Made by a program: the position numbers and the translations under genes | Shown here: positions 1-64,000 of the stretch, one piece after another | Position numbering within the stretch: the first letter of the stretch is position 1 | Layout of the letters: each line of letters opens with the position of its first letter | Notes under the pieces: generated by a model | Told to the model about the DNA's origin: nothing | The model's database searches: none | The model's input: only the letters and a program-made list of their open reading frames with translations | Source of the DNA: Tilletiopsis washingtonensis | Taxonomy: Eukaryota > Basidiomycota > Exobasidiomycetes > Entylomatales | NCBI RefSeq assembly: GCF_003144115.1 | Contig: NW_020312004.1 | Location: 242,269 to 306,268 of the forward strand | DNA: 64,000 nucleotides | Reading direction: 5' to 3'

Positions 1-2928
1 CGCCCAGCTCGCAGCCCTCGGAGAGCGCGAACCGGACCAGCACGGGCAGCGATGCTGCGTCCGGCGGCTACCTGAGCTGTGGCAGCACGAGCAGCCACGG
101 CAGTCGCAAAGGAGGATCTGCCGAGCACAGCGAGGCCAGCGGCAGCGAGCATGGAGGCAGCTCGTCGAACCTGCGCGAGCGGCGCCTGCGCATGCGCGCC
201 GAGAAGCTGCTCTCGGCCGGCCAGGCGCTGCCGCCGGAGCTGGCACAGAACCTTGCGCATATCGACACCGATCTCGCAATCTCGCGCCGCAAGGCCACCG
301 TCAACAAGAGACTCTCTGCACAAGCGACTGCACGACCGGCGCAGGCCCTCAAGACTGAGGTGCCGTCGCTGCCCGAGGAGGCGTCTCAGGAGAGCGAGTC
401 TGTCAGCCCGCAGGACGACATGGACACGCCGGCACCTGCGCCAGCGACGGCGCGGCGAGCGCGAAACTTGTCGGGCAGCGGCAGCGAAGTGCAGAGCGGC
501 GACTCGGCAGCGTCGCACCAGACGCCTGCGGCCCGACATGAGCGTCCGGAGGAGCCTCGCCGGCGGCCGTCGGTGCCAGACGATGCGCGTTCCTCGACCG
601 ACATCCGCTCGCTGCCAAGCGTGCCAGACGGCGTCAGTGTGCGCAGCTCTATCGACTCTGCAGCGCCGTTCGATGACGACGATGAGGAGCCGGACCTGCC
701 ATACCGCACAGGCCAGAGACGTGACAGCGAGTCGAGCAGCGCGTCCGGCAGCTCGCTCAGCACGCTCGACGGCGAGGGCGTCGTACTCGTCTCTGTGGCG
801 AAGCGCGTGACCGCCAAGTCTGTGGGGCGTCCCGCGCCACGCGGTGCACTAGCCGCCTCGGCCTCCTCGCCAGCCGCAGACGGCGACCGAAAGATGCTCG
901 CTGTCGCTGCTCAGCGCCCACACTCGCGCTCGGTGGGAGCGGACGACGCGCCTTCTCCTACGCCGTCGCGCAGCCACACTCTCGATGCTCAAGTGGACGC
1001 TCGCAGACCGCCGCTGCCCGGGCGCGGCAGCTCATGGGCTCCCCAGACGCCGGCAACGCAAAAGCTCATTGCGGCTCAGCGGCCGCGCACGAGCGAGAGC
1101 GAGAGCGCAAGCGACGCTCGCATGCGCCCGAGCGCGTACGCTCCTGCTGCATCGCATGCGCGTGTGCCCAGCTCGAACCGCACATCTGCAAGCAGCGCAG
1201 CTGGCAGCGACTGGGACCAGTCGAACCCAGCGGCCGGCGCACGCAATCTCGGGGTGCAGAAGTGGGCTGGCTATCGACACGGCAACGCCAGCCAGGAGAG
1301 CGCCGTCTCTGCTCTGCGCATGGCCAACGACAGTGGCGGCCGGAGCCGTACCAGCAGCCAGGCGTACCCGACGCCGTCGCCGTCGGCGCGCCAGCAACAG
1401 CGCGACTCGCAGCTCTCGCAGCAGTCGTACTCGACACACGGCTCCGGACCCTCGTCCAATCTGCACGTGCGTCCCAGCACGGCCTCGAGCGACGGACGTT
1501 CGCCCGGTGCACGCACGTATGGCGGCGACAGCCCCGACCGCATGTCGCTCAGCGTCAACTCAGCCTGGCGCGCGGCGGCACAGCCCATCAGTCCAGCTGT
1601 CTCGCACGCATCCGGCGGTGCAGGTCTGGCGATGCAGCTCGAGGAGCCGGACATCGACCTCGTCGTCGACGAGTCGCGCAGCAACGCAGAGACGTCGCTG
1701 TACGCCGTGCGTCGCCGGCTCGTCGAGACGTATCCGAGCCTAGGCAGCAGCCGCTCGGCGTTTGCTCTAGGCCGTGGCCATAGCTCGCGCAAATCGATCG
1801 ATGCTTCCGAGGCCAGCAAGGCTGCGGGCTTCGGTGTGCTGGTCGGCAACGAGAAGGACGCACGCAAGCGTGAGGAGGCACTCGAGGCGCGTGAACGCGA
1901 GATCACCATTGAGGCCATCTGCAAGGACGAGGTCGCGGTCGTCAAGATCGAGATCTGGACCGAGGCACGCAGCGGCCGATGGATCGTTTGTGGCCCTGCT
2001 CCACCGCACTGTGAGTCTTGCCCAGGTGCTTTGGCCCGCATTGAGCTGACCTGTCGATCCGTAGCCACGCCGGTTGCTGCCCTTCCCGAGATCACGGACC
2101 CGTGGGGCATCCCGATCGATGCCAAGGGCATCGTGCGCCGCCGCAAGCTCAAGAGCAACGTGGAGATGGTGAGCACGGCGCTGTCCTGCAGCACGGACAC
2201 AGCCACTGACCCCGCCGCCGCAGAGCTCCACGCGGACCGTTGTGCGCTGCATTGACTGCGCCGAGGCGCGCGACAAGGGCATCGGCTGCCGCTGCCACAC
2301 GTGCGGCGACTCGCGCTGCGTCGAGATGGTGTACGTCGTGCAGTGCGTCGTGCGCCTGGCGCAGTTCCTGCCCCTCAAGCTGCCGACGCACCACATCATG
2401 GGCGCCAAGCAGCCCGGCGTCAAGTACCTGGACTCGCCCGAGCCGGCCTATCGCGAGGCAGTGCTGCGCGACCGTGCCATCGATGGCTTGCAGGCGGCTG
2501 CGGGCCGCGTTGGCCGCCAGCACCACGCCGAGCACGGCTCGCGTCTGCTCATGGGCAAGGCGACGATCACGCGCGCCGGCGTGCTCACTGTCGCCGTGAC
2601 GAACAGCAAGGGCAAGGGGCGCCGCACGTTTGAGGTCGAGGACGGCGTCGACGGCAACATCACCGAGCTCGAGCTGCCCGCCAAGGACGGCAGCGGCGGA
2701 CGCCGCTCCAGCCGGGAGCGCACGCGCGACTCGGGCTTCTCGTCGGAGGCCGCCAGCACGTACGACTCCATGGCCAGCGCTGCTCGCACCGGCTCGCCCG
2801 GCTCGATGCGCCCCTCGTTCCTCGCCACCGATCCCGAGCGCGACAGCTACTACGGCGGCGCTCCTTCAACGCGCTCGCTCGCGCCGCAGTCTTCGCGCAA
2901 GTCGCTACGCAGCCTCTTCAGTCGCTAG
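1..2928 (+). CDS. 5'-truncated Ser-rich protein with Cys-rich, SSUH2-like C-terminal region
   Basis: The reading frame is open from base 3, so the start lies upstream of the window. Exons are 1-2010, 2065-2168 and 2224-2928, with introns of 54 and 55 nt (GTGAGT/GTGAGC donors, TAG/CAG acceptors). About the first 600 visible residues are Ser/Ala/Arg-rich and look disordered. The conserved part follows: a beta-rich stretch (EIWTEARSGRW, then DPWGIPID), a paired-cysteine cluster (RCIDC, CRCHTC, then C) and a further about 130-residue region. The order EARS..W, a DPW-type turn, then CxxC pairs resembles SSUH2-family proteins, which carry a DnaJ-like zinc cluster, but this is recognition by eye and not certain. 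The last about 80 residues are again Ser/Arg-rich and end in LRSLFSR. The molecular role is unknown. The next gene is convergent, with a 225-bp spacer. Confidence 0.6.
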
Positions 2929-3153
2929 CCAACACGCCCGGCTCTCGTCGATCGTCTCTCCTCTCTCTTTCCCTCTCTCCTAATGTCACCCTCAGGGCTA
3001 CCCCACACTGTCACCTCCTCACTTATTGCGCCGGCCCGCGTTCTCGCCTTGCTGTCACCTCGCTGTGCTTAAGTCTAGATAGCCCTTTACATTATCACGC
3101 CGTCTCCCGCAAAGCCCTCGCGCGCTGGTCGCATTTTGAGTGAGAGGCAGCCT

Positions 3154-5019
3154 CTAGTCTCTGGCCTCGGGGTTGCCCTCCGGGTTGCCGCCCGCCTTGA
3201 CCTTGGAGGGCATGCGCATCGAGTTGGGCAGCGCCAGGATGGGCTCGCGCGGCAGGCGGGCGGCGGCCATGGAGCGCGCATCCTGCGCCAGCACGGCGTC
3301 CATGATCACGAGGGCCGCCATGGCCTCGACGATGGGCACCGCACGCGGCACGACGCACGGGTCGTGCCGGCCGCGCGTGGCGAGCACACCCTCCTTGCCG
3401 TCGTACGTTGCCGTCGTCTGGTTCTGCGAGATCGTAGCCGGCGACTTGAAGCCAACACTGCAGGGCGTGTCGCGTCAGCCTCTTCTCTGCTTCTGCCTGC
3501 AGCGCATGTCACCTACCGGAAGTAGATGTCCTCGCCGTTCGAGATGCCGCCCTGCACGCCGCCGCTCCAGTTCGTGAGCGTGCCGAGCGAGCCGTCGGCG
3601 CGCTTGTAAAAAGCGTCGTTGTGGCGGCTGCCCGGCACCTCGGTGCCGCGGAAGCCACTGCCAATCTCGAACGCCTTGGTCGCTGGGATCGAAAGCATGG
3701 CATGGCCGAGCTTGGCCTCGAGCTTGTCGAAGCACGGCTCGCCCAGCCCAGACGGCACCCGGCGGATCACGCACGTCACCGTGCCGCCGATGGAGTCGTT
3801 GCGCGACTTGGCCAGCAGGATGCGCTGCCAAGCCGTGATCAGCTCGGCGGCGTTGCTCGGCTGTGAGCTTCGGCACTCACCTGGCGCATGCGCTCAGCGG
3901 CAACGGGGTGCGGGCAGCGAATGTCTGTCTTGTCCACCTGCGCCCGCGTCACCTCGTTGAGCAGCGCACGGAACTCCTTGCTCAGTGCCTCCTCTGCCTC
4001 CTCCTCCGTCATGCCGTTCGTGTCGATGTGGTTGTCGACGCTGCTCGTCGGCGCGGCAGCGGCATCGCCCGTCGCGGCCTTGGCAGCCGAGTCGGACGCC
4101 AGCTGCTCGCCAGGGAAGCGCGGGATGTGCACGGCACCGACGGAGGAGACGAACGCGACAATCTCGACGCCAAAGGCCTGCGCAAGGTAGCGCTCGGCCA
4201 CCGCACCAGCAGCCACACGGCCTGCGGCGGACTACATGAGTCGCTGTCCCGGCACAGCTCTGACACCAGCAGCTCACCGATGGTCTCGCGCGCACTGCTC
4301 CGCCCGCCGCCGCTGCTCGCCTTGACGCCGTACTTGTCGAGGTACGTCCAGTCGGCGTGCGAGGGGCGCGGGTAGAGGTCGAGCGTCTCGTCCTTGTAGT
4401 CGTGCGGCCGCTGGTCCTGGTTCTGCACCAGCATGGCAATCGGCGTGCCGAGCGTGATGCCCTGCTCGACGCCCGACTGGATCGTCACCTTGTCCTTCTC
4501 GTCGCGCTGCAGAGGGAGATCAGCAAGGCTGCCATGAGGTGCGATCACTGTACGCGTGCAGATGCACGTCTGCACTCCCTCATGCCCCGCTAAGGCTCTG
4601 AGCGCGCGACGGTGGTTGCGACGTGCTCGAAGCCTCATTTACCCCACAAGGCAGCGTCGATACACTGTCGTGCTCCTGACTGCAGGTTGACGGCGCCACA
4701 GGAACAGGCTTGGTACGCCTGTGGGCTCTCCAACTGCAGCTCACTTCGCCTTGGCACCGCACCGCCATGCTCCTCAAGAGCAGCCCGTACTGCGCCCTTT
4801 CTCGCCCATACGCTACACCTCTCCTCTGTCCCACCTCTCTCCTGCACTCACCGGCGTGGTGAGGTCGCTCTGCCCGGGCCGCCGGCGGCTGAGCTGCACC
4901 TGCACGTCCTCGTTGCGCAGCGTCATGCCCGGCGGCACGCCGTCGACGATGCAGCCGACGGAGGCGCAGTGCGACTCGCCGTACGTCGTGACGCGGAAGT
5001 GCTGGCCGAAGGTGGACAT
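3154..5019 (-). CDS. ARO2: Chorismate synthase
   Basis: Last step of the shikimate pathway: converts 5-enolpyruvylshikimate-3-phosphate to chorismate, the precursor of aromatic amino acids, using reduced FMN (fungal enzymes are usually bifunctional and reduce it themselves). Exons in coding order are 4852-5019, 4278-4506, 3881-4221, 3517-3860 and 3154-3457, giving 461 aa. Family signatures are visible: [14 protein letters not shown] near residue 14, [19 protein letters not shown] across the exon 2/3 junction, [27 protein letters not shown] and [17 protein letters not shown]. It is longer than yeast Aro2 (376 aa) because of an Ala/Glu-rich insertion of about 40 residues encoded near 3950-4120 and a C-terminal extension of about 35 residues. 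The start is fixed by the conserved [16 protein letters not shown]-terminus. It is divergent from the kinesin gene. Confidence 0.96.
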
Positions 5020-5669
5020 GGCGCGCGTGGGTTGTGGGTGCGGGGATGAAGGCGAGAGGCAAGCTGCGAGAAGGCGCCGCTGGCCCGGGAGCTTCTTCTC
5101 CACGGCGCGCCCCGAGTCAGCGCGGCACGTGACCGCGGGCCAGATTAGCCGTGCCGCGCCTGCTCTCACGCCCCGCAGCGCACCGAGCGGCCGTCTGCCC
5201 TCCATGCGGCTGGAGTGGCAGGGAAGGCGAGCGAAACGAGGCACGCCGCAGAGGCAGAGCCAGTGCTCGACGTAGCTGCACCCCCTGGCGGACAGCGCAG
5301 GCGTCGTGGAGAGCAGAGAGGCGCAGCGGGGCGCGCGTGTGTTGGTCTCGCGGGGCGGCACGCGCGCGCGCGCCGCGCGGCAGGGGGCTGCACAGCGGCC
5401 GCACGCACGGGAGCGGAGCCGTGCACCGCCGATGAGGCGAGGCGAGCACGCTCCTCGGCCTGCCTCGCCTGCCTTCACACCCTCACCTCGCTCTCCTACG
5501 TTCCACTCGTCTCCCAGCCACTGCTTCTCGCAGCCAGCGCAGCGCACGCATCGTTGCGCCTGCTCTGCCTACTCGCGCGCCGCCGCCCGCGCTGCGCACG
5601 CGGCCGCCGCCGAGCCGCGCCCTCTGCTGCGCGTGAGCGCGTGCACGCGCCGCACCTCTCGCGCCCGCC
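5020..5669. promoter_or_regulatory. Divergent intergenic region between chorismate synthase and kinesin-1
   Basis: 650 bp between two oppositely oriented starts, so it must hold both promoters. It is very GC-rich, with an alternating CG run around 5358-5384. A CT-rich tract precedes the kinesin start (about 5480-5535). No TATA box or known operator could be recognised, and no coding exon is supported. Confidence 0.5.
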
Positions 5670-8600
5670 ATGTCCGGCAACGTCAAGGTCGTGTCGCGGT
5701 GAGCTGCAGCAGTCCCACAGCGGCCCATGTACCGCAGCCCACTTACCGCTGCCTAGGTTCCGCCCGCCAAATGCGCTCGAGCTGCGCGAGGGCGGCGACA
5801 TTGTCGTCGACTTTGATGAGGGCGAGAACACGACGGTGAAGCTCAAGCACGGGCCCGCCTCGGGGCCCGAGGCCGGCGGCTTCACCTTCGACCGCGTCTT
5901 TCCCATGGGCACGCGCCAGAAGGATGTGTTTGAGTTCGGCATCAAGGAGACGGTCGATGGTGCGTGTGCCGAGGACGGGGTGGAGGCGTGATGCAGGCCA
6001 GGCTGCGATGAGGCGTGCTGCTCTGCTGACTCGGCGGCCCAGACGTGCTGAATGGATACAACGGCACCATCTTTGCATACGGCCAGACGGGCTCGGGCAA
6101 GACGTTCACCATGATGGTACGCGGCACACGTGGCCAGCTCGCTGCGGCGCGTTGCTGATCTGGCGTGCTCGCAGGGCTCGGACATCGACGACGAGAACCT
6201 CAAGGGCATCATCCCGCGCATCACCGAGCAGATCTTCGACAACATCATGGCCTCGCCGCCGCACCTCGAGTACCTCGTCAAGGTCTCCTACCTCGAAATC
6301 TACATGGAGCGCATTCGCGACTTGCTGGCTCGTGCGTATTGCCGCGCTGGAGCAGCGTGGCGCCGGCGCTGACGGTCACGACGCACAGCGCAAAATGACA
6401 ACCTGCAGATTCACGAGGAGAAGAACAAGGGCGTGTACGTCAAGGGGCTGTCGGACTTCTACGTCGGCGGGCAGGCAGACGTGTATGAGATCATGCGGCA
6501 GGGTGGCTTGGCGCGGGCGGTGTCGTCGACGAGTGAGTGGCGCAGATTGGCCTGGATTTGGACGCGGCCGCTCACGTCGTGCATTCAGACATGAACGCCG
6601 AGTCGTCGCGCTCGCACTCGATCTTCCTCGTGACGATCCAGCAGCGCAACACCGAGACAGGCTCGCAGAAGACGGGCAACCTGTACCTCGTCGACTTGGC
6701 AGGCTCGGAGAAGGTCGGCAAGACGGGCGCCAGTGGCCAGACGCTGGAGGAGGCGAAGAAGATCAACAAGAGTCTGAGTGCACTCGGCATGGTCATCAAT
6801 GCGCTGACCGACGGCAAAGTGAGCTTCGCGCTGATGGCATGCGCTGGCCGAGCTGACACGAGCCCTCTGCAGTCATCACATATTCCGTACCGCGACTCGA
6901 AGCTCACGCGCATCTTGCAAGAGTCATTGGGCGGCAACTCGCGCACGACGCTGATCATCAACTGCTCGCCCTGCGCCTTCAACCAGGACGAGACGATCTC
7001 GACGCTGCGCTTCGGCGTGCGCGCCAAGTCGATCAAGAACAAGGCGCGCGTGAATGCCGAGCTGTCGCCTGCCGAGCTCAAGGCGCTCCTGAAGAAGGCG
7101 CAGGTCGATGCTGCGCGGTACCAGAACTACATTGCCGCTCTCGAGGGCGAGCTGAAGCAGTGGCGGGCCGGCGGGACAGTGCCAGAGAGTGACTGGGCGG
7201 AGGTCGGCAAGGTCGCCGCGGGCGCAGAAGGGCTCGCTGCACCTGCCGCTGCGCGGTCAGCAACGGCCTCGCCCTCGGTGCGGCCACAGACGCCTGCGAT
7301 CGAGGCCTTGCTGCGCGAGGGCAGCTCGCGGCCCGACACGCCGACCTCCAGCACGCTGGACAAGGACGAGCGCGACGAGTTCCTGCGGCGCGAGAACGAG
7401 CTGCAAGATACCATCGCCAAGCTCGAGAACGAGCTGGAGGATGTCAAGGCGGCGGAGCGCATTGCCCGCGACGAGCTCTCGTCTGCGCGCGAGCAGGAGC
7501 AGTCGGGCAAGGAGATGTCGCAGCGCCTCGAGGAGTGCAAGCTCGAGCTCGACAGCGTGCGGCACAAGCTCAAGGAGGCCGAGATCCTCAACGACGTGCA
7601 CGCCGACAGCATCCGCGAGCTGACGGTGGACGTGGACGAGCTGCGCAAGGCGGCGTCCGAGTCGACGCGCAACGCAGCCGGCGCAGCGGGCGCACGGGAT
7701 CCGGGACACGAGGGCAAGGAACGCAAGAAGGCCGAGCGCATGGCCAAGATGATGGCCGACTTCAACGCCGGCATCGTGTCGGAGAAGGAGGAGCAGATCC
7801 GCGAGACGCTGGCCAAGCTCGAAATCGCCAGCGGCATGGGCACGGGCGCCGACGGCACACTTTCTGCAGACGACATCTCGACGCTGCGCGAGCAGCTGCT
7901 CGAGTCGCAGACGCTGGTGCGCGAGCAGCACGAGCGCGTGCGGCAGGTGCAGGACGAGAACGAGCTGCTGCTGCAGCGGCGCGACGAGATGGAGGCGCGC
8001 CTCGCCACGCTCGAGGCCGAGTACGAGGAGCTGCTCGACAAGACGTACCACGACGGGCAGGACGCAGGCACTGCGGGCATCAACGATGCCATGCTTGAGC
8101 TGCGCGGCAAGCTGGAGGACCAGTACGCGAGCCGGCGCGAGGCGCAGGCCAGCGAGATTGCGGACCTCAAGAAGCAGCTCGAGCTCAAGGCGCAGGAGCG
8201 TGCCAGCATGCAGGCCGCCAACGACGCGCTGCGCTCGACCAACGACGAGCTCAAGCGCGCCTTTGCCGTCACGGCCGCCGCGGCCGAGGGCGGCAAGGAC
8301 CTGGCAGAGAGCGCGCGCGAGATGGAGCGTGTGCGCAAGACGATGGCCACGCAGCTGTCCGAGTTCGACAACATGAAGAAGAGCCTCATGCGCGACCTGC
8401 AGAACCGCTGCGAGAAGGTGAGCGGGCGTCCGAGGCGCACGAGAGCGTGCCTGTGCTCATCACCCGTGCCCGCAGGTCGTCGAGCTGGAGATCTCGCTCG
8501 ACGAGTCCAAGGAGCAGTACAATAACGTCATCCGTAGCTCCAACTCCAAGGCGCAGCAGAAGAAGATGCACTTCCTCGAGCGCAACCTGGAGCAGCTGAC

Positions 8601-9072
8601 GAGCGTGCAAAAGCAGCTCGTCGACCAGAACGGGCAGCTCAAGAAGGAGGTGGCGATTGCGGAGCGCAAGCTCGTGGCGCGCAACGAGCGCATCGAGAGT
8701 CTCGAGAGCCACCTGCTCGACAGCCAGGAGAAGCTCGCGCTGCAGAACCGCAAGTTCGACGAGCAGCTGCAGGCCGTCAAGGAGCGCCTCAGCCAGGCGC
8801 GCGAGATGAAGGGCGCCGCCGGCGCCGGCGCCGCGGCGCTGGGCTTTGGCCGCATCGCCAAGCCGCTGCGTGGCGGCGGGCCGACGCAGGGCGGCGCACA
8901 GGGCGGGCCAGGCGCGCCGCAGGCCATGCGGCAGTACCCTGGCGTGGCGAGTGCGCAGAACATGGAGTGAGTATGCAATGTGCGACGGTGGCAGGCCTCA
9001 TGCTGACGTGCCTCTCGCAGCTCGTCGTCGCCCAAGGCGCGCTCGAGCTGGTTCTTCTCGGCCGCCAAGTAG
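5670..9072 (+). CDS. KIN1: Kinesin-1 heavy chain (conventional kinesin)
   Basis: Plus-end-directed microtubule motor for vesicle and organelle transport toward the growing tip. Nine exons: 5670-5698, 5757-5959, 6043-6116, 6175-6331, 6389-6532, 6589-6818, 6873-8417, 8476-8966 and 9021-9072, giving 974 aa, the usual length for fungal kinesin-1. The N-terminal motor (about 1-335) shows FRPPNALE, the P-loop GQTGSGKT (about 91-98), switch [10 protein letters not shown], switch [11 protein letters not shown] (about 237) and [11 protein letters not shown] neck and long heptad-rich coiled coil follow (about 340-900). The tail carries the autoinhibitory motif GRIAKPLR near residue 918, the hallmark of kinesin-1. 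A 52-nt last exon adds a 17-residue end with SSWFFSAAK. Introns are crowded into the motor part. No light chain gene is nearby, as expected for fungi. Confidence 0.96.
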
Positions 9073-9760
9073 GCGTCCCTCCTCGTTGCCCACCTGTCTG
9101 CCTCCTGCTCCCCACTCTAGACGTCGCGGTCATATTTTCCTTCGTCCGTGCGCCCACTCTTGTCCTCCGCACGGTTTTCCCCCACCCATTATTCCCCTGA
9201 GCACGACCCTCGCAGGCGCATGTTGCATGCTGCGCACGGGCATGCGCGTGCGATGCAAACGAGACGATACACTTAGCTGCGGCGCTCCCACAACTGTGCA
9301 GCGAGCCTTGCACAGGCAGCCATGTGATGGCGGCGCAGACTCGGCCGAGGCGGGAGAGCGGAGGAGGAGGGCCTCCACATGCGCCTGTTCCCACGCTCTC
9401 TGGATGCATGAATGACGCGCATCTCGCAAGTCGCTCCAACCCCGCACGGCCTGCCCGCCCTGCCAGCAACGTTCCTGCGCTGCTGTTCAAGCGGCTGCTC
9501 CGCCCGTTCTATTCGAGGTCGAGACCGACCTGCCGCCGGCGTGGCGCTCAGGGTGCTGTGCTTGCCGCGCTGCGTCAGCGGTGCTCCTGCTGGCGCGCCT
9601 CGAGCTCGAGGCGGGCCCCGTGCACGAGCGCCCGCACAAGCCAGCCAGGCCGCACCGCCCCGCCCATAAGAAGCGCAGGCAGCACCTCGCTCCTGCCTCG
9701 TCTCCACCACACCCACTCAGCACTCCCACTTCTCAACTACCACCCCAAATCCATTTCACC
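9073..9760. other. Intergenic spacer between kinesin and CsbD/LEA-like gene
   Basis: 688 bp holding the kinesin 3' end and the promoter of the small downstream gene. A CCCCT pentamer at 9194-9198 matches the core of a fungal stress-response element, and an ATAAGAAG block near 9666 is the only TATA-like sequence. A C/A-rich leader runs directly to the ATG at 9761. Reading frames here look like GC-driven noise. Confidence 0.4.
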
Positions 9761-10207
9761 ATGTCGCTCCTCCGTGCCTCGTTCCGCGCCCAGCGCGTCG
9801 TCGCCATGCGCCCCGCCGCCGTGCGCGCCTACGCCAACGGCCCCATCGACAAGGCCTTCAACCAGGCCGAGGCGTCGCAGGGCAAGGCGCAGGCCGAGTA
9901 CGGCAAGCAGACGGGCAGCACCGAGCACCAGGTCCGCGGTGAGTGCGGGCGCGCGCTTCTGGCAGAGCACTCTGCGCAATCGAGCTGACGCACACACCTG
10001 CAGGCAAGGCGCAGGAGCTCAAGGGCGAGGCCAAGAAGATGGGCAACGACGCCGCAAAGGAGGGCGAGGGCATCGTCGACTCGGCGTCCAAGTGAGCAAC
10101 GATTCCTGCATGTGCTGCACCGGCCGTGGCTCACCTCTCTGCGCAGCGCCTTCGGCAAGGTCGCCCAGAAGGCCAGCGAGCTGCTCGGCGGCGAGAAGAA
10201 GCCCTAA
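9761..10207 (+). CDS. Small mitochondrial-type CsbD/LEA-like stress protein
   Basis: Exons 9761-9938, 10004-10091 and 10147-10207 encode 108 aa. The first about 25 residues (MSLLRASFRAQRVVAMRPAA, ending RAYA) are Arg/Ala-rich without acidic residues, a typical cleavable mitochondrial presequence. The mature part is very hydrophilic with Lys/Ala/Gly/Glu repeats such as GKAQELKGEAKK and GKVAQKASELLGG, the pattern of CsbD-like and LEA-type proteins, which accumulate under stress or in stationary phase and are largely disordered or helical. Its exact biochemical role is unknown. The start was chosen for the presequence and the purine-free, C/A-rich leader ending in TTCACC before ATG. The 3' end faces the long SANTA-domain gene, 200 bp away. 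Confidence 0.75.
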
Positions 10208-10407
10208 GCAACGTGAGCACCGCGCACTGCCCGACTGACGTGCAGCGCTCACATTCCCCTCGGTCGGCAGCCTCCGACGGCGACCTCACAACCGCTCTTC
10301 ACGACCGCGCACTCCAGCATGTGGCTCTCTGGCACTGAAACAATGACTTGACCCCTAGTGTACATGTGATGGCGCAGCGGTGACGGGGTGTGAACACGAG
10401 GGAGAGC

Positions 10408-13400
10408 TCAGTCGGAGAAGTCGTACGCATCGGCAGCCATCTCGGACGGGTCTGCAATGGCGAACGTGATGCCGCCGGCGCTGCGCGTCATCGAGGCTGC
10501 CGCTGGCGCTTTCGGGCGCGCCGGGCTCTTGCCGCCGTCGGCCTTGCGTGGCGTGGCAGTCGTCGGCGCCTTTCTGTCGCCGCTCTGGCTTCGTCGTCGC
10601 TTGGCAGACGAGGTGGTGGAAGTGCTTGAGCTCGGCCGCGACTGCACAGATCGACCGTTCGTCGAGCGAGCAGACGCGCCAGCACGGCCGTCATCTGGCG
10701 AGCTCAAGTCGGAGTCGGAGGCGTCCGACGCGGATGGGCGAGGCACGCTGCTGCGAGCTTTCGGTCGTGACTGCGGAGCCGAGACGACACGGGCCTTGAT
10801 TTCGCTCGTCTTCCTGGCAGCAGCTGTGCTCGGCGAGGCCAGGGTGCTCGAGACGCTCGCCTGTGCCTTGACCGGCGCCAGACTGCTGCGGGCGGTCGCT
10901 CGTGCAGGCATCGGCGAGCCCGACACTTCCCACCAGCGACCCACGCCGTTGGAAGCACGAGCCCGCACAGGCCGCCCGCTGCGTTGCGCAGCCGCCTTGC
11001 TGGCCTCTGGCTCGGAGGCGTCCTCCTCCTCCTCGTCCTCATTCGCGCGCTTCGGGTCAGACGAAGCGGGCTCATCTTGCATGGCCCGCCGCACGACGCC
11101 GATGACGCCGAACGCCGTTCGTCCGAGGTTCGCGACCTCGCGTGAGATGCCCTTGGGCGTCGTGCCGGCGCTGGCACGTCGGGAGACGGTCACCTTCTTG
11201 CGAGGCCGAGGTCGAGATGCAGCGGCCGGAGACCTTGTCGGTGCGTCCGAGCCTGCGGCCGGCGAGGTGGCTCGTGCCGGCTCAGTCGCGGAGGCGGTCG
11301 TCTCACGAGCAGAGGCAATTGAAGCAGCTGGCACCTTCTCGACAGCTGGCTTGGAGGGGACTTGTACCTCCGGCGAGCGCGGCGGACCGATGGCACCGTC
11401 CACCTCGTCATCCGACACGGCCTTGTTGCTCGTCGCGATGTCGGCGGGGGAATCGTGCGCCGTAGCAGGGACCTGCTCGTCGTGTGGCGGGAGCAGCGCC
11501 TGCGGCTCCAGTGCCGCTACCGGCTCGTGCGCGTCGACTTGACTGCTCGCCTCTGCGGCTGCAGCTTGAGAACTGCTCACGCCAGTCCGACCCGCAGAAT
11601 GGGATGCTGCCGGCTCAACCTGTTCTTCGGACTGCAGCTGCTCCGATGGCGCCGCGACAGGCGCTGTCGCAGGGAGTGAAGCGTCTCCGTGCGAAGCAGA
11701 CTTGCCTCGTGCTTGAGCTACTTCGTCCTCTTGCGCCTCTGCAGGCGCAAGGCTGCGCTCTGGCACATCTGTGTCCGCGATCCAGCCCACAGGCCCGCTG
11801 ACGTTGCCGGGCACGATGATCGAATCGTCGGCGCCCAGCCCACCGAGATCATCCGAATCGTCGCCAAAGTCGTCGATTGGTGGCATGTCGGCATCAAGGT
11901 CGTGCTGCTGCGGCAGAGGAGGCGGTGCAAAGTGCGCAACATGCGGGCGTGGGGCGGAAGTGCTGGCTTCCGATTGGCGAGCCTTGCTCTTGCCCGTCAA
12001 AGTGCGCGGCTTCTTCGAGCCCGTCGGATCGCTGGCATGACGCTGGATCTTGCTTGCCGAGCCAGACGTGCTGGAGCCCGCGTTGTCGCTTCGTCGGCGC
12101 GCAGCCGGCACACGCTTGGGCTTGCGCGGCGTGGGCACGTACGCCTCGTGCTTGTCCGAGTCGTCCTCCGACTCGCGCGGACTCGACTGGTCGTGTTGCT
12201 CCTCGTCGCTTGACTGCTCTGGCTCCTCGATCTGCGCCTTGCTCTGAGCTTGCGGCTTCGCTCGGCTCATAGCATGGCGGCTGTCCGAGTCTCGCGACCG
12301 GTCTTCGTCTGGCCTGGCCTTCTTGACCGAAGGGGGCCTATCGCGGCCTGCGTCGCCCAGCTGCGGCTTCTCAGGACTCTCCGGGCTGGATGGCGGTAGC
12401 ACCGAGTCGCGAGGGCGCTTGCGCGCACCCGCTTTGATCGGTCGCTGCGAAGGCGATGGGAGACCTTCGACTCGACCTTCCGGCTCTGACCGCGTGCGTG
12501 CAGTCGCAGGACGAGTGCTGCTGGGCTTCGCGTCACTCGGTGCTGACGGCAGCTTCGATGACGGACCGGCTTCCTGCCGCACTGCCGTTGCGATCGCATG
12601 AGCTTGAGGCTTCTTGCGACTGGCCGCTGCCGAGCTTCGTCCCGCCTTCGAGGTGCGATCAAGAGCTGCAGCAGCGGCGACATCGGCAGTGCCGACTTTG
12701 CTGTCCGCCATCTCCTCAGCGAGCGTCTTCTTAGTAGCCGACGAGCCCTTAGAAGCACGGCTTCTCTTCTTCGGCTCCGAAGGACCAGCTGCCGCCTCTT
12801 CGCCTGCCTCGGCGTCTGCGGGCAGCCCGGCGCTGGCGACACTCCTCCGAGACGCTGCGAGCTTGGCCTGGCGCGCACGTGCCTCCTGTTGAGCAATGTC
12901 GTGCGCCGCCAGATGGACCCAGTCGTCCGGGAAGCCGTCGGCGAAGTGCTCGCACAGCTCGGCGCTCCAGCCGTTGTGCATCGAGATGCGCTTGGCCATC
13001 GGGCCGAGTAGAAGGTAGCGGCTGCCGCTTGCCGTCAGCACGGTGGTGGGATCTTGTCGTCGCACGACCAGAGAGGAGTGCCATTGCTCCTCGCCGCCGT
13101 CTGGCTTCCTCACGGTGCCCTCGACGTACAGCCAGTGCCGCAGACCAAGCTCAGAGATGCCGAGCGAGGAAGACGGCTTTCCGGGGGCGGCCGTGAGGAA
13201 CCACGAGCGCAGCTCGACTGCAGGCTTGGGTGGAGCTTCAGGTCGAGTCGCGACGCGAGCGCTCGAATCTGCGTGCTGTAGTGGAGCTACAGATGGCTCC
13301 GCCTCGGATGGCGGCGCCGCTGGCGCTGTAATCGCAGGCGTAGACGTCGGCTCAGAGCGTAGGGTTGGCTCGACGAGAGCAGCCGGCGGTGAAGCCGGCG

Positions 13401-14893
13401 GCTGCGGAGCGGAGGGCACGTCGGCGAGAGGAAGCGCCGCCGCCAGAGCTTGACCTTCTGGTGCATTTTGCGGCTCCGACGCCGAGGTCACGTCCGCCAC
13501 GGATGACAGCGGGGCCGAACGCTCTCGCAGCGGAAGCACGCCTCGGGCGACTAGCTCTGCTGTCTCGGAAGGAGCCACCAGCGCCTGCGGCGGCGACGCA
13601 TCTGGCAGCTGCAGTGCAGCAGGCTCGGACTGCGCCGCCTGCTCGGCTGGCAGCAGGTCGGATAGAATTGCCGACGCGCCAGCGATTGGTGCTGCGTCTG
13701 CCTGCGTCATGTGCACATCCTGCGGCGCATCGTCTTCGCCAGGATCGATCGGCTGGTTCGCGACATGTAGCGCCGGGCCGTCATGTAGCATCGCTTGCTC
13801 TGCACCGCCTGGTTCATCGGCGATGTCTTGTCGGTCAGCGACTGCCAGAGCAGGCTCGTCGAGCTGGACAATGCGGGCCTGCGAGCCGCTCTGCTCTCGG
13901 TCCGGCGGTTGAGAGTGCGCCTCGGAGCCTAGCGCTGGCGCTTCTGCTCCAGGCGGCCCCGGCGGCTGTATGTGCTGCTCGCTCGCTACACACAGCGGAG
14001 CGCTGGATGCTTCGCCGGCGCGCGAGTGCTCGTATGGCTGCCGGATGGAAGCAGACCGACCAGGACTCGAAGGCGCCTGCATCGCGGCCGGTCGTCTGCC
14101 AGTCGCGCCGGCAGGACTGACGAGGACGCTGGCTCCACGCAGCACCGAGGGCGCCGCGCTGGGCCCCCGACTGGCAGCGCTGCTGAGCAGAAAGTCGAGG
14201 TCGCTCTTGCTGATGTGCGGCCCCGCTGTTCTGCTGCTGCCGGATGCAGGCGCGGCGCCGCTGACCGGGCGGACAGAGCTTGGCCGCGAGGGCCCAGCAG
14301 CCCAGCGCGTGGGCGGTGCGGCAGCTACGACGCGCGGCTCTGAGGAGCCTGAGCGGTCGTCCGAGCCCGGCGGTGCAGAGAGCAGACGCGACATGGCGCG
14401 TGTATATGCCTGCGCAGGTAAGGAAGACGGCTTGAGCGCTGCAGCACTCGAGAGGCCGACTGTCAGCTGCACTCACCTCTGGCATAGGGCTCCCAGCGAA
14501 CGGTCCATCGGCGAAGCGGCGCGGCGGGCCCGGCGGCGGCATGATGGAGCTGTGCGCCGCCGGCGGGCGGGGCCGCTGTGGCGCATCGCGGTGCTGCTGC
14601 GCTGCATAGTGCGCCGGCGGAGCATGCGAGTATGGCGCATGGCTCGGCAGCGAGCGAGTCCTGTCCGCGCCAGGCCGGTGGCTGCGCTGCGCCCAGGGAT
14701 GCGCCGGTGCCGCTGCGGCCGAGGCGGCGGCGTGCGAGGGGCGTGCAGCGCTCGGCCCGGCGCGGGCAGAGGTGTCTTGCGCATCAGCGCCAGGCGAGTG
14801 CGCTGAAGAGCGTACCGATGGGCCGGCGACGGCGCCATGGGGCCGCTGAGGCGGCGCATACTCGCGCTCGCCGCGGTCGTTGTAGCGCGACAT
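10408..14893 (-). CDS. SANTA-domain protein, candidate KNL2/Mis18BP1-type centromere factor
   Basis: Two exons, 14477-14893 and 10408-14409, give a mostly disordered 1472-aa protein rich in Ser, Ala, Pro and acidic/basic tracts. One folded region stands out at about residues 537-640 (bases about 12900-13220): LRSWFL, a YVEGTV strand, EEQWHSSLVVRR, SRYLLLGPM and HFADGFPDDW. This is the SANTA signature (SANT-associated domain, W-F-L start, GxxxxxxxWHSS core, FxxGFPxxW end) found in KNL2/Mis18BP1, which helps deposit the centromeric histone CENP-A. Near residues 1282-1300 a basic stretch RSGRPVRARA is followed after a short gap by RWWEVSG, loosely like the CENPC-k motif of KNL2 proteins. Many Lys/Arg-Pro tracts could bind DNA. 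No Myb/SANT domain is visible. The domain call is fairly firm; the centromere role is inference from family. It is divergent from the PITH gene. Confidence 0.8.
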
Positions 14894-15415
14894 GGCGTGC
14901 AGGGAGCTCTGAGCGACGCGTCGCGGCGACGGAGCGCGAGGAGAGGTGTGCTGCGGCACAGGCGCGAGGAGAGGTGTGTTGCGGCACAGGCGCGCGCGAG
15001 GAGCCGGGCCGCGACGGGGTGGCGGCACGCCTGCTGGACGCGGCGACGTGGAGTTCTGCGGACAGCGAGAGGGGGACGTGATGGGGCCGGCGCGATGGAG
15101 CGGCAGCCTCGACGCCGGCGAGGCCACGGCGAGGCGAGTGCGCGTTGTGGTTGTGGTGCGCGTCTCAGGCTCGCCGTGACGCGTAGAGAGCTGCGAGTGC
15201 GACTGCGGCGTTTGGCGCCCGTCCGCTGAGCTCGTGCATCTGCGCCCGATGCGCACGGAGCACCCCGTGAGAGCGGCCTCGTCAGCGCTGCGCGAAATGC
15301 GAAAGTCATGCTCAGGCCCACTTCAGGGTCCGCAGCTGCACTCCACCTGGGCTCTTGACCACATCATCTCGGTTCCAACGTCGAGCAGCGCCCTCTCTCC
15401 GCGCCCGCCGCCGGC
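14894..15415. promoter_or_regulatory. Divergent intergenic region between SANTA-domain and PITH genes
   Basis: 522 bp between two starts in opposite orientation. It is GC-rich. An imperfect tandem repeat of about 25 bp around 14939-14990 (AGGCGCGAGGAGAGGTGTG-type units) lies close to the SANTA-domain start. No other recognisable motif was seen, and I support no gene here. Confidence 0.4.
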
Positions 15416-16403
15416 ATGTCCTGCAACGACGAGGCGACGTCGACGGAGCGCAGCCTGCACGCGGCGGCGCAGAGCGGCGACGCCGGCGCGGCGTCGGGCG
15501 CCGACGATGCGCGCTCCCTCTACCCCTCCATCCGCCTGGACCAGGTGTGGGGCCTCAACGTGGCGCCGCCAGAGGGCGCAAAGACGTGTGTGAAGCCGTG
15601 GCATGAGCGCGAGGACACGGGCCGCTGGACAGAGAGCGGCGTCGACGACCAGGTCAGTGCACTGCGGGCGTCCTCGTCGCGGCGGCACTTGGGCTGTTGG
15701 GCCAGAGCCGCAACTGATGCCGTCCGGCCTGCTTAGTTCGTCGTCACAATACCCTTCACGTGCCCTGTGCGCATGAAGTCGATCCTGATCAATCCGGGCC
15801 GCGGCGACTTTGCGCCTCGAGTGCGTCGCCTGACTGCCGGTGGTGCACCAGACGAATTCTGACGCTTCCACGCAGCGCGTGCGTGCGTACGTGAACCGGC
15901 CAAACGGCATCGACTTTGAGGAGGTGGCTGCGTCGTCTGCGGCCAGTGCGCCCGATGCACCAGCGCGAGAGCGGGCGGCGCTCGGGCCTGTCGGCAGCGG
16001 CAAGCCGCAGGCCGACTTTGCGCTGCGCGAGGGCGAGACGGGCGTGTCAGAGTACCCTGTCTCGGCAGCACGCTTCTCCAACGTCAACAGCATCAGCCTG
16101 GTGCTGGTGAGCGACGTGAGTCTCTGTACAACTGGCTGCGCTGACTGGAGCTGTGCCCCCGCAGTCCGACTCGAACATGCAGACGCTCTCACGAGTCTTC
16201 TACCTCGGCATGACGGGCACGGCGCTGGAGCTCAAGCAGGAGCCTGGCGACAAGGTGCGTGTGACGCTGCGGCGGCTGCATGCCACTGGCTGACATCCCT
16301 GTCTCGGGCACAGCTCGACATCGCGGCCGCCAACGCCGCCGACCGGCCCGTGGACTCGGTGCGCGAGCGCAGTGCCGCCGCGCAGCAGGGCAGCGCACGG
16401 TGA
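15416..16403 (+). CDS. PITH-domain protein (PITHD1-like)
   Basis: Exons 15416-15652, 15737-15820, 15876-16115, 16165-16254 and 16314-16403 encode 246 aa. The PITH fold covers most of the protein: SLYPSIRLDQVWGLN, then W-ESG-DDQFVVTIPFTCPVRMKSI, FSNVNSISLVL and RVFYLGMTGTALELKQ. In TXNL1/Txl1 this domain binds the 26S proteasome, but stand-alone PITH proteins such as PITHD1 lack the thioredoxin part, as here. The proteasome link is therefore family-based inference. Compared with PITHD1 it has an Ala-rich loop of about 35 residues (about 117-150). Two in-frame donors, GTGAGC at 16107 and GTGAGT at 16116, could give isoforms differing by three residues. Confidence 0.88.
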
Positions 16404-16597
16404 GGCAGCTTGCAATGGACACGCATACTCCTCGCGAGCGCACGCTGTCAGAGGTGGAAAAGTGTATGGATGCTGGGCCGAGAAGTAAAGTACAAGCGCC
16501 TGATGAAGCGGACGCGCGGAGCAGAGGGCGGCAATGACGGGATTAGCACGGAGGCAGGCGAGGTGGGCACGAGGTCGAATAGCAGGCAGACGGCACA

Positions 16598-18442
16598 TCA
16601 TGCCTTCTTCGACTTCTTCTTCGACGCCTTCTCCACCTTAGCGACCGACTCGTCGCCCGGGACGCCGCCGTCGCTCTGAGCCGCTGCCTTGGCAGCCTTT
16701 TTGGCAGCCTTCTTGGCGGCCCGCTCGATCTCGGCAGCGTCGGCGCCGCCGCTGCTCTTCTTCTTCTTGTCCTTCTTCTCCTTCTTTGCCTTCTTCTCCC
16801 GCTTGGCGTCTGCCGGGTCGACCACGCCGACGGCCGCCGGCATCGTGACGGGCTCGGCCATCGTCTCGTCGCCCTCGTCGTCGCTGTCGTCCTCGTCCAT
16901 GAGGTCGCCGGCGGCCTCCTCGATGGCCCGCAGCGCCTTGCTCATGGCGTCCGAGTTCTTGCCGAGCGTGGCCTTGCCCGTCTCGTAGAACGCCAGGCGC
17001 TCCTCGACCTGCATGTGCAGCACCTCGCCGAACTTGGTCGTCGGCGCGTCGCTGAAGCAGTCGATGCGCGACGCAATCGAGATCTTGTTGGCAAGGAAGC
17101 GCGACATGCGGCCCTTGTTCTTGGGCGCCGCACGGGCGATGGCCGAGGCGTGGTAGATGAGGCCGTACTTGGGCGTGTTGCCCTTGGTCTTGAGCGCGCG
17201 GAAGAGCGCCTTCTCGGCACCCAAGATCTGCACCGTCGAGGCGGGGTACTTGGCCAGGTTCGTGAGCGAGCCGGCGTGCGAGATGAGGCGTGCGCCGATG
17301 ACCTCGCCGATCAGGGCGGCGAGCTGCATGGTCTGTCAGCGCCGCACTGCAGGCCAGCACGCAACACGCCACTCACGTTCGGTGCGACGAGGTGCATCTT
17401 CTCAATCAGGTACTTGTGCATGCGCTTGCGGTACGCGGCAAGCTCCACGACACGCTGCGCGAACGAGTCGATGTTGTCCATGTCGACCTCGCCGATCTCG
17501 GTGCCCATGCTCGCGCGGCTGGCGTCGAGCACGTTGCGCGCGGCCGTCTCGTCGCCGGCGAGAATGTCGGTGAGCTCCTCGACGTGCTCGTCGGTGAGAC
17601 GCTCCTTGTTGCGGATGAACGAGGCGAGCTGCGCGTACGTCATGTTGTCGGGCACGAGACGCACGAGCTCGGGGAAGTGCCAGCCGTACCACTCGCGCAC
17701 GCGCATGGCAAACGTGTTGACGTCTTTGTCGAGCGTGTCGAGCAGGGCAATGGCCTGGATGATCATGTTGTCCGAGCGGTTCACGTTGAACTTCACCTTG
17801 CTGCGCGAGTACGAGTGGCCGAGGCCGAGCTGTGCGCGCGACATGTCGCCCTCGGACAGGCCCGAGAGCAGCTTCTCGCTGTGCAGGCGGATGCCGCGGA
17901 TGAGCTCGAGCGTGCGGTCGCCCGTGTCGCACTGGATGCCCAGCTCGCCGACGATGGCGCTGGCGAGGCCGCGCTCCGAGACGCCGAGCGTGACGCCCTT
18001 GGCCTTCTTGCCCGCGGGCGCCAGGTTGAGCGTGAGGAGCGACTTGAGGCCGTCATTGAGTACGCCTGCGATGAACGCGGTCAGCGCACGGCTCTGTGCC
18101 GGCTGCCAGCAAGGCACTGGAGGCAGCGAGACGCTCGCACGCCCTGCCGGCGCCCACGTGCAGCCCCATGCCTGGGCTGCGCTGCAGAGCGGCACCGCCT
18201 GCCCGCCTCTCTCCCGACTGCCACTCACCCTCGGAAATGTCAAGACAGCTCTGCAGCGCATCGAGGGCGTTCTTGAAGGGCGCAAATGAGACGAGCTTCA
18301 CCATGCGCGAGAAGGCGTTGAGGTCCTTGATGCTCTCCTGCACGGCGGCCGTCTTGCTGCCGATCTCCTCGACCTGCAGCGTCTGGAAGACGGCGCAGCC
18401 GGTGGCGCACTCGAAGAGCAGGTGCGTGGGCGCTCCGCTCAT
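16598..18442 (-). CDS. NOP56: Box C/D snoRNP core protein NOP56
   Basis: Core subunit of box C/D snoRNPs, which guide 2'-O-methylation of rRNA, and part of the early pre-rRNA processome in the nucleolus. Exons 18229-18442, 17377-18065 and 16598-17323 give 542 aa (yeast 504). The N-terminus PTHLLFE-TGCAVFQ distinguishes it from NOP58. Further on are [13 protein letters not shown]-like [20 protein letters not shown], the NOSIC-region [18 protein letters not shown] and the Nop-domain block [47 protein letters not shown]. The tail has an acidic stretch and then lysine-rich [10 protein letters not shown] repeats, as in other fungal NOP56 proteins. Exon 3 could also start 9 nt upstream, but the conserved NLxxLIGEV favours 17323. 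It shares a 388-bp divergent promoter region with SCL1. Confidence 0.96.
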
Positions 18443-18830
18443 GCTGGGCAAGGGTGCGCGGAGGGGGCGAGTGGGGTGAGGTGTGGGTGCGGTGGAAGGT
18501 GGGCTTCTGGTCCTCTGGCGGAGGCGGCGGCGGGCGGCGGCAGGAATTCTTGCGGCTGCCGCTGCTGCGAGAGTCGCGCACGTGATGCACGGCGGCGTGC
18601 CGTTCCCACGCTCGCCTCCGCGGAGCACGGCGCTGCGCTCGAGCCAGGCCGCGCGTCGCAGCGGCAGAGCCATGCATCAGCGAGGCCTGTTCTGCCCTCG
18701 CATTCCTCCATCTCCACCCCTCGTCAGCTCGCCTCTCGTTCCTTTCTGCACCGCCGGCTGTGCCCACAACACCGCACTTGTCGCTCTCAGACCTTTTCTT
18801 TCAGCCGCGCACGTCCGCGCTTCCGCCACC
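18443..18830. promoter_or_regulatory. Divergent promoter region of NOP56 and SCL1
   Basis: 388 bp. The SCL1 side ends in a pyrimidine-rich leader (TTTTCTTTCAG near 18793) and a Kozak-like CCGCCACC before ATG. No RRPE or PAC-type element typical of ribosome-biogenesis promoters was recognised on the NOP56 side. Confidence 0.4.
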
Positions 18831-20195
18831 ATGTCGCGCAGCAGCTACGACCGGTACCTCACCGTCTTCTCGCCCGACGGCCGCCTCTACCAGGTCGAGT
18901 ACGCGTTCAAGGCCATCGCCTCGGCCGGCCTCACGTCCATTGCCATCCGCGGCAAGGACTGCGCCGTGGTGTGCACGCAGAAGAAGATCCCTGTGAGTGC
19001 GCTGAAGTGCGGAGCAGCAAGGGCTGTCGGGCGGCGAGCTGCCAGTGAGGCGTGGGACATGGCGGCGGGGTTCCTGCCACGGCTTCGAAGAACAGCCGGC
19101 GCGAGGAGCCTGACGTGAGGTGCTCGTCTCTCCTCACTGCATTTGTCACGAGTCGTGCTTCGCAGAGAGAAGCTGCGCCAGGGAGGTGCAGACGGCAAAG
19201 TCAGGCAGGGCGCGATGCCAGGGTTCAGAGACACGTCCGGCAGCGTCCCCGGCTACCTGCCGCAGTGATGAAGCATCGACGTAGCCGCAGGCATCCAGAC
19301 CGGCTGCACCAGGCTTTCCCCGCCAAGACTTGCCATCGCTGACGCTAGCGCCGCAGGACAAGCTGCTCGACCCCTCGAGCGTCACGCACATCTTCAAGCT
19401 CACGCAGGAGATCGGCTGCATCGTCACCGGCCGCATCGGTGCGTTTTTGGACCAGCGCACATGCGTGAAGCGTGCTGCTGATGCTCCCTCACTTGCGCAG
19501 CCGATGCTCGCTCGCAGGTGCAGCGCGCCCGCGCCGAGGCGGCCGAGTTCAAGTACAAGTACGGCTACGACATCACGCCGGACCTGCTCTCGAAGCGCAT
19601 GGCCAACATCAACCAGGTGTACACGCAGCGCGCCGCCATGCGGCCGCTCGGCATCAGCATGATGATCGTCGGCCTCGACACCAAGGGCCCGCAGGTGTTC
19701 AAGATCGACCCGGCCGGATACTATGTCGGCTTCCGCGCCACGGCTGCTGGCGCCAAGTGAGTGGAGCGGCCCGACTGTGACTTGCAGTCGCTGACGTATG
19801 AGTTGCGTCACAGGCAGACCGAGGCGATCAACTTCCTAGAGAAGCAGTTCAAGAAGTCGTCGAGCACGACGGCGTCTGCTGGCGCAGCGGCGGGTGCGGC
19901 GGCGTCGGCGGGCGCCGAGCACAGCGCCGACGTGGCGGCGGCCGAGGCCGAGGCCATCTCGCGCCGCATGGGCACGGACGAGGTGATTGAGCTGGCGGTG
20001 ACGACGCTCGCGACGGTGCTGGCGCAGGACCTCAAGGCTGGCGAGCTCGAGATTGGCATTGTGGGCGGACCGGCTGCGGCGGCAGCGGAGGGCGCAGAGG
20101 ACGCTTCGAAGGAGACGCTCGAGCAGCGGCGCTTCCGGAAGCTGACGGACGAGGAGATTGGCGCGGTGCTCGAGCGGCTCGCGGAGCGGGACTGA
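18831..20195 (+). CDS. SCL1: 20S proteasome subunit alpha1 (PSMA6/Scl1)
   Basis: One of the seven alpha subunits that form the outer gate rings of the 20S proteasome; catalytically inactive. Exons 18831-18992, 19357-19438, 19501-19756 and 19814-20195 give 293 aa. The alpha-type N-terminus [20 protein letters not shown] is exact, and [46 protein letters not shown] and [13 protein letters not shown] match the alpha1 class. An Ala-rich insertion of about 35 residues (about 183-220) makes it longer than yeast Scl1 (252 aa). Intron 1 (18993-19356) is 364 nt, several times longer than the others. It is divergent from NOP56. Confidence 0.96.
18993..19356 (+). other. Unusually long first intron of SCL1
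   Basis: 364 nt between GTGAGT and GCCGCAG in a gene whose other introns are 57-62 nt. The flanking exons join to the conserved KKIPDKLLDP, so no coding exon is missing. No box C/D or H/ACA snoRNA could be recognised inside it by eye. Confidence 0.7.
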
Positions 20196-20790
20196 GGGCC
20201 AATGACAGCTATGATGCCTGACAGCGCGTGATGCATCTGTGTCATGAATCGGTCGGCCCTAAGGGAGGGAGGACAGCTGCGGCGTGTCGCGCAGGTTCTG
20301 CCGGTGTCTAGTCTTAACGCTGCTCGTGCTGATGGTGCACAGCGCAGCGGCAGCAGCAGCGACGGAGCTCAAGTCAGGCGCACGCGGCTGGCCTCCTTGC
20401 GGCCGCACCTGGCAGCGCGCAGCCGAGACGAATGCGGCAGTCGAGCCGACGTGACCTGATGCAAGGCTCGCTTTCAGACACTTGCTGAGCCGTGTCTTAG
20501 ACGATTGAGCTCGATGCTGCCAGATCTGCGGCGCCAGTCGGCATGCGGAGCGAGGTGGTCCAGCTTGTGCCGCTCGGGCCGCTCGGGCCGCTCGGGCAGG
20601 GCAAGAATGATCTGGCGGCTGCTGCGCCGGCGTCGAAGTCGCATCTCTGCCGAATTGCACACTTGCCTCCCGACCACGACGCCTCTCCTGCGCTTGCCTC
20701 TCTGCTGTTGTTCTCTGCGCTGCGCCTCGTCCCTCCAATCTCTTCTCCGTGCCTCGCGCTTGCGTGCATTGCACAGGGACCGCGACAGCC
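20196..20790. other. Spacer between SCL1 and the 627-aa gene
   Basis: 595 bp on the shared plus strand, so it holds the SCL1 3' end and the promoter of the next gene. Three near-identical CGCTCGGGC units (20573-20600) form a short tandem repeat. A pyrimidine-rich leader with CTTGCCTCTCTGCTG-type sequence lies at 20690-20745. Confidence 0.4.
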
Positions 20791-23089
20791 ATGCAGGAGC
20801 AACGTCCTCATCGCATAGACGTCGTCGTGCGCCTGCCCTTCGACTGGCCCGAGTCTCAACGGCGCTGGCACTGGCTGCAGCTCCTACAGCACGTCGAGGC
20901 ACCGCGGCAGTTCTCACTCTCCGCCATGATCAAGGCCAAGCACATCGCCGAGGGACCTTACGCCGTCATCAGCCCCTCGTACATGCTGCAGCGCTTAGCG
21001 CAGCGCTGGGAGCTGGCCGACCTGGTCGAATGGACAGTGACGATGTGGGGGTGAGTCCTCGTTGCGCGTGTCGCAGCGCGGGCTTGCACGATAGAGTGTG
21101 GCTGGCTCGCACTGGCTGCGTGACACTTGCTCTGCTCGTGATGCCGCGTCACCGCTGACTCCCGGAGTCCCCCCTTAGTGCGCATCTCACAGCACTGCCA
21201 TTGCCGCGGCCGTTCGAGTTTCGTGACGGAGAGGACGAGCGAAGCACATGCTTCTCTGCCGGACTCGCATGCGCCGGCGACTACAAGCTGTTCCTCGGGC
21301 ACACCGTCTTTCGCCCGCGTGGAGAAGCGCGCCATCTGAGTCCGAAGGACGACTCTGCTGTCCCGCGGCCGATTGAGATCGACGAGACCGGCTCGTGCTG
21401 CTTCGCGTGGCAAGCACTGCCCGATGCAGGCGCGACGAAGGACGGTGGCTCGCTCGCCGCTGCAGACGCCTCGCTGCTTTCCCTCAGCTCGAGTCTTGCA
21501 GAGACGGGTCAGCACTGGTGGCGCACGTGGACGGAACGCGACGACGCTGACCGTCCCAGCATCATCAAGGCCGAACCCATGACCGTCCTCCTTGTCGACT
21601 TCTCGCTCAGCGACCGATGTGGCTACGTCTCGCACTTGGCTGCATTGCCATCGCGCGCGTCTTTCAGCGAGAGCATCGTCTCGCTTGAATGCAAAGCGAG
21701 TCGTGCGGCCGCGCCAAGTGGCACCTTGACAGCAGAGGCCAGCAAAAGAAAGCAACAAGTATGTCAGGTTGTGGCTCGAATGCGGACTAGAGCGCCACCT
21801 AGAACAGAGAGGATCGCGCCTTGCCGCCTTCATACTGTGGGTCTGATCGACGCTGACCCTCTTTCCCGTGTCGCAGTCACGCACGAGACGCTCCGAGCTT
21901 CTGGCATTGATGCCAGCGAAAGCGTGCGCTCTCGCCGGGTGTCATCAACTCGCCTTCTGCGATGGCGCTCACATCGTGGATCTGGCATCAGCTGCAAGTC
22001 TCGAGGCCATCCGTGCGGCATGGCTGCGCTGCTGGCAAGCAATTTACCGGGCGTCTGGAGGGCAAGTGCGCGCAATCAGCCAGGGCGAGCTACTGGCCGA
22101 CGCCATGCTGCGCATCGGACTGTGCGATGGTGAGTCGGCTTGTCAGACTCTCGTGCGGCGGATACACCACATGTGTGGAGTGGCCATCACAGCCGAGCCC
22201 GGCTCGCCTGTCGGTGTCCGGGGCTGACTCGCTCGTGCTCTACAGTTCGTCTAGGCGCCCGCATCACCTCTACGAACGCCGGAGCATCGAGCGCTCACGC
22301 AGTCTGCAATATGCTCCTGCTGAACGCGATTGCGCATCGGGCGTACGACTACGGTGTCTGGCTCATCTCGCCGAACGGAGACACCTGGCAGGTACAAGAC
22401 GAAGGCGGTGACCTGCATGACCTCCTGCGGATGTTACCGCCTGATACTGCGGAGGCGTCCCACACGCCAATCCAAGCCCACGGACACGCGTACCCGATGC
22501 GCCTGAAACTGACTCCCGCAGGCAATGGGTTCGACAGACTGCCGCAGATCCATCTCGCCACCTTGGCTCGTCTCTTCGCGCAGTTCGTGCCGACCGACAC
22601 CAAGGGCGTCATCCGGGACCGCCTCGGCATGACGGCTCCTCTGCCGGACGCATCTACGCCTGGCGAGCCCGGCAGTGAGCCTATGCCTGCGCCATCGCGC
22701 AGCATGGGAAGTGCCGAGCGCTCTGCTGCGCCGTCATGCCTGACGAGCGTCGACAGAGGGTCGCCTGGACCTCGTGCGAACAAGATCCACGCGGAGGACC
22801 TCGCCAACAGGTAAGGCTTGCTCTCGTGTTCTGCCTTCACTGAACTCACGTTTTTGTACGCAGCGTCACATCCGACGACGACATCGCAGGTCCCGCCTCT
22901 CGTGACAGCGGCAGCGAAGCGTCTCAGTCGTCCTTTAACGCATTCCTCGCCTCCGAGCAGGCTGACGAAGAGCGGAGGAGGGGCTTGCAGAAGGACCGCG
23001 CTTTGGGCATGCGATGGCTCGCGGTCGCATTCACGGCCGCTGCCACCGACCTCGAGAGATTGACATCGGAGGGCACGAGTGCTGCATGA
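20791..23089 (+). CDS. Hypothetical 627-aa protein, no recognised domain
   Basis: Exons 20791-21050, 21179-21758, 21877-22129, 22246-22810 and 22864-23089 join in frame into 627 aa, and all junctions use GT-AG with GTGAGT, GTATGT or GTAAGG donors. I do not recognise the family. Visible features: an N-terminus with RLPFDWPESQRRWHW and PYAVISPSYMLQRLAQRWELADLVEW, which looks folded; a central part with several Cys and Trp (HWWRTWTERD); a helical stretch rich in Ala/Leu around the third exon; GVWLISPNGDTWQVQDEGGDL in the fourth exon; then a Ser/Pro/Asp-rich linker and a short helical C-terminus. No signal peptide or membrane segment is seen. Consistent splice phases over five exons argue that it is real. 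ATG 20791 is the first in-frame Met. Confidence 0.7.
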
Positions 23090-25757
23090 TGCGCCGTCCT
23101 CACAACCTGTACGTGCGCTGCGAGAGCAGTGGAGACGTCTCTCCTGGCTGACGCACTTCCTCTAGCCCCATCTCAGTACGCTGCGCATCTTGCTCCTCGC
23201 GCTGTCTGCTCATCCGTCCGCGTCGCCATTCATCAGCCCTCTCGCTCCAACGGCGCGTACGTCGAGCCAGCTTCGCATCGAGATGATACCAACCATCCTA
23301 ACCCATCGCGTCACCACCAATCGTCCAATCACATGTTCTCATCGCGCGGAACGTGAGATTTTGGTGTGTGCGAGGCCTGACTGCTGCGACAGAGCATGAG
23401 CAGCGACCGTCGGAGGCTGACCTGCTTACACGAGCTGCGAGAGCGGAGAAGGACGCCCTTGTGGTTGCCTCCTAGATCAACTCGGTCAGGCGTGCTTGGG
23501 TGCCCGACTCCTTTGTGCCGACGCGCCGGGTGTCCGTCAGTGTCCAAGGGCCCCAGTGCGCCTCGAGAGCGTAGAGCAGGGATGCAGGCAGACCCTAGCC
23601 AGCGTTCGAGGCGCCACGGGTGCCCCCGTGGCACCACGTTATGCGCCCGGCGGTCCGCGACGCCAAGGGCCGCGGCGGGAAGCATGCCAAGGCCGGCCGT
23701 ACCGCTCCTGCGGGCACTTCAGCTTGGGCGGCTCGTCGGTCCATGGTGCGAGGCCTCAGCCGCATCAGACGCAGCGCAGAGCGCTTGCGTCGTCGTCGTC
23801 GCCGCAGCGAAGACAGTTGCCGCACGCCGGCTTCTGCGCCGCTCCATGTATGGCAGGGCCCCTCCCGCTTGGCAGGAGGTGGGAGCCACGCGAGACCGGA
23901 GGCATGGTTCGAGGCGCCCAGACCTTGCGCGCTCTGCAAGCCGCGGCACACACCGCACGCCGCTGCACGCGCGACGCCCGGGAGAGTTTGCCAGCGCTGC
24001 ACCGCCAAGCCACGCGGCGGCCCCTATCTGTTCCCGCACGCCGCTGCGCTTTCACCGAGCGCCGCAGCGCCGCCCTCGAGCCTCCATCACCCTCGCCCTC
24101 GCGCGCTTGCGACAGCCCTCTTGCCATCAGGCATGACATTGATGGTGCGCTGCTGCGGCCGATGCGCAGGCCGACAGCGGGCTCGCATCGCTGCGCTGCC
24201 GGCGTAGAGTTGGAGTCAGGCACCGAGGCGCTAGCGCGCAGGACGGGTCTGCGCTGATCGACGGCGTGCGTGCCGGCCAAGGCTGTGCTGCTGCCGCGCT
24301 GCAGGCTGCGGCGTGAGGTGCCGCGGCTGGACGTCGGCGGGGAGCAAAGTTCCCGCTGGTGCGCGGCCGGGCACCAGAGCAGCGCTGCAGTCTGGCCTGC
24401 TCCGCCGTGACCCTGGCGCCTCGCGCCTGATCGTGCGCAGCTTCTGTCCGAGGTGCGCGGACGCGGCGGCGCTCTCGTCTGGGCCCGCGCCGCCGCATCA
24501 CGTCCCGATGGCAGCCGCCACCGCCAGCTCGGGTCGTCTGACCTCGTCTCGCGGAGCCTGCGGGGCGCCTGACGGCTCGCTGGTGGCGCCGCACGGCCAG
24601 CGCGACGACGACGAGCAGCGAGCTTGCTCGGCCCACCCGTGCACTCTAGAGTCGGCCAGAGTACAGGGGCGGCGCCGCGTGTGCCAAGCGCAGAGGCTCG
24701 CGCAGAGAGTGCGACGTGACGTACAGTACCAGGCAGCACACAGGCCGCCTGCGCCTAGGGCTGCGGGAGGCGGCCAGCAGCGCGCAGCCCCAGCAGCACC
24801 CTGACGGCACGCCTCGTGTGACGGCTGAGGCTGCGGCGCAGGCGGCAGGCGTGCGGCGGCGTGCCGGCTGCCGCACGCGGGCTGACGCTGATGCGCTGCT
24901 GCGCTGCGGCGCGCCGCCGCGTCTCGGCACCGCCCGGCCGCCGTCGATTTCAGCAGCCGCTGCCGCCGCGCAGAGGGGCGCAGCTCTGCGCCTTGCACCC
25001 CGGCCCGAGGAGGCACTCGAGCAGCACAGCGTCAGCGGCACTGCAGAGCCTCGGCACCGCGCGCGACGCCGCTTGCAGCGCAGAGAGAGGCAGGCCACGC
25101 CGCAATTTCGGCCTGAGAGGCGCGCTCCCGCCTGCGCTCGGCGCCTGCGCCGGGTGACGCACTCGCCTCGTCGATGGCGCTCTGCCTCGCCGGCGCCTGG
25201 CAGACGCAAACGCGGCAGGGCCCAGCCTCAGCTACACCTTCGGGCAGCGCTGGGGCTGCTTCCTCCCTACCACCACCTCGTCCGCCTCGCTCGCCTGTGC
25301 TCCTCGCTGCCTCTCTTCTGTGCCCCTCGCCGCTGCTGCTGCTGCTCGCGTGGCGCTGCGCGGACCCTCGCCGCCGGCCGCATACACGCCGCCCGGCCGA
25401 CCCTGCTCCGGGCAGCACGGGCTCTGCCGCTTCTCAGACGGCAGGCACCCTCGGCACGCTCCTCGCCGGCGGCTCACTGCACGCTGCTTTGAGCTGGACG
25501 CCGCACGCAGCGCCCACGCACGCGCGCCGCTGCAGCAGCACGGCCAACGGCTCCCGCTTGCGCACGCGTCGCCGCCGTCCCGGCACGGCCGCTCAAGCGC
25601 CACACTCGGCTGGCCGCTGCACACGCGTGGACCCAGCGACTCGCCTTGGCAGCCTTGCGTCGGCACAGCCGCGCATCTTGCTTCCCCGCAAGGCGCATCT
25701 GTGTTCCACTTGCACTTCCATCATCCATCGACCCCCGACTCGCCTCACGCCGCCACG
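23090..25757. other. 2.7-kb spacer without a supported gene
   Basis: Much longer than most spacers here. Frames of 200-320 codons exist on both strands but are Arg/Ala/Pro-rich low-complexity translations with no domain. One perfect 8-bp inverted repeat with a 4-nt loop lies at 23613-23632. A less GC-rich stretch at 23280-23370 is probably the end region of the upstream gene. From about 25230 a pyrimidine-rich zone leads to the ATG at 25758, consistent with promoter and leader. No tRNA-like T-loop was found. Confidence 0.5.
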
Positions 25758-27443
25758 ATGCTGAGCGCTCGCTCGTCGGCCTCGTCCACCTCGACGGCAG
25801 CATCCTGCGCCCGCACAGCTCGCCCCTTGCCTCCGCCTCGCCGCAGTGCTCTCGTCTCCATGGCCCTGGCATGGGGCTCGGCAGCCATGGCTTCGGCCGT
25901 GCTGCCCGCTGCACACGCCTCTCCTCTGCCTGTTGCGGGCCTCGCTAGTTCTGCTGCCGCCGCCGTGGCCCGCGTGGCGCGCCGTGGAGCAGCTGCGGCG
26001 CCGGCTACAGCGCGTGCAGCCGGCAGCGCCGCATTGCTCGGACGCAGCCCCATCTCAGAATCCGTCGCTGCGCCATTGCTCGCCAAGCGCCGGCCGTCGC
26101 TGGACTCCTCAAACATGCTGACAATCGGCGGCAAGCTCTCGCTCGACTTTGTCATCCTGCTTGCCGTCGCAATGGGCTTCGCCCTAGTGTGCCTTTTCTA
26201 CGTCTACTCCGCCTCGTGCCTGTCGCCGCGGCGAAAAGGCGGCGTCGTCAGCGCAGACCGAGAGCAGGCCATGCGGCAGCTGCGGCTGCGCGGAGGCGGC
26301 GGCTACGCCACCGACACATCGCCGCGCCGCCTGACCATCGCGCCCGTCGTCGAGGGTGGCGACGGCTCGAGCAGCGAAACGTTCGTCATCATGCGCGCCG
26401 CAGAGACGCGGCCCCCCAGCGAGTTCACGCGCAGCTCGCGGCCCTCCTCGAAGACGAAGCTGCTGCCGAACGGTAGCAGACCGGCAGGCCCGCGCCGCAT
26501 GACGAGCGGACCGCGCCCCACGAGCACTGGCCGCGGCTATAGCGTCAGCAGCATGAGCATCAGCAAGTACGCGCGTCCCTCCTCCGAGGCCGGCAGCGGC
26601 ATGGGAGTCGAGCGGCCTGGCATGCCCAGCCACCCGAGCCTCAACAGCCTGCTCGTGATGCCGGTGATGCCGGGCGCGCGCGGCTACGACGTCGACAGCG
26701 CCGGCAGCAGCTCCAGCACCGTCACGCTCGCCACCGACCGCTCCTGGGAGCGACCCGAGGCTGCAGGGCGCGCAGCGTATCGCGTTGGCACGCGCGCATC
26801 CCGCTACGGCCAGCAGCCGACGCCCATCGTGCGCACCGTCTCTACGCGCGCGCATGCCTTCTCGCCCTCTGCTAGCTCCTCTCTGGGTCGCGGGCAGGAT
26901 CTGCAGCGCATCCGCTCGAACAAGGAGCGCAACAGTCGCATCCACTACCCGCCAGAGTTCGACGGCTCGTCGCCTTCGCTTGACTCGCACCACCCGCTCG
27001 ACCTGCGCCGGCACATCACCGAGCCGGCGCGTGGCGAGTACACGCGGCGCGACAGCACGCTGAGCATCGGCTCCGAGGTGCAGGGCTTCCTCTCGTCCAA
27101 CAGCCGCGACGTCAGCCCGACGATGAGCCCGTCGCTCGGCGGTCCGCCGCTCTCGCTGCCGCACTCCAACTACGGACACGCCTCATCGGGCAACAGCAGC
27201 TCCGGGCACGACTCGCTCGAGTCGCCCTCGGCGCGCCGCACGGCCGTGTACGCCGACATTCCGCTGCGTCCGCAGTACGCGCAGGCCCACGAGTCTGAGG
27301 CGCCGACGAGTGCCGACGGCCTGCTGGCCATGTCCTCGCCGCCGCGGCAGCACTCGACGGACCCAGTCAAGCCGCCCGTGCCGTCGCGGAGCCGTCTGCC
27401 TGCGTTTGCGCGCAGCAACAAGCTCTCAAGGAGCTACGTCTAG
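25758..27443 (+). CDS. Ser/Arg-rich single-pass membrane protein
   Basis: Intronless, 561 aa. After an Ala/Ser/Arg-rich N-terminus with a mildly hydrophobic stretch (about 33-60) there is one clear membrane helix at about residues 130-150 (FVILLAVAMGFALVCLFYV), followed by a basic SPRRKGG stop-transfer stretch. The remaining 400 residues are hydrophilic and disordered (Ser, Pro, Arg, Gly) with many SR/RS and SP sites and end in LSRSYV. By the positive-inside rule the long tail is probably cytoplasmic. The layout recalls fungal plasma-membrane anchors of the Mid2/SKG6 type, but I see no family motif, so no function is assigned. ATG 25758 (CGCCACG before it) is the first Met that keeps the helix and follows a pyrimidine-rich leader. 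Confidence 0.7.
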   Translation: MLSARSSASSTSTAASCARTARPLPPPRRSALVSMALAWGSAAMASAVLPAAHASPLPVAGLASSAAAAVARVARRGAAAAPATARAAGSAALLGRSPISESVAAPLLAKRRPSLDSSNMLTIGGKLSLDFVILLAVAMGFALVCLFYVYSASCLSPRRKGGVVSADREQAMRQLRLRGGGGYATDTSPRRLTIAPVVEGGDGSSSETFVIMRAAETRPPSEFTRSSRPSSKTKLLPNGSRPAGPRRMTSGPRPTSTGRGYSVSSMSISKYARPSSEAGSGMGVERPGMPSHPSLNSLLVMPVMPGARGYDVDSAGSSSSTVTLATDRSWERPEAAGRAAYRVGTRASRYGQQPTPIVRTVSTRAHAFSPSASSSLGRGQDLQRIRSNKERNSRIHYPPEFDGSSPSLDSHHPLDLRRHITEPARGEYTRRDSTLSIGSEVQGFLSSNSRDVSPTMSPSLGGPPLSLPHSNYGHASSGNSSSGHDSLESPSARRTAVYADIPLRPQYAQAHESEAPTSADGLLAMSSPPRQHSTDPVKPPVPSRSRLPAFARSNKLSRSYV

Positions 27444-28539
27444 CTCGGCCTGCACACCATGCTCTCATCTCCTGCCCTGCACACCTCACGACCCTCTCGC
27501 ATCGCCCCGAAACTCTCAACTACCTGCCTCTCTGCACGCTCCTCGCACATACAGCTTCTCTCTCTCCCCCCTCGTCTCGGATGCGTGCGCGCTGCGTCCC
27601 CTTGCGGCGCCCCGACAGCGTCCCTGCGATGCTGGCGTGGGAGCTGATCACAAGATCGCTCCTCCTCGCCGGTCGCGCCTAGAGCCGTCGAGCCTCCTCC
27701 TCCTCCATTCGGTTCGCCTTCACACACCCACGTGGCCTCGTTCCACGCCTCGTCACCCGACACTTACGCACCTCTAACTCATACACTCACACTCACACAC
27801 ACACCTCCACGCGCCGTCGCCGGCTCGTCGCCTGACAGCCGCGCAGCGCGCACAATGAACGCATGCATCTTCTCTCGCCGCGTCTACCTCTGCGGGTCAT
27901 GCTCTGCTGCGGTGTGTGTCGAGGAGCGACCGTTCACCTTGCTCAAGCTCTCTACCAAGACTGATGTCACCCTCCCTTAAAGTCGTCAGGCACGCAGCAC
28001 CACGTGGTGCGCTCCGGCACGGCACTGCGCCTCCGGCTCCGGCATCGGCAGCGTGCGCGTGGACCACGCCGCGTGCGTTTGCGCTGCGGAGCTCCGCGGG
28101 TGGCCGCTAAGCATCGGCAAGATCGCCGCCCGGCACACCCTTGCGAGTGGATGCCCCAAGCCTCGGGTGAGCCGGCGGCATCTCTGGCCCGCCGGTCGAC
28201 GCTGAGGGCCTCTGTCTCGCTCCGCATGCCCGAGCGTAGGCCTTGTGCACGTCGCTGCTCCTCGTGAGGTGACGTCGATCGTTGCACGCCCGTGCTGCCG
28301 TGCAACCTTGTGCCTCGCTGCTCCATGCGCATCTCCACATACGAGCCGCCACGCGGTGGCCATGGCTGCGAGCTCATGGCGCCGGCAGTGCTTGTCCGCG
28401 ACTGACGAAGCGCCGACTGGAGAGGTACTTAAGACGACTCTGGGACGAGCTTCGTCGATGATCACTCATCAGCAACTCATCTCGCCATACGCAACCAAGC
28501 TCTAGACCACCCTCGCCGCCTCACGCAAAGCACATCAAG
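27444..28539. other. Spacer before the secreted barrel protein gene
   Basis: 1.1 kb. It includes CT-rich sequence after the membrane-protein stop (27450-27800), a short CA repeat (about 27781-27808), and a candidate core promoter (TACTTAAG at 28427-28434) about 105 bp before the next ATG. Frames inside look like composition noise. Confidence 0.4.
28427..28434 (+). promoter_or_regulatory. TATA-like block of the secreted protein gene
   Basis: TACTTAAG is one of the few A/T-rich octamers in this GC-rich neighbourhood. It lies about 105 bp upstream of the ATG at 28540, followed by a CA/TC-rich leader (CATCAGCAACTCATCTCG). The role is inferred from position only. Confidence 0.3.
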
Positions 28540-29065
28540 ATGCTCGTTCCCGTCGCCGCTCTCGCCGCCTTCGCCACCGCTGCCTCTGTGGCCGCCGCAC
28601 CTGCCGGTCCTTCGACGACGCCACTTGCCCGGGGCAACCGAGGCAACCACGGCTACGCCACCGTGCGAGACATCGGACAGTACGAGGCGGGGAGTAACTG
28701 GTGTCATGTCTACGCGGAGTCGACGCCCTACCGCGTCGTCCTCTCGAACGACTTCCTGGCCGACACGCCGCCGGCCTTCTGCCGCAACGTCACGGTGCGT
28801 GCAGATCTGAGGCGGCGAAGCGAGATCGCAGCTCATCTTCTCCATCCACGGCAGATGACTGCCACAGAGAACGGCAACTCGTGGCACGGCGTTGTTGTCA
28901 ACGGCTCCAGCGACTACGCTTTCAGTAAGCACGCCTCACAATGCACTTGCCTCAGCGCTCGCTGACGTGTGACCACTAGGCGACATGGGCATCTCGCAGG
29001 CCATCTACGATAAGCTTGGCGTCGACACAGGCGCAGTCGAGATCACCTGGAACGCAATGGCGTAG
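28540..29065 (+). CDS. Small secreted double-psi beta-barrel (RlpA/expansin-like) protein
   Basis: Exons 28540-28794, 28855-28924 and 28980-29065 give 136 aa. Residues 1-20 (MLVPVAALAAFATAASVAAA) form a clear signal peptide. The mature chain shows the compact fungal DPBB pattern: WCHVYAE, RVVLSNDFL, FCRNVT, then after the variable loop SDMGISQAIYDKLGVDTGAVEITW, which matches the DLS-x-AF-x-LG-x-G-V-x-W end of RlpA-like and barwin-like domains. Only two cysteines remain in the mature part, enough for one disulphide. Such proteins act outside the cell, often as cell-wall-binding or plant-interacting factors, and usually lack hydrolase activity. Exon 2 starts at ATGACT because the nearer CACAG acceptor would break the frame. 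Confidence 0.78.
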
Positions 29066-29244
29066 ATTCGTCCGTGTCGTACCACCGTTCCGCCTTCCTA
29101 CCAGCCTCACTTCATATGCTTGTCCGACCTACTACCTAGACATCGATGACGCTTCGCACGAACGTACGCCCATGTCCCGGTTGCCTGAGGATGTGTGAGG
29201 TGTCAGGTTGGATGGCCAGCTCCGCGCAGACGGCACAGCACCAC

Positions 29245-31003
29245 TCACCGCCAGCCGCAGCGCCACTCGCTCGCCCTCGTGTTCTGTCCCAGCGCGCTAT
29301 TGCCGGCGCCCGTGTGCTCCATGAGCATTCGCGACGAGATCACGATGCCGGCATGGCCGCACAGGCTGACTGTTCGGCGGTTTGCATCAGCGAGCGGCGT
29401 TTGACACAGCAGCCTGACAGCACTCACTCTCGCCAGTCAGGCACTGCAGCAGCACCGCGTTCGCCGGCGTCAGTTGCCGCAGATCGTTGCCCGTCGTGTA
29501 CAGGCTGAGCAGCCGCTGCGCCAGAGGCAACATCGAGCGATGCAGAATGAGGCCAGAGCCGCCCGCGCCGATCCAGCCAGCGAGCGGCGTCTCATCCGGC
29601 GGGGTCTGGTGCTTCGACTCGGCAGAGAGACGAAGGTGCGCCGAGGTCTTGCGGTCCTGCTCGAGTGTCGCAACGACGGCCTCCATGCCGCGCCAGCCCC
29701 ACTTGCCGCACAGCGCATAGTCGTCTTCCACCACGAGTGTCCACTCCGAAGCGTCCTTGCGCTGGTGCGACCAGCGCAGCAGCTCTGCGAGGTGGAGGTG
29801 ATGCCGCACGTGGTCGGCCGGGTGCTGATCCTGATCGCGATAGAAGACGACGGACGAGGAGCGGTTGCCCAGTGGCCGCGTGATGTGCTCGTAGTGCGCG
29901 GCAACGCGATCGAACGCAGGGTGCTCCTTCTCGGTGAAGTGCGTGAAGACCGACAGACGAGGCGGCGACGGCAGCACGGACTCGGTCGGGATGATGTCGA
30001 AGTACGACGCGACGGTGCGCTGCAGCAGGTCCGAGGAGATGTCGGAGCCGCGCGGCCGGGGCGCGGTCAGGAGCACAATGTCCAGCAGCGGCCGACCAGC
30101 CGTCGTCGTGGGCCCGACGTCGGCAAGCTTTGGCCGTAAGGCCAGTCGGTCGGCCGTGAAGATCGACACGACGCAGAAGGCCGCCAGATGAGCGAGCAAG
30201 CGGCTGAGGACGATCTTGGTCGATTTGCGCGCGCCTGGCGGAGCGATGATGCTCGGAGTGCGCTGGTGCCGCGACGACGTGGCTGCCTCGTCGTCGCTGG
30301 CTTGCGGCTGCGCGTTGTCGGCAGAGCCCAATAAGCTGTACTTTCCCTGCAGCTGGAAGCGCGACGCCAGCACATTCAGCACACCGAAAATCGCCCCGAC
30401 GACTGCGCCGCAGGCGTAGCTCCACGGCGCGCCCTCGATGAGGCAAAGCAGGCCTGCGACGCCGGCATGCAGCGCCACGACTCGATTCGAGCCTGCCAGA
30501 GGCGTCGAGGCGGCGCTTGGCACTGGCGACGGGTCATTTGGCAGGCGCAGCTGCAGGAAGGTGGCCACGTCGATGGCGACGAGCACTGGTCCCAGCCCCG
30601 CCGTGGCCTCGTACACGGCCGGGTGGCTGAAGAAGAACGGCACCTTCCAGCCAAGTGCCACCGAGGCGAGGGCGAGGAAGCTGCGCAGCGTCACCGTCAG
30701 GATCCAGAGCGCATACACCGTCCAGGGCGCAAGGAGCAGCGGCGCGCGAGGAATAACGATGAGCGCGAGCAGGGCGAGCTGCACGATGCGCGTCACTGCC
30801 GTCAGGAAGGAGCCGGCCGGCAGCACGGGCCCGAGCAGCGCCGCCGCGAACTCGGGCGGCGATGAGAAGAGAATCTGGCGCGGCTCAAACGGCACGCGCA
30901 GCGCCTTGGGCAGCACGAGCCATGCGCCGAAGCTCAGCGCCGCATAGATGAGGGCGCTGGCGTTGACGTCGTAGACGCCCTGCTGCAGTGTCCCGGCCAG
31001 CAT
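29245..31003 (-). CDS. Polytopic membrane protein with glycosyltransferase-like (MGAT4/PGAP4-type) domain
   Basis: Exons 29428-31003 and 29245-29369 give 566 aa. The N-terminal half has several hydrophobic segments (about 12-28, 50-120, 180-210 and 255-278), so it is an integral membrane protein. The C-terminal half looks like a GT-A fold: DIVLLTAPRPRG, ISSDLLQRTVASYFDIIP, a VFYRDQDQ strand, LLRWSHQRKDASEW, then LVVEDDYALCGKWGW with an acidic EDD at about 426-428 that would bind metal and nucleotide sugar, and at the end SLCGHAGIVISSRMLMEHTG, like the H-x-G end of MGAT4- or PGAP4-type transferases. The most similar layout known to me is the GPI-glycan transferase PGAP4, a tentative match. The donor sugar and substrate are unknown. 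The second exon restores the conserved end, which supports the 58-nt intron. Confidence 0.65.
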
Positions 31004-31512
31004 GGCGGCCGGCGAGTGCGACGCTGTGCGGCGTCGTGCGATGCAGCCTGGGTCTGTGCACCGGTCCGCTATGCTTGCTGCGGGTCCCTGGCCATGCGCG
31101 TTGATGTGGTTTGCTGTCAAGAGGCAGCAAGGCGCGTTATCGACTGATTGAGGCGGGACATGCAGGCTGCATGCCTCAAGGCGCGCGCGCAAGGCTTCGC
31201 ACAGCGCCGCCTCGGTGCACGCGCCCGCTCACGTGACGCTGCGCCGCTGAGTGGAGCTGCTCCACAGCCGCCGCGTCGGCGCGGCCCCTCTTCCTCTTCT
31301 CATCCACGACGGCAGCAAGCAGCGCAACACAGGCCAGGCGCAGAGTCGGAGTCAGGGCACTCCTGGATTCGTGCCCCCGCGCAGTGATCTCTGCTCTGCA
31401 GCAGGCCCGCGCCGGACCTGACCAGGCGCCTGGCAGTCTTGCTCACGCCGTCTTCTGATGCTCGCGTAGCGGCTGCCACGACCGTGCCCCACCGGTCAAG
31501 CCGCTGCCCAGC
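31004..31512. promoter_or_regulatory. Divergent region between glycosyltransferase-like gene and CTK3
   Basis: 509 bp between two starts on opposite strands. No recognisable motifs. A frame continues upstream of the chosen transferase start, but the added residues are polar and unlike the hydrophobic start at 31003. Confidence 0.35.
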
Positions 31513-33251
31513 ATGGATCCGTTCCAGATCCGGCTCGACTTTCTCTCGCTGCTGCGCCGGCTCACGGCGTCGCAGCAGTCGATCGCCAAGCTCGTGGCCT
31601 TTGCCAGTGTGCACGCGCCAAAGGCGCGCAACGACATCTGGGACTGCATCGTCTCCGAGACGGGCAAGGTGTGTGCCAGAGCAAGAGTGGCCGTCCATCT
31701 GCCGACGGCGCTGAGCTCACGCCCTCTCCTTCGCAGGCGAATCTCAATGCGCGCCTCAACATCCTCTTCCTGCTCGATGCGCTGGTGTCCAGCTCTGGGG
31801 CGCCGACTACGTCCTCTGCGCAGGGCGGCTATCTTGATCTTGCCGCGCGCGATCTCCGCGACATCATGGCGCTCGTCGTGCCAGACACGCGCGACGGCGT
31901 ACAGCTCAACGCCAGCAGTGCTCTGCGTGTGAGTGCGGGCGGGCGAAAGACGCAGCAGGGCGTGTAGCTCACTGGCTGCCTGGCCGTCAGGTGCTCGCCA
32001 CTTGGAATGTCGAGCGTGTCTTCTCGCCCGCACTGATCAAGGACTCCGAGGAGGACATTGTTGCGCGGCAAAGGCGGTGCGTCCCTCTGCGCATCAGCTG
32101 TGTCTGGTCGGCTCGCTGACTGCCCTGCAGCGTCACCGCCGCGCCCCGCGCGGAGCAGCGGCCAAGCGACCTCTCTGAAGCTGATGTGCTCCGGCGCATC
32201 GAGGAGGACCGTGAGCGCGTGAGTCCCGGTCATGCTGGTCGAGCTGCGCCTCAGCTCACTATAGACTCTTCAGCACAAACGCCTGCGCGAGCGCGGCTGG
32301 ATCCTTCCGTCCAAGTCTTTTCTCGACGCGCTTCCGAGCACGGGAGCATCCCGGGCAAGCGGCAACCATCTTCTCTCGACGCCCTCGCACAGCACCAAGG
32401 CCAGTCCCGCATCTCCTCGCGAGCCGCCAGGGCCGCCGCGTGCGTCCGGCATGAAGCGGCCCGGGCAGGCTTCTCTGCCGCCAGCAAAGCGCGCTCGTCA
32501 ACTGCATTCGACGGACGATGCGGCGTCGCACGGCCCAGTTCTGCCTGACCCGCTCGACGTCGAGTTCGACGAGCTCTGGGAGACCGTCTCGGACCTCAAC
32601 GAAGACGACCTGGAGACGATGCAGGAGGACGACGCGCAGTGGTGGGGCAGCGAGACTGCGCTCTTCCGGCAGGCCGATGCAGAGCGTCGGGCGGAAGAGG
32701 CGCGCCGGATGGAGGAGGAGCGCGCACATCAGGCAGCCATCGAGGAGGCAAGCAGAATGCAGAGGCTTCAAGAACTTCAAGAAGAAGAGGAGCGGCAGCA
32801 GCGTCTCGCCACGCGACAGGCCCACGAGGCTCAGCGCGGCGTCGAGCGAAACGGCAACCCGCACTCAAGCAGTCCAGCACGAGGCTGGAACACGAATCGA
32901 GCGAACCACGAGCAGCGTCCGCCGCCAGGACCGGCTTCATCCCCCTTCGCAGGCCGCGGTGGCCGTGGTTTCCGGCCCATCGGTGTTCCAACTGGCCCGG
33001 CCATGCTCAATGGCCACGGCCATGCGGCGTCCAGCAGCCCTGCCGTGGGTATTCCTCCGCGCAACGGCGCTTTCGGCAACGCTACGCCGCCAGCGGCGCC
33101 CAGCAGCTTCTCGCGCGGCAATCTCGGCTCCTCGCGCTCCTCGTCGCCCTACGCTGGCCCACCTGCAGGTCCGGCAGGGCGCGGCGGGCCGCCAGGACGC
33201 TTCCGCGGTGCCGGTGGCCCTCGACGTGGCGGCTGGCGAGACGCGAGATGA
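31513..33251 (+). CDS. CTK3: CTD kinase subunit gamma (CID-domain protein CTK3)
   Basis: Non-catalytic subunit of the CTDK-I kinase that phosphorylates Ser2 of the RNA polymerase II tail during elongation. Exons 31513-31668, 31737-31928, 31991-32076, 32131-32218 and 32274-33251 give 499 aa. The N-terminal CID fold (about 1-150) is clear: MDPFQIRLDFLSLLRRLTAS, IWDCIVSE, NLNARLNILFLLDAL, DLAARDLRDIMALVVPD, VLATWNVERVFSP. After ERGWILP comes an acidic stretch with WWGSE, a Glu/Arg/Gln coiled coil (about 310-360), and a Gly/Pro/Arg-rich tail with RGGRG and GRGGPPGRFRG, like RGG RNA-binding boxes. The tail is longer than in yeast Ctk3 (296 aa). The other CTDK-I subunits are not in this window. Confidence 0.92.
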
Positions 33252-33384
33252 GAAATGAGTATGCGTGCGAATGGTAGAATACAGCGTGTGTGGGAGAGCT
33301 GGGACGGGGAATATGGAGAGATGCGCTTGCGGACAAGGTCTAGCGATGAGGTATGGGAAAATCAGGCGGGAGAGGAGGCGGCTT

Positions 33385-34983
33385 CTACAGCCAGCCGCCG
33401 CGGACCTTGAAGCGGTTGGCAGCAGCGAGAGCCTCGTCGTCACGCCGTGGCGGCGACGCCTCGGTAGGGTACGAGAAGGGATTGGCGCGCTCGACCATGG
33501 GGCTCGGCATCAGGCTGAGCGGCAGCGGCTGGGCGCCGGCGCCCAGGTCGAGCATGAAGGCATCCTTGAACTCTTGCTGTTCCCGCGCGGCCGCCGAGAG
33601 TGGCGAGGCCGAGGGGTGCAGTGCGTCGGCGCTCGTCATGACGATGCGTGGTGTCTGCAGCCTGCTCAGCGCTGGGCGCACTGGCGCTGGAGGCGACGGC
33701 GTGCCCGAGGAGCTTGGCGGCGTGGCGGGCAGCTCAGCCTTGCGCGACGCCTGCGCATTCTTGCGTAGCAGCAGCCGCGGTGGGGTAGGCGGAGGCGTTG
33801 GTCCGAACGCCGCGTGGTTGCTCTCCGTTCCGAGATCGAGCAGCAGCGAGCCGATGGCGCGACACGGAGCTCCTTCGTCGAGCGGCACGTCTGCATCGTG
33901 CTCAGAGACATCGTAGATGCTTCCAGCGCGACTGACGGTGCGCGGCAGGCTGAGGGCGCTCTCAGCAGCCGAGCCCTGGCGCGTCATCAGGTAGGAGGTA
34001 GGCATGCTTGGCGGCTCAAGCTCGGCGGAGTAAGCCTCCGCTACGGCCAGGGCATCGTGGCAGAGAGAGAGAGGCGAGCGCTGCGGCGAGGCGTACGTCT
34101 CGGCGGCGCGCAGGCGCGACGTGGGCGAGGCGACGGCGAGAGGCATGGCGTGGCGTGGTGAGGCGATCTTGGTGTCGCTGTAGTCGACGAGCGTCCGTGT
34201 GGGGCTCGGCAGACCGTCGGCCGAATCGATGATGCTGTTGTAGGGCAGTGTGCCACGGCGGACATGGGTAGGCCGAGGCGGCGAGAGGGCCGAAAGACTG
34301 CTGTCGCCCGTCGCAAAGGAGCTGTGCGTGCGGCTCGACGAGGCCGTGGTGCTAGTGCTCTCCTTCTGTCGCTGATGGTCGATGATGTGGCATGTCGTTC
34401 CACGCGGCGACGAGAGAGCGAGAGAGCGCACAGACATGTTGCCGATGGGTGCAGCCGCAGAGTAGAGCCAGGCCGAGGGCACCGTTGAGGCCGTCTTGAT
34501 CTCGTGCTGCTGCGAGAAGCGGTCGCGCGTGCTGAATGCCGGGCTGCTGTGCAGCGTGTCGCAGCTGAGACGCTGCGAGCGTGCCATCGGCGAGGCGAAG
34601 CTGCTGCGCACCGAGGCGCGCACTCGCAGCGGCAGCAGATCCTTGCGCTCGGCGGCATACCCATGCGCTGCACTGCGCTTTCGTCGCTGTGCGCGCCAGT
34701 GTGTGCGCAGACAGTGCGTCACGATGACGCCCACCAGCACCACCACGACGAGACCAACGACGAGGCCGACGATGCCGCCGGTGCCCAGGCCGCTCGTGGA
34801 CCCATGGCGGTGCCACGCGTACTTTGGCGAGGCGACCTGCCGTGCTGCCGTGTCGGCAGGTGCAGCTGCTGCGGCATCGCTGGCTGGCGCCAAGGCAGCG
34901 GTCTGCGCGGTCGAGGCGTAGAAGCGCCCGCGCCCACTGGCGGACGCGGGCCGTGGACGGGGACTGCGCAGGTCGGCACTCAT
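33385..34983 (-). CDS. Single-pass membrane protein with long Ser/Pro-rich tail
   Basis: Intronless, 532 aa from ATG 34983. A short Ala/Ser/Thr-rich N-terminus (about 65 aa, no signal peptide) precedes one strong membrane helix at about 66-90 (GGIVGLVVGLVVVVLVGVIV), then HCLRTHWRAQRRKR as stop-transfer. The rest is disordered, Ser/Pro/Arg-rich, with several SP/TP sites and a few acidic patches, and ends in FKVRGGWL. This is the layout of fungal membrane anchors with a Mid2/SKG6-like helix, but no family is certain. The frame stays open for 185 codons further upstream; those residues are Arg/Pro-rich and unlike a start. It is convergent with CTK3, 133 bp away. Confidence 0.7.
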   Translation of the reverse strand: MSADLRSPRPRPASASGRGRFYASTAQTAALAPASDAAAAAPADTAARQVASPKYAWHRHGSTSGLGTGGIVGLVVGLVVVVLVGVIVTHCLRTHWRAQRRKRSAAHGYAAERKDLLPLRVRASVRSSFASPMARSQRLSCDTLHSSPAFSTRDRFSQQHEIKTASTVPSAWLYSAAAPIGNMSVRSLALSSPRGTTCHIIDHQRQKESTSTTASSSRTHSSFATGDSSLSALSPPRPTHVRRGTLPYNSIIDSADGLPSPTRTLVDYSDTKIASPRHAMPLAVASPTSRLRAAETYASPQRSPLSLCHDALAVAEAYSAELEPPSMPTSYLMTRQGSAAESALSLPRTVSRAGSIYDVSEHDADVPLDEGAPCRAIGSLLLDLGTESNHAAFGPTPPPTPPRLLLRKNAQASRKAELPATPPSSSGTPSPPAPVRPALSRLQTPRIVMTSADALHPSASPLSAAAREQQEFKDAFMLDLGAGAQPLPLSLMPSPMVERANPFSYPTEASPPRRDDEALAAANRFKVRGGWL

Positions 34984-37981
34984 GGGTGCGGCGAGGAGAG
35001 AGAGAGGTCGAGGCGAGGGTGTTCGTCGCGGCTGCGGCACGCCCCGTCGCTCCTTAAGGCGAGGCACTGCGCAGCCGCGCCAAGCGGTGCCCAGCAAGCA
35101 GAGCGGCCCGAGAGCGGGCGAGCGGCAGAGGATCGGGCCGCTGCTGGGGACGGCAGAGCAGCAGTGCGGCGGTGACTGAGCGTGCAGCCGCGGTGCGGCG
35201 TGCCGACTTGATTCGGGTCTGTCGTGCGACCGTTGGGCAAGCGCCACGAGGGAATGAGGGGCGAGCGGACAGGCAGGCGTGGCGTGAGTGCGAGCGAGGA
35301 GTAGGTGGTGGCATGAGGGAGTGCGAGGGGCACGCGGCTGGACGTAGCGCGGCGACGGGTGGGTAGGGCAGGCCGCGCTGCGGCGGGCGATGAACGCCGA
35401 GCTGGGCAGAGGCAGCTGATGCTGGGCCAGGCGAGGGTACGGCTGAGCCCCAACGGTCCGGCCTCCATCCCTGCGTCCGGCGCCGAGCGTGTCCAGGGGG
35501 CGCCGCGGCCGCAGCCGCGCACCTGCCCCGTTCGGCACGGCACGGCGCGTGTGCTTCTCCCGACGCGTCAGCAGACCAACACCTCGCGCCGCCCTGCTGC
35601 TGCCACGCTTCGACGCTCCCGCTGCCGCACCGTCGTCGAGGCCTGCTGACGACGTCCACGCTCACTCGATCCGAGCGCCGCATCGCAGGCAGCTCGAGAA
35701 TGCTGCACAGCCGTCGATGGCAGCCGTGTTGGAGCGCTGCTGCCTCGGATGGCAGATGCATCGTCGGCGGCCCATCGCCTCCGCGCGATGCCGGTTCCCA
35801 CGCGCCCACCTGCCTCAAACGGCTGCCGCTCCGAGGCGCCAAGCCGGCCCTCGTGCTACTGCTCCATGCTCCGGCTCCGGCTGCTTCGCTGCAGAACAGG
35901 GCTCCCACGATGGGCTGAGATGCGCACAGCAGCGGGCGCTGGGCGCTGCGCTCTGTACTGTTGCTGTCGGACGTCTTGGCCGGCAGCGCTGCTGCAGCGC
36001 GCGCGCAGCCACACCGCGCCGGCATGCCCCCTTGCATCATCACCGCGCCGTCGTCACCTGGCACGCAGACCGCTCCGCCCGACGTTGACCCTCGCAGCAC
36101 CGGCACGTGACTGATCCTCACCCTCGGCGTCGTGTCCAGACAAATCTGCAGCTCCTGCTCGCGAAGCAGCAGCGAGCTATTTCCGGCACGGAGGACGACG
36201 CTTTGGCCGCCAAGCGCCGCTGCGGCTCGACGCGCACGCAGCTGCAGCAGGCACGTCAAGATGCAGGCCAGACCGCAGCGGGTCCGAGCGCCGCTTGCCG
36301 TGCGCTCGGACGTGAGTCTGAGTGTCGCGTCTCCTCTGCCCTCCATCAGCTTGTCGAGCAAGCGAGCTTCTGTTAAACATCGGCAACGAGCCTTTCGCTG
36401 CGTCGGCTGAGATCCAGGAGCAGCAGGGGCGCCGAAAGAGGCACTTTAGCGCCAGGGCCGGGCACCGAGCCGTCTGCGGAGCCGCGGCGACGCGGTGGCG
36501 CCTCTTCGCGCGCCGGACTTCAGGCGACCGCGTCCATCTCGAGCGCCTCCCTCCGCCCGCGGCGCAGGACAGGTGCCGTCCGCACCTTGCCGGCTGCCTC
36601 TGCACCTGGCGCAGATGCAGAGAGAGCTGTGACGCAACCATCGAGATTGCCGAAGCGCCCGGCCTGTCGCTCTGCCTCGGCGTTGGAAGCGGCAGGCGGC
36701 CCGCTCGCTCGCCAGCCGCCAGCGGGCCGCAAGCAAGAGACGCGCTCGCTCGCCGTCGGTGCGCCCCCGCACCCGATTCCGCTCTGCCTGCCCGCGGAAG
36801 TCAGCCTCGCCTGGACGTCGGGCGCTGGCCGGCTGCGGCCGGACGTGCATCTCCGCAGGTGCAGCTGCGAGCTGCAGGGTGTGCTGCATCGCAAGGCTGC
36901 GCAGGCACGGCGGATGCCCGTCATGGTGCCGCTCCGTGCCGCAGCATGATGCAGCCGGGATCTCGCAGCAGCAGCAGCCTTTCCTATCGTCCGCCGTCGT
37001 GGCGCCTTCGAATATCCGGCCTCGTGCCGGAGCGCTGGCCAGGCGCAGCGTCAGAGGACCACTGCGCCCTCGACAAGAGGAGTGAGCTATATGCGTCCCG
37101 GGGCGGCAGACGGCATGGGCTTGCCGGCCGGCGGCCTTCGCTGCAGCTGCGAAGGGCGAAGCCTCGCATCTGCTTCTCCTCATTCCGAGCCGATCTCACT
37201 GTGACTCGCCAGGCACTGCTGCAGCACTCGCGCCGGAGCCGCACGGACTTATGAGCCGTCACTTGTGTGTCTAAATGCAGTGCTCGCTAGGGGTCGTGGC
37301 CGCTGGACACTGGTTGGGGCGCGCGGCAGGCTTCATAAAGTGGAGCCTCACGCCGCACACACGCACCTCTCTCAGCATCCTCCACCCCTCCCTCTCCCGT
37401 GCGCCCGGCGCTCCCTTTGCTCCCTCCCACGCGCACCCTTCCCGCTGCGCTCCGACGCTCCTTCGCCGAAGCACGCCCTCTCCCTTCTCCCTCGGCGCAG
37501 CTGCACGCGCAAGCTCGCACACGTGCCTCCTCGTCCCCTTGCTTGGCTCGCTAGCGTCGGACAAGCACATTTGCGGCGAGCAGCGCTCTGCAATTGAGCC
37601 CTTTGCCTGCTCGGCGCCGTCGCGCATCTCGCTCGGCTCGGCCGTCTCGGCGTCCGCGCCGGCTCGTTCGCGCTACTCAACGCGGCGATTCAGATTCAGC
37701 CCCAGCAGAGGGCGGATCTCACGACGCTGCACGCTTGCGCCGCCGCGCAGCTCGCCTCGCTGCGCGTCCGCGTGGTCGTCTGCGACGGCACGTCAGCTCA
37801 TCACGCTCACGCTCCGCATCCGCACCGCCGCTCCGGAGCCGCGGCCGTCGGCCCCGCGTCACGCGCCTCGCAGGCAGCGCCGCGCCTTCGCTCCTCCCCA
37901 CCACCACCACCTGCTCGCCCGTGCGTGCTGCGCGCTCCCACACGCCGTCGCTCGCAGCACACGCCCTAGCCGCACTCTGCC
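34984..37981. other. 3.0-kb spacer between membrane-protein and Zn2Cys6 genes
   Basis: The longest spacer in the window, between two divergent starts. Frames up to 435 codons exist on the minus strand and 310 on the plus, but they are low-complexity Arg/Ala/Ser translations without domains. Toward the TF gene there is a CATAAAG block (37334-37340) followed by a strong pyrimidine-rich leader (about 37360-37560). I read it as an extended regulatory region, possibly with a non-coding transcript. Confidence 0.5.
37334..37340 (+). promoter_or_regulatory. TATA-like block upstream of the Zn2Cys6 gene
   Basis: CATAAAG in a GC-rich setting, followed at 20-40 bp by a CA/CT-rich stretch of the kind seen at fungal transcription starts. 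It lies about 640 bp before the ATG at 37982, implying a long leader. Inferred from position and composition only. Confidence 0.25.
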
Positions 37982-40686
37982 ATGTACCCGCAGCAGGGCC
38001 CCAACGGGCCTGGCCCGGGCGGCTATGGCTTCGACGCATCGCAGCTGCCGCCGGGCGCGTCGCAGCAGCAGCTGCACATGCACATGCAGGCGTTGCAGCA
38101 ACAGGCGCAACAGGCGCACGCATACATGCAGCCTCCGCCGCAGCCCTTCGAGGGCCAGCAGCAGGAGCCGCCGCACGCGCCGTCGGGGAGCGGCAGCCGC
38201 AGCGGCAGCCAGAGCGGCGCCAGCAACAGCGGCAGCTTGAGCAGCGGCGTCGAGCGCAGCGCCCATGGCTACGTGTGTCCCAATTGCGGCAAGGCATTCG
38301 CACGTGGTGAGTCGGCCAGCCGCGAGGCACGATGGGCCAGAGGGCCGCGAGTGATGGCAGGGATCCCGTAGCTCACAGTGGGCTCCGCAGACGATCTGCT
38401 CAGGCGCCATCTCTCGCGTGAGGCTCGCGCCCTTGCACAGCCGTCGTTCGATCGGCAAAAGTCGTGCCATGCCTGTGCGGCCAGCAAGGCACGCTGCGAT
38501 CTCGAGGTGCCGTCGTGTGGGCGGTGTCGTGCGCGGGGCAAGGCTTGCGTGAGTACAGCTGGGCAGGTTCAGACAGAGCAAAGGGCGCTGACGCCAGGCA
38601 TCAGGTCTACGGCGCTCGCTCCGGCAACCCAAATGTGCGGCGCGCACAGCGCGAATCCGTCACTGCTTGGAGCACTCCTGGTCCGTCCACGTGGGCGGCC
38701 GACGGCAGCAGCTACAACTTCGCAGCTGCGTCCAGTCTGCCGCCCGCTCCCGGGCTCATGCCGCCGCGCAACGGCTCAGGCGACGACTACGCCTCGGATG
38801 CCAGCGATTCGCATGGCTGGCCAGACTTTGACCAGCCGCACGTACGCGCCGCACGCGCATTCAGCACCAGCACGAGCAGCAGCGACGCCGAGAGCGGCTA
38901 CGGCTCGCACTCGGGCAGCTTCTCGTTCGACGATGGCGCGCCGCAGGGCCAGCAGCCTCCTAGCGACCAGTTCTTCACGCCGCAGCTCGGCAGCGCAGCA
39001 TTTGAGCCGCCGATGCGCACCGACTCGCCCGCTTCGTTCACACAGCCGATGGTCTCCAAGGCCTCACGACTAGCTCGCGGCTTCGGAAGCGCAGGCGGCT
39101 CTATCGACACGAACATGCGACGCTACGAGCATGAAGAGGACGAGCAGACGCCCATCGGTCCGAGCCAGCATGGCCTGAGCATGACTGCCTCTGGCGACCT
39201 GGGCGTGCGAGGCTCGATGGGCCCGCCTGCTTCGACAGCGCGGGCGCAGGCAGGCGCTTTCGGCTGGAACGCGCCCGGAGGCACCGGCAGCGGATCGGGC
39301 ATTTACGGCGCCGAAAGCAGCGGCTCCGGCAGCTCAGCCTCGTCGCGGCCACAGCCGCCGCGACTCCTGACGGGCAGCAAGATGCCGCTGCCAGCGTCGC
39401 AGCCGCAGAGCGGGCAGAGCAGCGCGCGACCGCTGTTCAGCGCGCTCCTCGACCTCAGCGGTTGGCTTGAGGAGCCGGTGGTGCCCTCGCCGCTGTACCG
39501 CATGGGCCCCAGTCTGGCGTCTTTCGGCGCGGCAGGCAACAGCATGTCAAGTGCGCTGCACTTTTTGCCGCCTACGCCCACGTCTGAGGCGTCGGCAAGT
39601 GCCACGCGCCAGGCGCTCATGACGCCGCGCGACTCGACGATGCGCTCCTCGACCGACCCGACGAGCGATGCCGGAAGCTCTTCGGCAGGCGCAGCTGCAG
39701 CGGCGGAGCACACGCCCGCGCAAGTCATGACGGCGCAGCACTGGTGGACGAGCGGCGCACCACGGCCTGCGGCTGAGCTGCAAGGCCAGATCGCACAAGC
39801 ATGCGCCAGTCACTTCACGCTCTATCCACAGCTGCTCGTGCTGCCCGATCCCTCATCACCCGTGCCGCCGCTCTTCCACCGACCATGGCTGGCGCAGACT
39901 CGCGTCCAGACGCCTGCGTCGCTGGCGGTAGCACGCGTGGTCATTGCCGGCTTCCACTCGCGTCTGCCGGCGAGCGATGCCATGGCACGAGAAATGCTCT
40001 CGACGCACGCGCGCAACGTCTTTGCCATGGCCGAGGTCATCGCAGCCGACGGCGATGCCGAAGTGGCAGCTGCGACGGCTGCGGCTTGGCTGTACCTCGT
40101 GCTGCTCCTCACCTCAGACGCCGACGCCAACGAGAGTCAAGCAGAAGGCGCCGCAGAGCGCACGGCGCAGCTCATCAGCGAAGGGCTCGTGGCGCTCTCC
40201 ACGCTCTCTCGTGCGCTCTCTCAGCGCGTCGCGCGCCTCGAGGAGGAGCGCCGCAGTGCCGGCGCCGAATTCCTGGCGTGGGGCTTCGAAGAGACACTGC
40301 GGCGCACGCTCTTCGCCAGCTATGCGCTGCTGGTGCTGCAGCGCTTCCGCACGCCGCAGCCGCCAGCGCAGCAGGCCCTGCAGCAGAGTCTGGCCGGCGT
40401 CGAGCTCGTGCTGGACGTCGCCTTGCCCGCCGGCGCACTCGAGTTTGAGGCGGCCACCGAGCTCGAGTGGCGTGCCGCTCAGTGCGCACGCATCAGTGCC
40501 GAGGCGCCGACGCTGCGCCGCCTTCTGCAGGCTCGCAGTGAAGCTGCGGGCGCCGGAGCAGCGGCAAAGGCACACCCGGATCTGGCGGCCTACTTTGACC
40601 GTCACGACTTCTTCACCAACTGCTGTCTCATCGTCGCACTTGCGCTGGACGAGCAGACGCCGAATGCCGTCGCTCCTACCTCGTAA
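37982..40686 (+). CDS. Zn2Cys6 transcription factor with partial C2H2 finger
   Basis: Exons 37982-38306, 38391-38548 and 38605-40686 give 854 aa. The N-terminus is Gln/Pro-rich. At about 97-117 there is a C2H2-like start (CPNCGKAFARGDDLLRRH) whose second histidine is missing. Immediately after, at about 134-161, stands a perfect binuclear cluster with spacing C-x2-C-x6-C-x6-C-x2-C-x6-C (CHAC-ARC-SC-RC-AC). A long Ser-rich linker follows, then a mostly helical C-terminal half (FHRPWLAQTRVQTP, EETLRRTLFASYALLVLQRF) like the effector domain of fungal C2H2-C6 regulators. It should bind DNA in the nucleus; the target pathway is unknown. The first intron splits the C2H2-like motif and the second falls right after the last cluster cysteine. 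Confidence 0.88.
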
Positions 40687-40948
40687 GACGATGCGCATCT
40701 ACCCTCTTTCCCCCCGCGATCCCCACTCCCAGCTTGTACTCGTCACGCAGCCCGCTCTAGACATCGCACACTCTCACTCTCTCGGCTCTCGGGCTCGCCT
40801 GCCTCTGGAATCTCCATCCGTGCTGTATCATGCCCTTGTCGTCCGTCGTGCTGGCGTGACACCTGTGGCGCGCGTGGGCCAACGTCTAGAGAGTCGAGAT
40901 ATACGCATTGCCAAGTCATCGCAGCATCTAGGCCCCAGACAGAGCAGT

Positions 40949-42027
40949 CTACTTGGTCTGGTGCAGACGCAGCTTGCCCGGGCTGTAGTCGTAGTTGGCC
41001 GCTGCGGGTCGGCGCGTCGCTGTTCAGCTTTGTGCCGTGAACGGCTGCCCCGCCATCTGCACTCACAGTAGGACTTGGGCGGGATGCGCGGCGCATGTGG
41101 CTGCTGCACGAAGTAGGGCCAGTTCTGCTTCTCGCTGCATCACGGTGACCAGGCTGCGTCAGCCGCGAGGCGCAGCAGGCGCGGCAAGCCTGCGGCAATG
41201 CTCACCAGAAGTGCACGGCGTCCTCCGAGGTCTTGAACTTCAGATACGTCGCTTGCATGTAGTCGGCGCTGCGGGCACGGCGGTCAGCGGTCGTCCGTGG
41301 CAGGGGCGACTCTCCAGCTCGAGATTGATCCCTAGGTCGCACAAGCCCTAGAAAGAGCCGCCACGCTTATCACGTTTGCCTGCGCCCATCGCTGCCTTGG
41401 TCCTCACGCCCCCTTGACTGACTGCCGCGAGCCTCCACCTCCGTGCAAGCCTCTCAGCAGTCCCATCTCTTATCCCACAGCGCATGTATCCTGCCGCCGT
41501 CCTTCGCACATGACTCACCTGCTCGCCCAGCCCATCAGCGGGTTCTCCCAGCGCGCACTGCCCTCGAGAATGTCAAAGTCGACACGCCAGTGCGCTGTGC
41601 CGCTCTTGCCGCTCGTGTTGCTCGACTTGCTCGGCTTGAAGATGCGCACGGGACGCTGGCGCAGCTCCGCTATCGGAGCAAGTGCAGCGGGTCAGCCTCG
41701 GCGCTGTGGCAGATGCGCATCCTGCCGCTCAGGCTTGGCTCTTGCGGCTGCGCGACAGCGCACTCTCGCCACAATGCCCGCAGCAGAGCCTCGGTCTGAC
41801 CTCTCTCCACACAGCATGCAGCCACCACAGCAGCCCGTCTACTCACGCGGCGCATCCGAGATCTGGTCAGCAGCGAGCGGGACGGAGCAGCGCTCCTGCT
41901 GCTCGCGGATCACGTCGCGCGAGCCCGTGGCGCCGGGCGCGGGCGCCGCGGGCAGCTTGGCGCCGGCAGAGTAGAGGCGCGCGGGTGCTGCGCCGCGCAG
42001 CAAGGGGGTGAGGCGGAGGGACATCAT
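40949..42027 (-). CDS. NDUFS4: Mitochondrial complex I subunit NDUFS4 (AQDQ/18-21 kDa)
   Basis: Accessory subunit on the matrix arm of NADH:ubiquinone oxidoreductase, needed for stable attachment of the electron-input module. Exons 41847-42027, 41519-41669, 41206-41268, 41067-41134 and 40949-41001 give 171 aa. The first about 22 residues (MMSLRLTPLLRGAAPARLYSA) are a mitochondrial presequence. The conserved core follows: VRIFKPSKSSNTSG, HWRVDFD, RWENPLMGWASSADYMQ, LKFKTSEDAVHFCEKQ and the C-terminus PPKSY-ANYDYSPGKL ending HQTK. Three of the five exons are under 70 nt, and phases agree at every junction. Its presence implies a full proton-pumping complex I, absent from budding yeast. Confidence 0.94.
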
Positions 42028-42599
42028 GCTGGAGGAAGAGGATGTGGGGTGAGGCCAAGGCTGACCGGAGACGCAGTCGAGTGGAGTCCGCCGCCAGCTG
42101 GCTGGCTGGGCGGTGCGATGGCTGACGCGGGAGTCGCGCGCTCTGGCTGGCTGGCGCGCCAGCCTCTCACGCCTGTGTCCCAGCCAGCGACATCGCTCAA
42201 AGCACGACGAGAGGCAGCATGTATTCTTATTCTTTTGGTCAAAGGAGTAGGGAAACGGAACAGGAGACAGCCTCGAGGGCAAGTGGTGTACGCGCAGCCC
42301 CCACTCCGGGCCGAGGCGCACTGGCGGCACAGGAGGTGGCGCAGACGTCGAGCCTGCGCGCGCGCAGGAGCCACGTCGACCGTGACCGCGCACCGAGCCC
42401 AGTACAGACGCAGGTGGATGCATTGTATGAGCGAGGTGACGGGGTAGCGGCGTGCAAGTGACGGAGTAGAACAACGGGTGTAGAGAGACCGGGTCGGTGG
42501 AAGATGCAGGGTGTAGGGCTAGCTGAAAGCGGCAAGGACAAAAAGGAGATCGGAGGGCGACGGGACGAGCGCACCGTGAGCGCGATGCCCGCGCTGCCT
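42028..42599. other. Spacer between NDUFS4 start and BYE1-like stop
   Basis: 572 bp, both neighbours on the minus strand. It holds the NDUFS4 promoter and the BYE1-like 3' end. The least GC-rich stretch (42219-42260, minus strand AGAATAAGAATACA) lies about 350 nt after the BYE1-like stop and could be its poly(A) region. Confidence 0.4.
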
Positions 42600-45500
42600 T
42601 CATCGTCCGCGTCGCCCGGCCCGGCCACCACGCCCGCCCCAGCCCGAGCCCGGCGGCATGAGATGCTGCGGCTGCGGCGGCTGAGGCGGCGAAGGTGCGT
42701 GGAACGGCGGCTGCGGACGCCCGTGCGGTCCAGGAGGGCCGTGGGGGCCGGGAGCACCGAACGGCGGGCTACCGAAGGGAGGGCCATGGGCGTACGGCGC
42801 CTGTCCGTGCCCTCCAGGCGGGCCCATGGGCGAATGCGGCTGGTGTGGCATGCCCATTGGCATCTGGTGCTGTGCTGGTCCACCGTGCTGCGGTGGCCAG
42901 GCGTTGGGCTGCCCTGCACCCGGACCAGCTCGCGGGCCTGTCGGAGGAGCACCGTACGGCGTTGGAGGCCCGCCAGGGGGTGCAGCCCAGCCAGCTGGAC
43001 CCTGCGGAGGGCCGGGCGCCCCAGGAGGCGCCCAGCCGCCGGCGTGCTCAGGTGCAGCGGGCCGACCGTACGCGCCGTAGCTTCCGTGAGGCGCAGCTGG
43101 AGCAGGCGGACCGCTGGCGTAGTGTGGCGTGCTGACGGAGGGTGCCGGCGGCGGAGGGCCAGGCGGCGGTCCCGGGGGCGGTCCAGGCGGCGGACCAGGC
43201 GCAGGGCCAGGAGCCGCGGATGCCGGCGCCGCAAGGCTTGATAGCAGCTGGCTCAGCAAGCCTGGCTGCGTCGTCAGTACGTTGTTCAGCTCCGGCGGCG
43301 GCAGGTTCGAGAGAGCCGCAGCGGTGGGCGCAGACATCGTAGCGGCGGGTGCGGTGGGAGCGGGCGTGGACGATGTCGGAGTCGGCACAGAGACATTTGG
43401 TGCGCTGCTCGTGGCGCCGGCACCACCGCCGACGGCGCGCAGTAGCTCTTGCAGCGCCGATGCGCCGCCGGGAAAGAGAGAGAAGGCAGTGCCAGCGGCC
43501 GCAGGCGCCGCCGTCTCTGGCGCAGATGCCGGCGGGCTGGCAGCGCCAGAAAGTGCGGCTGTCGGCGCGGGCCGTGCAAAAGGACTGCTGCCACCACTGC
43601 CGGCGCCAAAGGGCGACGCCGCAGCCGGCGATGCACCACTGTGAGGCGCACGGGAGGATGTCGTGGAGGGGGGGGCCTTGCGCTTGGCCGTGCCGTTGCG
43701 CGAGGCCAGGGCGCCCTTGAAGAGAACTGCGACGAGCAGGAACATGTCTGCCTCTCGTGGCGTCTCGAGCGCGGCGAGATGCTGCGGCGCAGCAGACGAC
43801 TCGGACGAGACGAGGCGCAGCCATTCGGGCAGAGCAATGTGGCGCGGCAGCGGAGCAATGTAGAAGTCCTTCACCAGTGTACCGCGGGCTTCGGGAGCGG
43901 GAGCCACGACGCCGTAGCGAGAGCGGCCGTATAGCCAGCCCACGAGCTCCTCGAATGCAGCGACATTGTCCGCTGAGCTCTCCGGCACACCCTTGGCTCC
44001 AGCACTGCCGGCTTTCGTGGCAAGCGCCAGGCCTTCAGCTTCAAAGGACGGCGAGAGGGCCAGCACGACGAGCTCGGTGCGCGGTGCTAGGTGGCTCTGC
44101 ACGAGGTAGTCCTCTGCCGTGTTGCGCGGCAGACGACCTTCGATGAGCGAGTGTGGCGAGGGAAGCAGTTGAGTCCAGCCAGAGCCAGTGGCCAGTGAAG
44201 GTCCGCAGAGCTGCGAGACGACGCCGCTGCAAGCGCCCACCTCCGGCATGCTCACGGCGCCGCGCCAGCGCACCTCGCCGAACGGCGACTCGCTCTTCTG
44301 GGGGATGGCAGGCGCAGAAGTAGAGGGCGCTGCAGAAGTCTCGGTCTTGGGTGCCGCATCGTCTGCCACGTGTGGAGGCGTCGACATGCCGAGGAAGGAG
44401 TCGATGAAGTCGTCGGCCATCGTCGAGTCTTCGCCCTCGACGGCGTCCTTGCTGCCTTCCGCCAGCTGGCCATCGCCCGTCTGGCCATCTCCCTCGGTCT
44501 TGGGCTCGCCAGCGTCGTCCTCATGCTTCGTCTCGCCGCCGTCTGGTCGTCCGCTGAACACGCTGCCAAAGTCAAAGTCGTTCGTGGCGGGGCTCTGCGG
44601 CGGGAAGGTTGCGGCAGTGGCGCTGCCCGGCGTGTCTCTGCGCGTCGGAGAGGGCACGGCAGGCGTCGGTGAGAAGTGCTCGGACTTGAGGCCGGGAGAT
44701 GCGAGCGATGGCGACCACGGACCAGAGCCCATGCTTAGTCCAGGACTGCCCAGCCCACCGTCGCGAGGCCGCGAGACCGAGTCGCGCTTCACTGGCGAGC
44801 CAGCTGTCGGCGTAGAGCCGGAGCCGAGGGAGGGCGACGCGGCCGCCGCTGCGTCGTCGCGCTCCTTTGCCAGCTTTGCTCGGCGACGCGCCTCGGCCTC
44901 TGCCTCGGCGGCATCTTGAGTGCCGGCGTCGTACTCGATGTCGACCTCTCCCTTGTGCGTCATCTTGCGGCGCGGACCCTCGTCGCGCTTGCCGAGCACC
45001 GAAGCCTGCAGGTTCTCAGCCTTGCGACGCTCGAGGTCCAGTCTGCGCTCCTCGTTGGCCAGCTCCGACGACGAGAGAGCCGCCAGCTGCGGCGCACCGA
45101 GGTCGCCCGAGGCAATGCGCGCACGCAGAGAGGCATTGTTCTTGTCCTTGAGACTGAAGAGCAGCGTCCGCAGGCGGTCCTTGTACAGCTTGCCGGCGAG
45201 TGCCTTGCCGCCCGTGCTGCCCGTCTCGGCATGCAGCTCGAAGACGCGCGCCTCGAGGACGGTGGCATAGGAGGAGGCTCGCTTTGCTGCGGCAGTCTTG
45301 TCGCTCGCTGATGGCTCGACGGACCGAGGCGCCGGCGTGTCTGAGGAGCTTGCGACCGCGGAAGGACTGGGTGCCGCTGCGGGGCTGTCCGTCTTGAGAT
45401 CCGACGACGACGGCTTGGCGTCCGACTCGCCAGCAGGTGGCGCCGTCTGCGTCGCTGCGCCGGCCGCTGGAGATGCTGGCGGGTTCGCAAGAAAGACGGG

Positions 45501-46823
45501 CTCGAGCACCGCTGCAAACTGCCGCACGGCATGATTGCGCACGTTGGTGCTCTGTGCCGCTGCCGCCGCGGCCGCCGCATTGGCCGCAGTGCCGGCCGTC
45601 GAGCTCTTGCGGGCCGCCGCAGCGCCGGGCCCGCCGAGTGGGCTGCCGACGACGGCACCAGTGCCAGCCGAGACGCGACGGGCCGCGCTCGTCGGACGTG
45701 CTCGCGATGGCGCCGCACCTTTGGAAGAGCCCGGCGGCAGCAAGTCTGCACGAGCCTTCTTCGTCTGACGTGCGGCGCCGCTGCTCGAAGCTGCGCCGGC
45801 ACTGCCGCTCGGGCCCGCACGGGCACTGGGGCCGCCGCCCGGAGGCAGTAGCGACGCGTACGCAGCAGAGGCAGCAGAAGCAGCTCCAGCACCATCAGTC
45901 GGCCCCGTCATCTGGACGACAGCGCCAGCAGTAACAGCTGCGCCCTCATGGTCCTCCTCAAGCAGTGCCTCTCCCGCCTTGCGCTTGCCGCCGTAGCGCG
46001 CCTGCGCGGCGCCCGTCTTGCGCCGCGAGCTCTTTGGCGCCGCAGCATCCAGAGCACCCTCCGCCGTCTGCGCCATGTTGTCTGCAGATGCAGCTCTGTC
46101 ATTGCCCTCCGGCTCTCCTGCTGCTTCGGCTTCCATGTCCTCGAGCGCTGCGTTCGTGGAGATAGAGCATCAGCAGTGCGTTGCGCAGACAGGACACAGC
46201 CGACTCACTCTTCGACACGCGTCCCGTCCGCGCGCTGCACGAGGCGCACACGTAGGCGCCGAGCGTCTCGGCGACGGCTTGCGTCAGGCCAACGCAGTCG
46301 AAGTGGAACCTGGGCAAGCGTGGACGGCGTCAGCGCTCTCTCTCCTCGTCGTCGCTCGCGTGAAAGGCCCTGCAGAGCACCCTCATGATTCTCCCTTCGC
46401 CTCTGCAAGCAGGCGATGTCGCCTCCTGTCTAGGTGGCGCCGACCGTGCATGCCTCACTCCCCCTTGACCCACACCAGAAACATCACTCACCAGTCGTCG
46501 CACTCGCTGCACCACACCATCGGCCGCCCATCATCTCCCTCTCTACACACGCAGTACACCGCTCCATCCTCCTCCTCCTCTTCGTCGTCCTCCTCGACTT
46601 CCTCCTCGGGCGTCGGCCATCGAGCGGCCGCGGAGACCTTGCGCGCCTTGCTCGTCGACGCAGCTGCGGCTGCGGGAGCGGCTGCGACGAGGCCAGCGTC
46701 GGCCGCGAGCTTGGCGGGCGGACGCTTGGCGCGCGCACTGCGACGTGCTCCGCCTTCGGCCGCGGCGGGCTCGGGCGCCGTGGCGAGCGGCGCGGGCTCA
46801 GGCGCTGAAGGTGAGGCCGACAT
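42600..46823 (-). CDS. BYE1: PHD-TFIIS-SPOC protein, BYE1-like transcription regulator
   Basis: Proteins of this type (yeast Bye1, human PHF3/DIDO) bind elongating RNA polymerase II through the TFIIS-like domain and read histone H3 or the polymerase tail through PHD and SPOC. Exons 46492-46823, 46209-46309 and 42600-46147 give 1326 aa. PHD finger at about 95-145: YCVCREG, MVWCSECDDWFHFDCVGL, YVCASC. TFIIS central domain at about 346-550: RNHAVRQFAAVLEP, LYKDRLRTLLFSLKDKNNASLR, ERRLDLERRKAEN, MTHKGEVDIEYD. SPOC domain at about 766-927: VRWRGAVSMPEVG, LPRNTAEDYL, LVVLALSP, DFYIAPLP. The last about 250 residues are Pro/Gly/Ala-rich with long PPGPPPGPP repeats, not seen in yeast Bye1 (594 aa). 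The ATG at 46823 is the first in-frame Met. Divergent from SUI1. Confidence 0.9.
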
Positions 46824-47594
46824 GTCCGTTGACACAGCCGACGCGGCGCGCGCGGCGTGACGGGCGAGCCGAGAGGAAGGTGCGGGTGCTGAACGCGCCG
46901 CGGCAGCGACGGCAGGTGACGGGCAGTCAGGCGCACAGACAGACGATGTCTGGTGCTCTGACGCGACGAGACACGTGTGCCAGCAGCTGTGCGCTCACAG
47001 CAGCAGGCAAAACAATGCACGAGCGAGCAGCGCAAGCTGCCTGTCACTGGCGACGCGGGGGTGAACAGACGCACACACCCGCGAGTGGCGCTCGTCTACA
47101 GCAGGCGGACGAAAGAGAAGGGGAGCGACGACAGCAGCCAAAGGCGAGGGGGTGATCGTACAGCCAGCCAGCAGCAGCGCAGCAGCACTGTCACGACGGT
47201 GTCAGACTGAGAGACGTGCAGTGGAGCCTCGCGTGGCGACGGTTGCTTCAGAGGGTGCTTGTGGTTGCAGAACAAGGAGCGGTGGATGCGCTCACGCGAC
47301 GACGACGGCGGGGGCGCGCAGCGCACGCGGCGCGGGCAGGCGGCCTGTCTCTGCGCCTGGCTGGGGTGACGTGCGCGCCGGCCGGCTGAGTTCTTTGGCG
47401 CGGCTCGGCCGAGCCGATCGACCGGCGGGCGCATGGCACAGGCGCAGCGCCGCGGTGCGGCGGCACGCCAGCAGCGCGGCGCGGGCGGTGCTGCCCGCCG
47501 CCGATCTTGCCTCTCCTGTTGCAGCTGCTCCACCACACACCCTCACACCACACATACTCCCATCGCTCACTCCCGCGCCCAACTGCATCAGCTT
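46824..47594. promoter_or_regulatory. Divergent region between BYE1-like gene and SUI1
   Basis: 771 bp. The SUI1 side ends in a C/A- and T-rich leader (CACACCCTCACACCACACATACTCCC and on) typical of highly expressed fungal genes. No canonical TATA box was recognised. Confidence 0.4.
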
Positions 47595-48683
47595 ATGAAC
47601 CTTACCAACCTCAGCAGCTACGGTGCGTGCTCTGCGGCGGCTCGCTGCACCGACGGAGGCCCGCGCGGCGCTCGCACGACTGCGCCACCCTCATCGCCCT
47701 CTCCCTCCGCGGCAGCCCGCTGACCCTCGTCCGCACGCTCGGCAGATCCCTTCGCCGACACCGGCGAAGACGCGCTCCAGGCCGTCGACGCCGCCGCCGC
47801 GGAGCAGAAGGCTGCCGCCGCCGCCGCCAAGCAGAAGCAGGGCGGTGCCATCCACATTCGCATCCAGCAGCGCAATGGCCGCAAGACGCTGACCACGCTG
47901 CAGGGCCTGCCCAAGGGTGAGTGCGCGAGCTGCGGAGACAGGAGTGGTAGTGCTAGAGCGGGCTGGCGTGGGCGCGCGGCAAGTGGCTCGTGCGCCTGGT
48001 GGCCGAAGAGGCAGCAGCACAGCGGCGCCTAGTGACGGAGCAGGGCGCAGCGGCGAGCGACGATAAAGGGCGCTCAGTCTGGCGACGTGTACGGCATCAG
48101 GCGCACAGGGCATGCCGACGTGCGCCTCTCGATGCAAATCTGCCTGGCTCAGGTGCTCCAGCTCTGCGGCTTGCTCTGCGAGACAGCGGGCAGCTGGGCG
48201 CGCACTCGTTGCCGTGCACGTCATCGCATCAGGCTAGGAGCGCGGCGCGCCACTGCAGGTGCTCGTAGGCGCTGCTCGCTGTGCAGCGAGCAAGTGCAGA
48301 AGCATCTCTCGACGGTGCGCTGACATGCATCTGCAAGGTCCTGCAGCTTGTCTGTACGGCTTTGGGGCGTCCCTAATTGCGGGTGCAGGATGGACTACTT
48401 ACTGACTTTCTGGTTGCAGAGTACGACAGCAAGAAGCTGCTTAAGGCGTTCAAGAAGGAGTTCGCGTGCAACGGCACGCTCGTTGATGATGAGGAGATGG
48501 GCCAGGTGATTCAGCTGCAGGGCGACCAGCGGCAGAAGGTTGCCGGCTTCCTGTGAGTGACGTGCTGCTGCTGAAGGAGCAGAGTGAAGACGGGGAATGG
48601 CGCACCGTGCTCATGCATGCGCTTCTGCCCGCAGCATCGAGGAGGGCATCCCCAAGCAGGAGGTCAAGGTGCACGGCTTCTAA
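47595..48683 (+). CDS. SUI1: Translation initiation factor eIF1
   Basis: Binds the 40S subunit near the P site and enforces start-codon accuracy during scanning. Exons 47595-47622, 47746-47916, 48420-48552 and 48635-48683 give 126 aa (yeast Sui1 108). The family core is plain: NLSSYDPFADTGED, IHIRIQQRNGRKTLTTLQGL, KKLLKAFKKEFACNGTL, QVIQLQGDQRQKV, and GIPKQEVKVHGF at the C-terminus. An Ala/Lys-rich insertion (AAAAEQKAAAAAAKQKQGG) sits between the N-terminal tail and the fold. Exon 1 encodes only nine complete codons. Intron 2 (47917-48419) is 503 nt, by far the longest in the window, with a good branch-site candidate TTACTGAC near its end. Confidence 0.95.
47917..48419 (+). other. Unusually long second intron of SUI1
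   Basis: 503 nt, GTGAGT to TTGCAG, with branch-like TTACTGAC about 20 nt before the acceptor. The exons it joins give the uninterrupted eIF1 core, so it holds no required coding exon. It contains a GC-rich palindromic stretch (GCTGCTCGCTGTGCAGCGAGC near 48270-48291) that can fold as a hairpin. No snoRNA boxes were recognised. Confidence 0.7.
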
Positions 48684-49490
48684 GCTGCGCCTGCAACGGC
48701 CGCGCACTTCGGAGGGGCGCAGTCCGGCCGTGGCCGTGGCGGAGCGGCAGTCTGTCGATCGGTGGACTGCCGTGCGAGGCACTCCTCTGCGATGTCAGAG
48801 CACGGCAGCGAGGCTGCGCGGCGTGCTTCTAGGCCATCCCTTGCCGCACGACGCCGACGAGGCGTCTACCCCGTGCTCCGCCTGTCACCGACGCGTGCGA
48901 GCCGCTTCCCTTCACATCCTGACTCGGCATCGTTCAATTCATGCGGCTCTTTTCGTCACACGGCGCGACGGCGATCAGGCAGCGGAGCGAGACGAGCGTA
49001 ACAGCAATGTGTGAGCGCGGAATGGCCGTGAGGCAGAGGCACCCGCCGCATCCTCCTGAGAGGGTTGCTAGGTTGTGGCAGACTCAGACAGGGGCAGATG
49101 CCAGGCACGCGTGAGAGCAGTGGAGGAAGCAAAGGCACTGAGAGGCTTGAGCGAGAGAGCGCAGGTAAGGTAGATGGTGTGGGCGAGAGAGGGAGAGGGG
49201 CGAGGCAGCGAGAAGCGCTGTTTTATGACACTGGGACGGAAGGGAGGAGGGCGGGAAGGGGATAGGGAAAGGGAAGCGCGACGACGGCCAGGGTGGGTGA
49301 CGGGCGGACAAGAGATCGGACAGAACGACACGGGACGTAAGAGAGACCTGAGAGCCCGGAGTGGAGTACAGGATGGGAGCGAGAGAGCAACAAGCGGGGG
49401 CGCCGAGAGACTGGCAGAGTCGCACATCTACGGAGCGAGCAAGGGCTCGTGCTGGTGCCTAGCCCTGTCGCCAGGCTGCAGGCAGGCCCT
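48684..49490. other. Convergent 3' spacer between SUI1 and KH gene
   Basis: 807 bp between two stops, with a long G/A-rich (minus strand C/T-rich) tract at about 49090-49400. No supported gene. Confidence 0.45.
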
Positions 49491-51552
49491 TTACTGCGAC
49501 ACGCCGCCCTGCGACAGCCTGTGGAAGAGGGAAGGGGAATCGTGTGAGAGCGTGTAAGGCACGGTTGCGCCTGCCACTCCAGACGCACCGCATCTTCTCC
49601 TGCTCGAGACGCTGGTACAGCAGGCTGACGGCGAGCTGGATGTTTGCTGGCGGGCCCGCTGCAGAAGAAAGGGCGCCGCAAAGGCGCGGCGAAGGTCAGC
49701 ACATGAGAAAAGGCGGAGCCAGCCGGCAAACGCACTGATGGTGACGAGACGCTCGGTGCCGCTGCCGCCGGCGGCGATGCCCGCGCCCGGCTCCATGATC
49801 TTGATGTGCGAGGCGCTCATCTGGCGGATCTCGTTGATCTTCTGGCCGCCCTTGCCAATGATGCAGCCGACGAGATCCTGTTTTGCGGCGCGCCCGTAAG
49901 CTCGGGAGCCACGCCGGCGTGACACTCTGACTGAGAGCAGCAGTGGCAGCGACTCACATTGGGTATGAAGATCTGCTGCGTCTGGCTGCCCGGCGGCAGC
50001 GCCTGGTTGGCGCCGTACTGCGGCATGCCGGGGCCTCCAGCGCCTGGCCCAGCCATAGGTGCCGCCTGGGCGCCATACGCATAACCGCCCTGGGCACCGG
50101 CATTCGGCGAGCCGGCGCCGGGCGCGCCGCCATATGGCGCATTGCCGCGCGGCGGCACACTGGCCACGGCCGAAGAGGCACCGCCCGTGGGGCGGTACGT
50201 CATGTTGTTGGCGTTGCGGTCGGGGTGCTCGAGCAGGATGGTGCCCACGTAGTAAACGGCAATGTGCACGGCATCGGCCACGCCCGAGATGCTCAGCACG
50301 CGCTGCAAGGGGAGCGACATCAGCCTTGCCGCGCCTCTCGCCCTTGCATCATGCACGCAATGACTCACCTCAGTGCTGCCAGGCAGCATCGCCTCTCCAG
50401 CCGTGAGGCGCGCACCGCTGGCCTCCTGGATCTCCTTGATCTTGGTGCCCTGCTTGCCAATCACACTGCCCATGCGCGAGTTGGGCACGATGAAGCGGAT
50501 CGTCACGGCCCGGCTGCCCGGCACCGACGGCTGGTCAAACGGCTCGTCGTTGATGCGGCGCACAATGAGGCCGAACGCCTGAAGCAGCACGATCCCGCGC
50601 GTCAGCGTCTGATCTGCCGCGCGCGCTGAAGCTGTGGCGCTCGAAGCCTCGAAGCTCGCTCGAGCGCACTGCTCTGCGCGTCCCATTGACCATCCCAACG
50701 GCACTTCCACGCCGAGGACTCACCTTGCTGACGGCGTCGAGCTGGCCTGCAACAGTCATAATGCGCTCCGGGTTTCCCGGAATGCTCTCGCTCTGCATGG
50801 CGTGTGCAACACGGCAACAGCGGCGATGACGCGTAGTCAAGGAGGGGGAGGAAGATGAGGGCACAGTCAGCAGCGATTCCTTCCGCCTCTCAACGATCAA
50901 TCGCCCGATCCATATCCCTCCACGTGCCAGGCGATTCGCAGCCCTGCACCTCTAATGACCCTGCCTCCAACCCCAGCGAGCGTGGCTCGTGACTCACGAT
51001 CGTCAGCCGCGCTCCGCTCTTGTCGCGGATCTCGTTGATGTGGCGCCCCTGCTTGCCGATGATGATACTGGCATCGCCAGTGATGATGAGGGAGCGCATT
51101 GCAATGTGCTGCGGCTCCAGGCCATCTGCGCCCGACTCGCCAGGCTGCTGCTGCTGCTGCTGCTGCGGCTGGCCTGCCGCATCGTCGCCCTCAGCTGCGC
51201 CCTCCTGCTTCACGGGCGCAGCGGCATCAGCGCCATTGCTGGTGCTCGGCGCGGCCGCATCATCGTGCGAGCCAATGTCCACCGCATCCTCCTCGCGCGG
51301 CGCCGCCGCCGCAGAGGCACCAGCGTCCGCCGCCGGCTTCTCGTCCGCCGCAGAGGCGGCCGACATGCTTGCTGCGCCAGAGGAAGGGGCAGGCGTGGCG
51401 GCAGGCTCGTTCTTGAGGCGCTTGGCGTCGGGCTGCGTCGACTTTGCACTCGCGACGGTGCTGCTGGACGCGGGCGCAGCGCTGTTGGAAAGCTCGTGCG
51501 TGCCGGACGGCGAACGCTCACGCTTGGCCGAAGGAGCGGTGGACTCTGCCAT
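49491..51552 (-). CDS. Triple KH-domain RNA-binding protein (PCBP/Rnc1/Pbp2-like)
   Basis: Binds C-rich or U-rich RNA and usually controls mRNA stability or localisation. Exons 50998-51552, 50724-50792, 50369-50578, 49958-50302, 49736-49877, 49589-49658 and 49491-49518 give 472 aa. After an Ala/Ser/Asp-rich N-terminus with a run of seven Gln come KH1 (about 150-212, loop GKQG in IIIGKQGRHINEIRDKSGA), KH2 (about 230-300, VIGKQGTKIKEIQEASGARL), a Gly/Ala/Pro/Tyr-rich linker, and KH3 (about 385-459, CIIGKGGQKINEIR). All three GxxG loops are intact. Exon lengths 555, 69, 210 and 345 are all multiples of three. The last 28-nt exon encodes LSQGGVSQ. It is divergent from the formin gene across 2.1 kb. 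Confidence 0.93.
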
Positions 51553-53632
51553 GATGTGCAGCGAGGAGAGAGAGGAGAGGGAATCAGCACACCACTCGTG
51601 GGTGAGGCTCTGCTGCTAGGCGCGAAGAGTGGAGAGAAGGGGCGGGCGTCGAGGTGCGGAGGGCGGAGGTGATTGAAGAGTGGAGAAGCGGAGAGGAAGC
51701 GGAGATACGGCGTGGGCGAAAGGGGAAGGGGGTGAGAGGAGTGGTGTGGATGGAGAGGAGGCGCGCGCACAGACGGGGCAGCGCCGTCCACGCCCGTGGT
51801 TGCAGCTCCGTGTCTGGCAGCGGGGCCCGCAAGCCGGAGCTTCTGCCGCGCAGCGCCGCATAGAGATGCCAGAGACGCCTCTGCCGCCTAGAGCACCTGC
51901 ATGCGCCGCATACATGCGCCCAGACCCAGCACACCGCGCATCTCCCGGACGACGGCCACTCACATCAGGTATTCGAGCGCGAAGCAGTGCGCGCGCGGAG
52001 ACGGAGCTGCGAAGCGGGGATGCGCGTGCGTGCGAGAGCGCAGTGAGGACGTGTGCGGAGCGCTAAGGCTGGAAGCGGCGTGAGGAAAGCGGTGGAAGCG
52101 CAGCGAGGTGTGGGCCGAGGACGGAGGTGGATGAGAGGCAGCGTCGGCCATGATGAGGCGATGCTGCGCCGTGCGAGGCGGCGCGGGCGGGGCAGCAGCG
52201 ACCTCGACCGTGTCGCGTTGCGAGAGCGACTCCGCACCCACGCGCTTGGCAAGATGACAGGCGCGCGGCGGCGGCCGCGGCACGGCAGGGCGGCCGAGCG
52301 TCCGCGTGTTCCCACGCGGACAAAGCAGGCCGGCGCCCGCCCCTCCCCTGGTCCAGATCTCAGCGCTGCTCAGCCGCCGCACGTCGTGCTCATTGCCCGG
52401 GCACATGTCGGTTTGCAGTCATAATCCTCATACGCTGAGGCTCGAGCGTCCGAGACGTCCTGTGGGCAGCCCGAGGCGCCCAAGGTCTTTCAGGCGCCAC
52501 TCCTCGAGCATCCCCGGTCATGCTTCACCTGGGCGAGGAGACAGCTTTGGCGCGCCCCAAGCCCGACCAGCACCAGCAGGCATACGTAGCAGCCAGCGCG
52601 GACCAGAAGGCCTACAGCCAAAGCCTCTTTGGACAGCGTCGCCTCGCCCAGAAATCCGACCCCGTCAAAGCACGAGGAGGCACGGCTTGTCAGAGAGCGG
52701 CAGGAGGCGCTGCTCGCGCGAGCTGGCCTGCCTCGCTGCGACGCATACACCCCTGCCGCCGCTCGCTGCCTTGCGTCGGCGCGCATGGTGCCGCTCTCAA
52801 CGAGCCTTTACTTAGAGCGCCGCCGAAGCCATGCGATAGATATCCTCTGGGCCTCAGTCAGATGCAGCGCTCATGCTTGAGCCTTTGCCAGAGCAGCGAG
52901 ATGAGCGCGACTGGCGAGGCGTGGCAGCGGCGCAGGGGGCATCACGGCGGCCACGGCGCTTCATCTCTCATGCAGCGCCCCCGCGGCGCGCTATCGCTGT
53001 GTCGGCGGCGGAGCACACACGCAGCGCCGCCGCAAGCGCTCCCGCGGCACGGCAGCGCCAGCAGGGGTGCAGCGGCAAGGCAGAGCAGCGGCAGCAGAGC
53101 AGCCAGAGGGCGTGAGAGCAGCACCGGCGCCGCGCGCGGCGAGAGCATCACGCGCGCCGTGCGCGCCGTGCGTGCTGGGCACAGCGTGCCAGCGGCCCAC
53201 CGCGCGGCTCCTCCTCCTTGCCTCTTCTCCCTCTCTCCCCTTGTCTCTCTCACGCACACCTCGGCCTCTCGCGCTCCACGCGCTCGTGCAGCTCAGAGAG
53301 CAGCGTGCAGCTCGCCAGAACAGCCTCACGCCGTCGCCAGTCGTCGGACGGGCGCCCACACGCTCCCGCCGGCCGGGCTGCCTGCTCGCACACCGCGCGC
53401 GTCGCCTCTCGTCGCTGCACACCGGCGACGTCGCGAGCGCCAGGCCAGCCCCGCTCCTTTCTCCGCACGCGCACTGCTCCTGGATCTCTCACGCCGCCGC
53501 ATTTGCGGGCGCGTATAGGTGCACAGAGCCCCGCGCTTCGCAGTGCAGAGCTGCCCGCCGGCGCCAGCGCACCCGCCAGCTCTCCTCTCGCCAGCGTCGG
53601 GGCGCAGTGGGCTGCGCTGAGCGCGCCCGGCG
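51553..53632. other. 2.1-kb divergent spacer between KH and formin genes
   Basis: It holds both promoters. Several GC-driven frames (up to 332 codons, plus strand) show no domain. CT-rich sequence at 53210-53260 and about 53455-53480 precedes the formin ATG and looks like its leader. No known motif was recognised. Confidence 0.45.
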
Positions 53633-56600
53633 ATGAACTCGATCTTCGGGCGCAACAAGACGCGGCCGCGCGGCGACACCAATGGCACGGACAGTGCTGG
53701 CGGGCTGGGCGCCGCGTATGGCACGGCAGAGGTCATCGGCAGCAGCTCGGGCGCGCGCATGCAGATCGGCAACCCAACGGGCTTCCAGCACAATGGCGGC
53801 GCATTCGTGAGTAGCCCGGCTGCGTAGAGGTGGCTTGCCTGCTTCCGAGTGCACGCTGAACCGCGCCGGCCGGCCGCCAGATGCAGATGGGCGGCGACCC
53901 GCGCGCCAGCACGTCGTCTCGCGCGCCGCGCGCCAGCCACGACGATGACTTTCGGCCATACGGCGCACCTGCCGCGGCCTCGCCGAGCAAGGGCGGCTCG
54001 CACACGCGCACGGCGTCGAGCGCCTCCTCTGCCATGACGCAGAGCTCGCGCTACGCGCCTTCGGGCTTCTCCGTGCCGACGGACTACGGACGGGTGGGCG
54101 CCGAGCATCTGCCCGGCCACAGCGGCGCCGAGATGGGCACGCGCTCGTCGCGCTACACGTCGTCGTCTTCGCACTCGACCGAGCGGCGCGGGCCGGTCTC
54201 GTCGCACGCCTCGGACATCCTGCATCGCATGAGCATCTCCAGTGCCGCCTCGGCATCGCTGGCGCAGCCCATGTGGAACACCGAGCACCACCACCAGCAC
54301 ACACCCGCCATGCCGCCGCGCTCCGGCGAGGGCGCCTCGAGCTCGTTGCACGGCAGCATGCACTCGGTGCAGGGCACGGGCGTCTCGGGTGCCAGCGGGC
54401 CAAGCAGCGGCTCGGGCGCGGGCGGCTTCCACTTTCCGCGGCCCGACGACGAGGAGCTGTCGCGCATGTTCTACGAGCTCATGCAGCAGCGCGACTTCCT
54501 CAACGTGCCCGGCGGCACGCTGCCCGACGAGCTCAAGGAGACGGCGTTCCGCAACATGCAGAACTTCCCCGCCGAGAAGAAGTGGCAGCTCGTGTACAAC
54601 AGCAAGCTGACGGAGTGGCACGCCGAAAAGGAGCGCGAGCGCAACCGGCGCCAGGCCGGCACGGGCGCGCACGGCGCCAGCGGGCCCGGCGCGGCGGGCA
54701 TGGTCATCACGCGCAACTCGCCCGAGTGGTTCATCAAGAAGTTCATGGACGGCACCGTCACGACGAAGCACATCGAGAGCCTGGCAGTGACGCTGCGCAC
54801 GTGCGCAATCGGCTGGATCCAGAGCTTCGTCGAGAGCAAGGGCACGCCCGTGCTCGCCAGCTTCCTCAACGGCCTGCACTCCAAGGGCCACAAGACGGAC
54901 AACGACGTGGCGCTCGAGTACGAGGTGCTCAAGGCGTTCCGCTCGCTCTTCAACTCGAAGCCCGGCGCCAACGATGCGCTGGCGCAGCCCAAGTGCATCA
55001 GCGGCATTGCACACTCGATGGTCTCGACGCACCTGGCGACGCGCAAGCAGGCCGCCGACATCCTGCTCTTTCTCTGTCACTGGGACAAGCCGACGGGCCA
55101 CCGCCTCGTGCTGCGCGGCTTCGACGAGCTGAAGAAGTCGAGCGAGGACCACGGCCGCTTCGACGCCTGGTTCCGCATCCTCGAGCAGACCATCGACGGG
55201 CGCGGCCAGATGGGCAGCCGCGTCGGCGCCAGCGACGAGGTCAAGAAGCTCAGTCTCGGCGGCGGCAACACGGCGGCGGCGCACGAGTCGAGTCTCAACG
55301 AGTACGCCATCAACAACATGTTCCTCGTCAACGCCATTCTGAACCTCGACATTGTGCCCGAGTTCGAGGTGCGCGTGCACCTGCGCAACCAGATGGACGC
55401 GAGCGGCCTGCAGCGCATCCTCATCAAGATGCGCGCCTTCAAGAATCCCGATCTGGACCTGCAGATCGGCGTGTTTGAGAAGGGCGCAGAGGCGGACCAC
55501 GAGGACGTGGTGGAGACGTTCAACCGCGAGGTGCTGACGGACATGTCGGACCCCGTCGACGTCTTCAAGGCCATCGTGGAGAAGGTGTCTGGCTCGCGCG
55601 CATACGACTTCTTCCTCAGTGCCCTGCAGCACCTGCTGCTCATCCGGCAGGACGGCGATGCGCTGGTGCATCACTACCAGCTCATCGACTCGCTCGTCAC
55701 GTCCGTCGTCATGGACCGCAAGGGCGCCGTCGAGAGCAGCGACCTCAGCTCGCTGCTCGGCGTGAGCGTCAACAGCGTGCTCTCGCGCTTTGCCGACCAG
55801 GACCAGCAGGCTGCCACGGCCGCCGAGCTGCAGCGCACCAAGGCCGAGCTGCGCACTGCCGACAAGGAGCGGCAGCGCCTCGAGACGCAGCTCAACGAGA
55901 GCACCGAGGGGCTCGTCGGCGACTTGCAGCAGCAGATCGAGCGCCTCGAGGAAGACCTCTCCGTCGCGCGCGCCAACACATCCGCAGTGCAGGGCGAGAT
56001 GGAGGACATGGAGAAGGCGTACATCGACCGCGTCGTGGCGCTCGAGATTCAGATCCGCGAGCTGTACGACATGCTGCGTGAGGCGCAGCTGGCCGGCGGC
56101 ATTGCAGAGCCCGGCCAGGGCAGCCTGGACCGGCAGCAGCTCGTCGACACGCTCGAGAAGCAGCTGGAGCGCAACCGCACCATCAAGAAGCTCGAGGCCA
56201 ACGCGCGCAAGAAGCCGGTCCCTGCGATGCCCGCGGCGCGCGAGGAAGAGGAGGTCGATGCGCGCAAGCGCATCTCGTCGAGTGTGCGGCGGCAGTCGCA
56301 GCGCAACAGCCGTGCAGCAGCCTCCGCAGCGGGCGACGAGCAGGGCGCAGCGCCGGACACTTCCAGCGACGAGGAGATCGACCCGCACAGCGATGCCGCG
56401 AAGTGGAAGATCCAGGCGACGCTGGCGGCGGGCATGGCCAAGAACGCAGAGCTGCAGAGCCGCATGACGGATGCGCGCGCCACGCGCAGACGCAAGGCCG
56501 ACACGCCAGACGAGGAGCAGGACGCCGATGGCGCCGCTGCGCCTCCGCCGCCTCCGCCGCCGCCGCCACTCCCGCCGTCGGAGGAGGGCACATCGCTGCT

Positions 56601-59197
56601 CGACGAGATTCGCAGGCGGAAAGGCGCGCCCAACCGCACTGCAGCCACTCCGCCGCGCGAGATTGCCGCGGTGCCCATGCCGCCTCCTGCGCCGCCTGCG
56701 CCGGGCGCCATGGGCCCTCCGCCTCCACCTCCTCCGCCTCCGCCGCCGCCGCCACCGCCACCCCCGCCACCGCCGCCGCCGGGAGGCAGCGGCTTTGTGA
56801 CGCCCAGCTCCTCACGCCCGCCCTCGCGAGCGGACGGAGGGCCGCCGCCTCCGCCACCTCCGCCACCGCCGCCGCCGCCCACGCCCGGGCAGCTTGCCGC
56901 GATCCCTGCCACGCCGCCGCCGCCGGCCCTCACGCCCGGCGGCATGTTTGGCACGCCGCCGACGGCGACTCCTGGCGGCGAGAGCTCGCGCGACTCGATG
57001 CTCAACATGCGCGCCAGCTATGCCGGCGACCTGGGCCCCGGTGGCCCGGCGCACGCGCCACCACCGCCGCCCATGGGAGGCTTCTTCGGCCACGCAGCGA
57101 CGCGCAAGGAGGTGCTGGAGCAGGCCAAGGGCCGCATGAAGCAGCTGCAGTGGGACAAGCTGTCGGCGCAGCACGCCGCCGAGACGGTGTGGGGCCGCAA
57201 CACGGCCGACGAGGTGCAGATCACCGAGATGCTGCGCTCGGGCGGTCTCTTCGAGGAGATGGAGGAGGACTTCAAGGCCAAGCAGGTCGCCAAGCGCGCC
57301 ACGGCGGCGCTGGCCAAGAAGGAGAAGCTCGAGTTCAAGACGCACCTGAGCCTGCAGACGCGGCAGGGCATCGAGATGGTGCTGCGCCGCGTCAAGAGCA
57401 GTCTGACCGACGCCAAGCACGCGACGCCCGAGGAGGTGGCGCACCACATTGTCAACTGCGACGAGGCCGTGCTCGACGAGAGCTTCCTCACCGAGCTGCT
57501 GCGCCACTACCCCGAGAGCGAGACCAAGGGCCAGCTGGGCGAGTACCGCAATGCGTCGCACGAGGAGCTGCGCCTGCTGCACCCGGCCGACCGCCTCGTT
57601 GTGCTGCTGATGACGGTGCCGCACCTCAAGGAGAAGGTCAAGGGCCTGCTCTTCATGACGCGCTACCGCGACCTCTTCGACCTCATCAAGGAGGGCTCGC
57701 TGCGCATCCGCGAGGGCGCCGACGGCCTCGTGCAGGCAGAGCACTTTGCCCGCCTCCTCACGCTCATTCTCATGATGGGCAACTATCTCAACGCCACGGG
57801 CGTGCAGGGCGGCGCGTTCGGCTTCAAGATCTCGTCGATCAACAAGCTCGTCGACACCAAGGCCACCGACGGCACCACGCTGCTGCACTTTGTCGAGCGC
57901 ACTATCTCCAAGTGCTTTCCCGAGGTCGAGGAGTTCCTCGACGAGCTGCAGAAGCCGTCCGAGGCGTGCCGCGGTGAGTGGCGGCAGAGTGTGATGGCGG
58001 TGCGCATTGACTGACGCCGCGACTTTGCGCTCCGCAGTGCAACTGCTCGACCTCAAGCGCGACCTGGCAGAGCTCAAGTCGGGCAGCGTGCAGCACAAGA
58101 AGGAGCTCGACCGCTTCCTCGACGAGGCCGAGGAGCGCCTCGAGGATCCGTACACGAAGCTCATGCTGCCGTTCCTCAACGAGGCGCACCAGGATCTGCA
58201 GCGCCTCTCGGACCAGGTGACGTTCACCGAGCGACAGTACGTCGAGGCGCTGCGCTACTTTGGCGAGGGCCCCGATCCGAAGCGCCGCGGCTTCCCGGCC
58301 GTGCAGCCGATGCGCACCGAGGACTTCTTTGGCGTCTTCCGCGAGTTCTGCACGGCCTACCGCAAGGTCAAGAGCGACAATGTGCGCATTGGCGAGCAGC
58401 GTGCCATCGAGGCCAAGCGCCGCGCGGCGGCCGAGGAGCGCGAGCGCGAGCGGCAAGAGGCCCTGGCGCGCAAGGAGGCCGGCGTCGACGACAGTGCGGT
58501 GCTCGAGACGCTGCTGGGCAACCTGCGCTCCGGCGGCGTGGTGCCGAAGCAGAAGCGCAAGGCGCGCGAGCGCGGCGAGGCGCGCCGCTCGGCGGCCAAG
58601 GCGGTGGATGGCTCGCCGGGCGCCGCACCGAGCATCGACGGCAACCCGTCGGACGTCGCCGCGGCCATGCTTGCGCGCCTGCAGGGCAGCGCCGGCGGCG
58701 CCACGACGCCGTCGGCCTCCTCGCGCCCGGTGCGCCGGCGCGACCGCAGAACGGGCGAGCCGCGCGATCGCGACAGCGGACGCACGAGCACCCTCTCGGC
58801 CGCGCCTCTCTCTGCTGCTTCGCTCGACGCCGACGCCGAGGAGCCAGCCACGCCGACGGAGCACGACGCCGTGCAGGAGCGCGACGAGGCGCAGAATGTC
58901 GCACACGAGGAGGAGCACGACGACGAGCTGCCCACGCCGCAGGCCAACGGACACGACGTCGACGACGGCTCGCCCTCGACGCCACGCACGCCCTCGACGC
59001 CCGGCGACGACGGCGCCGACGCACCCCTCTCGGCAGCGCAGCGCGCCTCGGCGCTCATGATGACGCCGGAGCGCACGCGGCAGCAGGCCGCGCTCGACGA
59101 GGCGGCCCTCGAGGCCGACCTCTCTGCCGGCAGCGGCCTGCAGGACTGGGTCGACCCGCACGACCTGTCGGGCTTCAGTGCGGCGTCGCAGGACTGA
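53633..59197 (+). CDS. BNI1: Diaphanous-related formin (Bni1/SepA type)
   Basis: Rho-GTPase-activated nucleator of unbranched actin filaments for cytokinesis and polar growth. Exons 53633-53806, 53881-57973 and 58038-59197 give 1808 aa. After a disordered N-terminus the GTPase-binding/FH3 region starts at about 249 (DEELSRMFYELMQQRDFLNVP) and runs to about 680. A coiled coil follows (about 690-810). FH1 (about 945-1124) has several Pro runs, one of about 22 uninterrupted prolines. FH2 (about 1132-1553) shows LQWDKL, EMLRSGGLFEEMEEDF and LILMMGNYLNATG-GGAFGFKISSINKLVDTK. A typical DAD (VLETLLGNLRSGGVVPKQKRKAR, about 1577-1600) is followed by a disordered end. FH3 plus DAD shows that autoinhibition is conserved. 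Only two introns interrupt 5.4 kb of coding sequence. Confidence 0.96.
56711..56782 (+). repeat. CCN microsatellite in the formin FH1 region
   Basis: A run of about 22 consecutive proline codons (CCT, CCG, CCA and CCC mixed, so not a pure trinucleotide repeat). A similar shorter run lies at about 56842-56880. Such tracts bind profilin in FH1 domains and are prone to length change. Confidence 0.85.
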
Positions 59198-59452
59198 GCT
59201 GCATCGTCCGCCCGCCCCCTCTCTCCTAGATCCCCCTGGCCCTCCGCACTTGCTTGTGCACTCTTGCACACTCGCTTCCACGCCTCTCGGCGTCTCCTAA
59301 TTTACCCCGCCTGCCCCTCCGCAATGCAGAGTGCCGGCTTTCGTCTCTGCACAGAAGTGACATTCGCGCGCCCAACGCGCAGCCCAGCGAGACAGCCGAG
59401 ATCGACCGGATGGAGGGAAGAAGGGGAAAAGGAGGGGAGGCAGAGAAGGCCC

Positions 59453-62400
59453 TCACTTCATGCCACGCCGCTTGCGCTGCGTCTCGTGGTGCGCCTTGAG
59501 CTTGCGCGACTTTTCCGCCAGGCTCGTCTTGCTCTTGCTGCGCACCGACCAGGACTTGGAGGTCATGCTGTGAGGCGAGCGCCAGAGAGCGTCAGTGGCC
59601 GTGCATGAAAAGGAGGAAGGAGGAGGGGGGGGGGCAGAACGCACGCAAAGGCCTTGCTGCGCTTGCTCTTCTCCTCGTTGGTCGTCGAGCCACGCTGCTT
59701 CTTGCCCTTCTTGGAGCCAAACTTCTCCTGCGAGCGGGAAGGGGGATGGGGGGGGGGGGGCAATGTCAGCTGCTGCTCATCGCAAGTCACTTGACCCGCC
59801 ACTCACTCTGCCCTCGCGGCCCTCGGCAATGCTGGCCATTCTCTCCTCATAGTCGGCCTTTCTCTTCTTGCGCGGCCCCAGGATCGTCGCTTCGTCGAGA
59901 AAGACGCCATCGGCCGAGGCAGCCGCGGCCGCCTGGGTGCGCTTGCGCGCCGCCTTGATCGACTCGACTTCGCGCTTCGCATTGGCGCCCACGCGCCCGC
60001 CCGCGGCGGCGGCCGCCTCGGCGGCGGCGAGGCGCAGCTCGGCCATCTTGGCGAAGTTTGCTGGCGTGAGGATCTGGGACGCAGGTGTGAGTCAAGCCAG
60101 AGGGAGGCAGCGAAGAGAAGGACCCAACTCACACGCGTGGTGGCCAGCTTGGAGAACTCCTGCTCGGCAGCCGCCGCGCTCTCGGCCACCTTGGCCGCCT
60201 CGCTCTGTTCGCCCTCGCCGCCCTCCTCCGAGTCGGCCTGGCTTGCCTCGTCGTCGTCGAGCTCCGCCGTCGCCTCGCCGCTCTTCTCGCGTCTGCGCTG
60301 CTCGCGTCTGCGTTCGCGGCGTGCGGCCAGGCGCTCCTTGATGCTGCGCTTGTCCTTGTTCTCGTCGGCCTTGTCCTTCTCCTCGTCGGAGTCCTCGACG
60401 TCAAACGCATCATCGCCGCCCTCATCCGAGCTGACGTCGATCCAGCCGCCGCTCGAGTCCGAGTCGTCGTCGCTGTCCTCCTCCCAGCCTGCCCAGGCTT
60501 TCCGCTCCGCCTCTTCCGGGTCCTCGTCCTCTTCGCCCTCGTGCTCCTCGAGATGCTTCTCCAGCAGCGCCAGGCCTGGGATGCCCACCTGTCCCTCATC
60601 CTCCTCGCCAAATGCCTTTGGCGCCTTGCCTTCCGCCACGCTGAGAGCGCCGCTCTTGCCGCGCTCCGAGCGCGCGAGCAGCGCCGGATTGACCTCGCGA
60701 TAGAGCTGCAGCAGGCCTCGTGCGGCCGCGCCGACGCCCTTGTCCTTGCTCTTGCGGTAGCCCACCAGATCGGCGAGCAGCTCCTTCTCCATCGCCCAGG
60801 GCTGCCGCCGACACGTCTCGCGGATCGAGTTGATGCCCGCCGCCACGACTTCGGGCCCGACGCCCGGGTGCACAAACGCATCGGACAGCTTGCGCAGCAC
60901 GGGCTGCAGCGCATCGGGCGGCGTCTGCGAGTGCACGGATTGCGCGAGCGAGACGAGGATGAGCGTGATGTGCACTTGATGCGGGTTGAGATACCTGCGG
61001 CAAAATGCGGCGTCAGCCACCGCATGCCACACAAAGGCAAACGAAAGCAAGACCCACTTGACGACGTAGGAGTAGAAGCTCAAGATGCAGCACTTGTGCG
61101 CTCCCATGACTCGGCTCAGCAGCTGCATCACTCGCACCTTGAGCTCGATGCCCATCTTGCGGTCGCCCTTGCTGAGATTCTCAAAGAGGCGCTCTCCGAA
61201 CCCTTGCGGGTCGTTCAAAAGATACAGCGCCGCAAAGTTGGCTCTGCCATCTCCCTCTGCCACCTCTTCTCTGCCATCCTGCGCCTCTCGTCTGCGCTTG
61301 CGCGCCACCGCGGCGGCCTGGCGCACTTTGCGATCGCCGCCACGCGTCTTCTTGTTGACCTTGCGCGCGTGCTGCATCTTGTTCACGTCGGGAATGGCCG
61401 CTTCCTCCTCCGAGTCCGAGTCGGACGACTCGCCGTTCTCGGCATGGTGCAGATCGCCGAGGAAGAAGCGCACGGCGGAGGACTGCACCTTGGGATGGGG
61501 ATGGAAGCAGGCCAGCGCAATGAGCGACACGGTCTTTGCGTCCTTCCAGATGTTCTTGCGCCACAGATCCGCCGCCAGCCGGACGGCCCACAGCGCCTCG
61601 CTGCGACTCTTGATCTCGCCGCGTGCGTGTGCGGCGTGCGGCTGCGGCGCGTCCCGGGAGGGCATGCCGCGCTCCACGACTGCAAAGAGGAGGCCCTGCA
61701 CGACGCGGTTGAGACGATGGTTGAGCGACTTGCGGTTCTGCGCCTTGATGTCTTGCAGAATCGTCGTTTGGATGAGGGAGCGCAGAGAGGCAGAGGTGGT
61801 CATGCTCAGCAGAGGGAAGAGAGTGCGCAGCAGCCTGTGGGAGGTAGTAGAGCGCATGGTTCAGCGAAGAGCCCAAGGATGGCGCTAGGAAGGGCCAGGG
61901 AACTCACTCCTCGCTGGAGATGACCTCGCGGTTGCGCAGCAGCACGAGGGAGCGCACGGCCGAGCGCCGCACGTCGGCACCCAGACGCTCATGGTGCTGC
62001 AGCAGGAAGGCGGCCAGCTCGCCCGGGTACGAGGCGGTGAGCTGCGGGTACGAGGGCGCCAGCTGCGAGGCAGAAAAAGGTGGAGGGTGAGCAACGAGAG
62101 TCAGGGGCCAAGACGGCGTCTGGAGGGGCATGGAGAGCGAGCAGCACTGCTGTCGTTGCGCATGCGAGAGCAACGCCACTGATGCCACTGGGGAGCGCTC
62201 TGCTGCTGCCAGCGTGTCGCTGCTGCGCGCCACTCACCTGCGTGACGAACGAGAGGAGGGCACAAAAGTGCTCCTCCTGGTCCTTTGCCACTCTGGGCGC
62301 CGCCACATGGGCGCCGCCCTCGTCGGCGGCGCCGATTTCGGCGGCGTAGATGCGGCGGATGCTCTGGTAGTGGTGCCACTGGGCGGCAAACTCGTCTGCG

Positions 62401-62573
62401 TACGCCGGCGGGTCGCGCTTGACGAGGTTCTGCAGCGCGGGCAGGTTGCTGGCGTCGAGCAGGCCGCGTGCGCGCGAGCGGTGCGCCAGGCCGGAGCCGT
62501 CTGCGAGCGAGGAGGAGGCGGAGCGTGCAGGCGCCACGTGGGCGGCGGGCGCCGCCTGGGCCTTCTTGACCAT
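59453..62573 (-). CDS. SDA1: 60S ribosome biogenesis factor SDA1
   Basis: Nucleolar/nuclear HEAT-like protein needed for maturation and export of pre-60S particles, also linked to actin and G1 progression in yeast. Exons 62238-62573, 61908-62062, 61058-61834, 60133-60994, 59807-60073, 59645-59727 and 59453-59567 give 864 aa (yeast 767). Recognised blocks: [19 protein letters not shown], [17 protein letters not shown] [84 protein letters not shown], a very acidic region (about 560-650), [15 protein letters not shown], and the basic end with [14 protein letters not shown]. The donor GTGGGT at 61057 is less usual than the others but gives the right frame. Shares a 250-bp divergent promoter with DBP7. 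Confidence 0.94.
59748..59760 (-). repeat. Homopolymer C tract inside SDA1 intron 5
   Basis: Thirteen C in a row on the coding strand, between a likely branch site (CTGACATTG) and the CAG acceptor at 59728, so it acts as an all-C polypyrimidine tract. A second run of ten C lies at 59625-59634 just after the donor of intron 6. Confidence 0.85.
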
Positions 62574-62823
62574 GCTGCGACGAGAGGTGGGTGGGGAGGC
62601 GAAGAGGGAGAGGCGCGCGCGGCCAGGGCGGTGCCAGGAAGGAAGTGCAGCGCCGCCAGACGGCGGACACTGCTGAGGTGCCGCGAAAATTTGGCTCTAG
62701 CCGAGGTGCGCGCGGCGTGATGCAGGGCCCAGCGCGAAATGGAATTGGCCGTCGACGCCGAGCGCGCCGCCTTCTCGCCTCGCCTCAGCACCGCATCGCA
62801 CACTCCTCATCACCCCTCGCACC
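62574..62823. promoter_or_regulatory. Divergent promoter of SDA1 and DBP7 with RRPE-like block
   Basis: 250 bp between two starts. In otherwise GC-rich sequence the block GAAAATTT at 62685-62692 resembles the yeast ribosomal RNA processing element (core GAAAATTTT) found upstream of ribosome-biogenesis genes. Both flanking genes belong to that regulon in yeast. The match is short and by eye. Confidence 0.45.
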
Positions 62824-64000
62824 ATGGACGACGACGGCCTGCTCCTCAACTTCGCCGCGCCCGCCGCCGCCGGGCCCTCGCGCCCGCGCGCCGCCAAGGG
62901 CACGCCGCACCAGCGCGCCCAGGCGCAGCGTGCGGCGCGCGCCAGCCAGAGTGGCGCCGCTGCCGCCCAGCCTCGCGCCGATGCCTCTTCCTCGGCCACA
63001 GCAGCGGCAGCACCAGCACAGCGCAGAGCGCCCACTGCCGCTGCGCCGTCTGCCGCTCCTGCTGCGCCAGCTCCGCCACGCCCCCGGCAGAGCGGCGCGG
63101 GCACGCACGAGGCCAGAAGCACGCCGCGGGCGCAGCACGCGGCCTCGAGCGCACAGGCAGAGGCTGCGGCGGTGGCACAGGCCATCGAGGCAGCGCAGGC
63201 CAAGGGCCGGCACAAGCCCGCCAAGGCGGCTGCTGCCAAAGCCAGCGGCAGCGGCAGCGGCACTGGCAGCGCAGGTGCTTCTACAGCGCCCGCAAGGCCG
63301 CCGCCCGCCGGCGTCATCTCCTCGCTCTTCACCGGCGCCGCCAGTGCCGCTCCCGTCAAGGCCACGCCTGCTGCGCCAGCCGCGCAGCCCACGAATGCGC
63401 CTCTCGACACTTCCTCCTTCGCCTCCATCGGCCTTGATGCGCTGCTCGTGGCGCATCTCGCCGGACGCATGGGCATTGGCTCTGCTCCGACGTCGATCCA
63501 ACGCGCCGCCTTGCCGCTTCTCATGGCCCCTTGCGCACGCGGCGCTCAGCGAGATGTCCTCATCCACGCCCAGACGGGCTCGGGAAAGACGCTTGCCTAT
63601 CTGCTGCCCATCTTGCAGAGCCTGCTGCCGCTCTGCACCGACGCCGCCTCGTGGATCGACCGCAGTGTGGGCACGCTGGCCATCATTCTTGCCCCGACGC
63701 GAGAGCTGGCGCGCCAGATCTACGAGGTGGCAGAGAAGCTGGTGCAGCTGCATCTGAGTCCGCGACAGCGCGAGGCCATTGCGGCGGCGGAAGAGGCGGC
63801 GCAGAAGCAAGACGAGGAGGCATCGGATGAGGAGGAGACGCCCAGGCGCACACGCTGGCTGGTCCCCGGCTTGCTCTCCGGCGGCTCCACGCGCAATCAC
63901 GAGAAGAGCAAGCTGCGCAAAGGCCTCCCCATCATCGTCGCTACGCCTGGCCGCCTGCTCGATCATCTGCAAAACACCACCTCGCTCGATGCGGGCAAGC
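62824..64000 (+). CDS. DBP7: DEAD-box RNA helicase DBP7 (DDX31), 5' part
   Basis: Nucleolar ATP-dependent RNA helicase for 60S assembly. Uninterrupted frame from ATG 62824 to the window end, 392 codons, so the C-terminal helicase half is missing. An Ala/Pro/Ser-rich N-terminus (about 1-190) precedes the helicase core: Q-motif region FASIGL with PTSIQ (about 199-228), Walker A AQTGSGKT (about 249), [11 protein letters not shown] (about 291), an acidic insertion ([18 protein letters not shown]), then [23 protein letters not shown] and TPGRLLDHL (about 374). The WxVPG-x-L-x-GG-x(5)EK-x-xLRKG block is specific to DBP7/DDX31. The acidic insertion before it is longer than I expect in yeast. It pairs divergently with SDA1, a factor of the same pathway. 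Confidence 0.94.

Follow-up and report, generated by a model that had tools for sequence, protein, structure and literature searches.

A SANTA-domain protein as a candidate KNL2/Mis18BP1 in the fungus Tilletiopsis washingtonensis

KNL2, Mis18BP1 and Mis18 in described systems

KNL2/Mis18BP1 proteins are known from animals and plants. The SANT/Myb domain does not define this family because it is a vertebrate feature that is missing in plants; PMC9210943 and PMC11879092 both describe plant KNL2 proteins without SANT. The CENPC-like motif is not defining either, being reported from alpha-KNL2 and non-mammalian vertebrates (PMC11879092) and absent in mammals and beta-KNL2. PMC9210943, citing Sandmann et al. 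2017 and Kral 2016, assigns the CENPC-k motif to KNL2 "in a wide spectrum of eukaryotes". Within the human SANTA domain, PMC13294675 singles out W413, H414, R421, W467 and K468, and cites Walstein et al. for the proposal that W413 and H414 are important for kinetochore localization. According to the same paper, Arabidopsis beta-KNL2 departs at W413, H414 and K468, yet remains a family member. In the human complex, MIS18BP1 adjoins the acidic cluster E103-D104-T105 of Mis18-alpha (PMC11315898). Fission yeast presents another arrangement, a complex of Mis18, Mis16, Eic1/Mis19 and Eic2/Mis20; PMC7618776 and PMC5371998 describe S. pombe as being without KNL2/Mis18BP1. PMC7618776 calls Mis18 recruitment in species lacking M18BP1 unresolved and then shows that fission yeast, where Mis18 is present and M18BP1 absent, uses Sad1 instead; PMC5371998 names Mis19/Eic1 and Mis20/Eic2 as possible functional orthologs of M18BP1 in that organism.

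The SANTA gene and its domain

The gene described here lies on the minus strand at 10408-14893 of the window, the whole stretch of 64,000 nucleotides that was analyzed. Its two-exon translation gives a product of 1472 aa with a single stop codon, which is terminal. The parts of the gene needed below are as follows:

14477..14893, minus strand: exon 1, residues 1-139, with no Pfam match
14410..14476, minus strand: predicted intron of 67 bases, read from the sequence, with donor GTGAGT and acceptor GCAG
10408..14409, minus strand: exon 2, residues 140-1472 and the stop codon
12919..13203, minus strand: SANTA domain, residues 542-636 (W542 to W636)
13078..13083, minus strand: W582-H583, at the position of human W413-H414, whose importance is as cited in PMC13294675

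Upstream of the start, ATG is absent back to the in-frame stop at 15325. A scan for bacterial promoters upstream of the gene returned nothing and is uninformative for this genome. The preliminary description had proposed a 1472-aa, mostly disordered product with one folded block. The coordinates, the single terminal stop and the SANTA match agree with such a product, and the composition is consistent with disorder elsewhere: within residues 536-650, 30% are aromatic or aliphatic, compared with 10-17% in four other stretches.

The assignment of the SANTA domain was confirmed by a significant profile match (Pfam PF09133, E = 8e-14; 52.3 bits, where the cut-off is 21), which is the sole Pfam match in the protein at E up to 1 and is also precomputed for it in the protein database. 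All the motifs named in the preliminary description are present at 542-636: WFL from 542, WHSS from 582, LLLGPM, and FADGFPDDW ending at 636. A search of the genome (18,714,638 bases) found one SANTA match, the window's gene. With a profile built from 49 mammalian rows, taken from 119 listed relatives, the protein scored 23.7 bits (E = 3.3e-6) and the exon-2 frame 23.9 bits; 2000 shuffled versions of the domain, and the 647 other stop-to-stop frames of at least 60 aa in the window, all stayed at or below 0.9 bits. Comparison with a profile of 17 MIS18BP1 relatives gave E = 1.1e-7 and a probability of 94.3 over residues 37-111 of a 121-residue piece. The fungal domain shares 26-32% identity with the 49 mammalian rows, and its alignment to 10 MIS18BP1 relatives contains a 13-residue insert and a few gaps of 1-2 residues. 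The G+C content is 67-69% across the window's four quarters, which gives long open frames on both strands and could in principle produce a spurious protein or a chance likeness. This explanation is close to inconceivable, since shuffled sequences and other frames come nowhere near the score and the Pfam E-value is so low; for the SANTA domain, these controls refute it, and the likeness is beyond chance.

In a single-sequence search of the PDB, human Mis18-binding protein 1 (9r6h) ranked first (E = 2.1e-4), ahead of a single further match at E = 0.66. In this alignment, from which the human residue numbers were derived by a chain offset of 132, W582, H583, R590 and W636 of the fungal protein align with human W413, H414, R421 and W467, and V637 occupies the position of K468; four of the five highlighted residues are thus kept. 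A structure model guided by the 49 mammalian rows had middling confidence (pLDDT 61.7) and retrieved 9r6h in Foldseek at E = 9.5e-3 and 8.6e-2, no match reaching 0.001, whereas the model from the single sequence (pLDDT 46.3) gave no M18BP1 among the 50 matches listed of 339.

Relatives were sought among nr and UniRef entries by a search that requires shared five-residue words and restricts length, so that a missing fungal match is weak evidence of absence. Exon 2, including the SANTA region, yielded 825 candidates, of which just one, the protein itself, had E up to 0.001; a 640-residue piece yielded 226, none at E up to 10. When a chimera of the window and human SANTA domains was used as the query, 148 of 198 candidates matched at E up to 10. 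The 120 of these matches that were listed comprised the protein itself and 119 carriers of Pfam SANTA, the named ones all from mammals; the relatives obtained are MIS18BP1-type proteins. Scans of viral and prokaryote contigs found no relative. A description of a fungal KNL2 was not found in the literature search, which partially covered titles and abstract openings, and one may be in print. A Swi/Snf paper that turned up under "SANTA domain" was set aside, as it concerns the SANT_A domain of Swi3, a different thing. Given that Pfam assigns SANTA automatically and that a fungal paper may exist, the gene is regarded as a further probable KNL2/Mis18BP1, valued mainly for where it occurs.

Frames near the SANTA gene match, in Pfam, a kinesin, a Nop-domain protein, a formin, SDA1, chorismate synthase and KH-domain proteins; among the neighboring frames searched in the window (20 of 22 listed after a base-composition filter), there was no sign of a centromere gene cluster. 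A partial kinesin motor protein lies at 6537-8519 on the plus strand (Pfam E = 1.2e-53). A small plus-strand gene at 9761-10207 stands tail to tail with the SANTA gene; its start and stop codon were checked and its introns guessed, and by eye its product appears to have a basic leader followed by K-, A- and G-rich sequence. On the minus strand at 16601-18297, two overlapping frames each carry part of a Nop domain and probably belong to a single intron-containing gene of the Nop56/Nop58 type. The formin is large and of the diaphanous type (GBD, FH3, FH2); it occupies 53860-59194 on the plus strand, its FH2 match spanning two frames.

Regions outside the SANTA domain

No SANT/Myb domain was recognized in the protein (Pfam, E up to 1), as the preliminary description had stated, and the 11 Myb matches reported in the genome all lie on contigs other than that of the SANTA gene. 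Mammalian MIS18BP1 differs in this respect, and plant alpha-KNL2, described in PMC11879092 as having SANTA without SANT, is similar. The suggestion of a reduced, fungus-specific form was not upheld: plant KNL2 also lacks SANT, 1472 aa is not short, and the searches yielded no second fungal sequence for comparison. The mammalian MIS18BP1-type proteins listed reach 1180 aa, in a search limited to at most roughly 1.75 times the length of its 696-aa query. In plant beta-KNL2, too, SANTA occurs without SANT, and a clear CENPC-k motif is missing, but the protein measures 281 aa (PMC9210943), and that of Arabidopsis has F96 and S97 (PMC13294675) where the fungal protein has W582 and H583.

The N-terminal Mis18-binding motifs of mammals were not recognizable. 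Two ungapped mammalian profiles, for YESPGKIF and TLTPVKDL, too narrow to exclude such a region, did not separate the protein from shuffles, of which 717 and 1809 in 2000 were as good; a likeness noticed by eye at residues 133-150 was missed by the profile. Because short binding motifs evolve quickly, the unrecognized Mis18-binding region is weak evidence against Mis18 binding.

Two features of the C-terminal part were compared with known motifs:

10921..10983, minus strand: tail segment, residues 1282-1302, with RSGR at 1282-1285 and R1290-x7-W1298-W1299, a loose candidate for a CENP-C-like motif
10411..10437, minus strand: last nine residues, AADAYDFSD, weakly like the mammalian MIS18BP1 end DYYFSNSD

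The tail segment holds a W pair, and the last 822 residues contain only three W. By eye, R1290-x7-WW has the same spacing as the human CENP-C chain between R522 and W530-W531. The last 822 residues were shuffled 20000 times, and patterns picked after the segment had been seen were counted: RSGR.{4,16}[WFY]W occurred in 0 shuffles, R.{7}WW in 10, R[ST].R.{4,16}[WFY]W in 16 and R[ST].R.{4,16}W in 1147. A profile of six CENP-C motifs did not place the segment among the six best places in the protein; the best place scored 10.7, and 1669 of 3000 shuffles had one as good. The test is weak, as 111 mammalian proteins, from a group reported without the motif, score up to 17.5. PDB searches with the segment and with an altered version of it returned no matches. 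Unlike alpha-KNL2 and non-mammalian vertebrate KNL2, which carry a CENPC-like motif (PMC11879092), the fungal protein has only a loose R-x7-WW that fails the profile test. The likeness of the terminal YDFSD to mammalian YYFSNSD was not significant; depending on the tail compared, 894 to 2164 of 20000 shuffles were as good.

Centromere partners and a possible route of CENP-A deposition

The four partners CENP-A, CENP-C, Mis18 and Scm3 are encoded in the genome. A fungal origin agrees with 28 genome matches to Zn_clus, a family typical of fungi, with Scm3, and with a Mis18 that finds its best PDB matches in fission yeast. CENP-A has an H3-like core and ends in RRIRGVWGGMG (frames read by eye). 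By eye, a stretch of that core (contig C27, near 311890-312168), DFITNVYDGTGGAGLRWQSS, seems longer than the H3 sequence DFKTDLRFQSS from the same genome. For CENP-C, two pieces match CENP-C_C at 31.2 and 27.5 bits, one above the cut-off of 29; weak matches, all below the cut-off, occurred in 4 of 14 control genomes. Upstream of these pieces lies a canonical CENP-C motif, VRRSGRYRYQPLEYWRGER, whose PDB matches include CENP-C chains (best E = 2.2e-5) and, at a weak E = 0.2, chicken KNL2 (7y7i). Scm3 was recognized at 36.2 bits (cut-off 24.3). Mis18 is encoded in two pieces above the family cut-off. In the PDB, the joined pieces match S. pombe Mis18 at E = 1.6e-7 and human Mis18-alpha at 3.1e-5, with an unrelated repeat protein (E = 1.4e-5) ranking between them; the first piece alone gave 1.6e-5 and 0.0024 for the two Mis18 proteins. 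A third Yippee-Mis18 match, below the cut-off, resembles a Yippee-like protein by eye. For CENP-I, no genome match was obtained in a search that had no positive control and that gave none in the controls either, which makes the result uninformative; according to a paper on Bridgin (PMC7794384), parts of the CCAN have been lost repeatedly in Basidiomycota.

Together, the profile and residue evidence, the guided model and the partner genes support the preliminary description of a SANTA protein and candidate KNL2/Mis18BP1, and the gene probably encodes a fungal member of that family. As in mammals, a SANTA domain retaining the counterparts of W413, H414, R421 and W467 occurs with Mis18 and Scm3 (HJURP homologue) in one genome, whereas the missing SANT/Myb domain, the valine at K468, the 13-residue insert and the unrecognizable Mis18-binding motifs set the protein apart from mammalian MIS18BP1. 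Several results count against the family assignment: the unrecognized Mis18-binding region, the departures of Mis18 from the human acidic cluster, V637, the CENP-C profile test, the searches that yielded no fungal relative, and the modest model confidence and Foldseek E-values. With a Mis18 whose best PDB match is the S. pombe protein, and with Scm3, the genome recalls fission yeast, which differs in having no M18BP1 ortholog (PMC7618776).

A centromere function of the fungal protein, and any mechanism beyond the domain match, are what we infer from sequence. The protein would bind the centromere with its SANTA domain and its long flexible arms, most likely through CENP-C, and a tail motif might also bind the CENP-A nucleosome. 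The centromere-bound protein would then bring in a Mis18 oligomer, which would recruit Scm3 carrying CENP-A and H4, and new CENP-A would be deposited where old CENP-A already sits.

It is improbable that the protein is instead a KNL2 descendant acting off the centromere in general chromatin regulation, with Mis18 reaching centromeres by another means. Fission yeast offers precedents for such a bypass in Sad1 (PMC7618776) and in the possible functional orthologs Mis19/Eic1 and Mis20/Eic2 (PMC5371998). The Mis18-binding region is unrecognizable, and the human acidic cluster is incomplete in the genome's Mis18, which reads R, E and L at E103, D104 and T105 of human Mis18-alpha (PDB alignment, numbering derived). 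However, this is the sole SANTA match found in the genome, and the residues tied to kinetochore localization (Walstein et al., as cited in PMC13294675) are kept. More improbable still is CENP-A loading without Mis18, in which SANTA and the tail would bind CENP-C or the CENP-A nucleosome and Scm3 would be contacted directly or through CENP-C. Plants, according to PMC13294675, have KNL2 and no identified Mis18, and the fungal protein shows no recognizable Mis18-binding region; however, the same genome encodes Mis18, and an unrecognized short motif counts for little.

In sum, the KNL2/Mis18BP1 family is known, and the value of a SANTA/KNL2-type gene in a fungus comes mainly from its place of occurrence. 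Some fungi may well have kept animal-type licensing with Mis18BP1, Mis18 and Scm3, which was replaced by other means in fission yeast. In a fungus that has a SANTA protein as well as Mis18, the animal-type arrangement could be tested by gene removal, and its occurrence there would suggest that fission yeast has lost it.
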